From contig NZ_JAGE01000001.1 in assembly GCF_000526495.1 (NCBI RefSeq), positions 3,034,001 through 3,098,000 of the forward strand: a stretch of 64,000 nucleotides of DNA, written 5' to 3'. This stretch comes from Ruminiclostridium josui JCM 17888. Its GTDB lineage: Bacteria; Bacillota; Clostridia; Acetivibrionales; DSM-1351. A program made the translations under genes and the position numbers. Shown piece after piece: positions 1 to 64,000 of the stretch. Each line of letters starts with the position of its first letter. Position 1 is the stretch's first letter. The notes under the pieces are model-generated. The model was not told the origin of the DNA, did no database searches, and saw only the letters and a program-made list of their open reading frames with translations.

Positions 1-2
1 AA

Positions 3-1508
3 ATTGACAAATTAACAAAAACCTTTGGGCCTGTTGTCGCCAACAATAATGTGTGCCTTGAGGTAAAGAAGGGTGAAATCCATGCATTACTGGGAGAAAA
101 CGGTTCCGGTAAGAGTACATTAATGAATATGCTTTCTGGTATATACACTCCGGATAGCGGAAGTATATACATAAAGGGAAAACAGGTTACATTCAAGACT
201 CCTAAAGACTCTATGGCTATGGGTATAGGAATGATTCACCAGCACTTTAAACTTGTGGAGGTATTATCTGCAAAAGATAATATTATAGCCGGACAGAAGG
301 ATAGTTTCTTTATAGGAAACAAAAAGCTTTCCCAGAAAATTAAGAATATATCTGAAAAGTATGGACTGGTAGTTGACCTGAATAAGAAGGTTTATAATAT
401 GTCAGTAGGTGAAAAGCAGACTGTTGAGATATTAAAAGTAATTTACAGAGGTGCAGAAATACTAATTCTTGATGAACCTACTGCAGTTTTGACTCCACAG
501 GAAACAGAAGGTCTTTTTAATATATTAAGAAAAATGAAGCAGTCGGGCTGTTCAGTAATAATAATTACTCACAAGCTTAATGAAGTAATGGAAATATCAG
601 ATAGAATTACTGTTTTGAGAAAAGGTGAAACAGTAGGTACTGTAAACAAGGAAGATACAAGTGCCGCTGAGCTTACAAACCTGATGGTAGGTAAAGCTGT
701 TGATCTTTCAATTAATAGGGTTGAAAACAAAAATAATAAAACAATATTGAATATAAAAAATCTTACAGTAGTAGATGAAGAAAATGTTAAGGCTCTTGAT
801 TCTATTAGCTTCTCACTTTCAACAGGTGAGATACTGGGAGTTGCAGGTGTTGCAGGAAGCGGTCAAAAAGAGTTGTGTGAAGCTATAGCAGGTTTGTATC
901 CTATTGCTTCCGGCTCTATAGAATACAAAGGTGAAAATATCGTAGGAAAAAATCCTCGTGACATAATCAAAATGGGAATAAGCATGAGCTTTATCCCAGA
1001 AGATAGACTTGGTATGGGACTGGTAGCTTCCATGGGAATGGTTGATAACCTTATTCTTAAAGAATACCAAAATCAGAAGGGCGTTTTTATTGAAAAGAAG
1101 ACTGCAAGAAATTTGGCACAAAAACTAATAAAAAAGCTTGAAATAAGTACTCCGGGTATTAACCATCCCGTACGTCAGCTTTCAGGAGGTAACATACAAA
1201 AGGTGCTTCTGGGCCGTGAAATAGAGTCAAACCCCGATTTGCTCATAACTGCATATCCGGTTAGAGGATTGGATATCAACGCATCTTACACAATCTATGA
1301 CCTTCTAAACGAGCAGAAGGAAAAGGGCGTTGGTATACTCTATATTGGAGAAGATTTGGATGTCCTTATAGAGCTTTGCGATAGAATCATGGTTATATGT
1401 AATGGAAGAATTACTGGTATTGCTGAAGCGTCTAAAATAACAAAGGAGCAGCTAGGTCTTATGATGGCAGGAGAACATATGGAAAAAGTAATGGGGGTGG
1501 GAATGTAA
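3..1508 (+). CDS. ABC transporter ATP-binding protein, nucleoside/simple-sugar type (5' end outside window)
   Basis: Energy-coupling subunit of a BmpA/NupOPQ- or RbsA-like importer, working in the cytoplasm with the two permeases that follow. It is a double-ABC protein. The first cassette has Walker A GENGSGKST, signature SVGEKQ and Walker B ILILDEPTAVL. The second has the degenerate loop GVAGSGQKE and signature LSGGNIQKV, as is usual in this family. The open frame runs into the window edge and reads IDKLTKTFGPVVANNNV before the first GTG at 51, matching the conserved family N-terminus, so the true start lies upstream. Its stop overlaps the next ATG by one base, so the genes are co-translated. 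Purine nucleosides are the likely substrate because of the long first permease (family knowledge), but sugar uptake is possible. The lipoprotein receptor gene is presumably upstream of the window. Confidence 0.9.
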   Translation: MDKLTKTFGPVVANNNVCLEVKKGEIHALLGENGSGKSTLMNMLSGIYTPDSGSIYIKGKQVTFKTPKDSMAMGIGMIHQHFKLVEVLSAKDNIIAGQKDSFFIGNKKLSQKIKNISEKYGLVVDLNKKVYNMSVGEKQTVEILKVIYRGAEILILDEPTAVLTPQETEGLFNILRKMKQSGCSVIIITHKLNEVMEISDRITVLRKGETVGTVNKEDTSAAELTNLMVGKAVDLSINRVENKNNKTILNIKNLTVVDEENVKALDSISFSLSTGEILGVAGVAGSGQKELCEAIAGLYPIASGSIEYKGENIVGKNPRDIIKMGISMSFIPEDRLGMGLVASMGMVDNLILKEYQNQKGVFIEKKTARNLAQKLIKKLEISTPGINHPVRQLSGGNIQKVLLGREIESNPDLLITAYPVRGLDINASYTIYDLLNEQKEKGVGILYIGEDLDVLIELCDRIMVICNGRITGIAEASKITKEQLGLMMAGEHMEKVMGVGM

Positions 1509-2587
1509 TGTTCAGAATTATTAAAAGGACAGATCTTACAAAAAAACAATCGGTTATATTCAGAATCATTGCAATATTTGGAGCACTTGTCGCCACCAGT
1601 ATTTTTATAATGCTGATAGGATTTAACCCCATAGATGTCTATGTATCAATGCTTGATGGTTCATTTGGCTCTATGTATAGATTCAGGGAAGCAATTATAC
1701 AAGCTATCCCCTTGATTATTACCTCCCTTGGTATATCAGTAGCTTTCAGAATGAAGTTCTGGAATATCGGAGCAGAAGGTCAAATAATAATGGGAGCTTT
1801 CGCTGCCAGTTATTTTGCTTTGTATCATTCAAACATCCCTTCCGGCTTACTGCTTTTATTAATGTTTGTTTCAGCGGTAATTACAGGAGGCATTTGGGCG
1901 CTAATTCCTGCATACTTTAAGGCAAAGTTTGGTACTAATGAAACACTGTTTACTCTTATGATGAATTACATTGCACAAAAATTTCTTATGTACTTGCAAT
2001 ATGGTCCATGGAAGGACCCTAATGCACTTGGAGCCGGTAAAATCGCAATGTTTTCTGACAATGCAGCACTTCCTAAGGTTTTTGGTATTCATATAGGATG
2101 GATTGCAGCCATTGTATTGGTTATTTTAATGCATATCTTTATAAATAAAACAAAAAGAGGTTACGAAATACAAGTAATCGGTGAAAGTGAAAATACTGCC
2201 CGATATGCTGGAATGAATGTAAAAAAGATAATTCTGTCTTCTATATTGCTAAGTGGTGCTTTGTGCGGTATGGTGGGTATGTTTCAGGTATCGGGAGTAA
2301 ATCATACTCTGAGTTACCAGGTTGCAAACGGGGTCGGATTTACAGCAATTATTACAACCTGGCTTGCGGGCTTGAGTGCTCCTATTATTGTTGTTGCATG
2401 TTTCCTTTTCGCTGTGCTGCAGCAGGGCGGAACATATATTCAAACTGCTTTTAACATACATTCATCGGTTGCGCAAATACTGCAGGGAATGATTCTTTTC
2501 TTTGTTCTGGGAAGTGAATTTTTCATTCAATACAAGCTTGTACGCAACAAAAGTGCAGAGCATAAAATCGGAAAGGAGGCGGCATAA
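1508..2587 (+). CDS. ABC transporter permease, NupP/YufP-like
   Basis: Membrane subunit of the nucleoside/simple-sugar ABC importer (BPD_transp_2 family), 359 residues. An N-terminal membrane segment at about 20-40 is followed by a series of hydrophobic helices. The conserved motif GISVAFRMKFWNIGAEGQI at about 75-95 and the coupling-loop region IGESENTARYAGMNV are typical of the YufP/NupP branch. The ATG overlaps the stop of the ATPase gene (TAATG), and the stop directly precedes the ATG of the second permease, so the three genes form one translational unit. Substrate assignment to nucleosides is inference from family resemblance. Confidence 0.9.
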   Translation: MFRIIKRTDLTKKQSVIFRIIAIFGALVATSIFIMLIGFNPIDVYVSMLDGSFGSMYRFREAIIQAIPLIITSLGISVAFRMKFWNIGAEGQIIMGAFAASYFALYHSNIPSGLLLLLMFVSAVITGGIWALIPAYFKAKFGTNETLFTLMMNYIAQKFLMYLQYGPWKDPNALGAGKIAMFSDNAALPKVFGIHIGWIAAIVLVILMHIFINKTKRGYEIQVIGESENTARYAGMNVKKIILSSILLSGALCGMVGMFQVSGVNHTLSYQVANGVGFTAIITTWLAGLSAPIIVVACFLFAVLQQGGTYIQTAFNIHSSVAQILQGMILFFVLGSEFFIQYKLVRNKSAEHKIGKEAA

Positions 2588-3529
2588 ATGAGCTTAGTTA
2601 ACTTGATTACATTTGTTTTAGCCGGTGCCGTAACAGCAGGAACTCCTTTACTATTTGCAACATTAGGAGAAATAATAACAGAAAAGGTTGGACAGTTAAA
2701 CCTTGGTGTTGAGGGAATGATGCTTATTGGTGCTGTAATCGGTTTTGGGGCTGCCTTATCTACTGGTAATCCGATAATTGGAATGCTTGCAGGAATGCTT
2801 GCAGGAGCCGGAGGTGCTTTAATTTTCGCGTTTTTAACAATTACGTTAAGAGCAAACCAAATTGTATCAGGTCTTTCTCTTACAATTTTTGGTACAGGCT
2901 TTTCAAGCTTTTTAGGACAAAAGATGATTGGCCAGGCTTTATCTGATTCCATAAGAAACAGTTTTAAACCTATTAAAATACCTTTACTTGGAGACATTCC
3001 AATTATAGGAAATGCTTTTTTTCATCAGAACGTCCTTGTTTATGCTGGATATGTAACAGCAGTATTAATTGGATTGTACATGTATAAAACCAGAATCGGC
3101 CTGAGTATGAGAACGGTAGGAGAAAATCCCGGTGCTGCCGACACAGCGGGAATAAACGTTACTATGTATAAGTATCTTCATATACTATTGGGAGGTGCTT
3201 TAAGCGGTATAGCCGGTGCGTATATGTCAATGGTTACAGTACCGTCATGGCAGGAGGGTGTAACTGGAGGAAGAGGCTGGATAGCAGTGGCTCTTGTTAT
3301 ATTTGTAACATGGAATCCATATAAAGCCATGCTAGGTTCATATTTCTTCGGCGGATTGGGTATTTTAGGTTTATATCTTCAAAGTTATATCCCCATTCCA
3401 CAGAGCATTTTCGACATGCTTCCGTATCTGGTAACAATAATAGTTCTTATTATGATTTCTATAAAAAAATCAAAGGAGAACCAACCACCAAAAGCACTTG
3501 GGGAACCATACTTCAGAGAAGAACGATAG
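2588..3529 (+). CDS. ABC transporter permease, NupQ/YufQ-like
   Basis: Second permease of the same importer, 313 residues and almost entirely hydrophobic. The N-terminal motif TPLLFATLGEIITEKVGQLN and the following GVEGMML are diagnostic of the short permease of the NupOPQ/BmpA system. RTVGENPGAADTAGINV is the cytoplasmic loop that contacts the ATPase. A strong Shine-Dalgarno (GGAAAGGAGG) lies inside the end of the preceding gene and no spacer separates the two. A hairpin terminator follows at 3538-3583, closing the operon. Confidence 0.9.
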   Translation: MSLVNLITFVLAGAVTAGTPLLFATLGEIITEKVGQLNLGVEGMMLIGAVIGFGAALSTGNPIIGMLAGMLAGAGGALIFAFLTITLRANQIVSGLSLTIFGTGFSSFLGQKMIGQALSDSIRNSFKPIKIPLLGDIPIIGNAFFHQNVLVYAGYVTAVLIGLYMYKTRIGLSMRTVGENPGAADTAGINVTMYKYLHILLGGALSGIAGAYMSMVTVPSWQEGVTGGRGWIAVALVIFVTWNPYKAMLGSYFFGGLGILGLYLQSYIPIPQSIFDMLPYLVTIIVLIMISIKKSKENQPPKALGEPYFREER

Positions 3530-3537
3530 AATAGTAT

Positions 3538-3583
3538 AAAAGCCGTAAAGCTACGAAAAATTAAAGTTTTACGGCTTTTATTG
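3538..3583 (+). terminator. Rho-independent terminator of the ABC transporter operon
   Basis: Inverted repeat AAAAGCCGTAAA / TTTACGGCTTTT, perfect over 12 bp, with an 18-base loop. It begins 8 bases after the last permease gene stops and is followed by a short T-rich stretch. Confidence 0.8.
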
Positions 3584-3675
3584 TCTAAAGTCAGTGCTTC
3601 AATGCTTACATAGTATAAATTCTGTGCTAAAATATGTTTGATGTAATATTATTTGTAACAGGAGGTTCATCCAGC

Positions 3676-3846
3676 ATGAACAAGATTTTGAGGCTGGGCA
3701 GTTTATTTTTCTCCATTGCGCTGTTGGCTTTTGGAATCATACGCATTATGTCAGGCCGGGAAAATTCAGGGGTATATTACATTATAGCCGCGGTAGGATT
3801 CTATATAATATATTTTTCATATAAAAGGTCCAAAGGAAAAGACTGA
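3676..3846 (+). CDS. Small two-helix membrane protein, unknown function
   Basis: 56 residues starting MNKILRLGSLFF. I chose the ATG at 3676 rather than an upstream ATG at 3634 because AGGAGG sits at 3660-3665, correctly spaced for it. Two hydrophobic stretches (about 6-20 and 31-47) are separated by a short polar loop IRIMSGREN, and a lysine-rich tail (YKRSKGKD) suggests a cytoplasmic C-terminus. I do not recognise a family. It stands alone between a terminator and trpS. Confidence 0.6.
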   Translation: MNKILRLGSLFFSIALLAFGIIRIMSGRENSGVYYIIAAVGFYIIYFSYKRSKGKD

Positions 3847-3958
3847 TTATTTTTCAATATGATTGAAAATACCTTGTTATCGGCGATATTTTAAGATAAA
3901 ATCTTTAGGTATGAAATATTGGAAAAAAATATAATAAATTCGTAAGGATGTGTTTTAG

Positions 3959-4969
3959 ATGGAACAGATAGAACAAAAGAAAAGGATTTTCAGTGGTGTT
4001 CAGCCATCAGGAAACCTTACCATAGGAAATTATCTGGGTGCTATAAAGAATTGGATTCCTTTGCAGGATGAGTATGAATGTTTGTATTGTGTAGTAGATC
4101 TTCATACACTTACAGTTCGTCAGAAACCTGCCGAATTAAGACAGAGAAGTTTAAATCTTCTGGCACTTTATATGGCCTGTGGTCTTGACCCTAAAAAAAG
4201 CATATTGTACCTACAGTCACATGTCAGTGCACACGCAGAATTGGCTTGGATTCTCAATTGTTTCACATATATGGGTGAGTTGAACAGAATGACCCAGTTT
4301 AAGGACAAGTCACAACGACATGGTGATAACATAAATGCGGGCTTGTTCACATATCCTGTACTTATGGCAGCAGATATACTTCTTTATCAGGCAGACCTCG
4401 TTCCAATCGGACAGGATCAGAAACAACATCTTGAGATTACCAGAGACGTAGCAGATAGGTTTAATAACATATATGGAGATACTTTTACAATTCCAGAAGC
4501 CTTTATACCTAAAATAGGTGCAAAAATAATGAGCCTTCAGGAACCTGAAAAGAAAATGTCCAAGTCAGACGAAAATGAGAATGCATTTGTTTTGATTCTT
4601 GATTCACAAGATGCCATAATGCGTAAGTTTAAAAGGGCTGTTACCGATTCAGAGCGTGAAGTACGTTATGACGAGAAAAACAAGCCTGGTGTCAGCAATT
4701 TAATTAGCATATACTCCAGTGTTACCGGAAAGAGTATCAGTGACATTGAAAAGGAATTTGAAGGAAGATCCTACGGTGATTTAAAAGAAACAGTAGGACA
4801 ATCGGTGGTTGAAATGTTGGTACCAATCCAACAGAAATTTAATGAATTTTCGGCTGATAAGGAGCAGCTGAACTTAATTCTAAAGGAAAACGCAGAAAAA
4901 GCTGCTTATATGGCAAGAAAAACCCTTTCAAAAGTTCAAAGAAAAGTTGGTCTTTTACCTAGAGGTTAA
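3959..4969 (+). CDS. trpS: Tryptophan--tRNA ligase
   Basis: Charges tRNA-Trp with tryptophan in the cytoplasm. It is a class I synthetase of 336 residues, normal for bacterial TrpRS. The HIGH-type signature is PSGNLTIGNYLG at 16-27 and the KMSKS loop is at 199-203, followed by SDEN. MAADILLYQADLVPIGQDQ is the conserved adenylate/tryptophan region. The start has TAAGGATG about eight bases upstream. No T-box motif is visible in the 110 bp upstream, which is notable because many Firmicute trpS genes are T-box controlled. mtrB (TRAP), another tryptophan-responsive gene, lies near the other end of the window. Confidence 0.97.
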   Translation: MEQIEQKKRIFSGVQPSGNLTIGNYLGAIKNWIPLQDEYECLYCVVDLHTLTVRQKPAELRQRSLNLLALYMACGLDPKKSILYLQSHVSAHAELAWILNCFTYMGELNRMTQFKDKSQRHGDNINAGLFTYPVLMAADILLYQADLVPIGQDQKQHLEITRDVADRFNNIYGDTFTIPEAFIPKIGAKIMSLQEPEKKMSKSDENENAFVLILDSQDAIMRKFKRAVTDSEREVRYDEKNKPGVSNLISIYSSVTGKSISDIEKEFEGRSYGDLKETVGQSVVEMLVPIQQKFNEFSADKEQLNLILKENAEKAAYMARKTLSKVQRKVGLLPRG

Positions 4970-4979
4970 AATAGTATAT

Positions 4980-5023
4980 GGGATTCATTTCTTGCGGTGT
5001 ATGAAATGATTCCCTGTTTTTTT
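4980..5023 (+). terminator. Rho-independent terminator of trpS
   Basis: Stem GGGATTCATTTC / GAAATGATTCCC (one mismatch), an 11-base loop and a run of seven T. Confidence 0.85.
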
Positions 5024-5063
5024 ATAATACAATTCTACCGCATTAAGTTTAATGGAGGCTTAC

Positions 5064-5633
5064 ATGAGTTTAATAGAACTTGTTTTGCTGGCAATAGGTT
5101 TATCTATGGATGCGTCAGCTGTATCAATATCAAATTCACTTTGTATCAAAAAAATAAAAGTAAAACATATACTGCAGATGGCAATAACGTTTGCTGTATT
5201 TCAAGGAATAATGCCTTTAATTGGTTACTATGCAGCAAATTCCTTTGAAACCGTCATAGAAAGATTTGACCATTGGATAGCTTTCATTTTGCTTGTCATT
5301 ATCGGTGGAAAAATGCTTCATGAATCAATAACTGCTGATGAGGAACAGGATTGCTCGTTGTTTGCATTAACCTTTAAATTGCTTATAATACAAGCAATTG
5401 CAACCAGCATAGATGCATTGGCAGTGGGAGTAAGCCTGTCTGCTCTAAATGTAAATATTCTATATTCAATAACAATTATAAGCATTATAACTTTCATGTG
5501 CTGTACGGCTGCAATATTGTTGGCTAAAAGGTTTGGCAATTTACTTGGAAAGCGTGCAGGAATAGTCGGCGGATTAATATTAGTGGGAATAGGTATCAAG
5601 ATATTTGTACAGCATATGTTCTTCGGGGGTTAG
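5064..5633 (+). CDS. mntP: Manganese efflux pump MntP
   Basis: Exports Mn(II) across the cytoplasmic membrane. 189 residues, the usual MntP length, with six predicted membrane segments in two homologous halves. Each half carries the family acidic motif: AIGLSMDASAVSISN near the N-terminus and AIATSIDALAVGVSLSA near the middle, whose aspartates are the expected metal-pathway residues. The ATG at 5064 is chosen because GGAGG at 5054-5058 precedes it; the frame is open a few codons further upstream. The 40 bp after the trpS terminator is too short for a yybP-ykoY Mn riboswitch and I see none. Confidence 0.93.
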   Translation: MSLIELVLLAIGLSMDASAVSISNSLCIKKIKVKHILQMAITFAVFQGIMPLIGYYAANSFETVIERFDHWIAFILLVIIGGKMLHESITADEEQDCSLFALTFKLLIIQAIATSIDALAVGVSLSALNVNILYSITIISIITFMCCTAAILLAKRFGNLLGKRAGIVGGLILVGIGIKIFVQHMFFGG

Positions 5634-5643
5634 ATATATTTAC

Positions 5644-5682
5644 CAAACGTACGTTTGTTTTTCCTTTGATATGTGGTATAAT
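5644..5682 (+). promoter_or_regulatory. uvrB promoter with LexA (SOS) box
   Basis: A 14-bp perfect palindrome at 5644-5657 (C-AAAC-GTAC-GTTT-G) differs from the Bacillus LexA/DinR consensus CGAAC-N4-GTTCG only by a symmetric G-to-A / C-to-T change. It overlaps the likely -35 (TTTGTT, 5654-5659), with a perfect -10 TATAAT at 5677-5682 after 17 bp. Repressor bound here would block RNA polymerase, as known for SOS genes. Confidence 0.75.
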
Positions 5683-5776
5683 ATTTTTTATACTATGTAC
5701 AGAAGGAGAAATGCTGCCGGTAATAAAGCTGTTTTGCTGATTTACCGGCTGGTAATCGCAGAAAGGTTTTATTATT

Positions 5777-7750
5777 ATGAATAAATTTGAGGTTATTTCA
5801 CAGTATAAGCCCATGGGGGACCAACCTGAAGCTATAGCAAAGATCAGCAAAGGTATACTTGAAGGCCAAAAACATCAGACACTTTTGGGAGTAACAGGCT
5901 CAGGAAAGACATATACCATGGCTAAAGTTATAGAGCAGGTGCAAAAGCCTACTCTGGTAATAGCACATAATAAAACACTTGCAGCCCAGCTTTGCAGTGA
6001 ATTTAAAGAGTTTTTTCCCAATAATGTTGTTGAATACTTTGTAAGCTATTATGATTACTATCAACCTGAAGCGTATATACCGTCTACGGATACGTATATA
6101 GAAAAAGATTCTTCCGTAAATGAAGAAATAGATAAATTAAGACACTCAGCCACAGCTGCACTGTTTGAGAGAAGGGATGTAATAATTGTTGCTAGTGTTT
6201 CCTGTATTTATGGTCTGGGTGACCCGGAGGATTATACAGACTTGATGTTATCCCTTAGGGTAGGTATGCAAAAGGACAGAGACGAAGTAATCAGAAAGCT
6301 GGTAGATATACAGTACGAAAGAAATGAAATAGATTTCAGAAGAGGAAGATTCAGAGTAAGAGGAGATGTTCTGGAGATATTTCCTGCAAACAGCTCCGAA
6401 AAGGTTTTAAGAGTAGAATTTTTCGGTGATGAGATAGAAAGAATTACCGAAGTAGATTATTTGACAGGTGAGATACTTGGAAAAAGAGATCATATAGCAG
6501 TTTTCCCGGCTTCTCACTATGCTACAACCAGGCCTAAAATGGAACGTGCAATGGTTTCTATTGAAAAAGAGCTTGAGGAAAGACTGGAGCAGTTAAAGAT
6601 GGAAGGTAAACTCCTTGAAGCTCAAAGACTGGAGCAGAGAACCAGATATGATCTTGAAATGATGTCCGAAATTGGATTTTGTCAGGGAATAGAGAATTAT
6701 TCACGTCATATAAGCGGCCGTGAAGCCGGAAGTGCACCATATACATTGATGGATTATTTCCCGGATGATTATCTGCTTTTTATAGATGAATCTCATGTTA
6801 CGGTTTCACAAGTAGGGGCCATGTATAACGGTGACCGTTCCAGAAAAGAATCTCTTGTAGAGTATGGCTTCAGATTGCCTTCAGCATTTGATAATAGACC
6901 CCTTAAATTCCATGAATTTGAAGAGAGAGTAAATCAAGTGGTATACGTAAGTGCCACCCCGGCGGTCTATGAAAGAGAACATTCTACTCAGATAGTAGAA
7001 CAGATTATCAGACCTACTGGTTTGATTGATCCTGAGATTATAGTAAGACCAGTAAAAGGGCAGATAGATGATTTAATTGGCGAAATTAATATGAGAGCCG
7101 AGAAGAATCAAAGAGTCCTTGTTACAACTCTTACTAAAAAAATGGCAGAAGATTTGACGGACTATATGAAAGAACTGGATATAAAGGTTAAGTACCTTCA
7201 TTCCGACGTTGCTACTTTTGAGAGAATGGAGATAATTAGGGATTTAAGGTTGGGAGTTTTTGATGTTCTCATTGGTATAAACCTGTTAAGAGAAGGACTA
7301 GATATTCCGGAGGTATCGCTGGTTGCCATATTGGATGCGGATAAGGAAGGGTTTCTGAGGTCTGAAACTTCATTGATACAGACTATAGGAAGGGCTGCCA
7401 GAAATTCTGAAGGAAAGGTTATAATGTATGCTGACAGCATTACTGGTTCAATGCAGAGGGCTATAAGTGAGACTAATAGAAGACGACAGATTCAGATGGA
7501 TTACAATAAGAAGCATGGAATTGTTCCGACTACTATTCAGAAATCGGTAAGAGATGTTATTGAAGCCACAAAGGTTGCTGAAGAAGAGGATAAGTATTAT
7601 GCTGGAAAGAAAGAACCTCAAATGTCTGAAAAGGAACTTGAAAAACTTATAGCTAAACTCCAGAAAGAAATGAAGCAGGCAGCCGCTGATTTGCAATTTG
7701 AGCGTGCTGCAGAATTAAGAGATAAGATAGAATCACTCAGGGGGAAGTAA
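5777..7750 (+). CDS. uvrB: UvrABC system protein B (excinuclease ABC subunit B)
   Basis: DNA damage verification helicase of nucleotide excision repair; it receives damage from UvrA and recruits UvrC. 657 residues, full length. Walker A GVTGSGKT is at 38-45. The damage-probing beta-hairpin region [12 protein letters not shown] is at about 93-104, LLFIDESHV is the DEAD-like motif, and helicase motifs V/VI appear as [14 protein letters not shown] and [11 protein letters not shown]-terminal UVR domain ([16 protein letters not shown]) contacts UvrC. The ATG follows AGAAAGG. The gene lies under a LexA-type box and its stop overlaps the next gene start by one base, so lrgA/lrgB probably share its SOS-inducible transcript (inference). 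Confidence 0.98.
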
Positions 7751-8100
7751 TGAAGCTACTAAGGCAGTTTTTAATTGTACTAATTATTTGCTTTATTGGG
7801 GAAGTCTTGAACAAAGTAGTGCATGTTCCGCTCCCGGGCAGTATCATAGGAATGATATTGCTTTTTATTTGTCTGATAACCGGAGTTATCAAATTGGAAA
7901 AAATAGATGAGATAAGTAAGTTTTTAATAGACCATCTTGCATTCTTTTTTATTCCGGCAGGGGTTGGTTTACTTGGTTATGTGGGAGTTTTAAAGAAAAG
8001 TATACTTCCTATATTGGTTATATGTTTTATAACAACATTTGTAGTTATGATTGTAACCGGGTGGACCATACAGTTGATTAAGGGGAGGAAGGGTAAATGA
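7750..8100 (+). CDS. CidA/LrgA family membrane protein
   Basis: Small holin-like membrane protein, 116 residues with four hydrophobic segments. LNKVVHVPLPGSIIGMILLFICL near the N-terminus is the family signature, and FFFIPAGVGLLGY lies in the third segment. In characterised Firmicutes, CidA/LrgA proteins act with a CidB/LrgB partner in murein hydrolase control or pyruvate transport; which applies here cannot be told. The ATG overlaps the uvrB stop (TAATG) and the stop overlaps the lrgB-like start by four bases, so all three are translationally coupled. Confidence 0.9.
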   Translation: MKLLRQFLIVLIICFIGEVLNKVVHVPLPGSIIGMILLFICLITGVIKLEKIDEISKFLIDHLAFFFIPAGVGLLGYVGVLKKSILPILVICFITTFVVMIVTGWTIQLIKGRKGK

Positions 8101-8792
8101 ATGAGATTATAAGGTCACCTTTATTCGCACTGCTTATATCAATATTGGCTTATGAAATAGGTATTTTTATAAATAAAAAAACAAAGATAGCATTGTTCAA
8201 TCCATTAATGATTGCAATTGATTTGGTTATTGGGATTTTGCTGGCATTACACATTCCCTTGGAGGATTATAAAAAGGGAGGGGATTTTATCTCTCTTTTT
8301 CTGACACCTGCAACAGTAATACTGGCCGTTCCTTTATATAAAAATATAAATTCCTTAAAAAAAGATTATGTTGCTATACTGGGAGGTGTAATTGTTGGAT
8401 CAGTTACCGCGATTATTAGTGTGTGGGCTATGGCAAAGGCTTTTGGACTTTCAAAAGAACTTATTGCATCTCTAATACCAAAGTCTATAACCACTCCCCT
8501 TGGAATTGAATTATCAACCCAAATAAATGGAATACCTTCTGTAACAGTAGCTGCTATTATAATAACCGGTATATTTGGTGCTGTGTTTGCGGAATGGGTA
8601 TTGAAAGCTTGTAAAATAATGGATAAGACAGCAAAAGGTATAGCTATTGGAACTTCATCTCATGCATTGGGAACAACAAAGGCTGTTGATATAGGTGAAA
8701 CAGAAGGGGCTATGAGTGGGTTAGCTATAGGACTTGCCGGACTTGTAACAGTTATAGTTGCAACTATATTGTTTAAATTTGGATTCTTTTAA
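8097..8792 (+). CDS. LrgB/CidB family membrane protein
   Basis: 231 residues with several membrane helices. The family motif SLIPKSITTPLGIELS lies at about 127-142, and GTSSHALGTTKAVDIGETEGAMSGL near the C-terminus is characteristic of LrgB/CidB/YohK. It pairs with the preceding CidA/LrgA protein (ATGA overlap). The pair is associated with cell-wall hydrolase control, lysis or pyruvate uptake in other bacteria; the role here is inferred only from family. No clear terminator follows. Confidence 0.92.
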   Translation: MNEIIRSPLFALLISILAYEIGIFINKKTKIALFNPLMIAIDLVIGILLALHIPLEDYKKGGDFISLFLTPATVILAVPLYKNINSLKKDYVAILGGVIVGSVTAIISVWAMAKAFGLSKELIASLIPKSITTPLGIELSTQINGIPSVTVAAIIITGIFGAVFAEWVLKACKIMDKTAKGIAIGTSSHALGTTKAVDIGETEGAMSGLAIGLAGLVTVIVATILFKFGFF

Positions 8793-8871
8793 TACAAGAC
8801 AAGTTTCATACTGTTTGAATTATTTTCGTAAAGTAAAATAAGATAGAAAATGTTTTTAAGGAAGTGAAAAT

Positions 8872-9564
8872 ATGAAAAACATTTATGTTGTATTATCTTC
8901 AACCCCTACTATGATGGGGAAATTTATAAGGGTATTTACCAGAAGCTTCTATAATCATTCTTCTATAAGTCTTACGGAGAATCTGAACGAGATGTATTCC
9001 TTTGCTCGCTATAGGGCTTCTAATCCTCTGGTTGGGGGATTTGTAAAAGAATTTCCGGAAAGGTTTACTCTCGGAAAGCAGAATGATGTTTGTATAAAGG
9101 TTTTCAAAATTCCTGTAACGGAAGAACAGTATGAAGCAATTAAATTATTTATATATAAAATAAAAAATGATAGGGAAGAGAATATCTACAATTCTTTAGC
9201 TGCAATAGGTGTTTTATTGGGGTGCAAATTCGACACATACAAGGCATATACGTGTTCTGATTTCGTAGTAAGAACTCTTGTAGAAGGTAATGTTTTATGG
9301 GATACATGTACTTTTAAAAATATCATTCCTGACGAGATTCATACTCTTCTTGAAAGATATACTTCCTATAGTGGTTGTTTAAAAGCCTATAAGCCTATTG
9401 AAGGTGTAAATTTTGATACTGAGGATTTTTTTGAAAAATCCGGAGTTATAAATGAGGTAGCATATACCTTAAATCATTTCTACAGGCTTATTAAACGTAA
9501 TATCTTATATAGTTTTTATATCACTTCAAAACTTTCACAGATAAATAAAATTTTTACATTTTAG
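8872..9564 (+). CDS. Putative permuted papain-fold (YiiX/NlpC-P60-like) protein
   Basis: 230 residues with no signal peptide, preceded by GGAAGTG. I do not recognise a named family. The order of a conserved-looking His in FYNHSSISL (H29), a long middle region, then a Cys in YTCSDFV (C128, at the start of a helix) is the permuted arrangement seen in YiiX/YaeF and LRAT-like amidases or thioesterases. The N-terminal strand YVVLSSTPTMMGKFIRVFTR resembles the substrate-entry strand of that group. The last 60 residues (about 171-230) look like an extra helical tail. A hydrolase acting on lipid or peptide amides is inference. It stands alone between the lrg genes and the hexomutase promoter. Confidence 0.55.
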   Translation: MKNIYVVLSSTPTMMGKFIRVFTRSFYNHSSISLTENLNEMYSFARYRASNPLVGGFVKEFPERFTLGKQNDVCIKVFKIPVTEEQYEAIKLFIYKIKNDREENIYNSLAAIGVLLGCKFDTYKAYTCSDFVVRTLVEGNVLWDTCTFKNIIPDEIHTLLERYTSYSGCLKAYKPIEGVNFDTEDFFEKSGVINEVAYTLNHFYRLIKRNILYSFYITSKLSQINKIFTF

Positions 9565-9591
9565 ATTTTCCATTCAACTTTTCAATCTTCA

Positions 9592-9619
9592 TTGAATTTG
9601 ATTACATTTATGATATACT
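9592..9619 (+). promoter_or_regulatory. Predicted promoter of the phosphohexomutase gene
   Basis: TTGAAT (9592-9597), 16-bp spacer, TATACT (9614-9619), about 37 bp before the ATG. Confidence 0.5.
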
Positions 9620-9656
9620 AGTATTCAAATGAAATTTTTAGGAGGTTGCTTATATA

Positions 9657-11387
9657 ATGGAATACCTTTCAAAACTTAACTTTTGGTTGGATAATGAATA
9701 TTTCGATCAAGATACAAAAAAAGAACTTTTATCTATAAAAAACGATGCCAAGGAAGTTGAAGACAGATTCTATAAAAGCCTTGAGTTTGGCACAGGAGGG
9801 CTCAGGGGTATTATCGGAGCCGGAACCAACAGAATAAATATCTATACTGTCAGAGTTGCTTCACAGGGCTTGGCAAATTATATAAACCACCTGGGAAAAC
9901 AGGATAAAGGCATTGTAATAGCATATGACTCACGCTTTATGTCACCGGAGTTTTCATTGGAAGCTGCAAAGGTATTTTGTGCCAATGGTATTAAAGCTTA
10001 TTTGTTTGATGAATTGAGACCTACACCTCAATTGTCATTTGCAGTAAGATATTTGAAAGCTGCTGCGGGAGTAGTTGTAACTGCAAGTCATAACCCAAAG
10101 GAGTACAATGGTTACAAGGTGTACGGAGAAGACGGCGGACAGCTTTCTATCGACGGCTCAAATGCGGTTATATCTGAAATAAATAAGATTGAAGACATTA
10201 CAAAAGTTAACATTATTTCAAAGGAAGAAGCTATAAGTAAAGGCCTCCTTCAAATTATAGGCAGTGAAGTTGATGATGCATATATTGAGATGCTAAAGAA
10301 GCTGAGAATAAATAAGGACGCTGCTGCCAAGGTAGCAGATACTTTTAAAATCGTATACACCCCACTGCACGGAGCGGGTAATAAGCCTGTAAGAAGAATA
10401 CTTGCAGAAAGTGGCTTTAAACACGTACTAGTTGTCAAGGAACAGGAGCTTCCAGATTCACAGTTCTCAACTGTAAAATCCCCAAACCCTGAAGAAAGAT
10501 CAGCCTTCGAGTTTGCAATCAAGCTTGCGTCAGAAAATGATGTTGATTTAATTATTGGAACTGACCCGGACAGCGACAGAGTAGGTGTAGTTGTTAGAAA
10601 AAATGATGGGGAATATGCAGTTCTCACTGGTAACCAGACAGGGTGTTTGCTGTTGGAATATATACTCACTGCAATGAAAGAAGAAGGAAAGCTTCCTGCT
10701 AACGGTTTTGTTGTAAAAACAATAGTTACAACGGAACTTGCAAGGGTTATAGCCAATTATTATAATATTGAGTTGGTTGAGGTTTTGACAGGCTTCAAAT
10801 TTATAGGAGAACAGATAAAGCTTAGAGACGAAAACGGAAACCAGAAATATTTGTTTGGTTTTGAAGAAAGTTACGGTTATCTTGCAGGAACAGATGTTAG
10901 AGACAAGGATGCTGTAGTTGCATCAATGCTTATAGCCGAGATGGCTGCTTACTACAAGGCAAAAGGTATTTCATTGTATGACGCACTCATAAATGTTTAT
11001 GAAAAGTATGGTTATTTTGTTGAGGGTATAAGTTCCTTTACCCTTGAGGGCAAGGATGGAGTTATGAAAATAAAAGAAGCCTTGTCAACTATGAGAAATA
11101 CCAGATATGAAGCATTTGGAGGTATCAAGGTTAAGGCTATAAGAGATTACAAGAAATCAGAAAGGTATGTTATTGCAAGCGGAGCTACCGAGAAAATAAC
11201 TTTACCTGAGTCCGATGTTCTTTATTTTGAAATGGAAGACGGTTCATGGTTCTGTGTTAGACCATCTGGAACAGAGCCTAAAATAAAGATATATTACGGA
11301 GTGTCGGACAAGACTTTGAATTTATCTCAGGATAAGCTTGAAAGGTTTAAGGCTGGAGTTCTTGATGTCATAAAGCCACTTTTATAA
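9657..11387 (+). CDS. Phosphoglucomutase/phosphomannomutase (PgcA-type phosphohexomutase)
   Basis: Interconverts hexose 1- and 6-phosphates, here probably glucose-1-P and glucose-6-P. 576 residues, typical of the long PgcA branch. The phosphoserine loop TASHNPKEYNGYKVY carries the catalytic Ser144. The Mg-binding loop GTDPDSDR is at 301-308 with Asp303, 305 and 307. Sugar specificity is in GFEESYGYL and phosphate binding in RPSGTEPKIKIYY near the C-terminus. AGGAGG precedes the ATG. It would take glucose-1-P released by the cellobiose phosphorylase at 35.2 kb into glycolysis; Pgi is at 43.4 kb. A strong terminator follows. Confidence 0.95.
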   Translation: MEYLSKLNFWLDNEYFDQDTKKELLSIKNDAKEVEDRFYKSLEFGTGGLRGIIGAGTNRINIYTVRVASQGLANYINHLGKQDKGIVIAYDSRFMSPEFSLEAAKVFCANGIKAYLFDELRPTPQLSFAVRYLKAAAGVVVTASHNPKEYNGYKVYGEDGGQLSIDGSNAVISEINKIEDITKVNIISKEEAISKGLLQIIGSEVDDAYIEMLKKLRINKDAAAKVADTFKIVYTPLHGAGNKPVRRILAESGFKHVLVVKEQELPDSQFSTVKSPNPEERSAFEFAIKLASENDVDLIIGTDPDSDRVGVVVRKNDGEYAVLTGNQTGCLLLEYILTAMKEEGKLPANGFVVKTIVTTELARVIANYYNIELVEVLTGFKFIGEQIKLRDENGNQKYLFGFEESYGYLAGTDVRDKDAVVASMLIAEMAAYYKAKGISLYDALINVYEKYGYFVEGISSFTLEGKDGVMKIKEALSTMRNTRYEAFGGIKVKAIRDYKKSERYVIASGATEKITLPESDVLYFEMEDGSWFCVRPSGTEPKIKIYYGVSDKTLNLSQDKLERFKAGVLDVIKPLL

Positions 11388-11403
11388 TTTAAGTTTAGCA
11401 AAT

Positions 11404-11447
11404 AAAACCCTTAAAACAGGTTAGTTTCACCTGCTTTAAGGGTTTTT
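11404..11447. terminator. Bidirectional Rho-independent terminator
   Basis: Stem AAAACCCTTAAA-ACAGGT / ACCTG-CTTTAAGGGTTTT with T-runs on both strands. It lies between the convergent hexomutase and metallophosphoesterase genes and can serve both. Confidence 0.85.
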
Positions 11448-11449
11448 GA

Positions 11450-12259
11450 CTAAGGAAGCTGGATAACTGCAATTTCCGGTACAGAAAAAAATCGTAAAGG
11501 AATCAGAACATTACCCAAGCCTCTGTTAATATAAACAACTATTCCGTTGATTTTATGAAGCCCTCTCCTGTATCCCATCCTGCAAAGCTGTTCTTTTCTA
11601 AGAATTTTGAACTCCAGATGAAAAGGCATCCAAATTTGTCCGCCGTGAAAATGACCGCATAAAAAGTAGTCAGCTTGGTCTTTAGATAATGTAAGTACTG
11701 TATCAGGGTTATGGGAAAATACAATATTAATGCGGTTATGAGTGGAGGAATCTATATTTGCAAATGCTTTAGCCAAATCGGGTTTTCCTCTTTTCAGATC
11801 ATCAATACCAACAATATTGTAAGTAGTATTATTTTTTAAAATGCTTGTGGATGAGTTGTTCAGTACCAAAGCCCCAGTTTCTTCTAGTTGTACAATAAAG
11901 CCTTGTACGCCATCTTTTTTATTGAGGTGTGCTTTATGGTCATGATTCCCAAGTGTAAGGTATACTGGGAAAATATCAGCTATTGCTTTTATTAAATCAA
12001 GAGCTTTCGGAATATCATTCTCTGTCTCAATATAGTCTCCTGATATGAGAACCACATCAGGATTAATTTCTTTTAATGCGTTTACAATCCTCTTATTGCT
12101 AATATGAATATGATTTACATGTAAATCGGATAAATGTGCGATTTTAAGGCCTTTTGAACTTTTACTAAAATTGATATAATTCTTTTTTATCAGAATGGTT
12201 TCAAACAGCATATAAACCAGCAGAAGTATTACAATGCCTGTTATTATAAAGTAACTCAT
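11450..12259 (-). CDS. Membrane-anchored metallophosphoesterase (YkuE-like)
   Basis: Calcineurin-like phosphoesterase, 269 residues. An uncleaved N-terminal membrane segment (about 2-21) is followed by the five metal motifs in order: HLSDLHV, GDYIE, GNHDHKAH, SHNPDTV and GHFHGGQIW. The last matches the YkuE group that acts on lipid- or cell-wall-linked phosphates at the membrane. An AGGAGAAATT Shine-Dalgarno precedes the start on the minus strand. The active site lies outside or inside the cell depending on topology, which the sequence does not settle. Transcribed alone, convergent with the hexomutase gene. Confidence 0.88.
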   Translation of the reverse strand: MSYFIITGIVILLLVYMLFETILIKKNYINFSKSSKGLKIAHLSDLHVNHIHISNKRIVNALKEINPDVVLISGDYIETENDIPKALDLIKAIADIFPVYLTLGNHDHKAHLNKKDGVQGFIVQLEETGALVLNNSSTSILKNNTTYNIVGIDDLKRGKPDLAKAFANIDSSTHNRINIVFSHNPDTVLTLSKDQADYFLCGHFHGGQIWMPFHLEFKILRKEQLCRMGYRRGLHKINGIVVYINRGLGNVLIPLRFFSVPEIAVIQLP

Positions 12260-12352
12260 TAATTTCTCCTGTTTTTAATTCATTATTCTAAATAATGTTA
12301 TAAATAAAGTATATTCTAAAATATTTTCTTTGTAAAATAAAACAAAATTTTG

Positions 12353-12381
12353 TTGATATTAATTGGGAAAAAAAGTATAAT
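12353..12381 (+). promoter_or_regulatory. Predicted promoter of the HD-GYP gene
   Basis: TTGATA (12353-12358), 17-bp spacer, TATAAT (12376-12381). Transcription would begin near 12388, giving an untranslated leader of about 245 nt. Confidence 0.65.
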
Positions 12382-12387
12382 TGTTTT

Positions 12388-12632
12388 GGTAGATACTAAA
12401 TTTTGTCACATCAAATAAGAACTGGGGTTAATTAATAGTCAAATCATAAAATACAACGTAATTCGGTAGTAGTGTAATTAAGCTTTAGATAATGTTTCTA
12501 CAATTATTATACACAAATTGTTCCGGATTGTATTTTAATGTCCCGGAATACTAGAAATCAAAGCAGTGCTGGAGCTGTCATGCTACGGGGTATGTCTGGC
12601 TTAGCGCACGGTTTTAGGCTGAAGAGGAAACA
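12388..12632 (+). other. Long untranslated leader of the HD-GYP gene
   Basis: No ORF of note. Two stem candidates are visible: GTTCCGG / CCGGAAT (within about 12520-12552) and GTGCT / AGCGCAC closing a 45-base domain at about 12567-12612, next to the ribosome-binding site GAGGAAA. The GCACAGGGCAAACC core of class I c-di-GMP riboswitches and the class II core are both absent. A regulatory role is possible but unproven. Confidence 0.35.
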
Positions 12633-13685
12633 ATGAGAAAGATTAATATTTCAAACTGCCAGGCAGGAATGACATTAGGGAAGGCTGTATATTATGATGG
12701 TTCATCAATGTTATTTGATACAGGAACTGTATTAACACCAACCCACTTAGCAAAAATTGCCTCTCTTGGTATTACTGAATTGTATATTGAGGATAATTGC
12801 TCAAAGGATGTACAAGTAAAAGACGTAATAAAAGACGTCACTAGGCTGGAAGCCATTCGCTTTATGAAACAAACTATGGAAAAGTATAGTTTAGAAGGTA
12901 TGCCACCATCCGGAAATATCATTTCAATTGTAGATAAAATCTTAAATGATATCCTTGATTCCGAAGAAATAATTGTTAATCTGATGGATATAAAAACCTT
13001 TGATGGGTATACTTTTTCTCACAGTGTAAATGTCTGTATTCTGTCCTTAATAATAGGGATAAATCTTAAGCTTAGTCAGGCTGAACTTCAGGAACTGGGA
13101 GTAGGTGCACTTTTACATGATATTGGTAAAGTTTTGATACCTACAGAAATACTGAATAAGAAGTCTTCGCTTTCCAATGAAGAATTTGAAGTTATAAAAC
13201 GTCATTCAAAGTTAGGTTATGATATCCTAAAAAATATACCGGGTATTAGTGATAAGTCTGCATTGGTTGCATTGAATCACCATGAGAGATGCGACGGAAA
13301 AGGCTATCCAATGGCTTTGCATAAGGAGGAGATACATCTTTATTCAAAGATAGTAGCTGTGACAGATATATTTGATGCTTTGACATCGGACAGGATATAC
13401 CGCAAGAAAATGGGAACGCTAAATGCTATAAATTATCTTGAGTCTATTAATAATTTGCTCCTTGATTCACAAGTTTTAAGCTGTTTCCTTAAGGTTATTC
13501 CGCCATATCCTATTGGCACTGAAGTTACTATGAGCAGCGGAGAAAAGGGAATTGTTATAGGAGTGAACAAGTCGCATATTCCCATTGTCAGATTGTTTGA
13601 AAACTCTGACGGAACTTCAAAATATCCCTATGAAGAAATAAATCTGGAAACCTGTAAGAATTATTCTATAGTATCATCATGTTAA
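12633..13685 (+). CDS. HD-GYP domain protein, putative cyclic-di-GMP phosphodiesterase
   Basis: 350 residues, soluble. An N-terminal domain (about 1-60, MRKINISNCQAGMTLGKAVY) resembles the PilZ-like/DUF3391 cap often fused to HD-GYP proteins. The HD-GYP domain spans about 100-270: LLHDIGK with His162-Asp163, downstream IKRHSKLGYDILK, ALNHHERCDGKGYP with Gly224-Tyr225-Pro226, and TDIFDALTSDR. All expected metal ligands appear present, so hydrolysis of c-di-GMP to GMP or pGpG is plausible. The short C-terminal domain (YPIGTEVTMSSGEKGIVIG) looks like a small beta-barrel. Start GAGGAAACA-ATG. It has its own promoter with a long leader and a terminator after it. Confidence 0.9.
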   Translation: MRKINISNCQAGMTLGKAVYYDGSSMLFDTGTVLTPTHLAKIASLGITELYIEDNCSKDVQVKDVIKDVTRLEAIRFMKQTMEKYSLEGMPPSGNIISIVDKILNDILDSEEIIVNLMDIKTFDGYTFSHSVNVCILSLIIGINLKLSQAELQELGVGALLHDIGKVLIPTEILNKKSSLSNEEFEVIKRHSKLGYDILKNIPGISDKSALVALNHHERCDGKGYPMALHKEEIHLYSKIVAVTDIFDALTSDRIYRKKMGTLNAINYLESINNLLLDSQVLSCFLKVIPPYPIGTEVTMSSGEKGIVIGVNKSHIPIVRLFENSDGTSKYPYEEINLETCKNYSIVSSC

Positions 13686-13688
13686 AAC

Positions 13689-13730
13689 AAGCAGAGAGAC
13701 GTAAAATAAGTCATCTCTGCTTATTTATTA
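13689..13730. terminator. Bidirectional terminator
   Basis: Stem AAGCAGAGAGAC / GTCATCTCTGCTT with one bulge, A/T-rich on both sides, between convergent genes. Confidence 0.7.
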
Positions 13731-13742
13731 TAACCATAACTG

Positions 13743-14972
13743 TTATTTTATTTTTTGAGGACTATAAACATGTATTTGTCCCAATCCACGAGGATAAAGC
13801 TTTTTCTCAGCAGCAGAAGATTTAACATCTGTAACAATTGATGCAGGAATATGGTCTGACAGCATCGGACCGCAGCTTACATCAAAACTAAAAGTTTTTA
13901 ACTGTGAGTGACAGCAATCTCCGTTTTGAGCATCACCATCTATAATATATTCTCCGTCGCAATTAAATAGTATACCGCCTTGTTTTGTTGCAGCAGAATC
14001 CTTTCTCAAAGACATGCCGCAAGATATTACTATTTGAATATCTAATTCCTTTATTTTTTTCTCGCATAAATAATTAAAGAGTCTTTTTCTACTGTGGTCA
14101 AGACAGATTTCAACACCTATATTCAATCCTCCGCAGTTAAATGTTGAGTAGGTTAATGTCTGTACGGGATTATTAGTATCAGATATAGGTGGATAGTTAA
14201 CCATTGTTTGCAGGTAATTTTCAACTATGCCTTTTGAAGCAGAAGGGTTATTTAAAATAAAGTCTTCTTTGGACTTGAATTGCTTTTGAATGGATATTGT
14301 ATTTTGTCTGTAATAAATAAAACACCTGTTATAAACTATTTTATTGGCTAAACCGTCACTCATATTCAATATATCGCACAGCAAATCTGATAGTTCCTGG
14401 TCATAGCTGCTTTCTGATGATTGTTTTTTATCGATAATTTTCAGCAAGTGAGAGACTTTTGGAATATTTTTACTGCTTGTAGATTTTTTTAGTATGCTGT
14501 ATACGCTTAAATAATCATCGCCAACTTTTGAAAGTGTTTTGTCTGTATCAGTTATACAGTCGGGGATATCGAAGGTTGTCAGAATAGAACCGAATAAGAA
14601 AAGCCAGTCACTGAAATCATATTGCTTTTCCAAAGTCTTAATAATATTAATAAGGCCGTCACTTATTTTTTTGTACATTTCATCGTTAGCTTTTTGTGAA
14701 TTTAAATATGCACCCTTAATCCCTCTCCAGAAAAATTCAGGCAATGTAAATACTTTTAGTGTAGAAGGGTCTTTGCTGATATCGCCAATGCTGATTACCT
14801 GTGTTAGTACATCTGACACTATTTGTAAACGGGCATTTATATCATCATTATCATTCGCGAGGCCAAGATAAATTCCCCAATCGCTTATTCCCTCAACAGA
14901 TTCCTTTAGCAGTGGGGTAGAACTTAACACATGGCCAATAAATTGTACCTTGGTGTAGACTCTTTCATTCAT
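13743..14972 (-). CDS. Divergent nitrilase/carbon-nitrogen hydrolase superfamily protein
   Basis: 409 residues, no signal peptide. I infer the nitrilase fold from the order of catalytic candidates: Glu79 in FTLPEFFWRG, a lysine in ISIQKQFKSKEDF (K230 or K233), and Cys290 in GLNIGVEICLDHSRKRL, where a nucleophile elbow followed by Asp-His is typical. A segment at about 140-200 rich in Ser and Lys is an insertion not found in standard family members of about 270-300 residues. Substrate unknown. The start has AGGAGAAA on the minus strand. Single-gene unit facing the HD-GYP gene. Confidence 0.6.
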   Translation of the reverse strand: MNERVYTKVQFIGHVLSSTPLLKESVEGISDWGIYLGLANDNDDINARLQIVSDVLTQVISIGDISKDPSTLKVFTLPEFFWRGIKGAYLNSQKANDEMYKKISDGLINIIKTLEKQYDFSDWLFLFGSILTTFDIPDCITDTDKTLSKVGDDYLSVYSILKKSTSSKNIPKVSHLLKIIDKKQSSESSYDQELSDLLCDILNMSDGLANKIVYNRCFIYYRQNTISIQKQFKSKEDFILNNPSASKGIVENYLQTMVNYPPISDTNNPVQTLTYSTFNCGGLNIGVEICLDHSRKRLFNYLCEKKIKELDIQIVISCGMSLRKDSAATKQGGILFNCDGEYIIDGDAQNGDCCHSQLKTFSFDVSCGPMLSDHIPASIVTDVKSSAAEKKLYPRGLGQIHVYSPQKIK

Positions 14973-15073
14973 AGTATTTTTCTCCTGTTATGTATTTTTA
15001 TTTGAAATAATACACTATACACCAAAATGTGTCAATTTTTATTTAAAATTACTTTTATGTGACATTATGGAAT

Positions 15074-15106
15074 AAAAAAGAGAGTTTCACAATTGTGAAA
15101 CTCTCT
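15074..15106 (-). terminator. Terminator of tRNA-Leu
   Basis: Perfect palindrome GAGAGTTTCACAA / TTGTGAAACTCTC at 15080-15105, directly after the CCA end of tRNA-Leu on the minus strand, followed by six T on that strand. Confidence 0.88.
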
Positions 15107-15108
15107 TT

Positions 15109-15191
<83 letters not shown>

Positions 15192-15299
15192 ACGAGCAGT
15201 TTTTATTATAAATACATTTGATAGTTTTGTCAACAAAATATTAAATAAAATTTTTTTATGGTCATATCAAATGACTAATTTAATATAATTTCGTGAAAA

Positions 15300-16472
15300 T
15301 TACAATCCCCAGACTTTCATTTTTCGTAAAAAGTACAGAGATATGATTTGTGTACAGCCTATAAACAGTAAAAAATAGTTAAGGCTTTGGTCGTATTTTA
15401 TAAACCATAATAAGCCTATTAATATAAGAAGACTTACAATTCTACCGATGTTAAGAACGATTTCCCTGTTAATAATATATTCAAGCCGCAAATCTTCCTG
15501 GTGCTGGAGACTAATTATATTAAAACTGGCAGAAGAAAAAGGAACCAGAAAGAAGGGCAGAAATGCTGATTCCATTATCATATACAACAATAGGGTTTCA
15601 TAACTGATATTGACAACCAAACCCCATACTGCTATAAACATTAATATAGCACCTGCTAGCATTGATTTTATCCTCAATTTTGGTTTAATAAGCTTTTGTT
15701 CAACTACAAAAGCTACTGATGAAATAACAGAAGCAATCAGTGAAAAAGTTCCAACAGACCATTCGCTACCCGTAGTTTTAAAAACAAGGACAACTATAAG
15801 AAATCCTATTATGACATCTCTAAAGCCCCATATGAACAAGCCTTTTCTTAAAAAGCTCCAATCATAAGAGTTACTGCCAAATATCTTTTTAATATTCATT
15901 TTACTTCCGTAATATTCTGCTTTTAATAAAAAGGATATCAATATCAGTACTATAAATAACAGCAGTGAGATAGAAAATACTATTGTGTAACCCATTCCCA
16001 TAATATTTTTATTTATTATATATGCGGAAGAAATAGGTGCAACAGCACCGCAGATACCTGCAATGGAGCCATTATATCCATTAAATGTATCTCTGTTTTC
16101 GGTGGACGTAAAATCAAAACTTAGAACATTAAAGGCAAGCCAGTAAAAACCTGCGGCTACTCCATATAATATACCGAATAGCAACACGAATTTTGAAATT
16201 TTGTCTTCAAATAAGAGGATAAGCCCAAAGAAAATAATATAAAAAAGTATTCCTAACCTAAGTGACCATATGCCGTTTTTTCTTTTTGACAGCCATCCTG
16301 CAAAAAGAAAAGCAGGGGGGTGGAATACATATTGCATAAGATTATACTCTGCTAAAACTATAAAGTTCTTTGATTCTTTCCATAATAGGATATTAAGAAA
16401 GACATTTGAAATGCCCATTGCAAGGGTGAAAAGTGCACTTACAGTTAATAGTAATTTTGCTTTTATTGACAT
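15300..16472 (-). CDS. Major facilitator superfamily transporter
   Basis: 390 residues with about 12 hydrophobic segments, an MFS permease in the cytoplasmic membrane. The loop between helices 2 and 3, [17 protein letters not shown], fits the MFS motif A region. [21 protein letters not shown] lies in the fifth helix. It resembles the Bacillus YqgE/YcxA-type proteins of unknown substrate. The ATG at 16472 is preferred to an in-frame TTG just before it because GGAGG is five bases upstream. It could be transcribed with the Crp/Fnr gene, 128 bp upstream on the same strand. Substrate unknown. Confidence 0.82.
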
Positions 16473-16599
16473 CAATACCTCCGGTCAATGCTCAGATGAT
16501 TTTACATAATACTTTTGCAGTCTTTATTTTTTACAAAAATATAAATTATATTAAAAAATAAAGGTTCTACAAATGGATAAAATCAATCCCCTGAGTCTG

Positions 16600-17268
16600 C
16601 TACTCCATCGGGTATATCTCAAATTCATTCCTGTCAAAATCAAGTATGTTTTCTTGTTTCATCTTAGATAATTCTCTTGATAAAGCACTTCTGTTTATAC
16701 ATAAAAAGTCTGCAAGTTCGTCACGTGAAAAAGGAATTCTAAATCTATTTTTTCCGGATTTTTGGATTTGCATTGAGAAATAGGCCATTAACTTTTCACG
16801 AATTGATCTCTGTGACAGAATATCTATTTTGTTATTAAGAAATATATTTTTCTGTGCAATAAGTGAAAGCATATTTGAAATAAGCATGGTGTGAAAGCTG
16901 CAGGCAGAAGAACAGGTTGTAATAATCCTGCTAAACTTTATATACATTACAGTACATCCCGTAGTAGTAAGGACTGTTACCGGACTTTTCGATACATTTG
17001 CACATGCAAAAGCTTCCCCGAACATGTCTGCAACACCGATTTCAGATACTATATTTCTGTTACCCATTATATCTTCTTTAACAATCTGGGCAGAACCAGA
17101 TAGAATTATCCCTACAGAGGATACCTTGTCCCCTGCCAGCAGCAGGATATCATTTTTAGAATAAACTTGCTCATAGGCTCCAAGACAATTCAACATATGG
17201 AGAATACTTTTATCGCTTACGTTTTGAAAAATTGCCACTTGTTTTAATATTTCTATTGAATTATTCAT
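16600..17268 (-). CDS. Crp/Fnr family transcriptional regulator
   Basis: 222 residues. An N-terminal cyclic-nucleotide-binding-like domain (about 10-125; GDKVSSVGIILSGSAQIVKED, MFGEAFACANVSKSPVTV) is followed by a long dimer helix and a C-terminal HTH (about 150-215; FSRDELADFLCINRSALSRELSKMKQENIL). No N-terminal Cys cluster for an Fnr-type 4Fe-4S centre is seen, but Cys residues cluster at about 110-123, so an HcpR-like nitrosative-stress or redox role is possible. It is divergent from hcp, and the intergenic palindrome at 17284-17297 is the likely operator for both genes. Confidence 0.9.
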   Translation of the reverse strand: MNNSIEILKQVAIFQNVSDKSILHMLNCLGAYEQVYSKNDILLLAGDKVSSVGIILSGSAQIVKEDIMGNRNIVSEIGVADMFGEAFACANVSKSPVTVLTTTGCTVMYIKFSRIITTCSSACSFHTMLISNMLSLIAQKNIFLNNKIDILSQRSIREKLMAYFSMQIQKSGKNRFRIPFSRDELADFLCINRSALSRELSKMKQENILDFDRNEFEIYPME

Positions 17269-17283
17269 AAATTTTTACTCCTT

Positions 17284-17325
17284 GTTGCAAATGCAACCGA
17301 TTTCCTAAATCAAGTTTAGTATAAT
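17284..17325 (+). promoter_or_regulatory. Crp/Fnr-type operator and hcp promoter
   Basis: Perfect inverted repeat GTTGC-AAAT-GCAAC (17284-17297). A -10 TATAAT at 17320-17325 puts the hcp start near 17332, so the operator is centred near -41.5, the class II activator position known for Crp/Fnr proteins. No good -35 exists, as expected for an activated promoter. The same site lies 16 bp from the regulator start codon, so autoregulation is likely. Confidence 0.6.
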
Positions 17326-17394
17326 CATCTCGTAAAGTCAATCAATACAAAATCAAATTAAATAAAATAAATGTTTTTTGAAAGGAGTTATATT

Positions 17395-18963
17395 ATGTCA
17401 GATATGTTTTGTTTTCAATGTGAACAAACAGCAGGAGGAAAAGGGTGCACAGGAGGTGCAGGTGTCTGTGGTAAAAAAGCAGATACATCAAATTATCAGG
17501 ATTTGCTTACAGGTGCTATGATTGGACTTGCAAATACAGCACAAAATGCTAAACCAACCCATCGTACTCATAAAACAATTATTGAAGGTCTGTTTATAAC
17601 AATAACAAATGTTAACTTTGACAATGCATCTATTCTTAGACATATTGATAAAGTTAATAGCGAGAAATTAAGCTTGGTAAATGGAGTTGCAGTACATAAT
17701 AATTATGATATGGAAAAAGTATGGAATGCTCATGAAGACATTCGCTCATTGAAATCTCTTATTTTATTTGGAATCAGAGGAATGGCAGCTTATGCATACC
17801 ATGCAATGATTCTCGGATATTCTGATGAAGATGTTAACACATTCTTCTACAAGGCACTAAGAGCCGTAGGAAGTGATATGTCTATTGATGAACTGCTGTC
17901 AATTGTTATGGAAACAGGGGAAGTTAATTTAAAGTGTATGGCTCTTCTTGATAAGGCAAATACAGAAACCTATGGAACTCCAGTTCCTACTTCCGTGCCA
18001 ATGACAGTTGAAAAGGGTCCTTTTATTGTGATTTCAGGTCACGACCTTTACGATTTGTACCTTCTTCTGGAGCAGACAAAGGATAAGGGAATCAACATTT
18101 ATACTCACGGTGAAATGCTTCCTGCCCATGCATACCCTAAACTTAAAGCATACCCTCATTTGAAAGGTAACTTTGGTACAGCTTGGCAGAATCAGCAGAA
18201 GGAATTTGATAATCTTCCGGCTCCTGTACTGTTTACAACAAACTGTCTTATGCCTGTAAAACCAAGCTACAGCGACAGAGTGTTTACAACTGAGGTAGTT
18301 GCATATCCCGAAATGGTTCATATAGGAGAAGAAAAGGACTTTACTCCTGTAATAAACAAAGCACTTGAACTTGGTGGATACAAGGAAGACACAAGGTTTA
18401 CAGGTATTAACGGCGGTGATACATTAACAACCGGTTTTGCAAGGGGTACTGTTCTCTCGGTAGCAGATAAGGTAATTGATGCTGTTAAGGCAGGAGCAAT
18501 AAAACACTTCTTCTTAGTAGGAGGATGTGATGGTGCGAAGGTAGGAAGAAACTACTACACAGAATTTGTTAAGAAAACACCAAAAGATACTGTAATATTG
18601 ACACTTGCTTGTGGAAAGTTCCGCTTCAATGACCTCGATATCGGTGAAATAGGTGGACTTCCAAGAATTATGGATATGGGACAGTGTAATGATGCATACA
18701 GTGCAATACAGGTTGCTGCTGCTCTGGCTAACGCTTTTGAGTGTGATATAAATGAATTGCCTCTCTCACTGGTACTTTCGTGGTACGAACAGAAAGCCGT
18801 TTGCATACTACTGACTCTGCTTTCTCTTGGAATTAAGAATATTTACCTTGGGCCTACACTGCCTGCATTTATTTCACAAAATGTATTAAATATATTAGTA
18901 GAGAAATTCAACATCAGCCCGATTTCTACTCCTGATGAGGATTTGAAAAAGATTCTCGGATAA
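17395..18963 (+). CDS. hcp: Hydroxylamine reductase (hybrid cluster protein)
   Basis: Reduces hydroxylamine to ammonia and, in other bacteria, nitric oxide to N2O during nitrosative stress; cytoplasmic. 522 residues from the ATG at 17395, which follows AAAGGAG; an upstream ATG at 17371 has no ribosome-binding site. The N-terminal cysteines C6, C9, C18 and C25 (FCFQCEQTAGGKGC, GVCGK) bind the cubane cluster with the spacing of the anaerobe class. Hybrid-cluster ligands are visible in GGCDGAK, TLACGKFRF and SWYEQKAV. It is divergent from a Crp/Fnr regulator through a shared palindrome. Full length and intact. Confidence 0.96.
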   Translation: MSDMFCFQCEQTAGGKGCTGGAGVCGKKADTSNYQDLLTGAMIGLANTAQNAKPTHRTHKTIIEGLFITITNVNFDNASILRHIDKVNSEKLSLVNGVAVHNNYDMEKVWNAHEDIRSLKSLILFGIRGMAAYAYHAMILGYSDEDVNTFFYKALRAVGSDMSIDELLSIVMETGEVNLKCMALLDKANTETYGTPVPTSVPMTVEKGPFIVISGHDLYDLYLLLEQTKDKGINIYTHGEMLPAHAYPKLKAYPHLKGNFGTAWQNQQKEFDNLPAPVLFTTNCLMPVKPSYSDRVFTTEVVAYPEMVHIGEEKDFTPVINKALELGGYKEDTRFTGINGGDTLTTGFARGTVLSVADKVIDAVKAGAIKHFFLVGGCDGAKVGRNYYTEFVKKTPKDTVILTLACGKFRFNDLDIGEIGGLPRIMDMGQCNDAYSAIQVAAALANAFECDINELPLSLVLSWYEQKAVCILLTLLSLGIKNIYLGPTLPAFISQNVLNILVEKFNISPISTPDEDLKKILG

Positions 18964-19065
18964 GCATAAAGTTAATATTCCCGGCCTTTTTATATGCATA
19001 GTGCTATGAGTAGGCTGGGATTCTCCCAATATATAAAATATACTTTGGTTCAATCATTTACGATT

Positions 19066-19093
19066 CAAAAAGTCATAGATGGTTGGACTTTTT
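19066..19093 (+). terminator. Possible terminator downstream of hcp
   Basis: AAAAGTC / GACTTTT, seven pairs with an 11-base loop, followed by a T-run. The rest of 18964-19260 holds a weak CCGGCC / GGCTGGG stem near 18980-19020 and A/T-rich sequence with no ORF. Confidence 0.45.
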
Positions 19094-19260
19094 TTTATTA
19101 TATTATATAGATATTTTTTAACCTCACTTAAAGGCTGTTCTGAAATTCTCAGTTGTAGAATAATAATTGTGGTTAACATAAGTTTAATCATTTCGTTAAT
19201 TTATGTAAGATTTGTACATACTAATTTTACATAGTAATTAAATATTAAAAGGATGTTGTT

Positions 19261-19674
19261 ATGAAAAAATCAATTTTTATTTCTGAATTCAAAGAGTTTA
19301 TATCTAGAGGAAATGTAGTGGATTTGGCTGTGGGTGTCATAATTGGTTCTGCATTTACAGCCATAGTTAATTCACTTGTAAATCAGATTATTATGCCTGT
19401 TATAGGATTTATAATAGGGGGCATAAACTTTTCTGATTTTAAATGGACATTAAAAGCGGCAAAGGGAGACATACCTGAAGTAGCAGTATATTTTGGCTCA
19501 TTTATTCAACAAGTAGTTAATTTTCTTATAATTTCTTTTGTTGTATTTATGATGGTAAAGTTTATAAATATGCTGAAAAGAAAAAAGGTGGAGGAAACAC
19601 AAGAAGTAAAAGAAGAGAAGCCGTCGCCAGAAGTACAGTTACTTACTGAAATCAGAGATTTGCTGAGAAAGTAA
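19261..19674 (+). CDS. mscL: Large-conductance mechanosensitive channel
   Basis: Pentameric emergency release valve of the cytoplasmic membrane, opened by hypo-osmotic stress. 137 residues. Helix 1 contains [20 protein letters not shown], the pore-lining glycine/valine pattern of the family. Helix 2 is [20 protein letters not shown], followed by a charged cytoplasmic helix ending [15 protein letters not shown], the conserved C-terminal bundle. AAAAGGATG precedes the ATG. Monocistronic. Confidence 0.97.
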
Positions 19675-19675
19675 A

Positions 19676-19716
19676 ATAAAAAAACCTCCATTCAAGTTTC
19701 ATGAATGGAGGTTCTA
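19676..19716 (-). terminator. Terminator between mscL and the SCP-domain gene
   Basis: Perfect 12-bp stem AACCTCCATTCA / TGAATGGAGGTT. The run of seven T follows only on the minus strand, so it mainly ends the SCP-domain transcript; it may also stop mscL. Confidence 0.8.
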
Positions 19717-19719
19717 TTA

Positions 19720-20724
19720 TTAGCCTATAAACTGCTGAGTCCAGTATAATCTTCCGCTAGAATTCTTTGCTACACCTACACCAATCTGTGTAAATGATGA
19801 TTTAAGGATGTTTGCTCTGTGTCCAGGAGAGTTCATCCAACCATTCATTACCTGTTCAGGTGTGGTTTGTCCCATTGCAATGTTTTCACCTGCGGTTCTG
19901 TAGCTGATGCCATATTTTTTCATCATATCAAATGGTGAGCCATAAGTTGGTGAATTGTGATCGAAGTACCCCAATTTAGCCATATCCTGTGATTTAAGTG
20001 TTGCTGTTTTGTTAACCTGAGCATTCATTGTTAAAGGCTTTAAGCCGTTTTTAGCTCTTTCAGCGTTAACAAGTTCAACAACTCTCTTCTGGAAAGCAGC
20101 ATAATCACCGCTTGCTGTTGAAGCTGCTGCAGGTGTTTGGGCAGCAGGCTTGGAAGCTGATGGCTTTGCTGGTGATGGTTTTGTTGTTGATGGTTTTGAA
20201 GCAGCAGGCTTAGCTGCTGATGACCCCGAATTCAATAATGAATTCAATGCAGACTGAATATTTGAATAACTATTATTTTTGGCAGTTGAGTTATTGCAAT
20301 TATTTTTATATGCTATTTTTTGCAGCTTATCCATAATATCTGCTGATTGGATATTGTTATTGGTAGCTGTAGTTGGCTGATTATAAGAATTTTGTACTTT
20401 GTTTGCCGGAGCAGTTGTATCAACATTATTTTTTGTTGGGCAATTTGTTGATTTTGAAGTATTTGTGGCTGCACTGTTAACAGTCACTTTACTTGAGTCG
20501 GATACATTATTACTATTTTGTGCTGTAGCTTGTGATACTTTAGATATTATTGACTCTAGTATTTTTGATGGTGCATTTGTTGATTGGCTGATTTTTGCTG
20601 TATCTTGTGCTGCAATACTTTCAGCTTTTGTATTTCCGATTGCAAAACCGTTAAAAGCAAAGGCTGATGCTAAAATAGCACATGCAGCTACACTTGAAAT
20701 TACTATAGATGATTTTTTATTCAT
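19720..20724 (-). CDS. Secreted SCP/CAP-domain protein (YkwD-like)
   Basis: 334 residues. A signal peptide (about 1-32, KKSSIVISSVAACAILASAF) is followed by a Ser/Thr/Asn/Gln-rich region (about 33-160), a repetitive Lys-Pro-Ser/Ala linker (about 172-200), and a C-terminal CAP domain (about 208-334). The domain carries LVNAERAKNGLKPLTMN, YFDHNSPTYGSPF, AGENIAMGQ, MNSPGHRANILKSSF and the final WTQQFIG. His in YFDHNSP and SPGHRAN with Glu in AGENIA form the usual CAP cavity. Related proteins are spore-coat or wall-associated; function is not established. A long structured-looking leader precedes it. Confidence 0.92.
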   Translation of the reverse strand: MNKKSSIVISSVAACAILASAFAFNGFAIGNTKAESIAAQDTAKISQSTNAPSKILESIISKVSQATAQNSNNVSDSSKVTVNSAATNTSKSTNCPTKNNVDTTAPANKVQNSYNQPTTATNNNIQSADIMDKLQKIAYKNNCNNSTAKNNSYSNIQSALNSLLNSGSSAAKPAASKPSTTKPSPAKPSASKPAAQTPAAASTASGDYAAFQKRVVELVNAERAKNGLKPLTMNAQVNKTATLKSQDMAKLGYFDHNSPTYGSPFDMMKKYGISYRTAGENIAMGQTTPEQVMNGWMNSPGHRANILKSSFTQIGVGVAKNSSGRLYWTQQFIG

Positions 20725-21112
20725 ATTTTACCTCCATTAGTTTCGATTAATTTTACGTTCGTTTCTTCTTCTTGCCCATAATCAGCGTTCTTGCGACGTT
20801 GCTTCTGCCAAAAGAATTATCAGCGTAATATTCATCAGCCTACCGGGGTATGGACATTATGTTAACACTCATAGTCAGATGTAACAACCCCCCAATTATT
20901 TACAGTGGGTATACAGATATCTGTTCAAGGATGTGGTTTTTGGTTGCAGGCCTTACAGGAAGTGGGATAGACAGGCCAAAACTTACTATAATAACTTTTG
21001 AAGGTTAGTTAATATTACTATTTTTTTAATGGAATTAGGTAAGATATTGTTTACTTTTAACAAATAAGGGTATTAATATATTAGAAAATATATGTTTGAA
21101 AGGTGAGAACCC
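20725..21112 (-). other. 388-bp divergent intergenic region, probable SCP-gene leader
   Basis: No ORF. On the minus strand the Shine-Dalgarno TGGAGGT precedes the SCP gene. Further upstream are stem candidates GGCCT / AGGCC (around 20947-20977) and a GGGGGTTGTTA / TAACAT...CCCC region (around 20843-20895). The sequence ACGCTGAT(A/T)A occurs twice (near 20783 and 20820). I could not match it to a known riboswitch: the ydaO, GEMM and yybP cores were looked for and not seen. The part nearest 21112 holds the ZIP gene Shine-Dalgarno AAAGGTGAG. Confidence 0.35.
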
Positions 21113-21940
21113 ATGGAGTTGTTGAATAATTTAAATAATTTAAATCATATATTACTGGCGCTGCTTGCTACATTATGTACATGGGCACTTACTGCATTGG
21201 GAGCTGCAATGGTTTTCTTTTTTAAGGAAATAAACCAACGCTTGCTTAATACAATGCTTGGTTTTGCAGCGGGGGTAATGATTGCGGCAAGCTTTTGGTC
21301 ACTGCTTGCTCCTGCAATAGAAATGGCGGAAAATTCATCAAAAATACCTGCTTGGCTAGTTGCGGCATTAGGCTTTTTAGGTGGTGCGGTTTTTCTTTAT
21401 CTGGCTGACAAGTTAATTCCTCATATGCATTTAAATTCTAAAGATGGTGAAAGCGAAGGCGTATCAACAAAGCTAAAACGTAGTATACTACTTGTGTTTT
21501 CAATAACTTTACATAATATACCAGAAGGACTTGCAGTGGGAGTTGCTTTTGGAGCTGCGGCAAATGGACTTAACGATATAACATTGTTATCTGCAATTGC
21601 AGTTGCACTGGGAATTGGAATTCAGAATTTCCCGGAGGGTGCCGCTGTATCAATTCCATTAAGGCGGGAGGGATTATCTCGTACAAAAAGCTTTCTGTAC
21701 GGGCAAGCTTCCGGTATAGTTGAGCCCATTGCAGGTGTTTTGGGAGCAGCACTTGTAATGTATGTACAGCCTATCCTTCCGTATGCACTTGCTTTTGCCG
21801 CAGGAGCAATGATATTTGTTGTAGTGGAAGAACTTATTCCTGAAGCCCAAAGCGGAAGCCACAAAAGTACACATATGGCCACTGCAGGATGTATTATAGG
21901 TTTTACGGTAATGATGATTCTGGATGTTGCCCTTGGTTAA
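21113..21940 (+). CDS. ZIP family divalent metal transporter (GufA/ZupT-like)
   Basis: 275 residues with about eight membrane segments. Imports Zn(II) or related divalent cations. The two ZIP metal-site motifs are present: SITLHNIPEGLAVGVAFG in the fourth helix and GIQNFPEGAAVSIPLRREG in the fifth, the latter with Asn rather than His before the FPEG core. A short His-containing loop (IPHMHLNSKDGESEG) sits between helices 3 and 4. No Zur box was recognised upstream. A terminator follows at once. Confidence 0.92.
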   Translation: MELLNNLNNLNHILLALLATLCTWALTALGAAMVFFFKEINQRLLNTMLGFAAGVMIAASFWSLLAPAIEMAENSSKIPAWLVAALGFLGGAVFLYLADKLIPHMHLNSKDGESEGVSTKLKRSILLVFSITLHNIPEGLAVGVAFGAAANGLNDITLLSAIAVALGIGIQNFPEGAAVSIPLRREGLSRTKSFLYGQASGIVEPIAGVLGAALVMYVQPILPYALAFAAGAMIFVVVEELIPEAQSGSHKSTHMATAGCIIGFTVMMILDVALG

Positions 21941-21944
21941 TAAG

Positions 21945-21990
21945 AACCCCTTTTTAGGATATTTTTAGTAATTCCTGAAAAGGGGTTTTA
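21945..21990 (+). terminator. Terminator of the ZIP gene
   Basis: Stem AACCCCTTTTTAGGA / TCCTGAAAAGGGGTT, then TTTATATT. It can also act on the converging pseudogene transcript. Confidence 0.85.
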
Positions 21991-22004
21991 TATTCTTATA
22001 AAAG

Positions 22005-23184
22005 CTATATATCTAGGGGTTCTATTAATATAGGAAAGTTTTTTCGTTGCCCGTCCAGATACTCTTTTATTAAACTAGCATCTGTACTTGTAATATAGAT
22101 TTCAGTCCAGGCACAATAGCTTACCTGTGCAGCAATACGTTGTGCAAAGTCAGTTAGGGTATGCTCACCGTTGGGACCGTCAGGATTATTTAAAACTATT
22201 TCATAATCTTCATAAGTTACTAATCCATCCCCATTAACATCACCGTATGTAATAACTTTAAATTTTCCAACAGGAAATTGGGATATGGAGCCGTCAAGAT
22301 ACGCAGTAACTAATGAATAATCCATTGAGTCAATATTGCCACTGCCATTTACATCGGCAGCCAGCTTTTGCGTATCAGTTAGGGCGGTATTTGGGTCAAG
22401 TAGGTACTCAAGTATCAAGCTCTTATCGGATGCAGACACTTCACCGTCCCTATTTACATCCCCAAAAATAATTCCCTTTGTATTGAGTGCTTTTGTTTCA
22501 ACAACACCACCGTTTATATCTTTTACTCTTACCTTATATGAATGTTTGCCGATATTTGGCGGCAGTAAATAGCTCGTTGCAGTGCCGACACTGATAAACT
22601 CCCCATTATCTATACTTATTGCATATTCAGTTGCATCTTCATGAGGATCCCAAGAAAGCCTGATGTTTGTACCATCTGATGTTACCTTGAAATTCTGAGG
22701 GGGTGTTAGAAGTTTTACATTGACTGACATAGAGCTTGAACTGGGACCATTTACTGTAATGGTTACTATTCCATTTTCACCTGAAAAACTCTTACTGTTG
22801 GAAGGGGTGGTATTCGGTCCAAATGTGTTGTTTCCATTAGCTCCATTATGGTATAAGTACGGAAAGACAGGAAGTCCATCCGAAGATACATATGCAACAC
22901 CTGCAGGTTCTACTTTGATTTTTGATAAATAACTTGGTGCTTCTTTCACATGCCAAACTGCAATACCACCTGGTGCATAAGTATCCAGACCGGAATCAAA
23001 GCCGGTTAATTGCCTGTTTTCTACAAGAAAATACTCTTTACGATTATCTTCACAAGGTATAGGGATTTTTAAAACATTGTACTGTCCGGGAGTTGTGGGG
23101 GCTGTTGTCGGCAAATACGTTAGTACTTAAAAAAGTAAGTGACAATATAAGTACTGTGATTAAAGCTGAAAGTTTTCTTAACAT
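22005..23184 (-). pseudogene. M6-family peptidase with dockerins: catalytic domain deleted and frame broken
   Basis: The minus strand begins with GGAGGC and an ATG at 23184 encoding a good signal peptide, MLRKLSALITVLILSLTFLS then TNVFA. That frame stops about 20 codons later. From 23114 a different frame stays open for about 369 codons. It holds the C-terminal part of M6 peptidases (EYFLVENRQLTGFDSGLD, GGIAVWHV), a fibronectin-III-like segment (about 137-210), a type I dockerin (GDVNRDGEVSASD; ADVNGSGNIDSMD) and a second dockerin-like part (YGDVNGDGLVTYED). The HExxH catalytic domain is missing. One extra base in the five-G tract at 23097-23101 would explain the frame change. No ribosome-binding site precedes the internal frame, so it is probably a decayed cellulosomal or secreted protease. 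Confidence 0.8.
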
Positions 23185-23451
23185 TTAATTAAAGCCTCCT
23201 TATAAATTAATAAATCAAATAATACCAAAAATAATTACCAAAAATCAATATATTTTACAAAAAAAGATTAAATTTGGATTAAAAATATACCGTGAATTAA
23301 GTAAATAATATATTGTATTATTGTGAAATATAGTATAAATTTAGGAAAAATGGTATAATTAGCAATACATTAAAATTACGGATGAACTATACATGTTCTT
23401 GGTATTCTGTTGTGTTAAAGTTCATCTAAAAAAAGAGAGGGGATAGGTAAA

Positions 23452-24984
23452 ATGATTTTGAAAAACAGAAGAAAGAAAAGCCACTTAACGACATCAATTA
23501 TACTGGTAATTGCAATATTGCTCAGTTATATGGGATTTTCAAGTAGTTTTGCGAATGTGAGCAATCCTATAGAATCAAAATATTATGGGGATTTAAATGG
23601 AGATGGCTTTATAGACTCGATTGACTTAGCACTAATTAAGTCGTATCTTTTAGGGAAAGATGTTATGATAAGCATGGAAGCTGCAGACATTAATATAGAT
23701 AGTAATATAGATTCAATTGACCTTGCAAACTTAAAACTCATAATACTAGAAAATCGTACTCCTCAGCCTATAGAGGAAAAAAATACAATTTTGCTGCCTA
23801 GGGTAGGATTAAATGCTATGATTCAGACAACTGAAAAATACTATGATGAATGGAAGAAAACCTATATTGTAAAAAATCCATACACTCAGGATTTACAGTA
23901 TTATGTGTGGTATAGTGGTCAGTCATACAATCCGAATAATCCTCCTCCAGGAGCAGGAGTGGCAGTTACTGTTTCAGAAGCTCAAGGATATGGAATGCTT
24001 ATTACAGCTTTGATGGCAGACTATGATAACGGGGCAAAGGATATTTTTGACGGGCTTTATCGTTTTTATAAAGCACACCCAAGTTCTATTGGTCCCAATT
24101 TGATGGCATGGCAGCAGGCGGATAATGGTAAAAAGATTTTTGATTGTGAGAATGACGGATATAATGCCACTAATACCCCGGATTCTGCAACAGACGGAGA
24201 TATAGATATTGCATATGCTCTTCTTCTTGCAGATGCAAAGTGGGGAAGTAGTGGCGAGATAAACTATAAAAAGGCCGCATTGGCAATTATTAATGATATT
24301 ATGACATATGAGGTCAACAAGAAAGATTGGACATTACAGTTAGGCTCCTGGTGCAGTACTTGTGATTATAACGATGATTATTATACGGCAACAAGATGCT
24401 CTGATTTTATTATGCAACAGCTTAAAGTATTTGCTGAAGTGACAGGTAACAATAACTGGAATAAAGTAATAGATGCTTCATATTCTATTGCATTAAATAT
24501 GGTGAAAGGTAATGGATATAACACTGGTTTGTTACCGGATTTTGTAATTAAGAAAAGCAATGGTACATATGCTCCAGCTTATGAATATTTCCTTGAGGGT
24601 GAAAATGATGACGATTATGCATATAATTCATGTCGTACACCTTGGAGATTTGCAACAGATTATATTATGACAGGGGACCAAAGGGCAAAGGAAATTCTTG
24701 ATATGCAAAATAACTGGATTAAGAAGTCTACAGGAGGCAATCCCGACAAAATAATGGGAACCTATGACCTTAAAGGAAACCCTCTGGTTAATTATAATGA
24801 TACATGTTTTACACTACCGTTCTTATTAGCGGCAATGTGTCAGGACAAATCGGTTGCAAATGCCCAAGAATGGGTTGACGCACTTTGGGCTGCTTCATCT
24901 GATACCGAAATCTATGATTATTATGGAGATAGTATAAAAATGCTGACTCTCATTACTGCAAGCGGAAAGTGGCTAAAGCCCTGA
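23452..24984 (+). CDS. Cellulosomal glycoside hydrolase family 8 with N-terminal dockerin
   Basis: Endo-acting beta-glucanase (cellulase, lichenase or xylanase; family 8 includes all). 510 residues. A signal peptide/anchor (about 10-35) is followed by a type I dockerin (about 44-103) with two calcium loops, DLNGDGFIDSID and DINIDSNIDSID, then the GH8 domain (about 115-508). The proton donor Glu176 lies in VSEAQGYGML and the conserved acid cluster in TDGDIDIAYALLL (Asp248-Asp252). The dockerin precedes the enzyme domain, unlike the C-terminal placement in most cellulosomal enzymes. The protein would be secreted and dock on a scaffoldin. GAGAGGGGA precedes the ATG. The upstream leader has an 8-bp stem GATGAACT / AGTTCATC. 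Confidence 0.93.
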   Translation: MILKNRRKKSHLTTSIILVIAILLSYMGFSSSFANVSNPIESKYYGDLNGDGFIDSIDLALIKSYLLGKDVMISMEAADINIDSNIDSIDLANLKLIILENRTPQPIEEKNTILLPRVGLNAMIQTTEKYYDEWKKTYIVKNPYTQDLQYYVWYSGQSYNPNNPPPGAGVAVTVSEAQGYGMLITALMADYDNGAKDIFDGLYRFYKAHPSSIGPNLMAWQQADNGKKIFDCENDGYNATNTPDSATDGDIDIAYALLLADAKWGSSGEINYKKAALAIINDIMTYEVNKKDWTLQLGSWCSTCDYNDDYYTATRCSDFIMQQLKVFAEVTGNNNWNKVIDASYSIALNMVKGNGYNTGLLPDFVIKKSNGTYAPAYEYFLEGENDDDYAYNSCRTPWRFATDYIMTGDQRAKEILDMQNNWIKKSTGGNPDKIMGTYDLKGNPLVNYNDTCFTLPFLLAAMCQDKSVANAQEWVDALWAASSDTEIYDYYGDSIKMLTLITASGKWLKP

Positions 24985-25091
24985 TTGGTGATACTTGAGA
25001 AAATAAGGTAATATTTATTTACAATATACACATAAATGAACTATTATATAATAGAAGGTAAACATATATTAATTTGCAGGAGGATATAACA

Positions 25092-26156
25092 TTGACAATA
25101 ACTAAGAAGATTTTTGGAAAAATGCCGGATGGTACGCAAGTAGATATTTATACCTTGAAAAATTCAAACAATATGTCTGTAGATATATTAAACTACGGAG
25201 GAACTATTGTTTCTATTCTCATGCCGGATAAAGACGGGAAGATTGCCGATATTGCCTTGGGATTTGATGACATTAAGAGCTATATGGAAAATGATGCATA
25301 TGTGGGAGCGTTAATTGGAAGACACGGAAATCGTATTGAGAATGCCGAATTCGAATTAAACGGAAAAGTATATAAACTTGTGAAGAATGATGGCAATAAC
25401 CACCTTCATGGCGGTACAATAGGGTTTCATAATGTAGTATGGGATGCTGAAATACAAGAAGAAAACGGAGTTCAAAAGTTAGTTTTGACTCATACTAGTC
25501 CTGACGGTGAAGAAAATTACCCCGGAAATCTCAACGTAAAGGTAGAGTACTCACTTTCAGAAGATAATGAATTGAAAATAGACTACACTGCGGTTTCTGA
25601 TAAGGACACGGTTGTAAACCTTACAAACCATGCATATTTTAACCTATCAGGACATGACTCCGGAGATGTTTTGAAACATCAGATTTATATTAATGCAGAC
25701 AAATTTACCCCTGTAAATGATGAATGTATTCCTACAGGAGAAATTCGTGATGTTAAAGGTACTGTAATGGACTTTACTAAATTGAGCAGTTTTTCCCAAG
25801 GGATTTTCAGTGATGATGAGCAGATTGTATACGGTCAAGGTTATGACCATAACTGGGTGCTGAATACAAATGGAAATATAAATGAAGTTGCCTGTGAGCT
25901 GTATGACCCTGAAAGCGGCCGTGCAATGCAGGTATTCACAACAAAACCGGGCATGCAGTTCTACTCCGGAAACCACTTAAGTGAAAAAGTACATTTGATT
26001 GGGAAAAATAGCACTGTTTACAATAAGAGAGCAGGACTTTGTCTTGAAACACAGTTTTTCCCAAATGGAATGAAACATAAAAATTTTCCTTCACCAATTC
26101 TTAAAGCCAACGAAACATATCATTATGTAACAATATATAAGTTTTTAAATAAATAA
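25092..26156 (+). CDS. galM: Aldose 1-epimerase (mutarotase)
   Basis: Interconverts alpha and beta anomers of glucose, galactose and other aldoses; cytoplasmic, no signal peptide. 354 residues, normal length. I choose the TTG at 25092 because AGGAGG at 25078-25083 is correctly spaced; another TTG at 25074 overlaps that site. The catalytic region is intact: GRHGNRIENAEFEL, NNHLHGGTIGFH, NLTNHAYFNLSG with the general-acid His, and the base Glu in CLETQFFPNGMKH. It lies 107 bp downstream of the GH8 gene, so a joint role in sugar use is reasonable. Followed by a terminator. Confidence 0.94.
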   Translation: MTITKKIFGKMPDGTQVDIYTLKNSNNMSVDILNYGGTIVSILMPDKDGKIADIALGFDDIKSYMENDAYVGALIGRHGNRIENAEFELNGKVYKLVKNDGNNHLHGGTIGFHNVVWDAEIQEENGVQKLVLTHTSPDGEENYPGNLNVKVEYSLSEDNELKIDYTAVSDKDTVVNLTNHAYFNLSGHDSGDVLKHQIYINADKFTPVNDECIPTGEIRDVKGTVMDFTKLSSFSQGIFSDDEQIVYGQGYDHNWVLNTNGNINEVACELYDPESGRAMQVFTTKPGMQFYSGNHLSEKVHLIGKNSTVYNKRAGLCLETQFFPNGMKHKNFPSPILKANETYHYVTIYKFLNK

Positions 26157-26160
26157 AATC

Positions 26161-26195
26161 AAAAAAGCCCCTGAATAATCAGGGGCTTCATTTTA
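26161..26195. terminator. Bidirectional terminator after galM
   Basis: Stem AAGCCCCTGA / TCAGGGGCTT with four-base loop, six A before it and T-rich sequence after, between the convergent galM and zinc-ribbon genes. Confidence 0.8.
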
Positions 26196-26211
26196 CTTGT
26201 AATTATGAAAA

Positions 26212-26388
26212 TTACCTTCTGTTAAATCCGCCATTAAAGCTTTTCTGTGATGCCTTCTTAGCTCTTCTGCAATCAGGACATCTAGCTGGTTCATTAGTAA
26301 ATCCTTTTTCAGCATAGAATTGTTGTTCGCCAACCGTAAATGTAAAAGTTGCACCGCAATCTTTACAAGTAAGAGTCTTATCTTCCAT
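26212..26388 (-). CDS. Small zinc-ribbon protein (zf_Tbcl-like)
   Basis: 58 residues, read directly from the minus strand starting MEDKTLTCKDCGATFTF. Two CxxC knuckles, C8/C11 and C37/C40, form one zinc ribbon. The middle FTVGEQQFYAEKGFTNEPAR matches the small probable zinc-ribbon family found widely in clostridia and related bacteria. The basic C-terminal tail (RRAKKASQKSFNGGFNRR) suggests RNA or DNA contact (inference). GGAGG lies eight bases before the ATG. Function unknown. The 340 bp between its start and tRNA-His are A/T-rich and hold only the tRNA promoter. Confidence 0.85.
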   Translation of the reverse strand: MEDKTLTCKDCGATFTFTVGEQQFYAEKGFTNEPARCPDCRRAKKASQKSFNGGFNRR

Positions 26389-26666
26389 GGGTATACCTCC
26401 TAAAAAATTTTATTGCTGAGCATATAAGAACTTAAACATTACGGAACAAAAAGAATGTTATGAATCAGTATAAGAAATTATAAGCTTTGCACTTTCATTA
26501 TACACTTTGGTATAATAATAAGCAATAGAATTAATATAATTTATGTAAAAAAATTACATAAAAGAATCTAAATGGATTTTGGGACCACTAAGAAATACTT
26601 AATTTACAATATTTCCACAGTAATTAAGCTATTTTATAAAAAATATTTAAAATTAAATTTTTCCTA

Positions 26667-26695
26667 TTGACAAAAGTAACATTGTACCGTAAAAT
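26667..26695 (+). promoter_or_regulatory. tRNA-His promoter
   Basis: TTGACA (26667-26672), 17 bp, TAAAAT (26690-26695), about 34 bp before the tRNA. Confidence 0.8.
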
Positions 26696-26728
26696 ATCAA
26701 ATGTGTCTTGCGGGACATAATAATAAAT

Positions 26729-26806
<78 letters not shown>

Positions 26807-26811
26807 TATTT

Positions 26812-26847
26812 AAAAAAGCCGATAAATTTATTTTATCGGCTTTTTTA
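26812..26847. terminator. Bidirectional terminator between tRNA-His and mutS2
   Basis: Stem AAAAAGCCGATAAA / TTTATCGGCTTTTT with T-runs on both strands. It abuts the mutS2 stop codon. Confidence 0.88.
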
Positions 26848-28815
26848 CTACTTGTCAGAGTTATTATTGTTATACTCAATCATTAAGTCGGGATTATGTT
26901 TTTTTCCCATCTTGTGTCTTGCTTTGCGATTTTCAACAGTATCAAATATTATTGAAAAATCGTAGTCAGGTGGATACAACTCACTGGCAGGCACGTGGAG
27001 CTTTATTCTTTTGTGAGGGATAAGCTTTTTTTGGCCTTTAATCTGAACACCTATTTTGCCATACTCATTGGCTTTTTGATAGACCAAACCCAATTCTTTC
27101 TGGGGGAAGACCATAACACTGTCTCCTATGTTAAATTTGTTGCTTCGGTTTTGAGGTACAGATTTTTTTGGAGTTTCCTTAATTAACACAGGAGAGCCTT
27201 GGCCTGACATAATTTCAGTTTGCTTTTCCTTTTCGATAGCCCTTAAGAAAGATTCATGACTTTCTCGGATATAAGTTTTGCCGATGCTGTACTCCTTATA
27301 GGCAGCCTCATAAGCAAGTCTGAGAAGATGGGCAGGAAAACCTAGCCTTTTTGCAATGTACAGGGCACAGCTTTCTCCGGCTTCACCAATTTCAAGTTTA
27401 TATAATGGTTTTAGACTCTCTTTGTCAAAAGCCATTCTAGCATTAACAAGTCCGGGTGTATTTCTAGCATAGTCTTTTATTTCAGGGTAATGAGTAGTTG
27501 CCACAAAGAGGCAGCCTTTGTTTTTTAGTTCTTCCAGAATTGCTGTGGCTATACCCATTCCTTCTGCAGGGTCGGTTCCTGAGCCTACCTCATCCAAGAG
27601 GATAAGACTTTCTCTCGTAGATTGCTTTAGAATATCATTAATGGTTGTTATGTGTGCTGAAAACGTTGATAAATTTTCTGTAATGCTCTGACCATCGCCA
27701 ATATCACACAAAATCACATTATGCATTGAAAATACACTTCCCGTTTCAGCAGGAACATGAAGTCCGCTTTGAGCCATAATTGAAAGCAATCCTACAGTTT
27801 TAAGGGCAACAGTTTTACCTCCTGTATTTGGGCCTGTTATAACAACTCCTCTGGTTTTATTACCGATTTCAAAGTCAAGAGGTACACATTCTGACTGATT
27901 GAGAAGAGGATGCCGTCCGGATTTAATAGAAATCCTGCGGTTTATATGGATTTCAGCTGCATTTGCCTTCATTTGAGCAGAAAGTTTGGCCTTGGCAAAA
28001 TAAATATCTAAAGTTTCCATAATATCCACATTGGTTTTAATCACCGGTAATTGCTCATCTACTAATGAGGTCAGAGTATATAGGATTTTTCTTTCCTCAT
28101 TCTCTTCTTCAACAGTAAGGTTTGATATATCATCCTGTAGTTTGCGAACAACAGAAGGCTCTATAAAACATGTTCCTCCTGTAGCCGAGGTTTCTATCAA
28201 AGAACCTGCTACCATGTTTTTATATTCTTTTCTAACTGGCAGCACAAAATGCCCATTCCTCATAGAAACAAAACTGTCTGCAAACCATTCCTTTTTACCT
28301 CTTAAAATACTTTCGAGTTTAGAGCGTATTTGCTGATGGGCATTATCCTTTTTCCTACGTATATCTTTCAGTTTTGGTGAAGCAGAATCATCAACGCGAC
28401 CATTTCTTATTGAACCCTCAATTTCTTCACACAAGTCGTTAAGAGCATCTATTGAGTTTCCATAATAAGCAATATCATTCCCAAGGCTTTCTGCCCTTTT
28501 TAGATATGATTTCATGCGTCGGCAAGCCAGAAGAAACTGTGAGACTTCTTCAAATTGTTCAGGAACAAGCATCGCTCCTTTGGCACATAAATCAAGAATT
28601 TTATCAAGCTCGTTCATTGAAGAGAGAGGGGGAGTACCCAAGCTTTCAAGAAGCCTCTTTGAATCAGTGGTTTCCTTCATTCTTCTTTTACATTCACTTT
28701 CGCTCATATATGGTTCAAGCAGTGAAAGTTTATCTTTAGCTTTCTGGGAAACGGCATTTTCCACAAGCATTTCAATTATTTTGTTAAATTCAAGTGTTAT
28801 AGCATATTTGTTCAT
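26848..28815 (-). CDS. MutS2-like ATPase lacking the Smr nuclease domain
   Basis: 655 residues; full MutS2 proteins have about 780-790. A helical core/clamp region (about 1-300) is followed by the MutS ATPase: Walker A GPNTGGKT at 328-335, the STFSAHITTINDI signature, LILLDEVGSGTDP (Walker B) and ATTHYPEIKDYA. A linker with a KOW-like segment (FNIGDSVMVFPQKELGLVY) follows, then the protein ends at MIEYNNNNSDK just where the Smr domain would begin. The end is clean, next to a terminator, so this looks like a natural short form. MutS2 proteins act on branched DNA or on collided ribosomes; without Smr it probably senses or remodels rather than cuts (inference). Preceded by a long leader RNA. Confidence 0.88.
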   Translation of the reverse strand: MNKYAITLEFNKIIEMLVENAVSQKAKDKLSLLEPYMSESECKRRMKETTDSKRLLESLGTPPLSSMNELDKILDLCAKGAMLVPEQFEEVSQFLLACRRMKSYLKRAESLGNDIAYYGNSIDALNDLCEEIEGSIRNGRVDDSASPKLKDIRRKKDNAHQQIRSKLESILRGKKEWFADSFVSMRNGHFVLPVRKEYKNMVAGSLIETSATGGTCFIEPSVVRKLQDDISNLTVEEENEERKILYTLTSLVDEQLPVIKTNVDIMETLDIYFAKAKLSAQMKANAAEIHINRRISIKSGRHPLLNQSECVPLDFEIGNKTRGVVITGPNTGGKTVALKTVGLLSIMAQSGLHVPAETGSVFSMHNVILCDIGDGQSITENLSTFSAHITTINDILKQSTRESLILLDEVGSGTDPAEGMGIATAILEELKNKGCLFVATTHYPEIKDYARNTPGLVNARMAFDKESLKPLYKLEIGEAGESCALYIAKRLGFPAHLLRLAYEAAYKEYSIGKTYIRESHESFLRAIEKEKQTEIMSGQGSPVLIKETPKKSVPQNRSNKFNIGDSVMVFPQKELGLVYQKANEYGKIGVQIKGQKKLIPHKRIKLHVPASELYPPDYDFSIIFDTVENRKARHKMGKKHNPDLMIEYNNNNSDK

Positions 28816-28918
28816 AATTATCCTCCTGTTATTAGCAGGCAGATAGGTGTGTCCAATCTGCGTGAAAATTTATTTTAATTAATGGGACACGAGCCATATA
28901 TATACGTTCACCAGAACA

Positions 28919-29204
28919 AATTAAAAAGCGTAACAGGAACAAACCCGTCACGCTTTGCTAAAATCATTTGAATACGGCTAATAACTATATATTAGTAAAA
29001 ATGGTTTTGAAGCATATCTGTAATGTACTGAACGTACGAAGCAGGTGTCCTAAGATACCAAAATAAAGGTATCTGTAATAAAAAAGGTACACTAAATAAA
29101 CAGGATTACGACCTGTTTAAGAAAAGAACCTTTTACAACTATTTAGTTGTTAATCACCTTTACAGATAATACTGACATCAAAACTTTCCTTCCATGTTAA
29201 AATT
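28919..29204 (-). ncRNA. Candidate structured RNA / attenuated leader upstream of mutS2
   Basis: Starts at a predicted promoter and ends at an intrinsic terminator (13-pair stem 28925-28956, loop TTTGTT, then T-run), about 285 nt with no ORF. The 5' domain folds as a three-way junction: P1 TATCTGTAA / TTACAGATA (29160-29168 with 29070-29078), P2 hairpin CAACT-AAAT-AGTTG (29136-29149), and P3 with outer AAAAGGT / ACCTTTT and inner AAACAGG / CCTGTTT. The P1 partner sequence is repeated at about 29015-29023, so a second, exclusive pairing is possible. No T-box motif and no riboswitch class I know. It is either a leader with conditional termination or a free small RNA. Confidence 0.5.
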
Positions 29205-29210
29205 TACTTC

Positions 29211-29240
29211 ATGATAGCATATGCCATTTAAAGTTGTCAA
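29211..29240 (-). promoter_or_regulatory. Predicted promoter of the mutS2 leader RNA
   Basis: On the minus strand, TTGACA (29240-29235), 18-bp spacer, TATCAT (29216-29211). Confidence 0.6.
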
Positions 29241-29257
29241 GGAACTAAAGAGTAATA

Positions 29258-29295
29258 ATAAAAAACTCTTTTAACAATAAAGTTAAAAGAGTTTT
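29258..29295 (-). terminator. Terminator of the tRNA-Gln/tRNA-Lys transcript
   Basis: Perfect stem AAAACTCTTTTAAC / GTTAAAAGAGTTTT immediately after the tRNA-Lys CCA, with a T-run on the minus strand. Confidence 0.9.
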
Positions 29296-29370
29296 GGTGA
29301 CCCATCGGCGATTCGAACGCCGGACACCTTGATTAAAAGTCAAGTGCTCTGCCAACTGAGCTAATGGGTC
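29295..29370 (-). tRNA. tRNA-Lys (anticodon UUU)
   Basis: Minus strand: acceptor GACCCAT / ATGGGTC, discriminator A, CCA encoded. D-arm AGCTCAGTTGGCAGAGC, anticodon stem TTGAC with loop TTTTAAT-type around TTT, T-arm CGGCGTTCGAATCGCCG. Confidence 0.95.
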
Positions 29371-29373
29371 AAA

Positions 29374-29450
29374 TGGCTGGGATGGCTGGACTCGAACCAA
29401 CGAAATGCCAGAGTCAAAGTCTGGTGCCTTACCGACTTGGCTACATCCCA
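29374..29450 (-). tRNA. tRNA-Gln (anticodon UUG)
   Basis: Minus strand: acceptor TGGGATG / CATCCCA, discriminator G, CCA encoded. D-arm AGCCAAGTCGGTAAGGC, anticodon stem CCAGA / TCTGG with loop CTTTGAC, T-arm with GGTTCGAGTCC. Three bases from tRNA-Lys, co-transcribed. Confidence 0.95.
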
Positions 29451-29468
29451 ACGTCAAGCGCAAAACCT

Positions 29469-29497
29469 ATTATAAAGGGGTTTGCACTTTTTGTCAA
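29469..29497 (-). promoter_or_regulatory. tRNA-Gln/Lys promoter
   Basis: Perfect consensus on the minus strand: TTGACA (29497-29492), 17 bp, TATAAT (29474-29469), 18 bp upstream of tRNA-Gln. Confidence 0.9.
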
Positions 29498-29518
29498 GCA
29501 TTATCAAAAAAAATATTT

Positions 29519-31141
29519 TTAATATTTTTTAACTTTAAAATCCTGTGTTGCTATATCAATAAGTTTAAGGTCTTTATTTCTCTCTTCTGCCATACGTATA
29601 GACCATTCATTCTCAAATAGAATTGAATTTCTTCCTTCTTTATCCTCAACAATAATTGATGTACTTGGCAAATTTAATTTTCTGGGATCAAGACCTTCAT
29701 TTTCAATCCACCTTGCGTGTCTAAAAGGAAGATTCTGAACACGAAGGGAAACACCGTATTCATTTTTTAGTCTGTACTCAAGAACTTCAAACTGCAAGGC
29801 ACCTACAACACCTATAATCAGAGCTTCAATACCTATGTCAATCTGTTTGAATACCTGTATGGCGCCTTCCTCAGATAATTGGTCAATTCCTTTAATAAAT
29901 TGCTTTCTCTTCATTGTATCTGCAGGAGATACTCTTGCAAAAAATTCGGCAGGGAAGATAGGAATACCTTCAAACCTTACATTGCCATTTCCTTGATATA
30001 ATGTATCACCCAGATTGAAAATGCCCGGATCAAACAAACCAATTATGTCACCTGGATATGCTTCTTCCACGATAGTTCTTTCCTGAGCCATAAACTGCTG
30101 CGGCTGTGAAAGACGTACATCTTTTCCTGTATTTACATGCTTTACGGTCATACCTTTTGTGAACTTTCCTGAGCATACCCGTAAAAAAGCAAGCCTGTCC
30201 CTGTGAGTGGGATTCATATTTGCTTGTATTTTAAATATAAAACCAGAGAACTTGTCGCTTTCAGGATCAATTTCACCATTGGAAGTTGCCTTGACTCCAG
30301 GTGAAGGCGCTAATTCCAAAAAGGATTCAAGGAATGGCTGAACACCGAAATTTGTCATGGCACTTCCGAAGAACATAGGAGTCAACTCTCCGCTGCGAAT
30401 TTTTTTCTTGTCAAACTCGTCTCCGGCCAAATCCAAAAGCTCTATATCCTCACAAAGCTTCTCGTGGTAATGACTTCCAAGAAGGTCAGCAAATATCTTA
30501 TCATCAACTTTACCGACTGTTGATGATACTTGGGTTTGTCCATGTGAACCGCCGTCAAAAAGCTCTATTTGCGAAAGCTTTCTGTTATATATACCTTTAA
30601 AATCACCTTCTGTACCTATAGGCCAGTTCATAGGATAGGAGCGGATTCCCAAAACCTGTTCGATTTCTTCCATAAGCTCAAAGGGGTCCTTGCTGGCACG
30701 GTCCATTTTATTTACAAATGTAAATATGGGAATACCCCTCATTTTGCAAACATGAAATAGTTTAATTGTTTGTGCTTCCACACCTTTGGCACCGTCAATA
30801 AGCATGACTGCACTATCAGCGGCAACAAGAGTTCGGTAAGTGTCCTCACTGAAATCCTGGTGACCAGGTGTATCCAATATATTGATACAATAGCCGTTAT
30901 ATTCAAACTGCATTACACTTGAAGTAACTGATATTCCTCTTTGCTTTTCAATCTCCATCCAGTCGGACACAGCGTATTTATTGGCTTTTCTTGCTTTAAC
31001 AGAACCTGCAAGTCGTATAGCTCCTCCATAAAGTAGAAGTTTTTCGGTTAAAGTGGTTTTTCCTGCGTCAGGGTGAGAAATAATAGCAAAAGTTTTTCTG
31101 CGAGATACTTCTCTTTTTATTTCATCTTTTAAATCAGGCAT
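29519..31141 (-). CDS. prfC: Peptide chain release factor 3
   Basis: GTPase that recycles RF1/RF2 from the ribosome after termination. 540 residues, near the usual 525-530. The G-domain motifs are P-loop SHPDAGKTT (22-30), switch II DTPGHQDF, and NKMDR for guanine recognition. WMEIEKQRGISVTSSVMQF is the switch I region specific to RF3 rather than EF-G. Domains II and III follow (GDIIGLFDPGIFNLGDTLY; LQFEVLEYRLKNEYGV). The start codon follows GAGGTTAT on the minus strand. No clear terminator between it and the tRNA promoter. Confidence 0.97.
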   Translation of the reverse strand: MPDLKDEIKREVSRRKTFAIISHPDAGKTTLTEKLLLYGGAIRLAGSVKARKANKYAVSDWMEIEKQRGISVTSSVMQFEYNGYCINILDTPGHQDFSEDTYRTLVAADSAVMLIDGAKGVEAQTIKLFHVCKMRGIPIFTFVNKMDRASKDPFELMEEIEQVLGIRSYPMNWPIGTEGDFKGIYNRKLSQIELFDGGSHGQTQVSSTVGKVDDKIFADLLGSHYHEKLCEDIELLDLAGDEFDKKKIRSGELTPMFFGSAMTNFGVQPFLESFLELAPSPGVKATSNGEIDPESDKFSGFIFKIQANMNPTHRDRLAFLRVCSGKFTKGMTVKHVNTGKDVRLSQPQQFMAQERTIVEEAYPGDIIGLFDPGIFNLGDTLYQGNGNVRFEGIPIFPAEFFARVSPADTMKRKQFIKGIDQLSEEGAIQVFKQIDIGIEALIIGVVGALQFEVLEYRLKNEYGVSLRVQNLPFRHARWIENEGLDPRKLNLPSTSIIVEDKEGRNSILFENEWSIRMAEERNKDLKLIDIATQDFKVKKY

Positions 31142-31385
31142 CTTTTATAACCTCTCGAAATTCTATTAATAACCACGTTTCATTGTATATTATAGCCTTG
31201 TTACTGTCAAATAGTAATGAATATTAGAAAATTGTTTTACAATATCTAAATTTGTGTTAAAATTTACCAAAGACTTTCAAATGGTAGCTTAATTGTTGAA
31301 AGGGTATTTAAAAATTCTTATAAAATAGTATAATTAGGTAAACGTTATATAAAGTCATGTACAATAAAGGATTCGGAGGTTTTGA

Positions 31386-33044
31386 ATGAGCAACGGTCAA
31401 ATATTTATTACAATAAAGAATCAAAATTATGAATTGGAAGAAAGCATTACTTTACTGGAGTTAAGCAAACGTTTTAAAAAGGAATACGTATCCACAATTG
31501 TTGCGGCGAGAGTTAATAATGATATTAAGGAACTTAGCTTTAGAATAAAAGAAAACGCTGATATAAGTTTTATAGATTTAACCGATGAAGACGGAATGAG
31601 AATTTACAGGAGAAGTTTGTATTTTATATTTATCATGGCAGTTCATGATGTTTTTCCTGATAGAAAAGCAGTGATAAGCCATCCTATGAGCAATGGTGTT
31701 TACTGCGAAATAAACGGTAAGGATGAGCTCACTGAGGATGATATTGAGCTGGTCGAGAAAAGAATGAGAGAGATAGTATCTGAGAAAATACCCTTTGAAA
31801 AAAAGGAAATTTCAACAGAAAGTGCGAGAAAGCTGTATAAGGAAAATGGTAAACTAGATAAGTATGAAGTGCTGGAACACAGGCAGAAGCCATATGTTAC
31901 TTTTTACAATTGCGGTGGCTATGAAGATTATTATTACGGGTACATGGTACCTGATACAGGATATATAAACTGTTTTGCACTAAAGTTTCATAAACCCGGC
32001 GTAGTTATCCAGTTTCCGACCAAGACAGACCCTTGCAAACTTCAGCCTTTTACTGAGCAGAAAAAGCTGTTTAATGTATTTATTGAATATAAAAAATGGG
32101 TGAGAATATTAGGTGTCGAGAACATTGGTTCACTTAATGAAATTGTAAGATCCGGTGAAATAGGTGATCTTATAAGAGTAAACGAAGCCCTGCATGAGAA
32201 GAAGATTGCGCAAATTGCAGATAAAATAACAAACAATGAAGAGGAAAAAAGAATCGTACTTATTTCAGGCCCATCGTCTTCAGGAAAAACAACATTTGCA
32301 AACAGGCTGGGTATACAGCTTAGGGTAAACGGTTTTGTACCAAGAACCATTTCCCTTGACAACTACTTTGTAAACAGGGACAAAACTCCTATAGATGAAT
32401 ATGGAGAATATGATTATGAGGCACTTGAAGCTATTGACATTGATTTGTTTAATGAGCATCTTTCCCAGTTGCTAAAAGGCAATGAAGTTGAAATACCGAT
32501 TTATAATTTCGAGACAGGGTCCAGAGAGCCGGTAGGTAAAAGAATGGTTATGAAGGATAATAATATCCTTGTAATTGAAGGGATTCACGGTCTAAATGAC
32601 AAACTTACCGAATTAGTGTCCAGTGAAGATAAATATAAAATCTATGTCAGTGCATTAACATCTATAAACATTGATGACCATAATAGAATACCGTCAACTG
32701 ATACCAGAATCTTAAGGAGAATTGTAAGAGATAATCAATTTAGAGGGTGTTCTGCAATTAATACAATAAACAGGTGGCCTTCAGTACGGAGGGGTGAGGA
32801 GAAGAATATATTTCCTTTTCAGGAAAATGCAGACGTTATGTTTAATTCATCTCTTGTATATGAACTTTGTCTGCTAAAAGTATATGCAGAGCCTTTGCTC
32901 CTTAAACTTGGGCCTGATAATGAAAGATACTCAGAAGTGAAAAGGTTAATAGAGTTTTTGAGTTACTTCTTGCCAATAGATGAAAAAGATGTTCCCAATA
33001 ATTCAATTGTAAAAGAGTTTATCGGTGGAAGTTGTTTCTTCTAA
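31386..33044 (+). CDS. TGS-like/nucleoside (uridine) kinase fusion protein
   Basis: 552 residues. The N-terminus (about 1-70, IFITIKNQNYELEESITLLE) looks like a TGS domain. Residues about 75-260 resemble the ThrRS second additional domain (AVHDVFPDRKAVISHPMSNG). A C-terminal uridine kinase/phosphoribulokinase-type P-loop domain follows, with GPSSSGKTT at about 294-302, ISLDNYFVNRDKTP, and VIEGIHGLND. The same architecture is widespread in clostridia and is annotated as nucleoside kinase; phosphorylation of uridine or another nucleoside is family-based. Start: GGAGGTTTTGA-ATG. A -10 TATAAT element lies about 60 bp upstream. The TGS part may sense nucleotides (inference). Confidence 0.88.
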   Translation: MSNGQIFITIKNQNYELEESITLLELSKRFKKEYVSTIVAARVNNDIKELSFRIKENADISFIDLTDEDGMRIYRRSLYFIFIMAVHDVFPDRKAVISHPMSNGVYCEINGKDELTEDDIELVEKRMREIVSEKIPFEKKEISTESARKLYKENGKLDKYEVLEHRQKPYVTFYNCGGYEDYYYGYMVPDTGYINCFALKFHKPGVVIQFPTKTDPCKLQPFTEQKKLFNVFIEYKKWVRILGVENIGSLNEIVRSGEIGDLIRVNEALHEKKIAQIADKITNNEEEKRIVLISGPSSSGKTTFANRLGIQLRVNGFVPRTISLDNYFVNRDKTPIDEYGEYDYEALEAIDIDLFNEHLSQLLKGNEVEIPIYNFETGSREPVGKRMVMKDNNILVIEGIHGLNDKLTELVSSEDKYKIYVSALTSINIDDHNRIPSTDTRILRRIVRDNQFRGCSAINTINRWPSVRRGEEKNIFPFQENADVMFNSSLVYELCLLKVYAEPLLLKLGPDNERYSEVKRLIEFLSYFLPIDEKDVPNNSIVKEFIGGSCFF

Positions 33045-33194
33045 AAGCATTTAAAAGGCTGTTTCAAGGGTGTTCTGCCTTAAGGATGAGTGATTATCCT
33101 AAAAGTAGAGCAGCCGGAAACTATTTTGGGGATAATATTTGTAAAAAGTTTATAGAACCTATTGTTCCTACAAATTTACGGAGGAAGAACATAT

Positions 33195-33992
33195 ATGAAT
33201 TATATTCAAAGCAGTCAGAACTCATCTATAAAGGAAATCAAGTCCCTGCATTTAAAAAAAAACAGGGATTCTCAGGGCTTATATTTTGTAGAGGGAATAC
33301 GCTTTGTTAGTGATGCTATTGATAACGGACAGGTTATTTCAAAAATAATAATTTCTGATAAGCTAGAGGGCCTTAATGGTGGTAGTGAACTGATAGAAAA
33401 GGTTAAAAGTGTATGTAGCGACATAAGCCTTGTTCCTGAAAAATTGTTCAAAGAAGTCTCAGATACTCAGAACCCTCAAGGTATTCTTGCAGTTCTTAAA
33501 AAGAGTCATTTTGATTTTCAGAAGGTTATTGAGGAAGGCAGTTCGGTGGTAATATTGGATTGCCTCCAAGATCCCGGCAACGCAGGGACAATCATAAGAA
33601 CTGCAGATGCCGCAGGAATTTCAGCAGTTCTTATGTCCAAGGGCTGTGTAGATCTTTATTCTCCCAAAGTTCTTAGATCTACAATGGGCTCTGTTTTTCA
33701 TATTCCCATATTTGAAGGGTTGAATATTACAGAAACTATCCAAGTACTTAAACAAAAAGGTTACAAGGTAATAGCTTCTCATTTGTCAGGTAAAAACAAT
33801 TATTTTCAAGAGGATATGACAGGCAGAAGTGCCATAGTTATAGGCAATGAGGCAAATGGTATTTCTGATGATACAGCTAATATGTCGGACAGTCTCGTGA
33901 GAATACCCATGCCAGGCAAGGCTGAATCATTGAACGCTTCCATTGCGGCCTCTATAATGATTTATGAAATTGTGAGACAGAAAGTTATATGA
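33195..33992 (+). CDS. TrmH/SpoU-family RNA 2'-O-methyltransferase
   Basis: SPOUT-class, SAM-dependent methylase of tRNA or 23S rRNA ribose, 265 residues. The N-terminal L30e-like substrate-binding domain (about 1-100, SSIKEIKSLHLKKNRDSQGL, YFVEGIRFVSDAI) is followed by the trefoil-knot domain: VVILDCLQDPGNAGTIIRTA (motif 1), AIVIGNEANGIS (motif 2) and RIPMPGKAESLNASIAASIM (motif 3). I use the ATG at 33195 with GGAGGAAG upstream; ATG codons further upstream have no such site. The target nucleotide cannot be told. The 150 bp between it and the kinase has small hairpins but no T-run. Confidence 0.92.
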   Translation: MNYIQSSQNSSIKEIKSLHLKKNRDSQGLYFVEGIRFVSDAIDNGQVISKIIISDKLEGLNGGSELIEKVKSVCSDISLVPEKLFKEVSDTQNPQGILAVLKKSHFDFQKVIEEGSSVVILDCLQDPGNAGTIIRTADAAGISAVLMSKGCVDLYSPKVLRSTMGSVFHIPIFEGLNITETIQVLKQKGYKVIASHLSGKNNYFQEDMTGRSAIVIGNEANGISDDTANMSDSLVRIPMPGKAESLNASIAASIMIYEIVRQKVI

Positions 33993-34008
33993 TTTTAGTT
34001 ATTAGTAC

Positions 34009-34060
34009 TTGTAGAATTACCAAAATCCGTATATAATACTCTTAAATGGGAACGTTCCCA
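34009..34060 (+). promoter_or_regulatory. lacI-type regulator promoter with operator
   Basis: -35 TTGTAG (34009-34014), 17 bp, -10 TATAAT (34032-34037), and a perfect 14-bp palindrome TGGGAACGTTCCCA at 34047-34060, at about +3 to +17. The same core occurs before the GH94 gene. A repressor bound here would block its own transcription. Confidence 0.8.
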
Positions 34061-34085
34061 TACTAATCGTTTCATGGAGGAATTA

Positions 34086-35099
34086 TTGAACAATATTTTT
34101 GATATAGCGAGGATGGCAGGTGTATCAAAAACTACGGTTTCAAGGGTAATAAACAACCAGCCCGGTGTCAGGGAGGAAACCCGTATAAAGGTACAGGAAG
34201 CCATAAAAAAGCTAAATTACGTTCCGAATCATGTTGCCAGAAGTCTTGTTTCAAGAAAAACCGGGGTTATCGGAGTTGTCTTAAATGAATTTAATGCTTC
34301 TGTGTATCTCAAACTTGCAAATCATCTGGAAAAATACGCAGCTCAATATAATTACAATGTAGTTTTCTGCAGTTCAAACGACAATTACGATTCCAAATCC
34401 AGATATGTTCAGTATTTCACCGGAGGTGCTGCAGACGGGCTTATACTGTTTGGAAGTGACTCGAGAGACAGAGAGTTGGTTAAGCAAGTTCTTAAAACAG
34501 GCTTTCCATTAGTATTAATAGAGAATCACTTTAACAATATAAAGGTAAATAATATAATAATTGATAATTTTTCGGGAGCAGTAAATATTGTAAATTATTT
34601 GGTAGAGTTGGGTCATCGTAAAATTGCACACATTACCGGAAATAAAAATCACAAAGTTACGTTGGAAAGACTCAACGGTTATATAAAAGCCTTAGATAAA
34701 AACGGCATAGATTACAACAAGGAATACGTCATACATACAGATTCAGGTGAGCAAAGCGGATACAAATCTGCAGACAAATTGCTAAGATTAAAAGAGCCTC
34801 CCACTGCCATTTTTACTTTTAATGATATACAGGGATATGAGGTAATTCAAAGAGCATCCGAGTTGGGAATAAGTGTTCCTCAGGACTTATCAGTGGTTGG
34901 TTTTGATAATATTTACGATATACTAAAGTTTATACCGTCAAATATTCGGCTGACTTCTATGAAACAGCCCATGGACAAAGTGGCTGAGGCCGCAATACGT
35001 TTAATGATGACAAATATTGATAATATTAATGCACAACCTCAGATTATTTCATTTGAAACGGAAATATTTCATGGTACTTCTTGTTGTAAAATGAAATAG
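34086..35099 (+). CDS. LacI-family transcriptional regulator of cellobiose use
   Basis: 337 residues from a TTG start at 34086, preceded by ATGGAGGAAT (an ATG at 34074 is itself part of the ribosome-binding site). The N-terminal LacI helix-turn-helix (NIFDIARMAGVSKTTVSRVINN) and hinge (LNYVPNHVARSLVSRKTG) are followed by a periplasmic-binding-protein-like effector domain (GVIGVVLNEFNASVY, VVGFDNIYDILKF, TSMKQPMDKVAEAA). Its own promoter and the following cellobiose phosphorylase gene share a GGGAACGTTCCC palindrome, so it probably represses both. The inducer is probably a cello-oligosaccharide (inference). Confidence 0.92.
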   Translation: MNNIFDIARMAGVSKTTVSRVINNQPGVREETRIKVQEAIKKLNYVPNHVARSLVSRKTGVIGVVLNEFNASVYLKLANHLEKYAAQYNYNVVFCSSNDNYDSKSRYVQYFTGGAADGLILFGSDSRDRELVKQVLKTGFPLVLIENHFNNIKVNNIIIDNFSGAVNIVNYLVELGHRKIAHITGNKNHKVTLERLNGYIKALDKNGIDYNKEYVIHTDSGEQSGYKSADKLLRLKEPPTAIFTFNDIQGYEVIQRASELGISVPQDLSVVGFDNIYDILKFIPSNIRLTSMKQPMDKVAEAAIRLMMTNIDNINAQPQIISFETEIFHGTSCCKMK

Positions 35100-35131
35100 C
35101 TGAGGGAAACTTTATAAATTATTATTTTTTA

Positions 35132-35161
35132 GCATACAATGGGAACGTTCCCGTTGTATGC
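35132..35161 (+). promoter_or_regulatory. Extended LacI operator / hairpin before the GH94 gene
   Basis: 30-bp palindrome with arms GCATACAA and TTGTATGC around the core GGGAACGTTCCC (35141-35152); one central-flank mismatch. It sits just before the Shine-Dalgarno AAAGGAGG (35162-35169), so in RNA it would be a strong hairpin touching the ribosome-binding site. Confidence 0.8.
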
Positions 35162-35174
35162 AAAGGAGGAAAAT

Positions 35175-37529
35175 ATGAGGTTTGGATATTTTGATCGACA
35201 GAACAGAGAGTATGTTGTTACAAGGCCTGATACGCCAACGCCATGGATTAATTACATAGGCAGCGGAAATTACGGGGGAATAGTTTCCAATACCGGAGGA
35301 GGGTACAGCTTCCATAAGGACCCTCAGAACCGCAGGGTAACACGATACAGATACAACAATATACCAATGGACAGACCCGGACGATACATTTATATAAGAA
35401 ATAAAGATACCGGGGAGTACTGGAATCCTGGATACCAGCCTGTACAGAAAAAACTTGATAATTACAGCTGCCGTCACGGCTTGGGCTATACTGTTTTGAC
35501 CGGAGAATATCAAGGGGTAATAGGAGAGGTTACATATTTTGTACCCGATGATAAGAACTTTGAATTATGGTTAGTCAAGGTATCTAATACTCGGAGCATA
35601 AAGCAGAATCTTCAGGTTTTTGCATACTCAGAATTCTGCTTCTGGGATGCAATCATGGATCAGCAAAATGTTGACTGGGTTCAACAGATTAATCAGGGCA
35701 GGTTCAATGATGGAATTATCACCTGGCATCCCCACCACATCAGTGACAACGCTGCTTTTTTTGCAACTGGTGAAAGGGTAAGCAGCTTTGATACCAATCT
35801 GGAAACTTTTATAGGAAAGTATAGATCCGAAAGTAATCCTATTGCAGTAGAACAGGGTGGCTGCAGCAATTCTATATCATACAGGACAAATGGAGTGGGG
35901 GCATTTTGCATCGATTGTGATCTTGGCCCTAATGAAGAGCGTGAATTAGTTTTTGTACTTGGGTTTGCAGAGGAAAGATCAGAAATAAAAAATGATATAA
36001 AGGAATATCTGCTGCCAGAAAATGCTAAGGCAGCTTTTGGCAGACTACAGAGTTCATGGGTTAATTATATATCCAAGCTCAGTGTTGAAACACCTGATGA
36101 GGATATGAATCTTTTCGTAAATATATGGAATCAGTATCAGTGTAAAACAACTTTTAACTGGTCAAGATTTGTTTCAATGTATCAACTTGGACTGGGAAGG
36201 GGTATGGGTATCAGAGATAGTGCTCAAGATACACTGGGGGTAATGCATACCATACCTGAGGAGGCAAAGGAACTTATAATAAAGCTTCTCAAATGTCAGT
36301 ACACCGACGGAAGGGCATATCATTTGTTCTTTCCGCTTACAGGTGAAGGCGGACAGGGGGATGCTCCAGTCAAGAAATTCGACTGGTACTCTGATGACCA
36401 TCTGTGGCTAATACTTGCTGTAAATGCATATATAAAGGAAACGGGAGATTTTGATTTCCTTAACATGGAAGTTCCATATAATGATAAAATTACTTCTCAG
36501 ACAGTAATGGAGCATCTTGATAAAGCTTTGGAATTTACAAATAATAACCGTGGTCCTCATAATATTGCTTTGGCTGGCCGTGCTGATTGGAATGACACAC
36601 TTAACCTTGATACAGGCAAGGGTGTTGCAGAAAGTGTATTTACGTCAATGCTTTATTGCAGAGCATTATTAGAAATGATTGAAATACTGGAATTCTTAAA
36701 AAAGACGGATATGATAGAAAAATACACCAACATGTATGAGGACATGAAGAAGGCAATAAATGATACTTGTTGGGATGGTGAATGGTACAAGAGGGCTTTT
36801 GATGATAACAGTCAGCCTCTTGGCTCAAAAGAAAATAAGTTCGGCAAAATATTCATTAACTCCCAGTCATGGGCAGTATTAAGTAAAGTAGCGGAAAACG
36901 GAAGAGAAGTGCAGTCACTGGAATCTGTTGAAAAGTATTTGAATTCCAAGTACGGGATTGTAACCATGTATCCTGCTTATACGGAGCATGATACCACAAA
37001 AGGCGGAGTAACCACATATCCTCCTGGAGCAAAAGAGAATGGAGGGATTTTCCTTCACACAAATCCTTGGGTAATGATTTCAGAGGTAATGCTTGGCAAT
37101 GGAGACAAGGCTTATATGTATTACAATCAGATTTTGCCGGGCAAAAGAAATGATGACGCAGAGCTTTATGAGGTAGAGCCTTACGTTTATTGCCAGAATA
37201 TTCTGGGAAAAGAACATCCACAGTTTGGAATAGGTAGAAATTCTTGGCTTTCAGGAACAGCTGCATGGAATATGGTGGCTTCCAGCCAATATATACTGGG
37301 AATAAGAGCAAACTATGATTCATTGACAGTTGACCCGTGCATTCCTTCAAGCTGGAAAGGTTTTAAAGCTACAAGAGTGTTCAGAGGTGCTACCTATAAT
37401 ATAGAGGTGCAAAATCCAAACAGAGTTTGTACAGGTGTAGCAAAAGTAATAGTAGACGGTGTTGAAACAGAAAAGATACCTGTGTTTGAGACCGGAACAG
37501 AGCACAATGTAGTGGTTGTAATGAAATAA
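35175..37529 (+). CDS. Cellobiose phosphorylase (GH94)
   Basis: Cytoplasmic enzyme that splits cellobiose with phosphate into glucose-1-phosphate and glucose, saving ATP. 784 residues from the ATG at 35175 after AAAGGAGG. The N-terminus MRFGYFDRQNREYVVTRPDT is the family signature. The catalytic acid is Asp471 in GRADWNDTLNLD. Further conserved regions are RFVSMYQLGLGRGMGIRDSAQD and GRNSWLSGTAAW, with phosphate-site residues near TEHDTTKGGVTTYPPG. Cellodextrin phosphorylases are longer (about 980 residues), supporting cellobiose as substrate. No signal peptide. It follows its LacI regulator by 75 bp with a shared operator. Confidence 0.95.
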   Translation: MRFGYFDRQNREYVVTRPDTPTPWINYIGSGNYGGIVSNTGGGYSFHKDPQNRRVTRYRYNNIPMDRPGRYIYIRNKDTGEYWNPGYQPVQKKLDNYSCRHGLGYTVLTGEYQGVIGEVTYFVPDDKNFELWLVKVSNTRSIKQNLQVFAYSEFCFWDAIMDQQNVDWVQQINQGRFNDGIITWHPHHISDNAAFFATGERVSSFDTNLETFIGKYRSESNPIAVEQGGCSNSISYRTNGVGAFCIDCDLGPNEERELVFVLGFAEERSEIKNDIKEYLLPENAKAAFGRLQSSWVNYISKLSVETPDEDMNLFVNIWNQYQCKTTFNWSRFVSMYQLGLGRGMGIRDSAQDTLGVMHTIPEEAKELIIKLLKCQYTDGRAYHLFFPLTGEGGQGDAPVKKFDWYSDDHLWLILAVNAYIKETGDFDFLNMEVPYNDKITSQTVMEHLDKALEFTNNNRGPHNIALAGRADWNDTLNLDTGKGVAESVFTSMLYCRALLEMIEILEFLKKTDMIEKYTNMYEDMKKAINDTCWDGEWYKRAFDDNSQPLGSKENKFGKIFINSQSWAVLSKVAENGREVQSLESVEKYLNSKYGIVTMYPAYTEHDTTKGGVTTYPPGAKENGGIFLHTNPWVMISEVMLGNGDKAYMYYNQILPGKRNDDAELYEVEPYVYCQNILGKEHPQFGIGRNSWLSGTAAWNMVASSQYILGIRANYDSLTVDPCIPSSWKGFKATRVFRGATYNIEVQNPNRVCTGVAKVIVDGVETEKIPVFETGTEHNVVVVMK

Positions 37530-37536
37530 GATAAGT

Positions 37537-37855
37537 AAAGGGTAGTTGTTGCAACACATAAAGTTTTTCTGTTTAACACTGGTACTCCCGTATAAAATTG
37601 TATCAATGATTGCTTCTTTAGATATTTGCAAGTGCTTATAGCGGCTCAGCTTAGGATATTTTACCGTCGCTCACATTCATCGTCCATGATTCATGGTTTC
37701 GCTAAAACCTACATCGTGATAGGTTTTCCGGTAAAATATCCTTGCTTCGCCTATAAACAACTGCAAATATCTTTAACCAAGCTTCCATTGATACAATTTA
37801 TACTCCTGAGTACAGGTTAACATAAATTAAACTTAATATTGCAATAACTCCCTTT
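37537..37855. repeat. 319-bp MITE-like inverted-repeat element, copy A
   Basis: The two ends are inverted copies: AAAGGGTAGTTGTTGCAA on the left; on the reverse of the right end AAAGGGAGTTATTGCAA. The imperfect arms continue for about 130 bp each, including GTATAAAATTGTATCAATG / GTATAAATTGTATCAATGG and GATATTTGCA. Nested inside are GGATATTTTACCG / CGGTAAAATATCC (13 of 13) and AAAACCTA / TAGGTTTT. No ORF of note. It fills the space between the GH94 stop and the next gene. Related shorter copies are at 44760 and 53441. Confidence 0.75.
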
Positions 37856-37856
37856 G

Positions 37857-38204
37857 CTAATTCCTTTCTTTTGAGCAAAATCCATAAATCAAAACCAATA
37901 ATGAAATAATGAATTGAACTCCAAGAAAAAGTTTTATTATTGGATTTATATAGCATAACAACCCACTGAGGCCTTCACCGTATGTCGTGTGCATTATGTT
38001 TGAATCATGTAAAGTTATTAATGTCATCAATTCAAACATAGTTACAAACAACAGAGCGATTCCAAATTTAAGCATGGATAATCCCTTTTGGGATAAGCTG
38101 TTTACATATCTGGGAATATCAGCTCGTTCCACAAGGTCTATATGACAGTCACTGCACTTAGTATAACCTTTTTCATATTCTGCTTTACACAAAGGACAAA
38201 TCAT
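37857..38204 (-). CDS. Zinc-ribbon membrane protein, unknown function
   Basis: 115 residues. An N-terminal zinc ribbon (CPLCKAEYEKGYTKCSDC; Cys3, 6, 17 and 20) is followed by two or three membrane segments (about 43-66 and 83-110). The arrangement (ribbon inside, helices in the membrane) is common among small clostridial proteins of unknown role. GGAGG precedes the start on the minus strand. The stop codon touches repeat copy A, so the last codons may have been set by the insertion. Probably in one unit with the upstream 231-residue gene, 54 bp away. Confidence 0.7.
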   Translation of the reverse strand: MICPLCKAEYEKGYTKCSDCHIDLVERADIPRYVNSLSQKGLSMLKFGIALLFVTMFELMTLITLHDSNIMHTTYGEGLSGLLCYINPIIKLFLGVQFIISLLVLIYGFCSKERN

Positions 38205-38258
38205 TATTGTAACCTCCTAAAGAGTTTATATTTCCATGGGAAGAAGAGTATTTTGTAT

Positions 38259-38954
38259 TTATGTGTTATCAACATAAATAATTCTATTTAATGTATTCTT
38301 GTTTTCGTCAGAGTATCCGCTATCCATAAGAATATCAATACTTGTCTTGTAATCAATAAACCCTCTGGAAATAATAATGCCTTTTTGTATAAGAATATTC
38401 TCAACCTTTAATATATTTTTCCAGAACTGTTTTGATTCTGCCACATCTATTTCTTTGCCATTTTTAAACTTCAGAATATAGTGAAGGTGAACTTTTGAAA
38501 TAGATTTTCTATTGTATGAACAGTAAACCGCGGCATTGCTTATATCCTTCCAGCTGTATGTTTGTGTTTTAAGGATAAAACCATTACTTGACTTTATTTC
38601 ATTCTCATTTACCTTAGAATATGTAAAAAACATCTGGGTTGATATTACTAAGAAAATAACAGAAATAATCATAAAGACTTTCTTAATTCCCAATCGAGTT
38701 ATGATTTTATATATTGTGGCAGGATAACAACCTGTTTCTTCACGAGAAATAATTAAAAAACATAAAACTAAACCATACAGGACAAAAACCCATTTCAGTA
38801 AACTTGAACGAACAAACAGTAAATCTCCAGTCAACATAAATGTTTTTTCTTGAATAAAATTATAGAGATTGTAAAGGATAGCTAAAATTATAGAAATCAG
38901 TGCACCTGTAAATATACATTTTAATCCAAAACTAACTTTTTCTGCAGTAACCAT
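38259..38954 (-). CDS. Hypothetical membrane protein
   Basis: 231 residues, not recognised. Three hydrophobic segments in the N-terminal half (about 13-32, 50-68 and 93-113) are followed by a soluble C-terminal half (about 117-231). Its pattern SSNGFILKTQTYSWKDISNAAVYC and HYILKFKNGKEIDVAESKQFW resembles bacterial PH-like domains found in small membrane proteins (weak inference). GAGG lies before the ATG on the minus strand. Divergent from the pheST T-box leader and in line with the zinc-ribbon membrane gene. Confidence 0.7.
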   Translation of the reverse strand: MVTAEKVSFGLKCIFTGALISIILAILYNLYNFIQEKTFMLTGDLLFVRSSLLKWVFVLYGLVLCFLIISREETGCYPATIYKIITRLGIKKVFMIISVIFLVISTQMFFTYSKVNENEIKSSNGFILKTQTYSWKDISNAAVYCSYNRKSISKVHLHYILKFKNGKEIDVAESKQFWKNILKVENILIQKGIIISRGFIDYKTSIDILMDSGYSDENKNTLNRIIYVDNT

Positions 38955-39039
38955 GAAAACCTCTTATGTTAATAATATTTCCCAATCATTATATATTCTG
39001 GAATAATTGTAGTCAAATATAAACATGCAAAATTCTTCC

Positions 39040-39068
39040 TTGATTGTTTTGTACTAAATTGCTATAAT
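39040..39068 (+). promoter_or_regulatory. pheST promoter
   Basis: TTGATT (39040-39045), 17 bp, TATAAT (39063-39068), upstream of the T-box leader. Confidence 0.75.
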
Positions 39069-39109
39069 ACCTTTATATATGTGGTTTTAATAATATAATA
39101 CAATAGCAA

Positions 39110-39365
39110 TGATGGAGAAAAGTAAGCAAGAGACGAATACTTCAGAGAGAAGGTATCATCGGCTGAAAGTACCTTTATTATGCGACTTGCCCAAGTTCCC
39201 TCCGAAGCTGCAACTTTGAACCGTGATATGCTTTTATATCATTTGTAGAGGTTGCCGGTTAAAAGCCGTTACATTAAAAGAGAGTCCGGGTAAATTTATC
39301 CGGAAATCCGGGTGGTACCGCGAAGATATCCTTCGTCCCTTTATTGGGGGCGAAGGTTTTTTATT
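39110..39365 (+). promoter_or_regulatory. T-box leader (phenylalanine) of pheST
   Basis: Contains the invariant T-box sequence GGGTGGTACCGCG (39310-39322) followed by terminator stem CCTTCGTCCC / GGGGCGAAGG (39330-39356) and a T-run. Stem I begins near 39110 and has the AGAGA-type element. TTC in GAATACTTCAGAGA (about 39131-39133) is the likely specifier codon, matching Phe. Uncharged tRNA-Phe would favour the antiterminator and switch on pheST, as established for T-boxes. Confidence 0.92.
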
Positions 39366-39398
39366 TTGTGACAGTAAGTAATGAAAGGAGATAATAAG

Positions 39399-40430
39399 GT
39401 GATTGAAAAAATCAGTATTTTAAGAGATACTGCCATAGGCAGAATCAAGGAAGCCACCAGCAGCGCAGAGGTAGAAGAACTCAGAGTAAAGCTGCTGGGT
39501 AAAAAAGGTGAATTGACTGAAATGCTAAAGGACCTCAAGAATATGGATATTGAGGAAAGAAAGCAGTTCGGACAGGAAGCTAATGCATTGAAAAACGAAT
39601 TGACTGAGATAATTGAAGCAAAATTCAAGGAGCTTAGTGCAAATGATGTAAAGAAGTCTTTATCAAGCGGGTCAAACTTTGATATTTCTTTACCTGGTAC
39701 TAACTTTAAACTTGGTTCTCTGCACCCTGTAACTATTGTACAAAAGGAAATAGAAAGAATATTTACCGGAATGGGCTTCAATATAGTTGATGGTCCTGAG
39801 GCAGAAGAAGAATTCTTCAATTTTGAAGCATTAAATATACCAAAACATCATCCTGCTAGAGACATGCAGGACACATACTGGTTGGAAAACGGTTCTTTGC
39901 TGAGAACACATACATCTCCATGCCAGGTCAGAGCAATGCAGAAGTACGGAGCACCTCTCAAGGTAATTGCTCCAGGAAGATGTTTTAGAAATGAAAGTAC
40001 TGATGCTTCTCATGAAAATACATTCTTCCAGTTGGAAGGAATGATGATTGACAAAAACGTTTCAATTGCAAATCTTATTTATGTAATGAAGCTGCTTTTG
40101 TCAGAAGTATTCCAGAGAGATGTTAAAATCAGGCTTAGACCAGGGTTCTTCCCGTTCGTTGAACCGGGCTTTGAACTTGACTTAAACTGTATGATTTGTG
40201 GCGGAAAAGGTTGTCCTACTTGTAAGCATTCAGGTTGGATAGAATTACTGCCTTGCGGAATGGTTCATCCAAATGTACTCCGCTACGGTGGCATTGACCC
40301 TGAAGAATATACAGGTTTTGCATTCGGACTTGGACTTACAAGACTTGCAATGATGAAATATGGAATAAGCGATATCCGTGTTCTTAATTCAGGTGATTTA
40401 AGAGCTATGGAGCAATTTTCAGTAAGATAG
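39399..40430 (+). CDS. pheS: Phenylalanine--tRNA ligase, alpha subunit
   Basis: Catalytic subunit of the alpha2-beta2 class II synthetase that charges tRNA-Phe. I choose the GTG at 39399, with AAAGGAG upstream (an ATG at 39381 lies at that site), giving 343 residues. An N-terminal coiled-coil (about 1-80) binds tRNA. Motif 2 is FRNESTDASHENTFFQLEG and motif 3 GFAFGLGLTRLAM. A Cys-rich insertion, CMICGGKGCPTCKHSGW, is common in clostridial PheS and may bind zinc. T-box controlled; pheT follows after 12 bases. Confidence 0.97.
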   Translation: MIEKISILRDTAIGRIKEATSSAEVEELRVKLLGKKGELTEMLKDLKNMDIEERKQFGQEANALKNELTEIIEAKFKELSANDVKKSLSSGSNFDISLPGTNFKLGSLHPVTIVQKEIERIFTGMGFNIVDGPEAEEEFFNFEALNIPKHHPARDMQDTYWLENGSLLRTHTSPCQVRAMQKYGAPLKVIAPGRCFRNESTDASHENTFFQLEGMMIDKNVSIANLIYVMKLLLSEVFQRDVKIRLRPGFFPFVEPGFELDLNCMICGGKGCPTCKHSGWIELLPCGMVHPNVLRYGGIDPEEYTGFAFGLGLTRLAMMKYGISDIRVLNSGDLRAMEQFSVR

Positions 40431-40442
40431 GAGGGAAAAAGG

Positions 40443-42824
40443 TTGAAAATATCATTAAACTGGCTTAAAGATTATGTTGATTTGGAAGGCATTGATATAA
40501 AGGAATTATGGTATAGGTTTACTATGTCCACAGCTGAAGTAGAAAATGTGGAGTTTGTAGGACAGGACATAAAAAATGTAGTTGTAGCGAAGGTTTTAAG
40601 CGTAGTTCCTCATCCTGAGTCCAAAAAGTTGAAAATTACACAAGTAGATTCAGGAGATGGTGTAATTCAGATTGTTTGCGGAGCTCCTAATGTGGCAGAA
40701 GGAATATTAGTACCTTTGGTAAAAATTGGTGGTTCTGTAAAGAAAATACCAAAAATTGGAAAGGCAAAACTTGTGGGAGTTGAAAGTTTTGGTATGCTGT
40801 GTTCTGCATCAGAGTTGGGAATCAGCGATGATCACAGCGGACTTTTGGTTCTGGAGGGTGATTATGCACCGGGAACTGACATTAAATCAATAATTGACAT
40901 TGATGATGTAATTATTGAGATAGATAACAAGTCCCTTACTAATAGACCTGACCTGTGGGGACACTATGGAATTGCCCGTGAAATAGCAGCTATTTACGGT
41001 AGAGAACTGAAGCCAATGAACCTTGATAATCTGGAAGGATCCAAGGATAAGGCAAAACTAGACATAAGTGTTGAGGATACAGAGAAATGCCTTAGATATT
41101 CAGGACTCAAAATTGATGGAGTTAAGAAACTGGAAACTCCTCTGAATATGAAGGTAAGGCTTTTTTACTGCGGAATGAGGTCAATATCTCCCTTGGTTGA
41201 TTTAACCAATTATCTTATGCTTGAAATGGGACAGCCCATGCATGCATTTGACAGCAGACAGGTTGAAAGCGGAATAGTAGTCCGTTCAACAAAAGAAACT
41301 ACTTCATTTAAAACACTGGATGGAGTAGAGAGAAAGCTGCCGGAGGATGTACTGCTTATTTGTACAAAGGAACGGCCTGTTGCAATAGCTGGTATAATGG
41401 GTGGGGAAAATTCAGAAGTACTTGAAGATACCACTTCAATATTACTGGAATCAGCTACTTTTGAGGGTTCATCCATCAGAAAAAGCTCAACAAAAATAGG
41501 ACTTCGTACTGAAGCAAGTGCAAGGTACGAAAAAATGCTTGACCCCAATATGACAGTTCAGGCAATTCAAAGGTTTGTAAAACTCCTCCGCGACATGCAG
41601 CCTGATATACAGTTTGCTTCAGCCTTAACGGATGTTTATTGTAATAAGCTTGAACCAATTGATATAGAAATAACCAAACCGTATATTGACAAATATATCG
41701 GAAACACTCTATCTACCGAAAAAATGGTTGAGATACTCCGGGCTTTGGAATTCAAGGTTGACGTGGACGGAGATACTTTTAGAATAAAAGTTCCTACTTT
41801 CAGAGCAACAAAGGATATAACTATAAAGGTAGATATAATAGAAGAAATAACAAGAGTTTTTGGTTATGATAACATTCAGCCTAAAACCCTTGATATTGCT
41901 TTAAAACCGCTGCAATATAATGAAGAAAGACTTCTTGACCACAAAGTAAAGGAAATACTTTCAGAAAGGTTTGGTGCTTCTGAGGTCAACAGCTATATAT
42001 GGTATGACAATATTTTTAATTCAAGAGTAGGTATTGAAACAAATGCACAGGTAAAGGTTCTAAACCCACAGGCACATGATTCTAATACTTTGAGAGATAG
42101 CATGGTTCCGGGAATGCTTTCATTTGCTGAAAAAAATGAAAAGACTTATGACGATTTTTCATTGTTTGAAATTGGAAGTGTATTCAGTGCTGCAACTCCA
42201 AAGGATAAGTGTGAACAGCACAAGAATATATGTGTTTTGCTAGCCAGCAAGCTTAAAAGTGAAGACGAGCTTTTCTATGAATTGAAAGGAATGCTTTCAT
42301 TTATTGCTAAAACTTTAAAAAACGTAGATTTAGAGTTTACAGCAAGTACTAGTGAACATAACTGGGTTCATCCTATGAAATCAGTGGATGTAAGCTTTAA
42401 CGGAAACCTGATGGGATATATTTCGGTAGTTCACCCTATGATAAAGAAAAACATCGGTAAAAAATTAAACATTGCTGTGCTTGAGATAAACAGAGATGTT
42501 CTTCAGAGCATCGAGCAAAAACTGGTTAAATACAAGGAACCGTCAAAATATCCGGAAGTTCGTCTTGACTACAGTTTCTTGGTTGACAATAGTGTAACAT
42601 TTGACAAGCTCATGCAGGACATCAGAGGTTTCAAATCAAAGATACTAAACGGTTTTGAGTTTGTTACTATATACAACGGAAAAGGTTTGCCGGAAGGAAA
42701 GAAAAGTATGACCTTCAGGTTTGTAATCGGTTCAGCGGAAAAAACTCTTTCCAGCGATGAAATAAATGAGTTTGCAAAGAGTCTGCTGGATTATATGGCT
42801 GGAGTTGGTTATACACTCAGATAA
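40443..42824 (+). CDS. pheT: Phenylalanine--tRNA ligase, beta subunit
   Basis: Non-catalytic partner of PheS, also carrying the editing site that removes mischarged tyrosine. 793 residues, typical length. TTG start after GGAGGGAAAAAGG. Domains in order: tRNA-binding OB fold (about 40-150, VAKVLSVVPHPESKKLKITQ), B3/B4 editing domain (about 200-370), B5 (about 400-475), catalytic-like core (about 480-690), and C-terminal FDX-ACB anticodon-binding domain (about 700-793, YKEPSKYPEVRLDYSFLV). Transcribed with pheS under the T-box; a terminator follows. Confidence 0.97.
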   Translation: MKISLNWLKDYVDLEGIDIKELWYRFTMSTAEVENVEFVGQDIKNVVVAKVLSVVPHPESKKLKITQVDSGDGVIQIVCGAPNVAEGILVPLVKIGGSVKKIPKIGKAKLVGVESFGMLCSASELGISDDHSGLLVLEGDYAPGTDIKSIIDIDDVIIEIDNKSLTNRPDLWGHYGIAREIAAIYGRELKPMNLDNLEGSKDKAKLDISVEDTEKCLRYSGLKIDGVKKLETPLNMKVRLFYCGMRSISPLVDLTNYLMLEMGQPMHAFDSRQVESGIVVRSTKETTSFKTLDGVERKLPEDVLLICTKERPVAIAGIMGGENSEVLEDTTSILLESATFEGSSIRKSSTKIGLRTEASARYEKMLDPNMTVQAIQRFVKLLRDMQPDIQFASALTDVYCNKLEPIDIEITKPYIDKYIGNTLSTEKMVEILRALEFKVDVDGDTFRIKVPTFRATKDITIKVDIIEEITRVFGYDNIQPKTLDIALKPLQYNEERLLDHKVKEILSERFGASEVNSYIWYDNIFNSRVGIETNAQVKVLNPQAHDSNTLRDSMVPGMLSFAEKNEKTYDDFSLFEIGSVFSAATPKDKCEQHKNICVLLASKLKSEDELFYELKGMLSFIAKTLKNVDLEFTASTSEHNWVHPMKSVDVSFNGNLMGYISVVHPMIKKNIGKKLNIAVLEINRDVLQSIEQKLVKYKEPSKYPEVRLDYSFLVDNSVTFDKLMQDIRGFKSKILNGFEFVTIYNGKGLPEGKKSMTFRFVIGSAEKTLSSDEINEFAKSLLDYMAGVGYTLR

Positions 42825-42861
42825 GAATTCAGTAATTATGGATATCAGTTACTAAAAATTA

Positions 42862-42918
42862 AAGCACATTAGCAAAATACCTTATTTATATTGGTTTTCA
42901 GCTAATGTGCTTGTTTTT
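42862..42918. terminator. Terminator after pheT
   Basis: Perfect 12-bp stem AAGCACATTAGC / GCTAATGTGCTT, loop of 27, then GTTTTTAT. It lies between the convergent pheT and SASP genes. Confidence 0.75.
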
Positions 42919-42929
42919 ATTTATACATT

Positions 42930-43160
42930 TTATTGTTGATTTTTCAATTGATTTTCATAGGCTTCAATCATTCTCTTAACCATTTGTCCACCGATAGGGC
43001 CACCTTCAGAGCCGTTCTGTCTTGCTGTTAAATCGCCCTTATAGTGGTCGTTGTTCTCTTTGGTAAACTGTGTTCTGCCTATTTCAGCAGCACATTCCAT
43101 CTTAAACCTGGTAAGAGCTTCCCTGCTGCCTTCCACAAGTGGTGTTTTAGGTCTCGACAT
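42930..43160 (-). CDS. Alpha/beta-type small acid-soluble spore protein
   Basis: Coats and protects DNA in dormant spores. 76 residues. Conserved blocks: LVEGSREALTRFKMECAAEIG, with the region cleaved by the germination protease GPR near the acidic CAAEIG segment, and GGPIGGQMVKRMIEAYE, the DNA-binding helix signature. AAGGAGAATT lies before the start on the minus strand. Expected to be expressed from a sigma-G promoter in the forespore (family knowledge; I did not identify one). Good evidence that the host sporulates. Confidence 0.95.
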   Translation of the reverse strand: MSRPKTPLVEGSREALTRFKMECAAEIGRTQFTKENNDHYKGDLTARQNGSEGGPIGGQMVKRMIEAYENQLKNQQ

Positions 43161-43381
43161 AATAATTCTCCTTTTTTATATTATTAACGGAAATATTCCG
43201 TTTAAATGTATTTTTATCAACAACGCAGATTTTTTTACATGCAAATATTACTAGATTTGCTTCAAAAAATATTTCATTTTATTATAAAAAAAGGAAATAA
43301 AACTTTTATTTGCTAGTCCCAAATGTTATACTAGTAAAGATAAAATTCTTTAGCATAAAAGAGCAATTTAGGAGGATACTT

Positions 43382-44734
43382 ATGGAAAGAGTAACATTTG
43401 ACAGCTCCAAAGCTTCCAGCTTTGTAAGCGATTACGAGATTAACTATTTCGAAGGCTACGTAGAACAGGCACATAAAATGCTTCACGAAAAAAACGGCCC
43501 AGGAAATGATTTTCTGGGTTGGGTTGATTTGCCATTAAATTACGATAAAGATGAATTTGCACGTATAAAAAAGTCAGCTGAAAAGATAAAATCCGATTCT
43601 GATGTGCTGATAGTTATCGGAATTGGTGGTTCATACCTTGGGGCAAGAGCAGCAATAGAAATTCTTTCACATTCTTTTTACAATATGCTGCCAAAAGATA
43701 AAAGAAAAACTCCTGAAATATACTTTGTAGGAAACAATATCAGTTCAACTTACCTTTCTGACCTATTGGAATTAATAGAAGGAAAGGAAGTATCGGTAAA
43801 TGTTATATCAAAATCAGGTACAACAACTGAACCTGCAGTTGCTTTCAGAATATTCAAGGAATACATGGAAAACAAGTATGGCAAGCAGGAAGCACAGAAA
43901 AGAATATATGCTACTACAGACAAGGCAAGGGGAGCTTTAAAGAAACTTGCTGATGAAGAAGGCTACGAGACATTTGTAATACCTGATGATGTAGGCGGCA
44001 GATTTTCAGTTCTGACAGCTGTTGGACTTCTGCCAATTGCTGTATGCGGTGCAGACATTGACATGATTATGAAGGGAGCTCTTGACGCATACAACCAGTA
44101 CAAGGACTTTGATTTTAAAAACAATGATTGTTACAGATATGCAGCTGCAAGAAACGTACTTTATAACAAGAATAAAACTATTGAAATTATGGTTAACTAT
44201 GAGCCATCACTTCATTTCTTTACAGAATGGTGGAAGCAGCTTTACGGAGAAAGTGAAGGAAAGGATCAGAAGGGCATTTTCCCTGCAGGAGTTGATTTCA
44301 CAACAGACCTCCATTCAATGGGACAATATGTACAGGATGGTTTGAGGAACCTTTTTGAGACTGTTATAAATGTTGGTAAGGCTAAGAAAAGCATAACAAT
44401 AAAGGAAGATAAGGACAATATTGATGGTCTTAACTTCCTTGCAGGAAAAGAAATGGCTTTTGTTAACAATAAAGCTTTTGAAGGAACACTCCTTGCACAT
44501 ACAGATGGCGGAGTTCCTAATCTTATTATTAATGTTCCTGAACTTAATGAATATTACTTCGGAAACCTTGTATACTTCTTTGAAAAGGCTTGTGGAATAA
44601 GCGGGTATCTTCTTGCTGTAAATCCGTTTAACCAGCCAGGTGTTGAGGCATACAAGAAAAATATGTTTGCTCTCCTTGGTAAGCCTGGATATGAGGAGCA
44701 AAAGAAAGAACTGGAAGCAAGACTTGGTAAGTAA
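43382..44734 (+). CDS. pgi: Glucose-6-phosphate isomerase
   Basis: Interconverts glucose-6-P and fructose-6-P in glycolysis. 450 residues from the ATG at 43382 after AGGAGGATACTT, the length of the short bacterial Pgi group. Sugar-phosphate binding motifs are [14 protein letters not shown] (about 80) and [13 protein letters not shown] (about 145). The catalytic region [18 protein letters not shown] and C-terminal MFALLGKPG are intact. With the phosphohexomutase at 9.7 kb it completes entry of cellobiose-derived glucose-1-P into glycolysis. Monocistronic, followed by repeat copy B. Confidence 0.97.
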
Positions 44735-44759
44735 ATTATATAAATTTTAACTCTAAATC

Positions 44760-44905
44760 AAAGGGTTGTTGCAAAAGTAGTTTTAGCCTGTACTGGTAGT
44801 ATAAATTACATCAATGAAAGATTGAAAATAATCATTGATATGATTTGATACTAGAGTGCCTGGGTTGAAACAGGGGGATTTTTCCTTTTGCAGCAGCCTT
44901 TTTTG
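44760..44905. repeat. Inverted-repeat element, copy B (146 bp)
   Basis: Ends AAAGGGTTGTTGCAAAAG and, on the reverse strand, AAAAAAGGCTGCTGCAAAAGG are inverted copies. Inner arms AGTATAAATTACATCAATGA / AGTATCAAATCATATCAATGA match copies A and C. No coding content. The T-run at its right end could also make it a pgi terminator. Confidence 0.7.
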
Positions 44906-44984
44906 TTAAGTATCTAAAGTATATTCACATTGTTTAAAGCTAAGTATATAATTTAAGCAATAATAGGACATTAAGGAGATTACA

Positions 44985-45569
44985 ATGGATAAATCAATAA
45001 AGCTAAAAATATCGGAAAACAAAAAAGTAAAAGGTGCAATATCTGATTTTACAATATCGTACTCCTCCAAAAAAACGGACAACAAAAGTGTCAGTAATAA
45101 AATAATATCAGCACTTAAAGGCAATGAAAATATAATTGTTGAAATAGACAGTTCACTGATGACTTTGGATGAGGATAAAAAGATTTACTTACTTGGACGT
45201 CTGACAGCTGCTTTAGAGAATCTGAATATGAACTATATAGTAAACAAGGTTCATTACGACAAAAAACGTTCATTCTTATCTGTTCCCATTGAGAGTAAAA
45301 AAGTTGAGGGCTTGAAAATCTATATTTTAGCTGACGAAAACATTTGGAGAAATGAACAATTCACAGAAATGATTCCTGAGTATGGAGTAAGGTACTATAT
45401 TTCAAGGGGATTTAGTGATTTAGAAACCTTTTCTAAAGAAGATGAAGAAGAACGTAGTAACAAGTGCAGTATGGTTATTTTTGATCATATAATGCTCGGA
45501 AGTATGGGAATAAATACTTCAAAAAGTTTTGAAGAATTAAAAAGTATGTTGGATGAAAACATACTGTAA
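44985..45569 (+). CDS. Hypothetical protein
   Basis: 194 residues, soluble and highly charged, not recognised. The N-terminal half (ISENKKVKGAISDFTISYSS) and middle (LLGRLTAALENLNMNYIVNK) suggest an alpha/beta fold. The C-terminal half reads VEGLKIYILADENIWRNEQF, then GVRYYISRG and a terminal helix FEELKSMLDENIL. No catalytic motif, signal peptide or membrane segment. AAGGAG precedes the ATG. It stands between repeat copy B and the folC promoter, so it is its own unit. Confidence 0.65.
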   Translation: MDKSIKLKISENKKVKGAISDFTISYSSKKTDNKSVSNKIISALKGNENIIVEIDSSLMTLDEDKKIYLLGRLTAALENLNMNYIVNKVHYDKKRSFLSVPIESKKVEGLKIYILADENIWRNEQFTEMIPEYGVRYYISRGFSDLETFSKEDEEERSNKCSMVIFDHIMLGSMGINTSKSFEELKSMLDENIL

Positions 45570-45590
45570 CAAGCTCCTTACCGTTTCACA

Positions 45591-45619
45591 TTGACTGTGT
45601 ATAAAAAAACTGCTATTGT
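45591..45619 (+). promoter_or_regulatory. Predicted folC promoter
   Basis: TTGACT (45591-45596), 17 bp, TATTGT (45614-45619). A near-identical layout occurs before yerC (55044-55072). Confidence 0.55.
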
Positions 45620-45666
45620 TAATTTATATATATTTGGCTATACGTAATAATATTTGGAGGTTTACC

Positions 45667-46941
45667 ATGAATTATGAAGCTGCATTGGAATATTTACATG
45701 GTACCCTAAAGTTTGGCAGTATATTCGGACTTGACAGAATTACCAAACTTTTGGATTTAATGGGTAATCCCCATAAAAAGCTAAAGTTCATCCATGTTGC
45801 TGGAACAAATGGCAAGGGTTCTACTACAGCATTTATCAGCAACATTTTAATTGAGGCTGGATACAGGACAGGCATGTTTACATCTCCGTATATTCAAAGA
45901 TTTACAGAAAGAATTAAAGTTGACAATACTGAGATATCAAATAATGAACTGGCTGAGCTGGTTTTAAAAATAAAGGGAAAAGTTGAAGAAATGGTAAGCA
46001 GTGGATTTGAACATCCCACAGAATTTGAAATTATAACGGCTGCTGCTATGGAGTATTTTTACATAAAAAAATGTGAATTTGTTGTATTGGAAGTAGGCCT
46101 TGGAGGTATTGTAGATTCTACTAATGTAATAGATTTGCCGGAAGTATCGGTTATTACTACAATAAGTATGGATCATACAGATAGATTAGGAGATACTCTT
46201 GGGGAGATTGCGTTCCATAAAGCAGGTATAATAAAGCAAAATGGGTTGGTGGTGCTTTATCCTCAGGAGAAAGAAGCCGAAGAAGTAATAAACAAAGTTG
46301 CTAAAGATAAAAACGCAAAAGTACATTATGTAGATTTTTCAACTATATCCGAAAAATCTTTTGGTTTAGAAGGACAGATATTTGATTATAAAGACTATGA
46401 AAACATAAAAATCGGTTTATTGGGTGATCACCAAATCAGAAATGCTGTTGTTGCAATTGATACTTGTGAACTTTTACGTAATAAAGGATTTGCTATTACA
46501 CATAGGAATATATTGGATGGTTTGAGAAAAACTGTTTGGCCCGGCAGGTTGGAAATAATCTGCAAAAACCCTTTAATTATGATAGATGGTGCACATAACC
46601 TTGAGGGTGGTCAGGCTCTGAATTCCGCAATTGATAAGTATTTTACTCAAAAGAAAAAGATCTTTATTGTAGGATTTTTACGTGATAAGGATTTTAAAGG
46701 AATAATGGATATGTTGAGCAGTAAAGCAGATACTATTATTACCGTTACTCCCAATAATGAGAGAGCCATACCATCCGCTGAACTGGCTCAAATTTTAAAG
46801 ATGTACTCTGAGAATGTAATAGATGGAATGAGCATTGAAAATGGGTTACAGATTGCAGTTGGTATTGCGGATAAAGAAAGTGTCATTTGTGCTTTTGGTT
46901 CACTTTATATGATTGGAGAAATAAGAGGACATTATAAATAA
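45667..46941 (+). CDS. folC: Folylpolyglutamate synthase / dihydrofolate synthase
   Basis: Adds glutamate to folates (and possibly to dihydropteroate) using ATP; Mur-ligase family. 424 residues from the ATG at 45667 after TTTGGAGGTTT; an upstream in-frame start lacks a ribosome-binding site. The P-loop VAGTNGKGSTTAFI lies at about 40-53. MFTSPYIQRFTERI is the folate-binding loop. EVGLGGIVDSTNVI and the GLLGDHQIRNAVVAI region complete the central domain. The C-terminal domain begins near MIDGAHNLEGG. Upstream of, and 33 bp from, the TPR protein gene, likely one operon. Confidence 0.95.
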   Translation: MNYEAALEYLHGTLKFGSIFGLDRITKLLDLMGNPHKKLKFIHVAGTNGKGSTTAFISNILIEAGYRTGMFTSPYIQRFTERIKVDNTEISNNELAELVLKIKGKVEEMVSSGFEHPTEFEIITAAAMEYFYIKKCEFVVLEVGLGGIVDSTNVIDLPEVSVITTISMDHTDRLGDTLGEIAFHKAGIIKQNGLVVLYPQEKEAEEVINKVAKDKNAKVHYVDFSTISEKSFGLEGQIFDYKDYENIKIGLLGDHQIRNAVVAIDTCELLRNKGFAITHRNILDGLRKTVWPGRLEIICKNPLIMIDGAHNLEGGQALNSAIDKYFTQKKKIFIVGFLRDKDFKGIMDMLSSKADTIITVTPNNERAIPSAELAQILKMYSENVIDGMSIENGLQIAVGIADKESVICAFGSLYMIGEIRGHYK

Positions 46942-46974
46942 AAAAATTAAAATACTTTGAAGGGAGCTTTTGTT

Positions 46975-48102
46975 ATGGATTTGAAACAGGAAATCAGAAG
47001 TTATACTCCTATTGACATAGAAAAACTATCCCAGGAAAAGAACGTGTCCGAAAAGGTAATAGACTCTGTAAAAGTGTATAATAAAGCTATAGAAAATCTG
47101 CGTACAGGCAGTGAAGATATAGCTATGATTGAACTGAAGAAGGTCATTTCAGTTAATCCTGATTTTTATGATGCGGTTAATTTACTGGGCCTATGTTATG
47201 CGTATACAAATCAGATAGATAAGGCACAAGAACTTTTTGGCAGAGTCGCAGATGCTGAAGGCAATTCAGTTAAAGCAGCAGAATATTTAAGTTATATAGG
47301 CAGAGGGAGTACTTCTGGAAAGAGCAGCGGCAATACTAAAACAGTAAAAGCTGAAGTAAATCCACAAAAGCCTAATCCCAAAAACAGAATTTCAAAACCA
47401 AAGAAGCCTTCTAACGAAGAAGTACAAGCAGAATATGTACTAATCAAAGGTATAGGTTCATATTTAGCGAAACCTTCTGTTGCCGTAACCATAAACATTT
47501 TAAGTGTTTTATGCCTTATAGCTGCAATAGCTTTTTTTGCAGTGAATTATAAAAATACTCGTAGCGATGAAAGAGGACCGGATACAACTGTAAATACTGA
47601 GTTAAATGAGAAATACGACAAGGTAGTAGCTCAAAATGAAAAACTCAAGAAAGATTTGGATGCAGCTAATTTGAAATTAAAGCAAATACAGCTGTCTTCA
47701 CAGTTATCTCAGGTATCGGGATTATATGGACAATACAAATATATTGAAGCTGCAGACAAGCTTTTAGCTATACCGGCAAAGGAGTTATCTGCAGATAATA
47801 AAAAGAAATATGATTCTATCAAAGATAATGTAATGAAAAATGCAGCAAACCAATTAACTACAGAGGGAGTAAGTCTCTTTAATAAGAAGAAGTACAAAGA
47901 GGCAATTCAAAAGCTTGAAAAGGTGTTTACCTACGGAGAAAAATGGTCTTTTGGAGACAAAGCTCTTTACGTACTAGGTAAAAGTTATGTGGCAAACAAT
48001 GAGCCTCAAAAGGGAGCAGAAGCATATAAAAAACTAATTAGTGAATATCCCAATTCATCTTATATAAAATATGCTAGAAGCAGACTGGAGTCATTACAAT
48101 AA
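46975..48102 (+). CDS. TPR-repeat membrane protein
   Basis: 375 residues from the ATG at 46975, after GAAGGGAGC. A cytoplasmic TPR pair (about 33-108, NKAIENLRTGSEDIAMIELKK, then NLLGLCYAYTNQIDKAQELF) is followed by a basic linker, one membrane helix (about 169-191), a coiled-coil (about 208-240) and three more TPR-like units (about 245-375) ending YIKYARSRLESLQ. One half is therefore inside and the other outside the membrane. It may scaffold an envelope complex (inference); no named family recognised. Ends at a strong terminator. Confidence 0.8.
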   Translation: MDLKQEIRSYTPIDIEKLSQEKNVSEKVIDSVKVYNKAIENLRTGSEDIAMIELKKVISVNPDFYDAVNLLGLCYAYTNQIDKAQELFGRVADAEGNSVKAAEYLSYIGRGSTSGKSSGNTKTVKAEVNPQKPNPKNRISKPKKPSNEEVQAEYVLIKGIGSYLAKPSVAVTINILSVLCLIAAIAFFAVNYKNTRSDERGPDTTVNTELNEKYDKVVAQNEKLKKDLDAANLKLKQIQLSSQLSQVSGLYGQYKYIEAADKLLAIPAKELSADNKKKYDSIKDNVMKNAANQLTTEGVSLFNKKKYKEAIQKLEKVFTYGEKWSFGDKALYVLGKSYVANNEPQKGAEAYKKLISEYPNSSYIKYARSRLESLQ

Positions 48103-48117
48103 CATGTACGTGTTTAT

Positions 48118-48152
48118 AAGGCACTTTACACCACGTGTAAAAGTGCTTTTTT
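48118..48152 (+). terminator. Terminator of the folC-TPR operon
   Basis: Stem AAGGCACTTTACAC / GTGTAAAAGTGCTT with one bulge and TTTTTT after it. Confidence 0.8.
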
Positions 48153-48257
48153 ACAGCTGTAATTTGTACATGTAGTGATGGTATGTACAATATACTATTT
48201 AACTTCCTGTCATAATATATATACTTTAGATAGTTTTTTATTGAGGGATATGTATAT

Positions 48258-49343
48258 ATGAATAAAAGAAGCCGAATAGTAAATCTTGTACTTAGCGGAG
48301 GCGGAATAAAAGGTATCGCATTTGTTGGAGCATATGAGGAAATTGAAAAAAAATATAAAAGAATAGGCAATATTGCAGGTGTTTCAGCAGGTGCACTGGT
48401 GGGAGCACTTATCGGAGCGGGATATACGTCAAGGGAATTAGGCAAGATTATGAAGGAGTTTGATTTTAGTTCATTAACATATGGCAGAGAGATAACAATG
48501 GATATTTCTATTGCTAATAGTATGAGAAGTATAGAGCAGGAAAAAAAAGTTCTTAATGAAAGTGATATGGATACTTTGCTCCACCGCCAGGATTACACAG
48601 AATTAAATCTTGTTAGAAGGTCCAAGGAAGACTTTGTGGGTTCCAGAGGAAACCTTCTTGTAAATCTAATTGCATTCAGTAAAAAGAATGCATTTTTGAA
48701 TGGTGAACTAATGGAAAGCTGGGTTGCTCAGCTCCTTGCCAACAAAGGAATACGCACCTTCAGTGATTTCAGGGGAGGAATAGCAGATAAGGTTAATCCC
48801 AGAGGATACAAAGTACGAATGACTGCGGTTGATGCCAATACAGGTAAAGTTATTGTTCTTCCAGATGATATGGCACTATATAATGTTGACCCTGATAAAC
48901 TGGAGGTTGCAAAGGCGGTAAGGATGAGTACATGCATACCTTTTGTTTTCGACCCGGTTACAATTGATTATAAAGATGCGGAAAACAAGCCTAAAACTCA
49001 TTACATAATAGATGGGGGTGTTCTTGATAATTTTCCGGTTTGGCTCATTGAAAGCACAGATAACAATGTAATTATAGGACTTAAACTGGAAGGCAAGGAA
49101 CCAAAAGGCCTGAGTTCGGCAGAACATATATTAAAAAAATTACTACATTCTTCCCATGACACAGGAGTTCCCAAAAACTCCTACAACATAGATAATATTG
49201 CTCATATAAATACCGGAGAAATCTCTTTTTTGGATTTTGATATATCTGCCGAAGAATCTCTTTACCTCTATAATCAAGGTAAATTGGCTGTTCAGAAGCT
49301 TTTTATCAGTATGCAGAAAAAAAACAGAGGATGGAGAATTTAA
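48258..49343 (+). CDS. Patatin-like phospholipase
   Basis: Predicted acyl hydrolase acting on membrane lipids, 361 residues. The oxyanion-hole motif SGGGIKG is at 13-19, the nucleophile elbow GVSAG at 41-45 with Ser43, and the catalytic Asp252 in IIDGGVLDNFP. All three family elements are present, so it should be active. No signal peptide; cytoplasmic or peripheral. TTGAGGG precedes the ATG. An insertion between about 95 and 130 (LHRQDYTELNLVRRSKEDF) departs from the minimal fold. Monocistronic by context. Substrate unknown. Confidence 0.92.
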   Translation: MNKRSRIVNLVLSGGGIKGIAFVGAYEEIEKKYKRIGNIAGVSAGALVGALIGAGYTSRELGKIMKEFDFSSLTYGREITMDISIANSMRSIEQEKKVLNESDMDTLLHRQDYTELNLVRRSKEDFVGSRGNLLVNLIAFSKKNAFLNGELMESWVAQLLANKGIRTFSDFRGGIADKVNPRGYKVRMTAVDANTGKVIVLPDDMALYNVDPDKLEVAKAVRMSTCIPFVFDPVTIDYKDAENKPKTHYIIDGGVLDNFPVWLIESTDNNVIIGLKLEGKEPKGLSSAEHILKKLLHSSHDTGVPKNSYNIDNIAHINTGEISFLDFDISAEESLYLYNQGKLAVQKLFISMQKKNRGWRI

Positions 49344-49506
49344 GGTAAAATGTTCTAATTGTTATATTAATGTTAACAGCTTCGTTGCTTTTTTTCGATT
49401 TTTATTATATTATTAAGTTTAATGAGAATAAGAAAACTAAAGCACTAAAGAATAAAGAATATATCTCATAAATAACATATGGTTGGGTATTTGGCAGGAG
49501 GTAAAA

Positions 49507-51030
49507 ATGTTATATCGAAGCACAAGAGGAAGTTGCAGAAGTGTGAGTGCAGCTGAAGCTATAAAAAGAGGTATTGCTGCAGACGGAGGTCTGTTTGTAC
49601 CTGAAAAAACAGTTCAGTTTAGTCTTGAGCAAATAGCTCTCATGAGTGAAATGAGTTATCAGGAAAGAGCGATTAAAATACTGGAAGGTTATTTGGACGA
49701 TTATACTCCCGAGGAACTTTCAGAGTGTGTAAACAAGGCTTATACTGCAGAGAAATTTGAAAGTAATGATATTGCTCCTTTGCATAAGCTATATGATTCT
49801 GTAAATATACTGGAACTGTGGCATGGGCCTACAAGTGCATTCAAAGATATGGCTCTGCAAATACTTCCACATTTTCTTGTTAAAGCACTTAAGAAGACAG
49901 GGGAAAAAGAAGAGATAGTAATTTTGGTAGCAACCTCAGGAGATACAGGAAAAGCTGCTCTTGAAGGATTTAAGAATGTAGATGGGACAAAAATTATAGT
50001 ATTTTTCCCAAGCGAAGGCGTCAGCCAGGTACAGAAAATGCAAATGGTTACCCAGGAGGGCAGCAATGTACACGCTATAGCCGTAAATGGCAATTTTGAT
50101 GACGCTCAGAATGGTGTTAAAAGAATATTTGGAGATGAGGATGTATCTGTATTAATGGAAGAACACGGATACAAGTTTTCATCAGCAAACTCAATAAACT
50201 GGGGCAGATTGGTACCACAAATAGTTTACTATTTTTCAGCATATGCTGATATGATAAAGAATGGTGAAATTAAAGCTGGGGAAAAAATTAATTTTGTCGT
50301 TCCTACAGGTAATTTTGGTAATATTCTGGCCGCATATTATGCTATGCAGATGGGCTTGCCTATTAACAAGCTTATTTGTGCTTCAAATGACAACAATGTA
50401 CTGACAGACTTTATTAATACAGGGGAATATAATAAAAACAGAGAATTCAAAAAGACTTTGTCTCCATCAATGGACATTCTCATTTCAAGTAACTTAGAAC
50501 GTCTTTTGTATCTTATAACTGACGATAATGCCGGAAAGGTTTGCGAGTGGATGAACAAGCTTAAGAATGAAGGTTCATATACTGTAGACCAAGATACCAA
50601 AAAGAAAATCCAGAATATATTCTGGGCAGGTTACTCAAATGATAGTGATACATTAAAAACAATTGAAAGTGTTTATCAGGAGACAGGGTATGTAGTTGAC
50701 ACCCATACTGCGGTTGCAGTGGATGTATACGACAAATACGTTATCTCTACAAGCGATGTTTCAAAAGCCGTTATTGTTTCTACAGCAAGTCCATTTAAGT
50801 TTAACGAGAGTGTTGTGAAGGCAATTGCGGGAGAAGAGGCGGTTAAAGGAAAGACTGAATTTGAGCTGCTTTCTGTATTGTCTGAAATGGCTGGTCTTAA
50901 AATTCCTAATCCATTAAGGGAATTGGATAAAAAGCCTGTTCTTCACAAGGGCTTCTGTGAACCGGTAAACATGATTGATATGGTTAAGGATGCGTTAAAT
51001 ATCCAAGAAAATATCAAAACAGCAAAATAA
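49507..51030 (+). CDS. thrC: Threonine synthase
   Basis: PLP enzyme converting O-phosphohomoserine to threonine, the last step of the pathway. 507 residues from the ATG at 49507 after GGCAGGAGG, the longer class I form. The PLP lysine is Lys113 in WHGPTSAFKDMALQ. The phosphate-binding loop is VATSGDTGKAAL, with further conserved parts NSINWGRLVPQIVYY and FVVPTGNFGNILAAY. It begins a cluster with an ACT protein, homoserine dehydrogenase and a transporter component, although a terminator lies between thrC and the rest. Confidence 0.96.
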   Translation: MLYRSTRGSCRSVSAAEAIKRGIAADGGLFVPEKTVQFSLEQIALMSEMSYQERAIKILEGYLDDYTPEELSECVNKAYTAEKFESNDIAPLHKLYDSVNILELWHGPTSAFKDMALQILPHFLVKALKKTGEKEEIVILVATSGDTGKAALEGFKNVDGTKIIVFFPSEGVSQVQKMQMVTQEGSNVHAIAVNGNFDDAQNGVKRIFGDEDVSVLMEEHGYKFSSANSINWGRLVPQIVYYFSAYADMIKNGEIKAGEKINFVVPTGNFGNILAAYYAMQMGLPINKLICASNDNNVLTDFINTGEYNKNREFKKTLSPSMDILISSNLERLLYLITDDNAGKVCEWMNKLKNEGSYTVDQDTKKKIQNIFWAGYSNDSDTLKTIESVYQETGYVVDTHTAVAVDVYDKYVISTSDVSKAVIVSTASPFKFNESVVKAIAGEEAVKGKTEFELLSVLSEMAGLKIPNPLRELDKKPVLHKGFCEPVNMIDMVKDALNIQENIKTAK

Positions 51031-51039
51031 ATGTTTAAT

Positions 51040-51078
51040 AAAAAAAGGCACTAATCTTGTATGATTAGTGCTTTTTTA
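51040..51078 (+). terminator. Terminator of thrC
   Basis: Stem AAAAGGCACTAATC / GATTAGTGCTTTTT with loop TTGTAT and T-run. Confidence 0.88.
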
Positions 51079-51155
51079 GTTGCATTAAAATAAAAAATAT
51101 GCTAACATTACACCAAGGAAACACAATTGTACGTATCACGCGGACAGGAGAAAAT

Positions 51156-51596
51156 ATGAAACAAGAATCTACATTTTTTTTAGTTGATTCATTTATTTTG
51201 CCTGACATATTTTCAAAAGTTATAGAAGTTAAAAAGATTCTAAGTCTAGGTAAAATAAAAACTGTTAATGATGCAGTTAAAGAAGTAGGAATTAGCAGAA
51301 GTGCTTACTACAAATACAAAGATTATGTTTTCCCTTTTAATGAGACATCAAGGGGTAAGGTCATAACGTTATTTTTCGTTGTAGAAGACTTTGCGGGAAT
51401 TCTTTCAAGTATTATAAACAAAATTGCTTCGGCCAGTGCAAATATACTGACAATAAACCAGAACATACCTATCAATGGATTGGCGGATGTGACAATTTCT
51501 ATTGAAACTATGAATATGAAAATAGATATTCAAAATCTTTTAACAGAGATTAACAAGGTTGAAGGTGTCAGAAAAAGTGAAATATTAGCAAGGTAA
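51156..51596 (+). CDS. ACT domain regulatory protein (PheB-like)
   Basis: 146 residues. An N-terminal helix-turn-helix-like half (about 25-55, GKIKTVNDAVKEVGISRSAYYKYKDYVFP) is followed by an ACT domain (about 68-146, VITLFFVVEDFAGILSSIIN). It resembles the B. subtilis PheB/YlzB-type protein found next to homoserine dehydrogenase. It probably binds an amino acid and regulates or supports the threonine pathway, but the mechanism is not known. I use the ATG at 51156, after GGACAGGAG. Homoserine dehydrogenase follows after 34 bp. Confidence 0.88.
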   Translation: MKQESTFFLVDSFILPDIFSKVIEVKKILSLGKIKTVNDAVKEVGISRSAYYKYKDYVFPFNETSRGKVITLFFVVEDFAGILSSIINKIASASANILTINQNIPINGLADVTISIETMNMKIDIQNLLTEINKVEGVRKSEILAR

Positions 51597-51630
51597 TGTA
51601 ACAAAATGTATTTATTGCAGGAGGGTTTTT

Positions 51631-52875
51631 ATGGTTAATGTTGCTATTCTAGGATACGGAGTTGTTGGCTCCGGTGTTGCAGAGGTTATTAAGAAAAATA
51701 GTGAAAGCATAAGACAGCGTGCAGGCACAGATATAAAAGTAAAATGGATATTAGATATAAGAGATTTTCCTGACAGTCCTGATAAGGATGTTCTTACAAA
51801 AAATGCGGATGATGTATTTAATGATAGTGAAGTTAGTATTGTAGTAGAAACAATAGGTGGAGCAAAGATTGCTCATGAATTTACAAAAAGAGCTCTTATG
51901 GCAGGTAAAAGTGTTGTAACTTCCAATAAGGAGCTTGTTGCAACCCATGGACCTGAGTTGCTGCAATTGGCAAAAGAGAAAGGTGTTAGCTACCTGTTTG
52001 AAGCAAGTGTTGGTGGCGGTATTCCTATTATTCGTCCTTTGAACCAATGTTTGGCAGCAAATGAGATAAATGGTATAACAGGTATACTAAACGGTACTAC
52101 AAACTATATACTGACCCAAATGAAAAAAGAAGGCAAAAGCTTTGAAACTGCACTAAAGGAAGCACAGCAAAATGGTTATGCAGAGCAGAATCCTACAGCT
52201 GATGTTGAAGGTCACGATACCTGCAGAAAAATTGCCATTTTATCTTCCATTGCATATAATGAATTTGTTGATTCTGAAAATATATATTCAGAAGGTATAA
52301 CAAAGATAACTGTTGATGACATGAAATATGCCGAGGCCATAGGCGGTGTTATTAAATTAATTGCAGTTAGCAAAAAGATAAACGATAAGATATTTGCACG
52401 GGTATCACCTGCCATAGTAACTAGCGAACATCCTCTTGCAAATGTTGAAGATGTTTTTAATGCCATTGTTGTTAATGGTGATGCGGTAGGAGATGCAATG
52501 TTCTATGGAAGAGGGGCTGGAAAATTGCCTACTGCAAGTGCTGTTGTAGCCGATGTAATTGATATAGCAAAACATCCGGATTCCGTAACTACAGGGGTAT
52601 GGGTGAGGACTGAGGAAAACAATGTACTTCCAGTGGAAGAAAGTTCTACGAGATTTTTGGTAAGGGTAACTGCTAAGAATATAGCAGATACTAAGAAGAA
52701 CGTTCTATCAATATTCGGAGAAACTGAATTTGTAGAATTACATTCTAAATCAAAGGATAATGAGTTTGCATTTATAAGCGGCGAAACAACAGAAAGAGAT
52801 TTCAACGCAAAGCTTGACAAGCTTGAATCCATACCGGACATTACAGTATTAAACAGAATAAGGATTGAAGGATAA
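51631..52875 (+). CDS. hom: Homoserine dehydrogenase
   Basis: NAD(P)H-dependent reduction of aspartate semialdehyde to homoserine, the branch point to threonine and methionine. 414 residues. The dinucleotide fold begins LGYGVVGSGVAEVI (5-18). The catalytic core includes ASVGGGIPIIRPL, NGTTNYILTQM and the Lys/Asp-containing NPTADVEGHDTCRK. A C-terminal ACT domain (about 345-414, STRFLVRVTAKNIADTKKNV) provides threonine feedback control in this family. GCAGGAGGG precedes the ATG. The ECF gene starts immediately after the stop. Confidence 0.96.
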   Translation: MVNVAILGYGVVGSGVAEVIKKNSESIRQRAGTDIKVKWILDIRDFPDSPDKDVLTKNADDVFNDSEVSIVVETIGGAKIAHEFTKRALMAGKSVVTSNKELVATHGPELLQLAKEKGVSYLFEASVGGGIPIIRPLNQCLAANEINGITGILNGTTNYILTQMKKEGKSFETALKEAQQNGYAEQNPTADVEGHDTCRKIAILSSIAYNEFVDSENIYSEGITKITVDDMKYAEAIGGVIKLIAVSKKINDKIFARVSPAIVTSEHPLANVEDVFNAIVVNGDAVGDAMFYGRGAGKLPTASAVVADVIDIAKHPDSVTTGVWVRTEENNVLPVEESSTRFLVRVTAKNIADTKKNVLSIFGETEFVELHSKSKDNEFAFISGETTERDFNAKLDKLESIPDITVLNRIRIEG

Positions 52876-53415
52876 ATGAGAATTTCCACAAAAAAATTAG
52901 TACTATGTGCATTAATGACATCTATTGTTTTTATTATAACCTTCACTCCGTTTTTACAGATTCCGAGTCCAATGACTCAGGGATACTATAATATAGGAGA
53001 TGCGGCTATAATGATTGCTGCTATTCTTTTAGGAAGAAGAGTAGGATGTATTGCAGGTGGAGTCGGCTCAGCACTAGCCGATATTGTGGCAGGTTATTAT
53101 ATATATGCTCCGGCAACCTTGATAATCAAAGGTATTGAGGGATATATAATAGGGGTAATCGGCAATAGTAAAAATGGCGTTCCATCCCGCCTGAGACAGG
53201 TAGTCGCTGTTGCAGCTGGTGGACTGGAAATGGTTCTGGGGTATTTTGTTTATCAAGCCACAGTTATGAAAGCCATTAACCGTGACCTTGGTATGGCAAG
53301 TATTATTGCAGACCTTCCCGGAAATTTGATTCAGGGAGCTCTTAGTGCAGTTCTTGCATTGATTTTTCTTGCTGTACTATATAGGACAAAAGCAGTTAAA
53401 AATTTATTACGTTGA
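52876..53415 (+). CDS. ECF transporter S component, substrate unknown
   Basis: 179 residues, five or six membrane segments. N-terminal LVLCALMTSIVFIITFTPF, then GYYNIGDAAIMIAAILLGRRVG and GGVGSALADIVAGY, give the substrate-binding-subunit pattern of energy-coupling-factor importers. It would need the shared EcfA/A'/T module encoded elsewhere. Directly adjoining hom, with no gap between the hom TAA and this ATG. Its ribosome-binding site is within the hom end (GGATTGAAGGAT). Substrate could be a vitamin or an amino-acid-pathway compound; context alone does not settle it. Confidence 0.8.
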   Translation: MRISTKKLVLCALMTSIVFIITFTPFLQIPSPMTQGYYNIGDAAIMIAAILLGRRVGCIAGGVGSALADIVAGYYIYAPATLIIKGIEGYIIGVIGNSKNGVPSRLRQVVAVAAGGLEMVLGYFVYQATVMKAINRDLGMASIIADLPGNLIQGALSAVLALIFLAVLYRTKAVKNLLR

Positions 53416-53440
53416 ATAGGTTGATTTAATTTATATCTTC

Positions 53441-53535
53441 AGTAACTTGTACTTAGGAGTATAAATTGTATCAATGGAAGCTTTATAGCAATCATTGATA
53501 CAATTTATACCATTGAAGCAGTCCTAATGCAGTTT
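53441..53535. repeat. Inverted-repeat element, copy C
   Basis: Core arms GTATAAATTGTATCAATG (53459-53476) and its exact reverse complement (53493-53510), 18 of 18, with flanks (TGTACTTAG; GGAAGC) shared with copy A. Forms a strong hairpin between the convergent ECF gene and the duplicated-domain gene. Confidence 0.72.
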
Positions 53536-53536
53536 T

Positions 53537-54934
53537 TTAATTTTTCAATACGTCAGCATCAATTTCGTATAGGTCATTTGTAACTAGTCTGACTGCATAA
53601 TCTGTGTTTTTCGCTAAATTAGTTTTAGGAATACTGATTATCTGTACTCCTTTTCTACAAGGAGTACCAGTAACAATAATATTGTTTTCAAACAAATGTA
53701 CAGAATCAACAGAAAAGTTCCTTATAAAAAATCCAACATCTTTTTTATTTATGGAAGGACTCTTTTCAAAAAAGCCAAGTTCGCCATACAAGTCGTTAAG
53801 AACATCAATATCTGAAGGCAATACAAAAATTTCTTTCATATTAAGATATATTTTTCTTGGCAAGTAGCACCATTCAAGGTCGTAATTTTTTTTCCAGTCA
53901 GGATGGTATACCGGACTTTTGTATTTCAAGTTATTGTAAAGAAGTTTATGACTTAGAAGCTTAGAGCTGTTAAAGCTGTCTTCTATATCTATATTTGAAT
54001 AAAGGACATCAGAAGTCTGATAGCTTCCGGTTTGTTGAAAATAGATTTCCTGAGAGGAATCTGAAATATAGTGTGTCAATTCCTGACGCAACTGGATATT
54101 TTGCTTGGTTAAGTCTTGGTTATTTTTTGAATATGTTAACACAGTATCATCATCAATCCCATAATCTTCTATTATATTTCCATTATTACTTAAAACTACA
54201 TTTTGATAATCCAGTTCATATCCCGCCGGAGTGCAAAGCTGAACTATTATATTGTTATAATTTTCATAATTACTTATATCCTCTTTTTTTATGGCAACTA
54301 TCTGGACGCCCTTTTTTAAAGGTTTTCCTAAAAAGACAATCCGATTATCCTGCTTAACTGCATTTTCTAAATCAAAATTGTAAATAAGGAAATTCAAATA
54401 GTTTTCGTTACTTATGGATATGTTAGGATGGAATCCCAATTCTCCTTCTATATCTAAAATATCTGTGGCATTTCCTGTATAAGCAAATAAATTATGCCTT
54501 GCATAGATTACTTTACGAGGGAGGTACAGCCACCCACGATAATAAGCTTGTTTCCACGAATTCACATATATCGGCCTTAAATACTCATCATCAGAATAAA
54601 TTGTATTATAAGAAAGTGAATCCCCTGAATTCTGTATGTTTGCAGGTTTGACATCAGCAGCACCAGCCAGATTTTTTGAATCACTTGCTTTTCGGAAATC
54701 ATCTTCATATAGAATTTTATTAGCTTTGGGAACAATGGAGGATAAAATTTCCTTCAACCGCTTGTTTTCCCTTTGAGAATCGGAAAGGTTCTGTGATTTT
54801 ATGGGAGTATCATTTATTGAAGTTTTTGGAAATTCCAGCATTGAAACTAAGGCAGCAGATAGTATAATAAATATAAGTGATATAGCCAGTATTAAAAGTT
54901 TCTGTTTATTAGTTATCATAATAAGCCGATTCAT
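53537..54934 (-). CDS. Membrane-anchored protein with duplicated unknown domain
   Basis: 465 residues from the ATG at 54934 (GGAGGAACAT before it). One N-terminal membrane segment (about 13-33) is followed by a coiled-coil/linker (about 45-115) and two copies of the same roughly 125-residue domain. Copy 1 (about 119-245) has SWKQAYYRGWLYLPRKV, GELGFHPN and KPLKKGVQIVAIKK. Copy 2 (about 338-465) has DWKKNYDLEWCYLPRKI, GELGFFEK and TPCRKGVQIISIPK. The domain is not one I recognise. Externally located by topology. No partner gene is obvious; it is divergent from yerC. Confidence 0.7.
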   Translation of the reverse strand: MNRLIMITNKQKLLILAISLIFIILSAALVSMLEFPKTSINDTPIKSQNLSDSQRENKRLKEILSSIVPKANKILYEDDFRKASDSKNLAGAADVKPANIQNSGDSLSYNTIYSDDEYLRPIYVNSWKQAYYRGWLYLPRKVIYARHNLFAYTGNATDILDIEGELGFHPNISISNENYLNFLIYNFDLENAVKQDNRIVFLGKPLKKGVQIVAIKKEDISNYENYNNIIVQLCTPAGYELDYQNVVLSNNGNIIEDYGIDDDTVLTYSKNNQDLTKQNIQLRQELTHYISDSSQEIYFQQTGSYQTSDVLYSNIDIEDSFNSSKLLSHKLLYNNLKYKSPVYHPDWKKNYDLEWCYLPRKIYLNMKEIFVLPSDIDVLNDLYGELGFFEKSPSINKKDVGFFIRNFSVDSVHLFENNIIVTGTPCRKGVQIISIPKTNLAKNTDYAVRLVTNDLYEIDADVLKN

Positions 54935-55043
54935 ATGTTCCTCCTTATAAACTTCGGTAAATACCCTTGACACAATATATAGTTATTCATTTATCTGTGA
55001 TTATAGAATTGGATTAATGAGAATAAGTAGCATTTGTAGAACC

Positions 55044-55072
55044 TTGACTGATTTATAAAAAGCTGTTATTGT
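55044..55072 (+). promoter_or_regulatory. Predicted yerC promoter
   Basis: TTGACT (55044-55049), 17 bp, TATTGT (55067-55072). Confidence 0.55.
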
Positions 55073-55134
55073 ATCTTTATAATAAAATAATTTATGCAGA
55101 ATATTTTTGCTTTAATAAGTTGAGGAGTTTAACT

Positions 55135-55431
55135 ATGAATTCCAAATTAAGGGATGAACATACAGACAGTTTATTTGATGCAATTTTACTTTTAAAGGAT
55201 AGAGAAGAATGTTATAATTTTTTTGAAGATCTTTGTACTATTGCAGAGCTTAAGGCTTTGGCACAAAGGCTTCAGGTAGCGAAAATGTTAAGAGAAAAGA
55301 GAACCTATACAGAAATTTGTGAGCAAACCGGAGCCAGTACGGCAACAATAAGCAGAGTAAACAGATGTCTTGTTTATGGTGCTGATGGTTATAATACCGT
55401 ACTTGATAGAATGCAAGAGAAAGATGGGTAA
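55135..55431 (+). CDS. yerC: TrpR-like protein YerC/YecD
   Basis: 98-residue DNA-binding protein of the TrpR-related YerC/YecD family. An N-terminal helical region (TDSLFDAILLLKDREECYNFFEDL) is followed by ELKALAQRLQVAKMLREKRT and the helix-turn-helix YTEICEQTGASTATISRVNRCL. It lacks an obvious tryptophan pocket; family members are repressor-like with unknown targets. I use the ATG at 55135 after GAGGAGTTT rather than upstream ATGs in frame. The next gene begins five bases after its stop. Confidence 0.9.
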   Translation: MNSKLRDEHTDSLFDAILLLKDREECYNFFEDLCTIAELKALAQRLQVAKMLREKRTYTEICEQTGASTATISRVNRCLVYGADGYNTVLDRMQEKDG

Positions 55432-55435
55432 ATGA

Positions 55436-55843
55436 ATGTTTAAGAAACTTGTTTTAAGTATAATCATATTATCTGCATTAGCCTCTGAAAATGGGGTTTA
55501 TAATGCTGCGGATTTATATGATTTATATTTGGTGAATCTTACACATCTTGATATGCTTCAGGAAAGCAGAAGTGCTGTTTCTGTTTTAGAATCGCAAAAA
55601 GAGGACTCTTTAATTAGAAAAGGAACACCTCTTTCATTTTTTAAGGCAATTTCCGCAGATGCTATAAATGAGGAAATGCCAAATAACAACAGACATTGGG
55701 AAATAGCATTGCTGATGCCTATTTCCATTGCTATCCTATGTCTTTTGGTATTAGTTTATTATAATTCAAATATAAATAATAAAAAATTTTCTTCGAGAAG
55801 GCTTTTGATTAGCCAATCTGATTCCTCACCGCCTATTTGCTGA
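55436..55843 (+). CDS. Hypothetical exported/membrane protein
   Basis: 135 residues, not recognised. An N-terminal signal-like segment (about 3-16) is followed by a polar region (about 20-85) and a membrane helix (about 90-108, IALLMPISIAILCLLVLVYY), then a short basic tail. It starts in the few bases after yerC and precedes secA, so it may be co-transcribed with yerC. No Shine-Dalgarno is clear other than within the yerC end (AGAAAGATGGG). The ORF could be translated by coupling. Confidence 0.5.
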   Translation: MFKKLVLSIIILSALASENGVYNAADLYDLYLVNLTHLDMLQESRSAVSVLESQKEDSLIRKGTPLSFFKAISADAINEEMPNNNRHWEIALLMPISIAILCLLVLVYYNSNINNKKFSSRRLLISQSDSSPPIC

Positions 55844-55852
55844 TGAATTTAA

Positions 55853-55884
55853 TAATTACCCCACAAATATGGGGTTAATTTTGT
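55853..55884 (+). terminator. Possible terminator before secA
   Basis: Stem AATTACCCC / GGGGTTAATT with an 8-base loop and a weak T-run. A small CCCG-TTT-CGGG hairpin lies at 55908-55918 next to the secA ribosome-binding site. Confidence 0.5.
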
Positions 55885-55936
55885 GCGGTCATATTTATAA
55901 AAATATTTCCCGTTTCGGGTTATGGAGGATTAGGAC

Positions 55937-58675
55937 ATGGTTAAAAATTTTATAGAAAAAATTATTGGGTCATATAGTGACAGAGAATTAAAAAGGATTT
56001 ACCCTATTATTGATAAAATCGAGGCATTTGAGCCGGAGATACAGAAATTAACAGATGCAGAGCTCAAGGCGAAAACACCTGAATTTAAAGAACGTCTTGC
56101 CAATGGTGAGACTTTGGATGACATTTTGCCGGAAGCTTTTGCTGTAGTTCGTGAGGCGTCAAGAAGAGTTTTGGGTATGAGACACTTCAGAGTTCAGCTC
56201 ATAGGCGGTGTAGTACTGCATCAGGGAAGAATTTCAGAAATGAAAACAGGTGAAGGTAAGACCCTTGTTGCAACATTGCCTGTATACCTCAATGCTCTAT
56301 CAGGAAAAGGAGTTCATGTAGTTACCGTAAATGATTACCTTGCAAGACGTGACAGTGAGTGGATGGGTAAAATATATACCTTCTTGGGATTGACTGTAGG
56401 TCTTATAGTGCATGATATGGAAAATGAGGAAAGACGTGCAGCATATAACTGTGATATAACTTACTGTACAAATAACGAGCTTGGTTTTGATTATTTAAGA
56501 GATAACATGGTTATATACAAGGAAGACAGAGTTCAAAGAGAATTGAACTATGCCATAGTAGACGAAGTCGACTCCATCCTCATAGATGAAGCTAGAACAC
56601 CTCTTATTATTTCAGGTATGGGTGATAAGTCTACTGACTTATACAAAAGAGCAAATTCCTTTGCTTCAACGTTAAAAGCAAAAGTAATTACTCAGATGGA
56701 TGATAAAGTTGATGCTGATGAAGTCTTTGACGAAGATTACATTGTCGATGAAAAAGCACATACAACTGTAATTACAGCAAATGGTATAAAAAAGGCGGAG
56801 CAGTATTTTGGTATAGAGAACTTATCCGACCCTGAAAATATGACAATTTCTCACCACATTAATCAGGCATTAAAAGCACATGGTCTTATGAAAAGAGACA
56901 AGGACTATGTGGTTAATAATGGAGAGGTTATCATTGTTGATGAATTTACAGGTAGACTTATGTATGGAAGACGTTACAGTGACGGTCTCCATCAGGCAAT
57001 AGAAGCAAAAGAAGGCGTAAAGGTAGAAAGAGAAAGTAAAACACTTGCAACGATTACATTCCAGAACTACTTCAGAATGTACAATAAACTGGCAGGTATG
57101 ACTGGTACAGCCCAGACTGAAGAAGACGAGTTTAACACAATATATAAACTGGATGTAATCATTATTCCTACAAACAAGGAAATGGCAAGAAAAGATTATC
57201 CGGATGTTGTTTATAAAAACGAAATGGGTAAATTTAATGCAGTTATAGAAGATGTAGTACAGTGCCATGAAAAAGGTCAGCCAGTACTTATTGGTACAAT
57301 ATCTATTGAAAAATCCGAATTCCTAAGCACTATGCTGAAAAGAAGGGGAATTCCACATCAGGTATTGAATGCAAAGTATCATGACAAGGAAGCAGAGATT
57401 ATTGCTCAGGCTGGAAAACTTGGAGCTGTAACTATTGCAACTAACATGGCAGGTAGAGGTACAGATATAGTTCTTGGCGGTAACGCTGAGTATATGGCAA
57501 AACAGGAAATGCGTAAGATGGGTTATGACGAGGAACTTATAAATGCGTCAACCAGCTTTAACGATACAAATGATGAGCTTATTCTTGAGGCAAGAGAGCA
57601 GTTCAGAAAATTAAATGACAAATTTAAGGCTATTATAAATAAAGAGAGAGAAAAGGTTGTGGAAGCAGGAGGCTTGCACATTATAGGTACTGAGAGACAT
57701 GAGTCCAGACGTATAGACAATCAGTTGAGAGGTCGTGCTGGTCGTCAGGGAGATGTGGGTTCATCAAGATTTTACATTTCATTGGAAGACGATTTGATGA
57801 GACTTTTCGGCTCAGAAAGGTTAACCAATATAGTTAATGCCCTTGGACTTGAGGATGATCAGCCTATAGAACACAGAATGCTTTCAAATGCAATTGAAAA
57901 TGCTCAAAAGAAAGTTGAAGGAAGAAACTTTGACATACGTAAGAGAGTTCTGCAGTATGATGATGTTATGAACAAGCAGAGGGAAATCATATACGCTCAA
58001 AGGCAGACAGTTTTAGATGGTGACAACCTGAAAGATTACTTCTTAAAAATGTTTGAAAGCGTTATAGATGGTGTTATAGCAAACTACTGTACAGAAAGTG
58101 AATATTCCGATGCTTGGGATTGGCCAAGTATAATAGCTTATCTTGAGAGTGTGTTCCTTCCGCAGGGTGCTCTTGTTCTGACCGACGAAGAAAAGGCTTC
58201 CATGGATAAGATAGACATTAAAGAAAAACTCATGGAAATTGTTAATAAGATATATGAATTCAAAGAGATGGAAAACACTCCTGAATTAATGAGAGAGTTG
58301 GAGAGAGTAGTACTTCTCAGGGTTGTTGATGAAAAATGGATGGATCATATAGATGCAATGGATCAACTAAGGTCAGGAATAGGTTTGAGAGCATACGGAC
58401 AGAGAGATCCTGTTGTTGAATATAAGTTTGAAGGATTCCAGATGTTTGAAGATATGATTAAGAGCATTCAGGAAGATTCTATTAGATTACTGGTAAGAGC
58501 AAGAATTGACAGGGAACATGCGCCGCAACGTGAAAAGGTTGCAGAACCTGTTGCAGCAAGTCATGGTGACGAACCTAAGAAACCTGTTGTAAACAAGGGG
58601 AAGGTTGGAAGAAATGACTTGTGCCCATGTGGAAGCGGAAAGAAGTATAAATTCTGCTGTGGTCAAGGTGAATAA
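55937..58675 (+). CDS. secA: Preprotein translocase ATPase SecA
   Basis: Motor that drives secretory proteins through SecYEG. 912 residues. NBD1 has Walker [10 protein letters not shown] (about 102-110) and the DEVD box in [19 protein letters not shown] preprotein cross-linking domain (about 225-370) is inserted, then NBD2 ([34 protein letters not shown]), the helical scaffold/wing, and a C-terminal zinc finger [24 protein letters not shown] precedes the ATG. It would export the GH8, SCP and other secreted proteins. A terminator follows. Confidence 0.98.
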
Positions 58676-58694
58676 TAACACGTATTATATAAAT

Positions 58695-58740
58695 AAAATA
58701 ACTCAACTTCTATGTTAGAAGTTGAGTTATTTTATTTTTA
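58695..58740. terminator. Terminator after secA
   Basis: Stem AAAATAACTCAACTTCTA / TAGAAGTTGAGTTATTTT, 18 pairs and a 3-base loop, then T-rich; can act in both directions. Confidence 0.88.
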
Positions 58741-58781
58741 AGCACTAATAGGGGTTAGGCGTAAAATGTAAATTAAAGATT

Positions 58782-59390
58782 TTAGGAAACATTGGCCATA
58801 GAAGAATCATAACTTGCATAGTATTTCTTGAGATTATCATAAATAATACTGCACCTGCCTGCTTCCTTGGCTCGGGTGGCATACCGGCATCCTGTGTAAG
58901 TATCTTTATTTACCAAGGCACATATATGACATGGAATTTCTCCATAACATTTGCCAGTTAATATTCCTTCAAGAGTTTCCAATTTGATAATACTGTTTGT
59001 CATATTCAGAGAAAGGAAATTCCGATAGTAACGTTTGGGCTCCAATACGTCAAAATTGAAACAGGGTTTTTTAAAAAGCCAGGGTATTTCAAAGGCCTCT
59101 TCACTATATGTTTTAACCAGCTTTGAATATGTATCGGGAATAATACAGGGAACAAGTGAGCTGCTGGCTTCATATTCCTTATATGAACAAACGTATTTTT
59201 TTATGGTCTTGTTGTAGTGCAGATTGCGGCAAAAAACACAGGACCTAAAGGATGAAATTCTATGTCTATAGTAGAGGTTTGAACCAAATAGAAGCTTATA
59301 GTTTATCCTGTAAATTAAATCTATGGACAATAGTCCCGCTTTTCTAAGTATACCTGTTAAGGAATTTGCTTTGTCTTCTGTATATTCCAT
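58782..59390 (-). CDS. Cysteine-rich hypothetical protein
   Basis: 202 residues, soluble, not recognised. Ten of its cysteines lie in pairs or clusters: C51/C54 (SCVFC), C68, C82, C110, then C148, C154, C157, C168 and C180 (GKCYGEIPCHIC, TGCRYATRAKEAGRC). Two CxxC pairs plus spaced cysteines suggest a metal site (zinc or Fe-S), but the number and spacing fit no family I know. The start lies after GAGGTGGTAA on the minus strand. A single-gene unit facing secA. Confidence 0.65.
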   Translation of the reverse strand: MEYTEDKANSLTGILRKAGLLSIDLIYRINYKLLFGSNLYYRHRISSFRSCVFCRNLHYNKTIKKYVCSYKEYEASSSLVPCIIPDTYSKLVKTYSEEAFEIPWLFKKPCFNFDVLEPKRYYRNFLSLNMTNSIIKLETLEGILTGKCYGEIPCHICALVNKDTYTGCRYATRAKEAGRCSIIYDNLKKYYASYDSSMANVS

Positions 59391-59596
59391 TTATTACCAC
59401 CTCGTATATACATTGTATCACTAAAATACAATTAGGTCGCTATATTTCCCGAAACCCGTTTATTTCAAGCTGTTCCAATGGATAATAAGACATATTGTGA
59501 CTGAAAAAAACATAAAAATTGTTATATTCTTATTGTGGTATAATTATTATGGTTAGTTTAAATAAAATGTTTTTAATTTAGTTTGGAGAGAATAGA

Positions 59597-62500
59597 ATGG
59601 GGAATTTTGTACACCTGCATGTACATACTGAATATAGTCTTCTTGATGGAGCAAATAGAATAAAAGATCTTATACAAAGGGTAAAAGAACTTGGCATGGA
59701 CAGCGTAGCCATTACTGACCATGGAGTAATGTACGGAGTTGTAGACTTTTATAAAGAAGCTGTAAAAAATGGAGTTAAGCCTATACTTGGTTGTGAAGTA
59801 TACACTGCAAAAAGAAAAATGACGGACAAGCAGCCGGGAATTGACTCTAACTACGGACATCTAGTTTTACTTGCAAAAAATCAGATTGGTTACAAAAATC
59901 TAATGAAAATAGTTTCACTTGGGTTTACGGAAGGGTATTATTACAAGCCCAGAGTAGATTATGAGACCTTGGAAAAATATTCAGAAGGGATTATTGCCCT
60001 GAGTGCATGTTTATCTGGGGATATTCCGTCTGCAATATTGAATAACGATTACGAAAAAGCAGTGGAATTGTCTATTAATTTAAATCGAATATTTGGACAA
60101 GGAAATTTTTACCTTGAGCTTCAGCATAATGGTATAAATGATCAAACTCTTGTTAACCAGCAGCTTATTAAAATGTCAGGGGAATTGGGAATACCTTTGG
60201 TTGCCACAAATGATGCACATTATCTCACAAAGGAAAATGCCAAATCTCATGAGATTCTTTTATGTATTCAAACAGGTAAGACAATTAATGATGATAACAG
60301 AATGCGGTTTAATACTGATGAAGTATATGTAAAATCACCGGAGGAAATGTATGAGAACTTTAAAAATGTCAAACAGGCTCTAGAAAATACAGTAAAAATT
60401 GCCGAAATGTGTAATGTAGAACTGGAATTTGGAAAACTGCATTTGCCAAGCTTTGACGTAGAGGAAGGTTATACTCCTTACGAATATTTGAGAGAGCAGT
60501 GTTATAATGGACTTAGGTCAAGGTATGGTGAGAATTGCTCGGAAGAAATAATTCAAAGACTTGAATTTGAGCTATCAGTTATATCACAGATGGGCTATGT
60601 TGATTACTTCCTTATAGTATGGGATTTTATAAGATATGCAAGAGATCACGGTATAATGGTAGGGCCAGGAAGAGGTTCCGCAGCAGGAAGTATAGTATCA
60701 TATGCCCTTGGAATAACTAGTATTGATCCTCTCAAGTATAATCTTTTGTTCGAAAGATTTTTAAATCCTGAGAGAGTCAGCATGCCTGATATAGATATTG
60801 ACTTCTGCTATGAGCGCAGACAGGAAGTAATTGATTACGTAATCGGAAAGTACGGTAAAGACAGGGTTTCTCAAATAATTACCTTTGGAACTATGGCTGC
60901 AAGGGCGGTTATAAGAGATGTTGGAAGGGCCTTGGATATTCCTTATGGGGATGTTGATTCAATTGCAAAAATGATACCTTTTCAAATTGGTATGAATATA
61001 GATAAGGCATTGGAGCTAAATCAGGAACTGAAAAAAAGATATGAAACCGACGAGGAGACAAAAGTGTTAATTGACACAGCAAGAACCCTTGAAGGTCTTC
61101 CTCGTCATGCATCCACACATGCGGCAGGAGTGGTTATATCAAAGGAGCCAATAGTGGAATATGTACCTCTGCAATTAAATGACAACAGTGTGACAACCCA
61201 AGTACCTGCAGTGCCCCTTGAAGAGTTGGGGCTTCTCAAAATGGACTTTCTTGGACTAAGAACTCTTACAGTAATACGTGATGCAATAGATTTGATAGAG
61301 CAAGGTCATGGCAAGAAAATCGATATCCAGCAAATAGATTATGACGATAAAGAAGTCTATAAAATGATTGGAGATGGCAGAACAGCAGGGGTATTTCAGC
61401 TGGAAAGTGCAGGAATGACTCAGTTTATGAAAGAACTCCAGCCAAATTCACTGGAAGATATCATAGCGGGTATTTCTCTCTATAGACCGGGGCCTATGGA
61501 TCAAATACCAAGGTATATAAGAAACAAAAATAACCCAAAAGAGATAAAATATCACCATCCCATGCTTGAAAGTATTCTTGATGTTACCTATGGCTGTATG
61601 GTGTATCAAGAGCAGGTAATGCAGATAGTAAGAGAGCTGGGAGGCTACTCGCTGGGTAGGTCTGACCTTGTAAGACGTGCTATGTCCAAAAAGAAGATAT
61701 CTGTAATGGAACAGGAGCGCAAGAACTTCATATACGGAATAACAGATGAGGAAGGCAACGAGATTGTAAAGGGTGCTGTAAAAAACGGTGTAGATGAAGT
61801 TACAGCTAATAAGATATTTGATGAAATGATGGACTTTGCAAGCTATGCCTTTAACAAGTCTCATGCTGCTGCTTACGCTGTTGTGGCATATCAGACTGCA
61901 TGGCTAAAACACTACTATCCCGTAGAGTTTATGGCAGCTTCTATAAACAGCTTTTTGGGGAGCAGCGATAAAGTGTCCCAGTACGTCAATGAGTGTAAAA
62001 CCTTAAATATAAAAGTACTTCCGCCGGATATAAATGAAAGCAGCGTAAAATTTACAGTTGTAAATAAAAATATACGTTTTGGCTTGGCTGCAATTAAAAA
62101 TGTAGGAGAAAATGCAATTCAATCTGTTATTACAGAAAGACAACAAAATGGAGAATTTAAATCTTTTCTGGATTTCTGTCAAAGAATTGAGGGCCGTGAT
62201 ATAAACAAAAGGTGCGTTGAAAGCCTTATAAAAAGCGGAGCTTTTGATTCTCTTAAAGTATTCAGATCCAAGCTGATGGCAGTATATGAGAAGCTTTTGG
62301 ATGGAATTTCACAGAACCGTAAAAAGAATATGGACGGTCAGATGTCAATATTTGATATGATGAGTGAACCACAGGAGCTTATTCAAGAGGATTTCCCTGA
62401 TATAGAGGAATACCCGGCAAATGCACTTCTTTCAATGGAAAAGGAGATGCTGGGATTGTACGTATCAGGCCATCCACTAAGCGAATATCAGGATATATTG

Positions 62501-63073
62501 GAGCGGCATGTAAACTTATACAGCAGTGAATTTTATGTTGATGATGAAAATTCAAGTGATATGGAGATAAACAGTAAAAAACTCCAGGATTCCATGAGGG
62601 TAACTGTAGGGGGGATAGTAGTATCCAAAAAGACCAAAGCAACAAAAAATAACAATTTAATGGCTTTCGTAGGTCTTGAAGATTTGTTCGGCACTATGGA
62701 ACTTATAGTTTTTCCAACAGTGTATGAGAAATTCACCCAGCTTTTACAACCGGAAAGTATAATAATTGTAAATGGAAGATTGAGCGTGAGAGAAGATGAA
62801 CAGCCTAAAATAATTGCTGAGGAAGTTCTGCCTATAAAAGGTCTTCAGGAAAAAGGAGTGTATTTAACTTTGCCTGAACATTTTCCAAAGGAAGATGGTG
62901 TAGCTTTGAGAGCACTTTTAAAATATTTTTCGGGGACTACTCCAATTTACGTTACAAAAAAAAATCAGAAAATTTTCAAAAAACTTGACAGGCAATACTG
63001 GATATATGTCAATAATGTAATAATGGAAGAATTAGTAAATAGGCTGGGCGAAGAAAATGTATTATTAAAATAA
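59597..63073 (+). CDS. dnaE: DNA polymerase III subunit alpha (DnaE)
   Basis: Replicative polymerase alpha subunit, 1158 residues. An N-terminal PHP domain (HVHTEYSLLDGANRI; TDHGVMYG) is followed by the palm with catalytic aspartates in MPDIDIDFCYERRQ (about 397-402) and PGRGSAAGSIVSYALG. The fingers hold YGCMVYQEQVMQIVRELGGYSLGRSDLVRRAMSKK, split across the motif. A tandem HhH region (about 800-900) and a C-terminal OB fold (about 1000-1075, VTVGGIVVSKKTKATKNNN) complete it. This is the DnaE1-type, not PolC (no exonuclease insert). GGAGAGAATAGA precedes the ATG. mtrB follows 67 bp later. Confidence 0.97.
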   Translation: MGNFVHLHVHTEYSLLDGANRIKDLIQRVKELGMDSVAITDHGVMYGVVDFYKEAVKNGVKPILGCEVYTAKRKMTDKQPGIDSNYGHLVLLAKNQIGYKNLMKIVSLGFTEGYYYKPRVDYETLEKYSEGIIALSACLSGDIPSAILNNDYEKAVELSINLNRIFGQGNFYLELQHNGINDQTLVNQQLIKMSGELGIPLVATNDAHYLTKENAKSHEILLCIQTGKTINDDNRMRFNTDEVYVKSPEEMYENFKNVKQALENTVKIAEMCNVELEFGKLHLPSFDVEEGYTPYEYLREQCYNGLRSRYGENCSEEIIQRLEFELSVISQMGYVDYFLIVWDFIRYARDHGIMVGPGRGSAAGSIVSYALGITSIDPLKYNLLFERFLNPERVSMPDIDIDFCYERRQEVIDYVIGKYGKDRVSQIITFGTMAARAVIRDVGRALDIPYGDVDSIAKMIPFQIGMNIDKALELNQELKKRYETDEETKVLIDTARTLEGLPRHASTHAAGVVISKEPIVEYVPLQLNDNSVTTQVPAVPLEELGLLKMDFLGLRTLTVIRDAIDLIEQGHGKKIDIQQIDYDDKEVYKMIGDGRTAGVFQLESAGMTQFMKELQPNSLEDIIAGISLYRPGPMDQIPRYIRNKNNPKEIKYHHPMLESILDVTYGCMVYQEQVMQIVRELGGYSLGRSDLVRRAMSKKKISVMEQERKNFIYGITDEEGNEIVKGAVKNGVDEVTANKIFDEMMDFASYAFNKSHAAAYAVVAYQTAWLKHYYPVEFMAASINSFLGSSDKVSQYVNECKTLNIKVLPPDINESSVKFTVVNKNIRFGLAAIKNVGENAIQSVITERQQNGEFKSFLDFCQRIEGRDINKRCVESLIKSGAFDSLKVFRSKLMAVYEKLLDGISQNRKKNMDGQMSIFDMMSEPQELIQEDFPDIEEYPANALLSMEKEMLGLYVSGHPLSEYQDILERHVNLYSSEFYVDDENSSDMEINSKKLQDSMRVTVGGIVVSKKTKATKNNNLMAFVGLEDLFGTMELIVFPTVYEKFTQLLQPESIIIVNGRLSVREDEQPKIIAEEVLPIKGLQEKGVYLTLPEHFPKEDGVALRALLKYFSGTTPIYVTKKNQKIFKKLDRQYWIYVNNVIMEELVNRLGEENVLLK

Positions 63074-63140
63074 TGAATAAGTAGCCAAATATTGATTTTT
63101 TGTACAAAATAATATAATATAAGTGTCGAGGTGGTTATAT

Positions 63141-63374
63141 ATGGACAACCTGGAGGATAAGTTATCTGGTGAGTACGTTGCTATTAAGGCTGTGGAAAAC
63201 GGGGTCACAATTATCGGGTTAACGCGTGGAAGGGATACAAAATTTCATCATACCGAGAAATTGGATAAAGGCGAAGTTCTTTTGGCGCAATTTACAGAGA
63301 ATACTTCTGCGATAAAAATAAGAGGCAAGGCCACAGTTTATTGCAGATATGGTACTATTCAAAGCGGTGAATAA
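63141..63374 (+). CDS. mtrB: Transcription attenuation protein MtrB (TRAP)
   Basis: Tryptophan-activated RNA-binding protein that forms an 11-subunit ring and wraps leader RNA with (G/U)AG repeats to repress trp genes (established in B. subtilis). 77 residues from the ATG at 63141 after GAGGTGG. The core [34 protein letters not shown] and [14 protein letters not shown] is highly conserved with Bacillus TRAP. RNA-contact residues correspond to Lys40, Lys59 and Arg61 here (Lys37, Lys56, Arg58 in B. subtilis), and the tryptophan-pocket threonines and Gln50 are kept. No GAG/UAG repeat array is visible in this window, so its targets lie elsewhere. Confidence 0.93.
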
Positions 63375-63394
63375 CAATTTGAAAGGTAGTGTAA

Positions 63395-63598
63395 ATGATA
63401 ATGTGGACAGTGGTATATATGGCCCAAAGCAAAGATGTTGCTAATCAGCTTCAGGAGCTTTTGTCCAATGAGGGTATTCTTGTGAAACTGAGGCCTATAA
63501 GTAAAAATCATGAAAATAATGACAACTATTATGAAGTTCTCGTTCCTGAAGCAGAGGTTGAAGAGGCACATAGCGTAATCATTGAAACGGGTTATTAA
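63395..63598 (+). CDS. Small DUF2007-like protein
   Basis: 67 residues, soluble. The pattern WTVVYMAQSKDVANQLQELLSNEGILVKLRP then YYEVLVPEAEVEEAHSVI is the ferredoxin-like fold of the DUF2007/putative signal-transducing family found in many Firmicutes. It starts 20 bases after mtrB with GAAAGGTAG upstream, so the two are likely co-transcribed. Function unknown. An AGTAGCTCCG / CGGAGCTACT hairpin follows (63613-63642) without a clear T-run. Confidence 0.8.
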   Translation: MIMWTVVYMAQSKDVANQLQELLSNEGILVKLRPISKNHENNDNYYEVLVPEAEVEEAHSVIIETGY

Positions 63599-63612
63599 TA
63601 AAAATGAATGAT

Positions 63613-63642
63613 AGTAGCTCCGAGCTTTTGCCCGGAGCTACT
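63613..63642 (+). terminator. Stable hairpin after the mtrB unit
   Basis: Perfect 10-bp stem AGTAGCTCCG / CGGAGCTACT with a 10-base loop. The following bases (ACTGCTTAG) are not a T-run, so terminator function is uncertain. Confidence 0.4.
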
Positions 63643-63711
63643 ACTGCTTAGTAGGCCAAAATATTACTATTTGTAATATAAACTATCATACTTTTAAAGG
63701 AGAATAACCGT

Positions 63712-64000
63712 ATGCTATATATAGATGTACCTTTAACAGTCAGGTATGCTGAAACAGACAGGATGGGCATAGTTCACCATTCAAATTATCCTGTATGGTT
63801 TGAAGTAGGCAGAACAGAATTTATCAAACAAAGCGGAATATCTTATTCACGTGTGGAATCTATGGGTATTATGCTGCCTCTGTTGGAGCTGCATTGTAAG
63901 TATATCAACTCATCTACATATGAGGATAATATAATAGTAAGGACAAGCATCAAAAGCTATTCAAAAACAAGACTAAACTTTAAATATGAGGTATTTAAAT
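63712..64000 (+). CDS. YbgC/FadM-family acyl-CoA thioesterase (3' end outside window)
   Basis: Hotdog-fold thioesterase, first 96 residues visible. VRYAETDRMGIVHHSNYPVWFEVGRTEF has the family Asp-x-x-Gly-x-x-His-x-x-x-Tyr active-site pattern (Asp16, His23, Tyr27). Hydrolyses short or medium acyl-CoA or acyl-ACP in relatives. Start ATG at 63712 follows AAAGGAGAATA. The frame is open to the window end, so the gene is cut there. Confidence 0.9.
   Translation, partial: MLYIDVPLTVRYAETDRMGIVHHSNYPVWFEVGRTEFIKQSGISYSRVESMGIMLPLLELHCKYINSSTYEDNIIVRTSIKSYSKTRLNFKYEVFK

Follow-up and report, generated by a model that had tools for sequence, protein, structure and literature searches.

A uORF-containing leader upstream of an Smr-less MutS2 paralog in Ruminiclostridium josui: a likely ribosome-mediated attenuator

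A short MutS2 paralog and the leader that accompanies it

The window, i.e., the whole 64,000-nucleotide stretch of the Ruminiclostridium josui JCM 17888 genome analysed here (contig NZ_JAGE01000001.1, positions 3,034,001 to 3,098,000), carries on its minus strand a gene for a short MutS2 paralog, preceded by a structured leader that contains a short upstream open reading frame (uORF). From the promoter to the gene, its features are the following:

29211-29240, minus strand: sigma-70-type promoter TTGACA-18-TATCAT, with TG before the -10 element (11/12 matches)
29187-29193, minus strand: GGAAGGA, Shine-Dalgarno (SD) sequence of the uORF, read from the sequence; an SD-like element also precedes the uORFs of the homologs
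29143-29178, minus strand: uORF, ATG TCA GTA TTA TCT GTA AAG GTG ATT AAC AAC TAA (MSVLSVKVINN*), conserved across Bacillota with the same gene downstream, and with synonymous-codon conservation
29155-29168, minus strand: TATCTGTAAAGGTG, 5' arm inside the uORF and putative anti-antiterminator (from the MFE fold and P(uORF:D))
29070-29078, minus strand: first copy of TTACAGATA, in the region of the GATACC/GGTATC hairpin; not conserved
29015-29050, minus strand: switch strand D, made of GGACACCTGC, a hairpin GTAC-GTTCA-GTAC and the second copy of TTACAGATA (29023-29015); conserved partner of the uORF, complementary to downstream elements
28925-28956, minus strand: intrinsic terminator T1, 13 bp followed by a U-run (-18.9 kcal/mol)
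28903-28910, minus strand: TGAACGTA, complementary to TACGTTCA of D (29036-29029), an 8-bp match in the window strain
28885-28890, minus strand: GTGTCC, partner in the folds of either the GGACAC of D (29050-29045) or the RBS-near GGACAC (28854-28849)
28849-28854, minus strand: GGACAC, in the folds the 3' side of an RBS-proximal hairpin, which the switch is predicted to abolish
28822-28827, minus strand: AGGAGG, SD sequence of the MutS2-like gene, read from the sequence
26848-28815, minus strand: MutS2 paralog of 655 amino acids, with MutS core, ATPase, predicted SH3/KOW-like barrel and a new C-terminal tail

A first-pass annotation of this DNA had placed, between the promoter and a minus-strand terminator, about 285 nt of structured RNA without any ORF. 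Promoter and terminator are both where it had put them, at 29240-29211 and 28956-28925; the RNA from the promoter to T1 does measure about 285 nt, and the gene starts 110 nt beyond T1. The structure is real and conserved, the leader folding at an MFE of -82.4, versus -54.3 +/- 5.0 for dinucleotide shuffles (z -5.6). The absence of an ORF was a mistake, since the 11-codon uORF with its SD sequence lies at 29178-29143.

The protein scores 575 bits against TIGR01069 (cutoff 400) and matches MutS_V; its ATPase is of the MutS type only, and no HflX-type GTPase was found in it. Its best solved matches are the structures of Bacillus subtilis MutS2 on collided ribosomes (7qv3, E 8.9e-108; 8qpp), with which it shares a homologous core and ATPase (PMC10897456). 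Unlike B. subtilis MutS2, it is devoid of the Smr domain and of most of the coiled coil, and it carries a new C-terminal tail. In its predicted structure (mean pLDDT 80), the MutS core and the ATPase are followed by a disordered linker (509-558), by a five-stranded barrel in the position expected for KOW (566-608, pLDDT ~84) and by a helical tail. Among 22 short members, none matches Smr (0/22) or Pfam MSSS, two domains that are present in the canonical 802-residue MutS2 also encoded in the genome. In a tree, the 62 short proteins are set apart from the 14 canonical ones (support 1.0), and a C-terminal signature, L[YF]P..[YF]D...R[KR], is found in 59 of the 62 short proteins and in no canonical one. 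By these sequence comparisons, the window gene belongs to a distinct Smr-less family of MutS2 paralogs and is not the housekeeping MutS2. Protein searches found further members in the order, the class and the phylum. Downstream of the gene, at 26212-26388 on the minus strand, lies a small protein with a zf_Tbcl treble-clef domain.

The leader accompanies this gene. When used as a BLASTN query, it was matched in its own genome and in 10 others of the 60 searched, with the same gene every time; one extra match of 28 bases was discarded as chance. Upstream, the window group has prfC-tRNA-Gln-tRNA-Lys, other congeners have a lipoprotein-like gene and tRNA-His, and a second family has still other genes. 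Since these upstream genes differ while the leader stays, the leader belongs to the downstream gene. The earlier proposal of a leader making a MutS2-like gene conditional is supported in that the leader tracks the gene, the gene being the short paralog and not the housekeeping one. In two members (L082 and L027), the leader has an unusual length, with D or the gene start shifted by more than 100 nt and extra sequence between the uORF and the gene. A short MutS2 gene with its leader was also found on the 115-kb plasmid pHD01 of Paenibacillus sp. IHB B 3084 (L103:3977-5935), with an integrase nearby, and the unit can therefore sit on a plasmid.

The uORF and its pairing with strand D

We read the upstream sequences of 64 family members across Bacillota and assigned, by eye, a uORF in 63 of them. 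In a later check of the best four protein matches in plasmid records, a uORF was present in all four (MSVNVLN, MLGVVLN, MTTGVLN and MSVIVLL; records of Paenibacillus sp. pHD01, Cytobacillus spongiae, P. cellulosilyticus and Acetoanaerobium noterae). A promoter-like site with at least 9/12 matches stands at most 110 nt upstream of the uORF in 57/63 homologous leaders. Two main types were distinguished, i.e., type A, of 11 codons (MSVLSVKVINN, MSVSSVKVIFN, MSELSVMVINN, MSEVSVKVVFN, MSVLSVMVIIN), and type B, of about seven (MSVSVLN, MLGVVLN, MIEVVLN, MSESVIN, MSAVVLN); in a few members, the uORF has three codons (GTG AGT GTT stop) or at least 20. The three-codon form is seen in the distant members L061 and L094, in which these putative uORFs replace the leader peptide. 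Start codons are ATG in 50 cases, TTG in 7 and GTG in 6 (n = 63), and TAA, TAG and TGA are all used as stops. In the 41 tabulated leaders, codon 2 encodes Ser 28 times, by means of TCA, TCG, TCT, TCC and AGT, and lies outside the conserved helix described below, while the last codon encodes Asn 34 times, as AAC or AAT. This conservation through synonymous codons indicates, at the sequence level, that the uORF is selected as a peptide, and its translation is predicted. A run of one rare or regulatory codon was looked for in the uORFs and none was found, for which reason an attenuator responding to amino-acid starvation was rejected. One leader peptide, MSAYIFVVSSVLHSSAWMGA* (L093, family f189), contains IFVV, which resembles the IFVI arrest motif of ErmCL; an 11-nt match would allow the 3' part of this uORF to pair with the terminator itself.

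In both uORF types, the last codons pair with strand D, about 70-150 nt beyond the stop codon. The first-pass annotation had conceived the switch differently: TATCTGTAA (29168-29160), which falls within codons 4-7 of the 11-codon uORF, was to pair with either of two copies of TTACAGATA, the first of them closing a three-way junction. The two copies do exist, 55 nt apart and at the coordinates it gave (29078-29070 and 29023-29015), as does the GATACC/GGTATC hairpin. Pairing with the second copy is retained, its P reaching 0.71-1.0 in the free RNA of the window strain and four congeners and 1.0 in RNA cut before terminator 1. The first copy was rejected as a switch partner and closes no junction, P(uORF:first copy) being at most 0.01 in full leaders and this copy being mutated in close relatives (TTAACGATA in L005/L015, TTACCGATA in L017). 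For these two reasons, competition between the copies is confined to the window strain and some of its neighbours (nascent P 0.37 in L014). The conserved competition opposes the second copy to sequences farther downstream. Hence, a switch-like leader ending in a terminator is supported, and the particular pairings proposed for it are not.

The uORF:D helix was examined by a blind scan for an SD sequence followed by an ORF of 6-14 codons, with a Watson-Crick complement to its nucleotides 10-27 lying 60-160 nt beyond the stop codon. With complements of at least 8 nt, the scan retained 26/63 members, versus 2.3/63 after shuffling and 0/14 canonical MutS2 genes; at 9 nt, the figures were 19/63, 0.4 and 0. 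The annotation had proposed to look for compensatory changes in relatives, and the helix provides them: when 19 distinct type B arms are compared, both partners vary at 11 of 12 pairs, and the covariation reaches 0.45, versus 0.18 with the 3' letters shuffled and at most 0.15 with the arms slid, in a comparison whose arms were picked partly by complementarity, which favours the helix, a bias from which the blind scan is free. The hairpins between the uORF and D vary freely, while the uORF, its SD sequence, its stop codon and the uORF:D pairing are kept. Taken locus by locus, the longest-helix test gave P<0.05 in just 19/62 loci, and the case thus rests on the joint scans, in which the loci are related to one another and the P values not independent. 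Contiguous helices were used in these tests, since unrestricted duplex energies allow large internal loops and are too noisy for pairing between the uORF and downstream sequences.

Predicted refolding around the terminators and the ribosome-binding site

Most members have two intrinsic terminators downstream of D. In type B, the last one contains a uORF-like sequence that matches its own D (GAACAC/GTGTTC), and the matches between terminator and D take other forms in other species (GAACAAA/TTTGTTC, GAACAG/CTGTTC, GAACACC/GGTGTTC, GGACAA/TTGTCC). The mean helix between D and its own last terminator is 5.9, versus 4.2 (at most 5.1) with shuffled terminators and 5.3 with terminators swapped between loci (P 0.007). 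In the window strain, the 8-bp match between TGAACGTA and TACGTTCA is not conserved in L015.

We then folded the nascent RNA of 41 diverse leaders, cut just before the 3' arm of each terminator, with the uORF either free or masked as it would be by a ribosome. Masking raised the upstream pairing of the terminator 5' arm by 0.23 on average, with a rise of more than 0.2 in 38/74 cases and a fall in 2. A mask of equal size displaced beside the uORF gave a mean of +0.03 and a rise in 4/71, and when the leader was shuffled between the uORF and the terminator the mean was 0.00 (4/74 up, 4 down). The P of about 1e-9 attached to this comparison is not to be taken literally, the members being related. 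Such a response to masking is, in these models, the one expected of a ribosome-controlled antiterminator.

For the window, the models are less clear-cut. In the five congeners, window strain included, masking the uORF brings P(D:GTGTCC, 28890-28885) from 0-0.29 to 1.00 and the GTGTCC/GGACAC hairpin before the RBS from 0.30-0.92 to 0.00. T1 stays at P 1.0 at equilibrium with and without the mask in the window strain and four congeners, and masking lifts the nascent capture of its 5' arm only slightly in the window strain (0.01 to 0.12), the highest value being 0.46, in L016 and L017. Disruption of a terminator or RBS hairpin by D is thus predicted across the family and, in the window, at the RBS-proximal hairpin, which is a clearer predicted switch than T1. 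For the window, either T1 would be regulated kinetically, or T1 would leak and the RBS-proximal hairpin would be the regulated step.

A candidate ribosome-mediated attenuator and its rivals

From the anatomy of the leader, its association with the gene, its conservation at the peptide and pairing levels and its predicted refolding, we infer that this stretch is likely a ribosome-mediated attenuator, through which the stalling of ribosomes would induce a MutS2 paralog, itself a candidate ribosome-splitting factor. Transcription would start near 29204 and a ribosome would translate the 11-codon uORF. On normal completion, TATCTGTAAAGGTG would pair with D, the terminator(s) and the RBS-proximal hairpin would form, and the gene would be off. 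A ribosome held on the uORF would cover the 5' arm and free D; D would then pair downstream, hindering the terminator(s) and the RBS-proximal hairpin, and the gene would be expressed. The trigger would most likely be an antibiotic acting at the peptidyl-transferase centre or the exit tunnel. The unchanged T1 (P 1.0) at equilibrium in the window and the weakness of single loci were counted against the attenuator.

MutS2 splits collided ribosomes, and its loss renders B. subtilis hypersensitive to chloramphenicol, tetracycline and erythromycin (PMC10897456). The paralog probably splits stalled ribosomes by means of its ATPase, which would make tolerance to translation blocks inducible, as in the case of Listeria HflXr. 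The Smr domain helps recruit MutS2 to collisions, and its absence from the window protein counts against an attenuator serving ribosome splitting.

The leader shares with the erm, msrD and hflXr attenuators an SD-preceded uORF that appears selected as a peptide and of which some bases make one arm of a conserved switch helix; stalling on the uORF and induction of the gene are predicted by analogy with these leaders. The nearest parallel, HflXr of Listeria monocytogenes, is a duplicated ribosome-splitting factor under an attenuator with a 14-aa uORF (PMC6310831). The hflXr/rli80 system likewise has a constitutively transcribed leader, in which the anti-antiterminator overlaps with a short uORF and is accompanied by an antiterminator and a terminator; it differs by its target, an HflX GTPase and not a MutS2 ATPase, by its 14-aa RLR peptide, by its single terminator and by an induction that is proven in Listeria and predicted here (PMC6310831). 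ErmCL, the ermC leader (MGIFSIFVIS..., PMC13410324), is also a uORF whose stalled ribosome rearranges the mRNA, although it is longer, acts on the translation of a methyltransferase and has Phe at position 7, where the present peptides have Lys, Met or Thr. Compared position by position with MGIFSIFVIS, the window MSVLSVKVIN scores 21 in BLOSUM62 (P 0.001 versus its own shuffles), a likeness that we keep as a lead only because several type A peptides score non-significantly. MsrDL (MYLIFM), of six codons, arrests at the stop codon with erythromycin (PMC10314930). Very short, ended by UAA and letting RNA polymerase pass an intrinsic terminator upon arrest, it is close in size to the seven-codon type (e.g., MSVSVLN*), and it differs from the present leaders in sequence and in target (ABC-F). 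Finally, the toiL uORF of topAI in Escherichia coli senses several antibiotic classes via ribosome position, with a Rho-dependent and translational output and a toxin-antitoxin target (PMC12121999). The kind of mechanism is already known. Neither the target family nor its leader peptides nor the switch strand that they share turned up in Rfam or in the open-licence papers that we searched, in which MutS2 with a leader peptide, attenuation or a uORF is not reported.

The main rival concerns the trigger. The uORF could sense the general state of translation (slow elongation, collisions, amino-acid shortage) instead of an antibiotic, and, by clearing the ribosomes held on its own uORF, MutS2-short would possibly end its own expression. 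The target does come from a family acting on stalled ribosomes (PMC10897456), toiL responds to five or more classes of translation stress (PMC12121999), and the diversity of the uORF sequences fits a non-specific sensor. However, the uORFs have no run of one rare or regulatory codon, and their Ser, Val and Asn positions are kept at the amino-acid level, which suggests a role of the nascent chain; we regard general stress as an unlikely trigger.

A mainly translational attenuation in the window strain, in which T1 would leak and the uORF ribosome would control only the GTGTCC/GGACAC hairpin, would account for the five congeners, where the predicted switch is complete at this hairpin and T1 is unchanged. 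On the other hand, other subgroups have a second U-run terminator at that place instead, their terminator 5' arms respond to uORF masking, and the SD sequence of the gene is just partly inside a hairpin, all of which makes this reading rather improbable.

A ligand-binding riboswitch or another structured cis-element, with an incidental uORF, would agree with the strong fold (z -5.6), the alternative pairings and the terminator; it is very improbable in view of the codon-level constraint on the uORF, of intervening hairpins that vary freely while the uORF, SD, stop and uORF:D pairing are kept, and of Rfam. Indeed, at gathering and permissive E-values, Rfam gave no relevant match in the window leader or in 16 homologous loci, the ZTP riboswitch that it placed downstream of one gene being unrelated. 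Rather than a ligand, a ribosome on the leader ORF is most likely the signal. As side observations, a ZMP/ZTP riboswitch flanks the MutS2-short gene at L059:3923-4005, and a T-box leader (RF00230, 124 bits) lies at 39100-39343 on the plus strand of the window. That the leader works by itself as a small RNA ending at T1, the MutS2-like gene having a promoter of its own, is scarcely credible despite the promoter of the leader and a strong T1 that the folds of the window predict in either state, the element following mutS2-short across families with differing upstream genes and D having complements past T1, up to the RBS; the RNA acting alone, as the annotation had also envisaged, is thus unlikely to be its main function.

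The likely attenuator described here, as part of an Smr-less MutS2 family that is nearly always behind a leader-peptide switch, suggests a reserve, inducible ribosome-splitting response in many Firmicutes. Genes that carry DNA-repair names in annotations ("endonuclease MutS2", "DNA mismatch repair protein MutS") thereby acquire a function open to experiment; their leaders supply a large natural set of very short candidate arrest peptides (seven codons or fewer), and the family is a possible source of intrinsic drug tolerance. More tentatively, and as a possibility to which we do not quite commit ourselves, inducible Smr-less MutS2 ribosome-splitting factors may be widespread in Bacillota, each under the control of drug-stalled ribosomes on a co-evolved leader peptide, and may form a new intrinsic antibiotic-tolerance system, occasionally plasmid-borne, whose protein may also clear its signalling ribosome.
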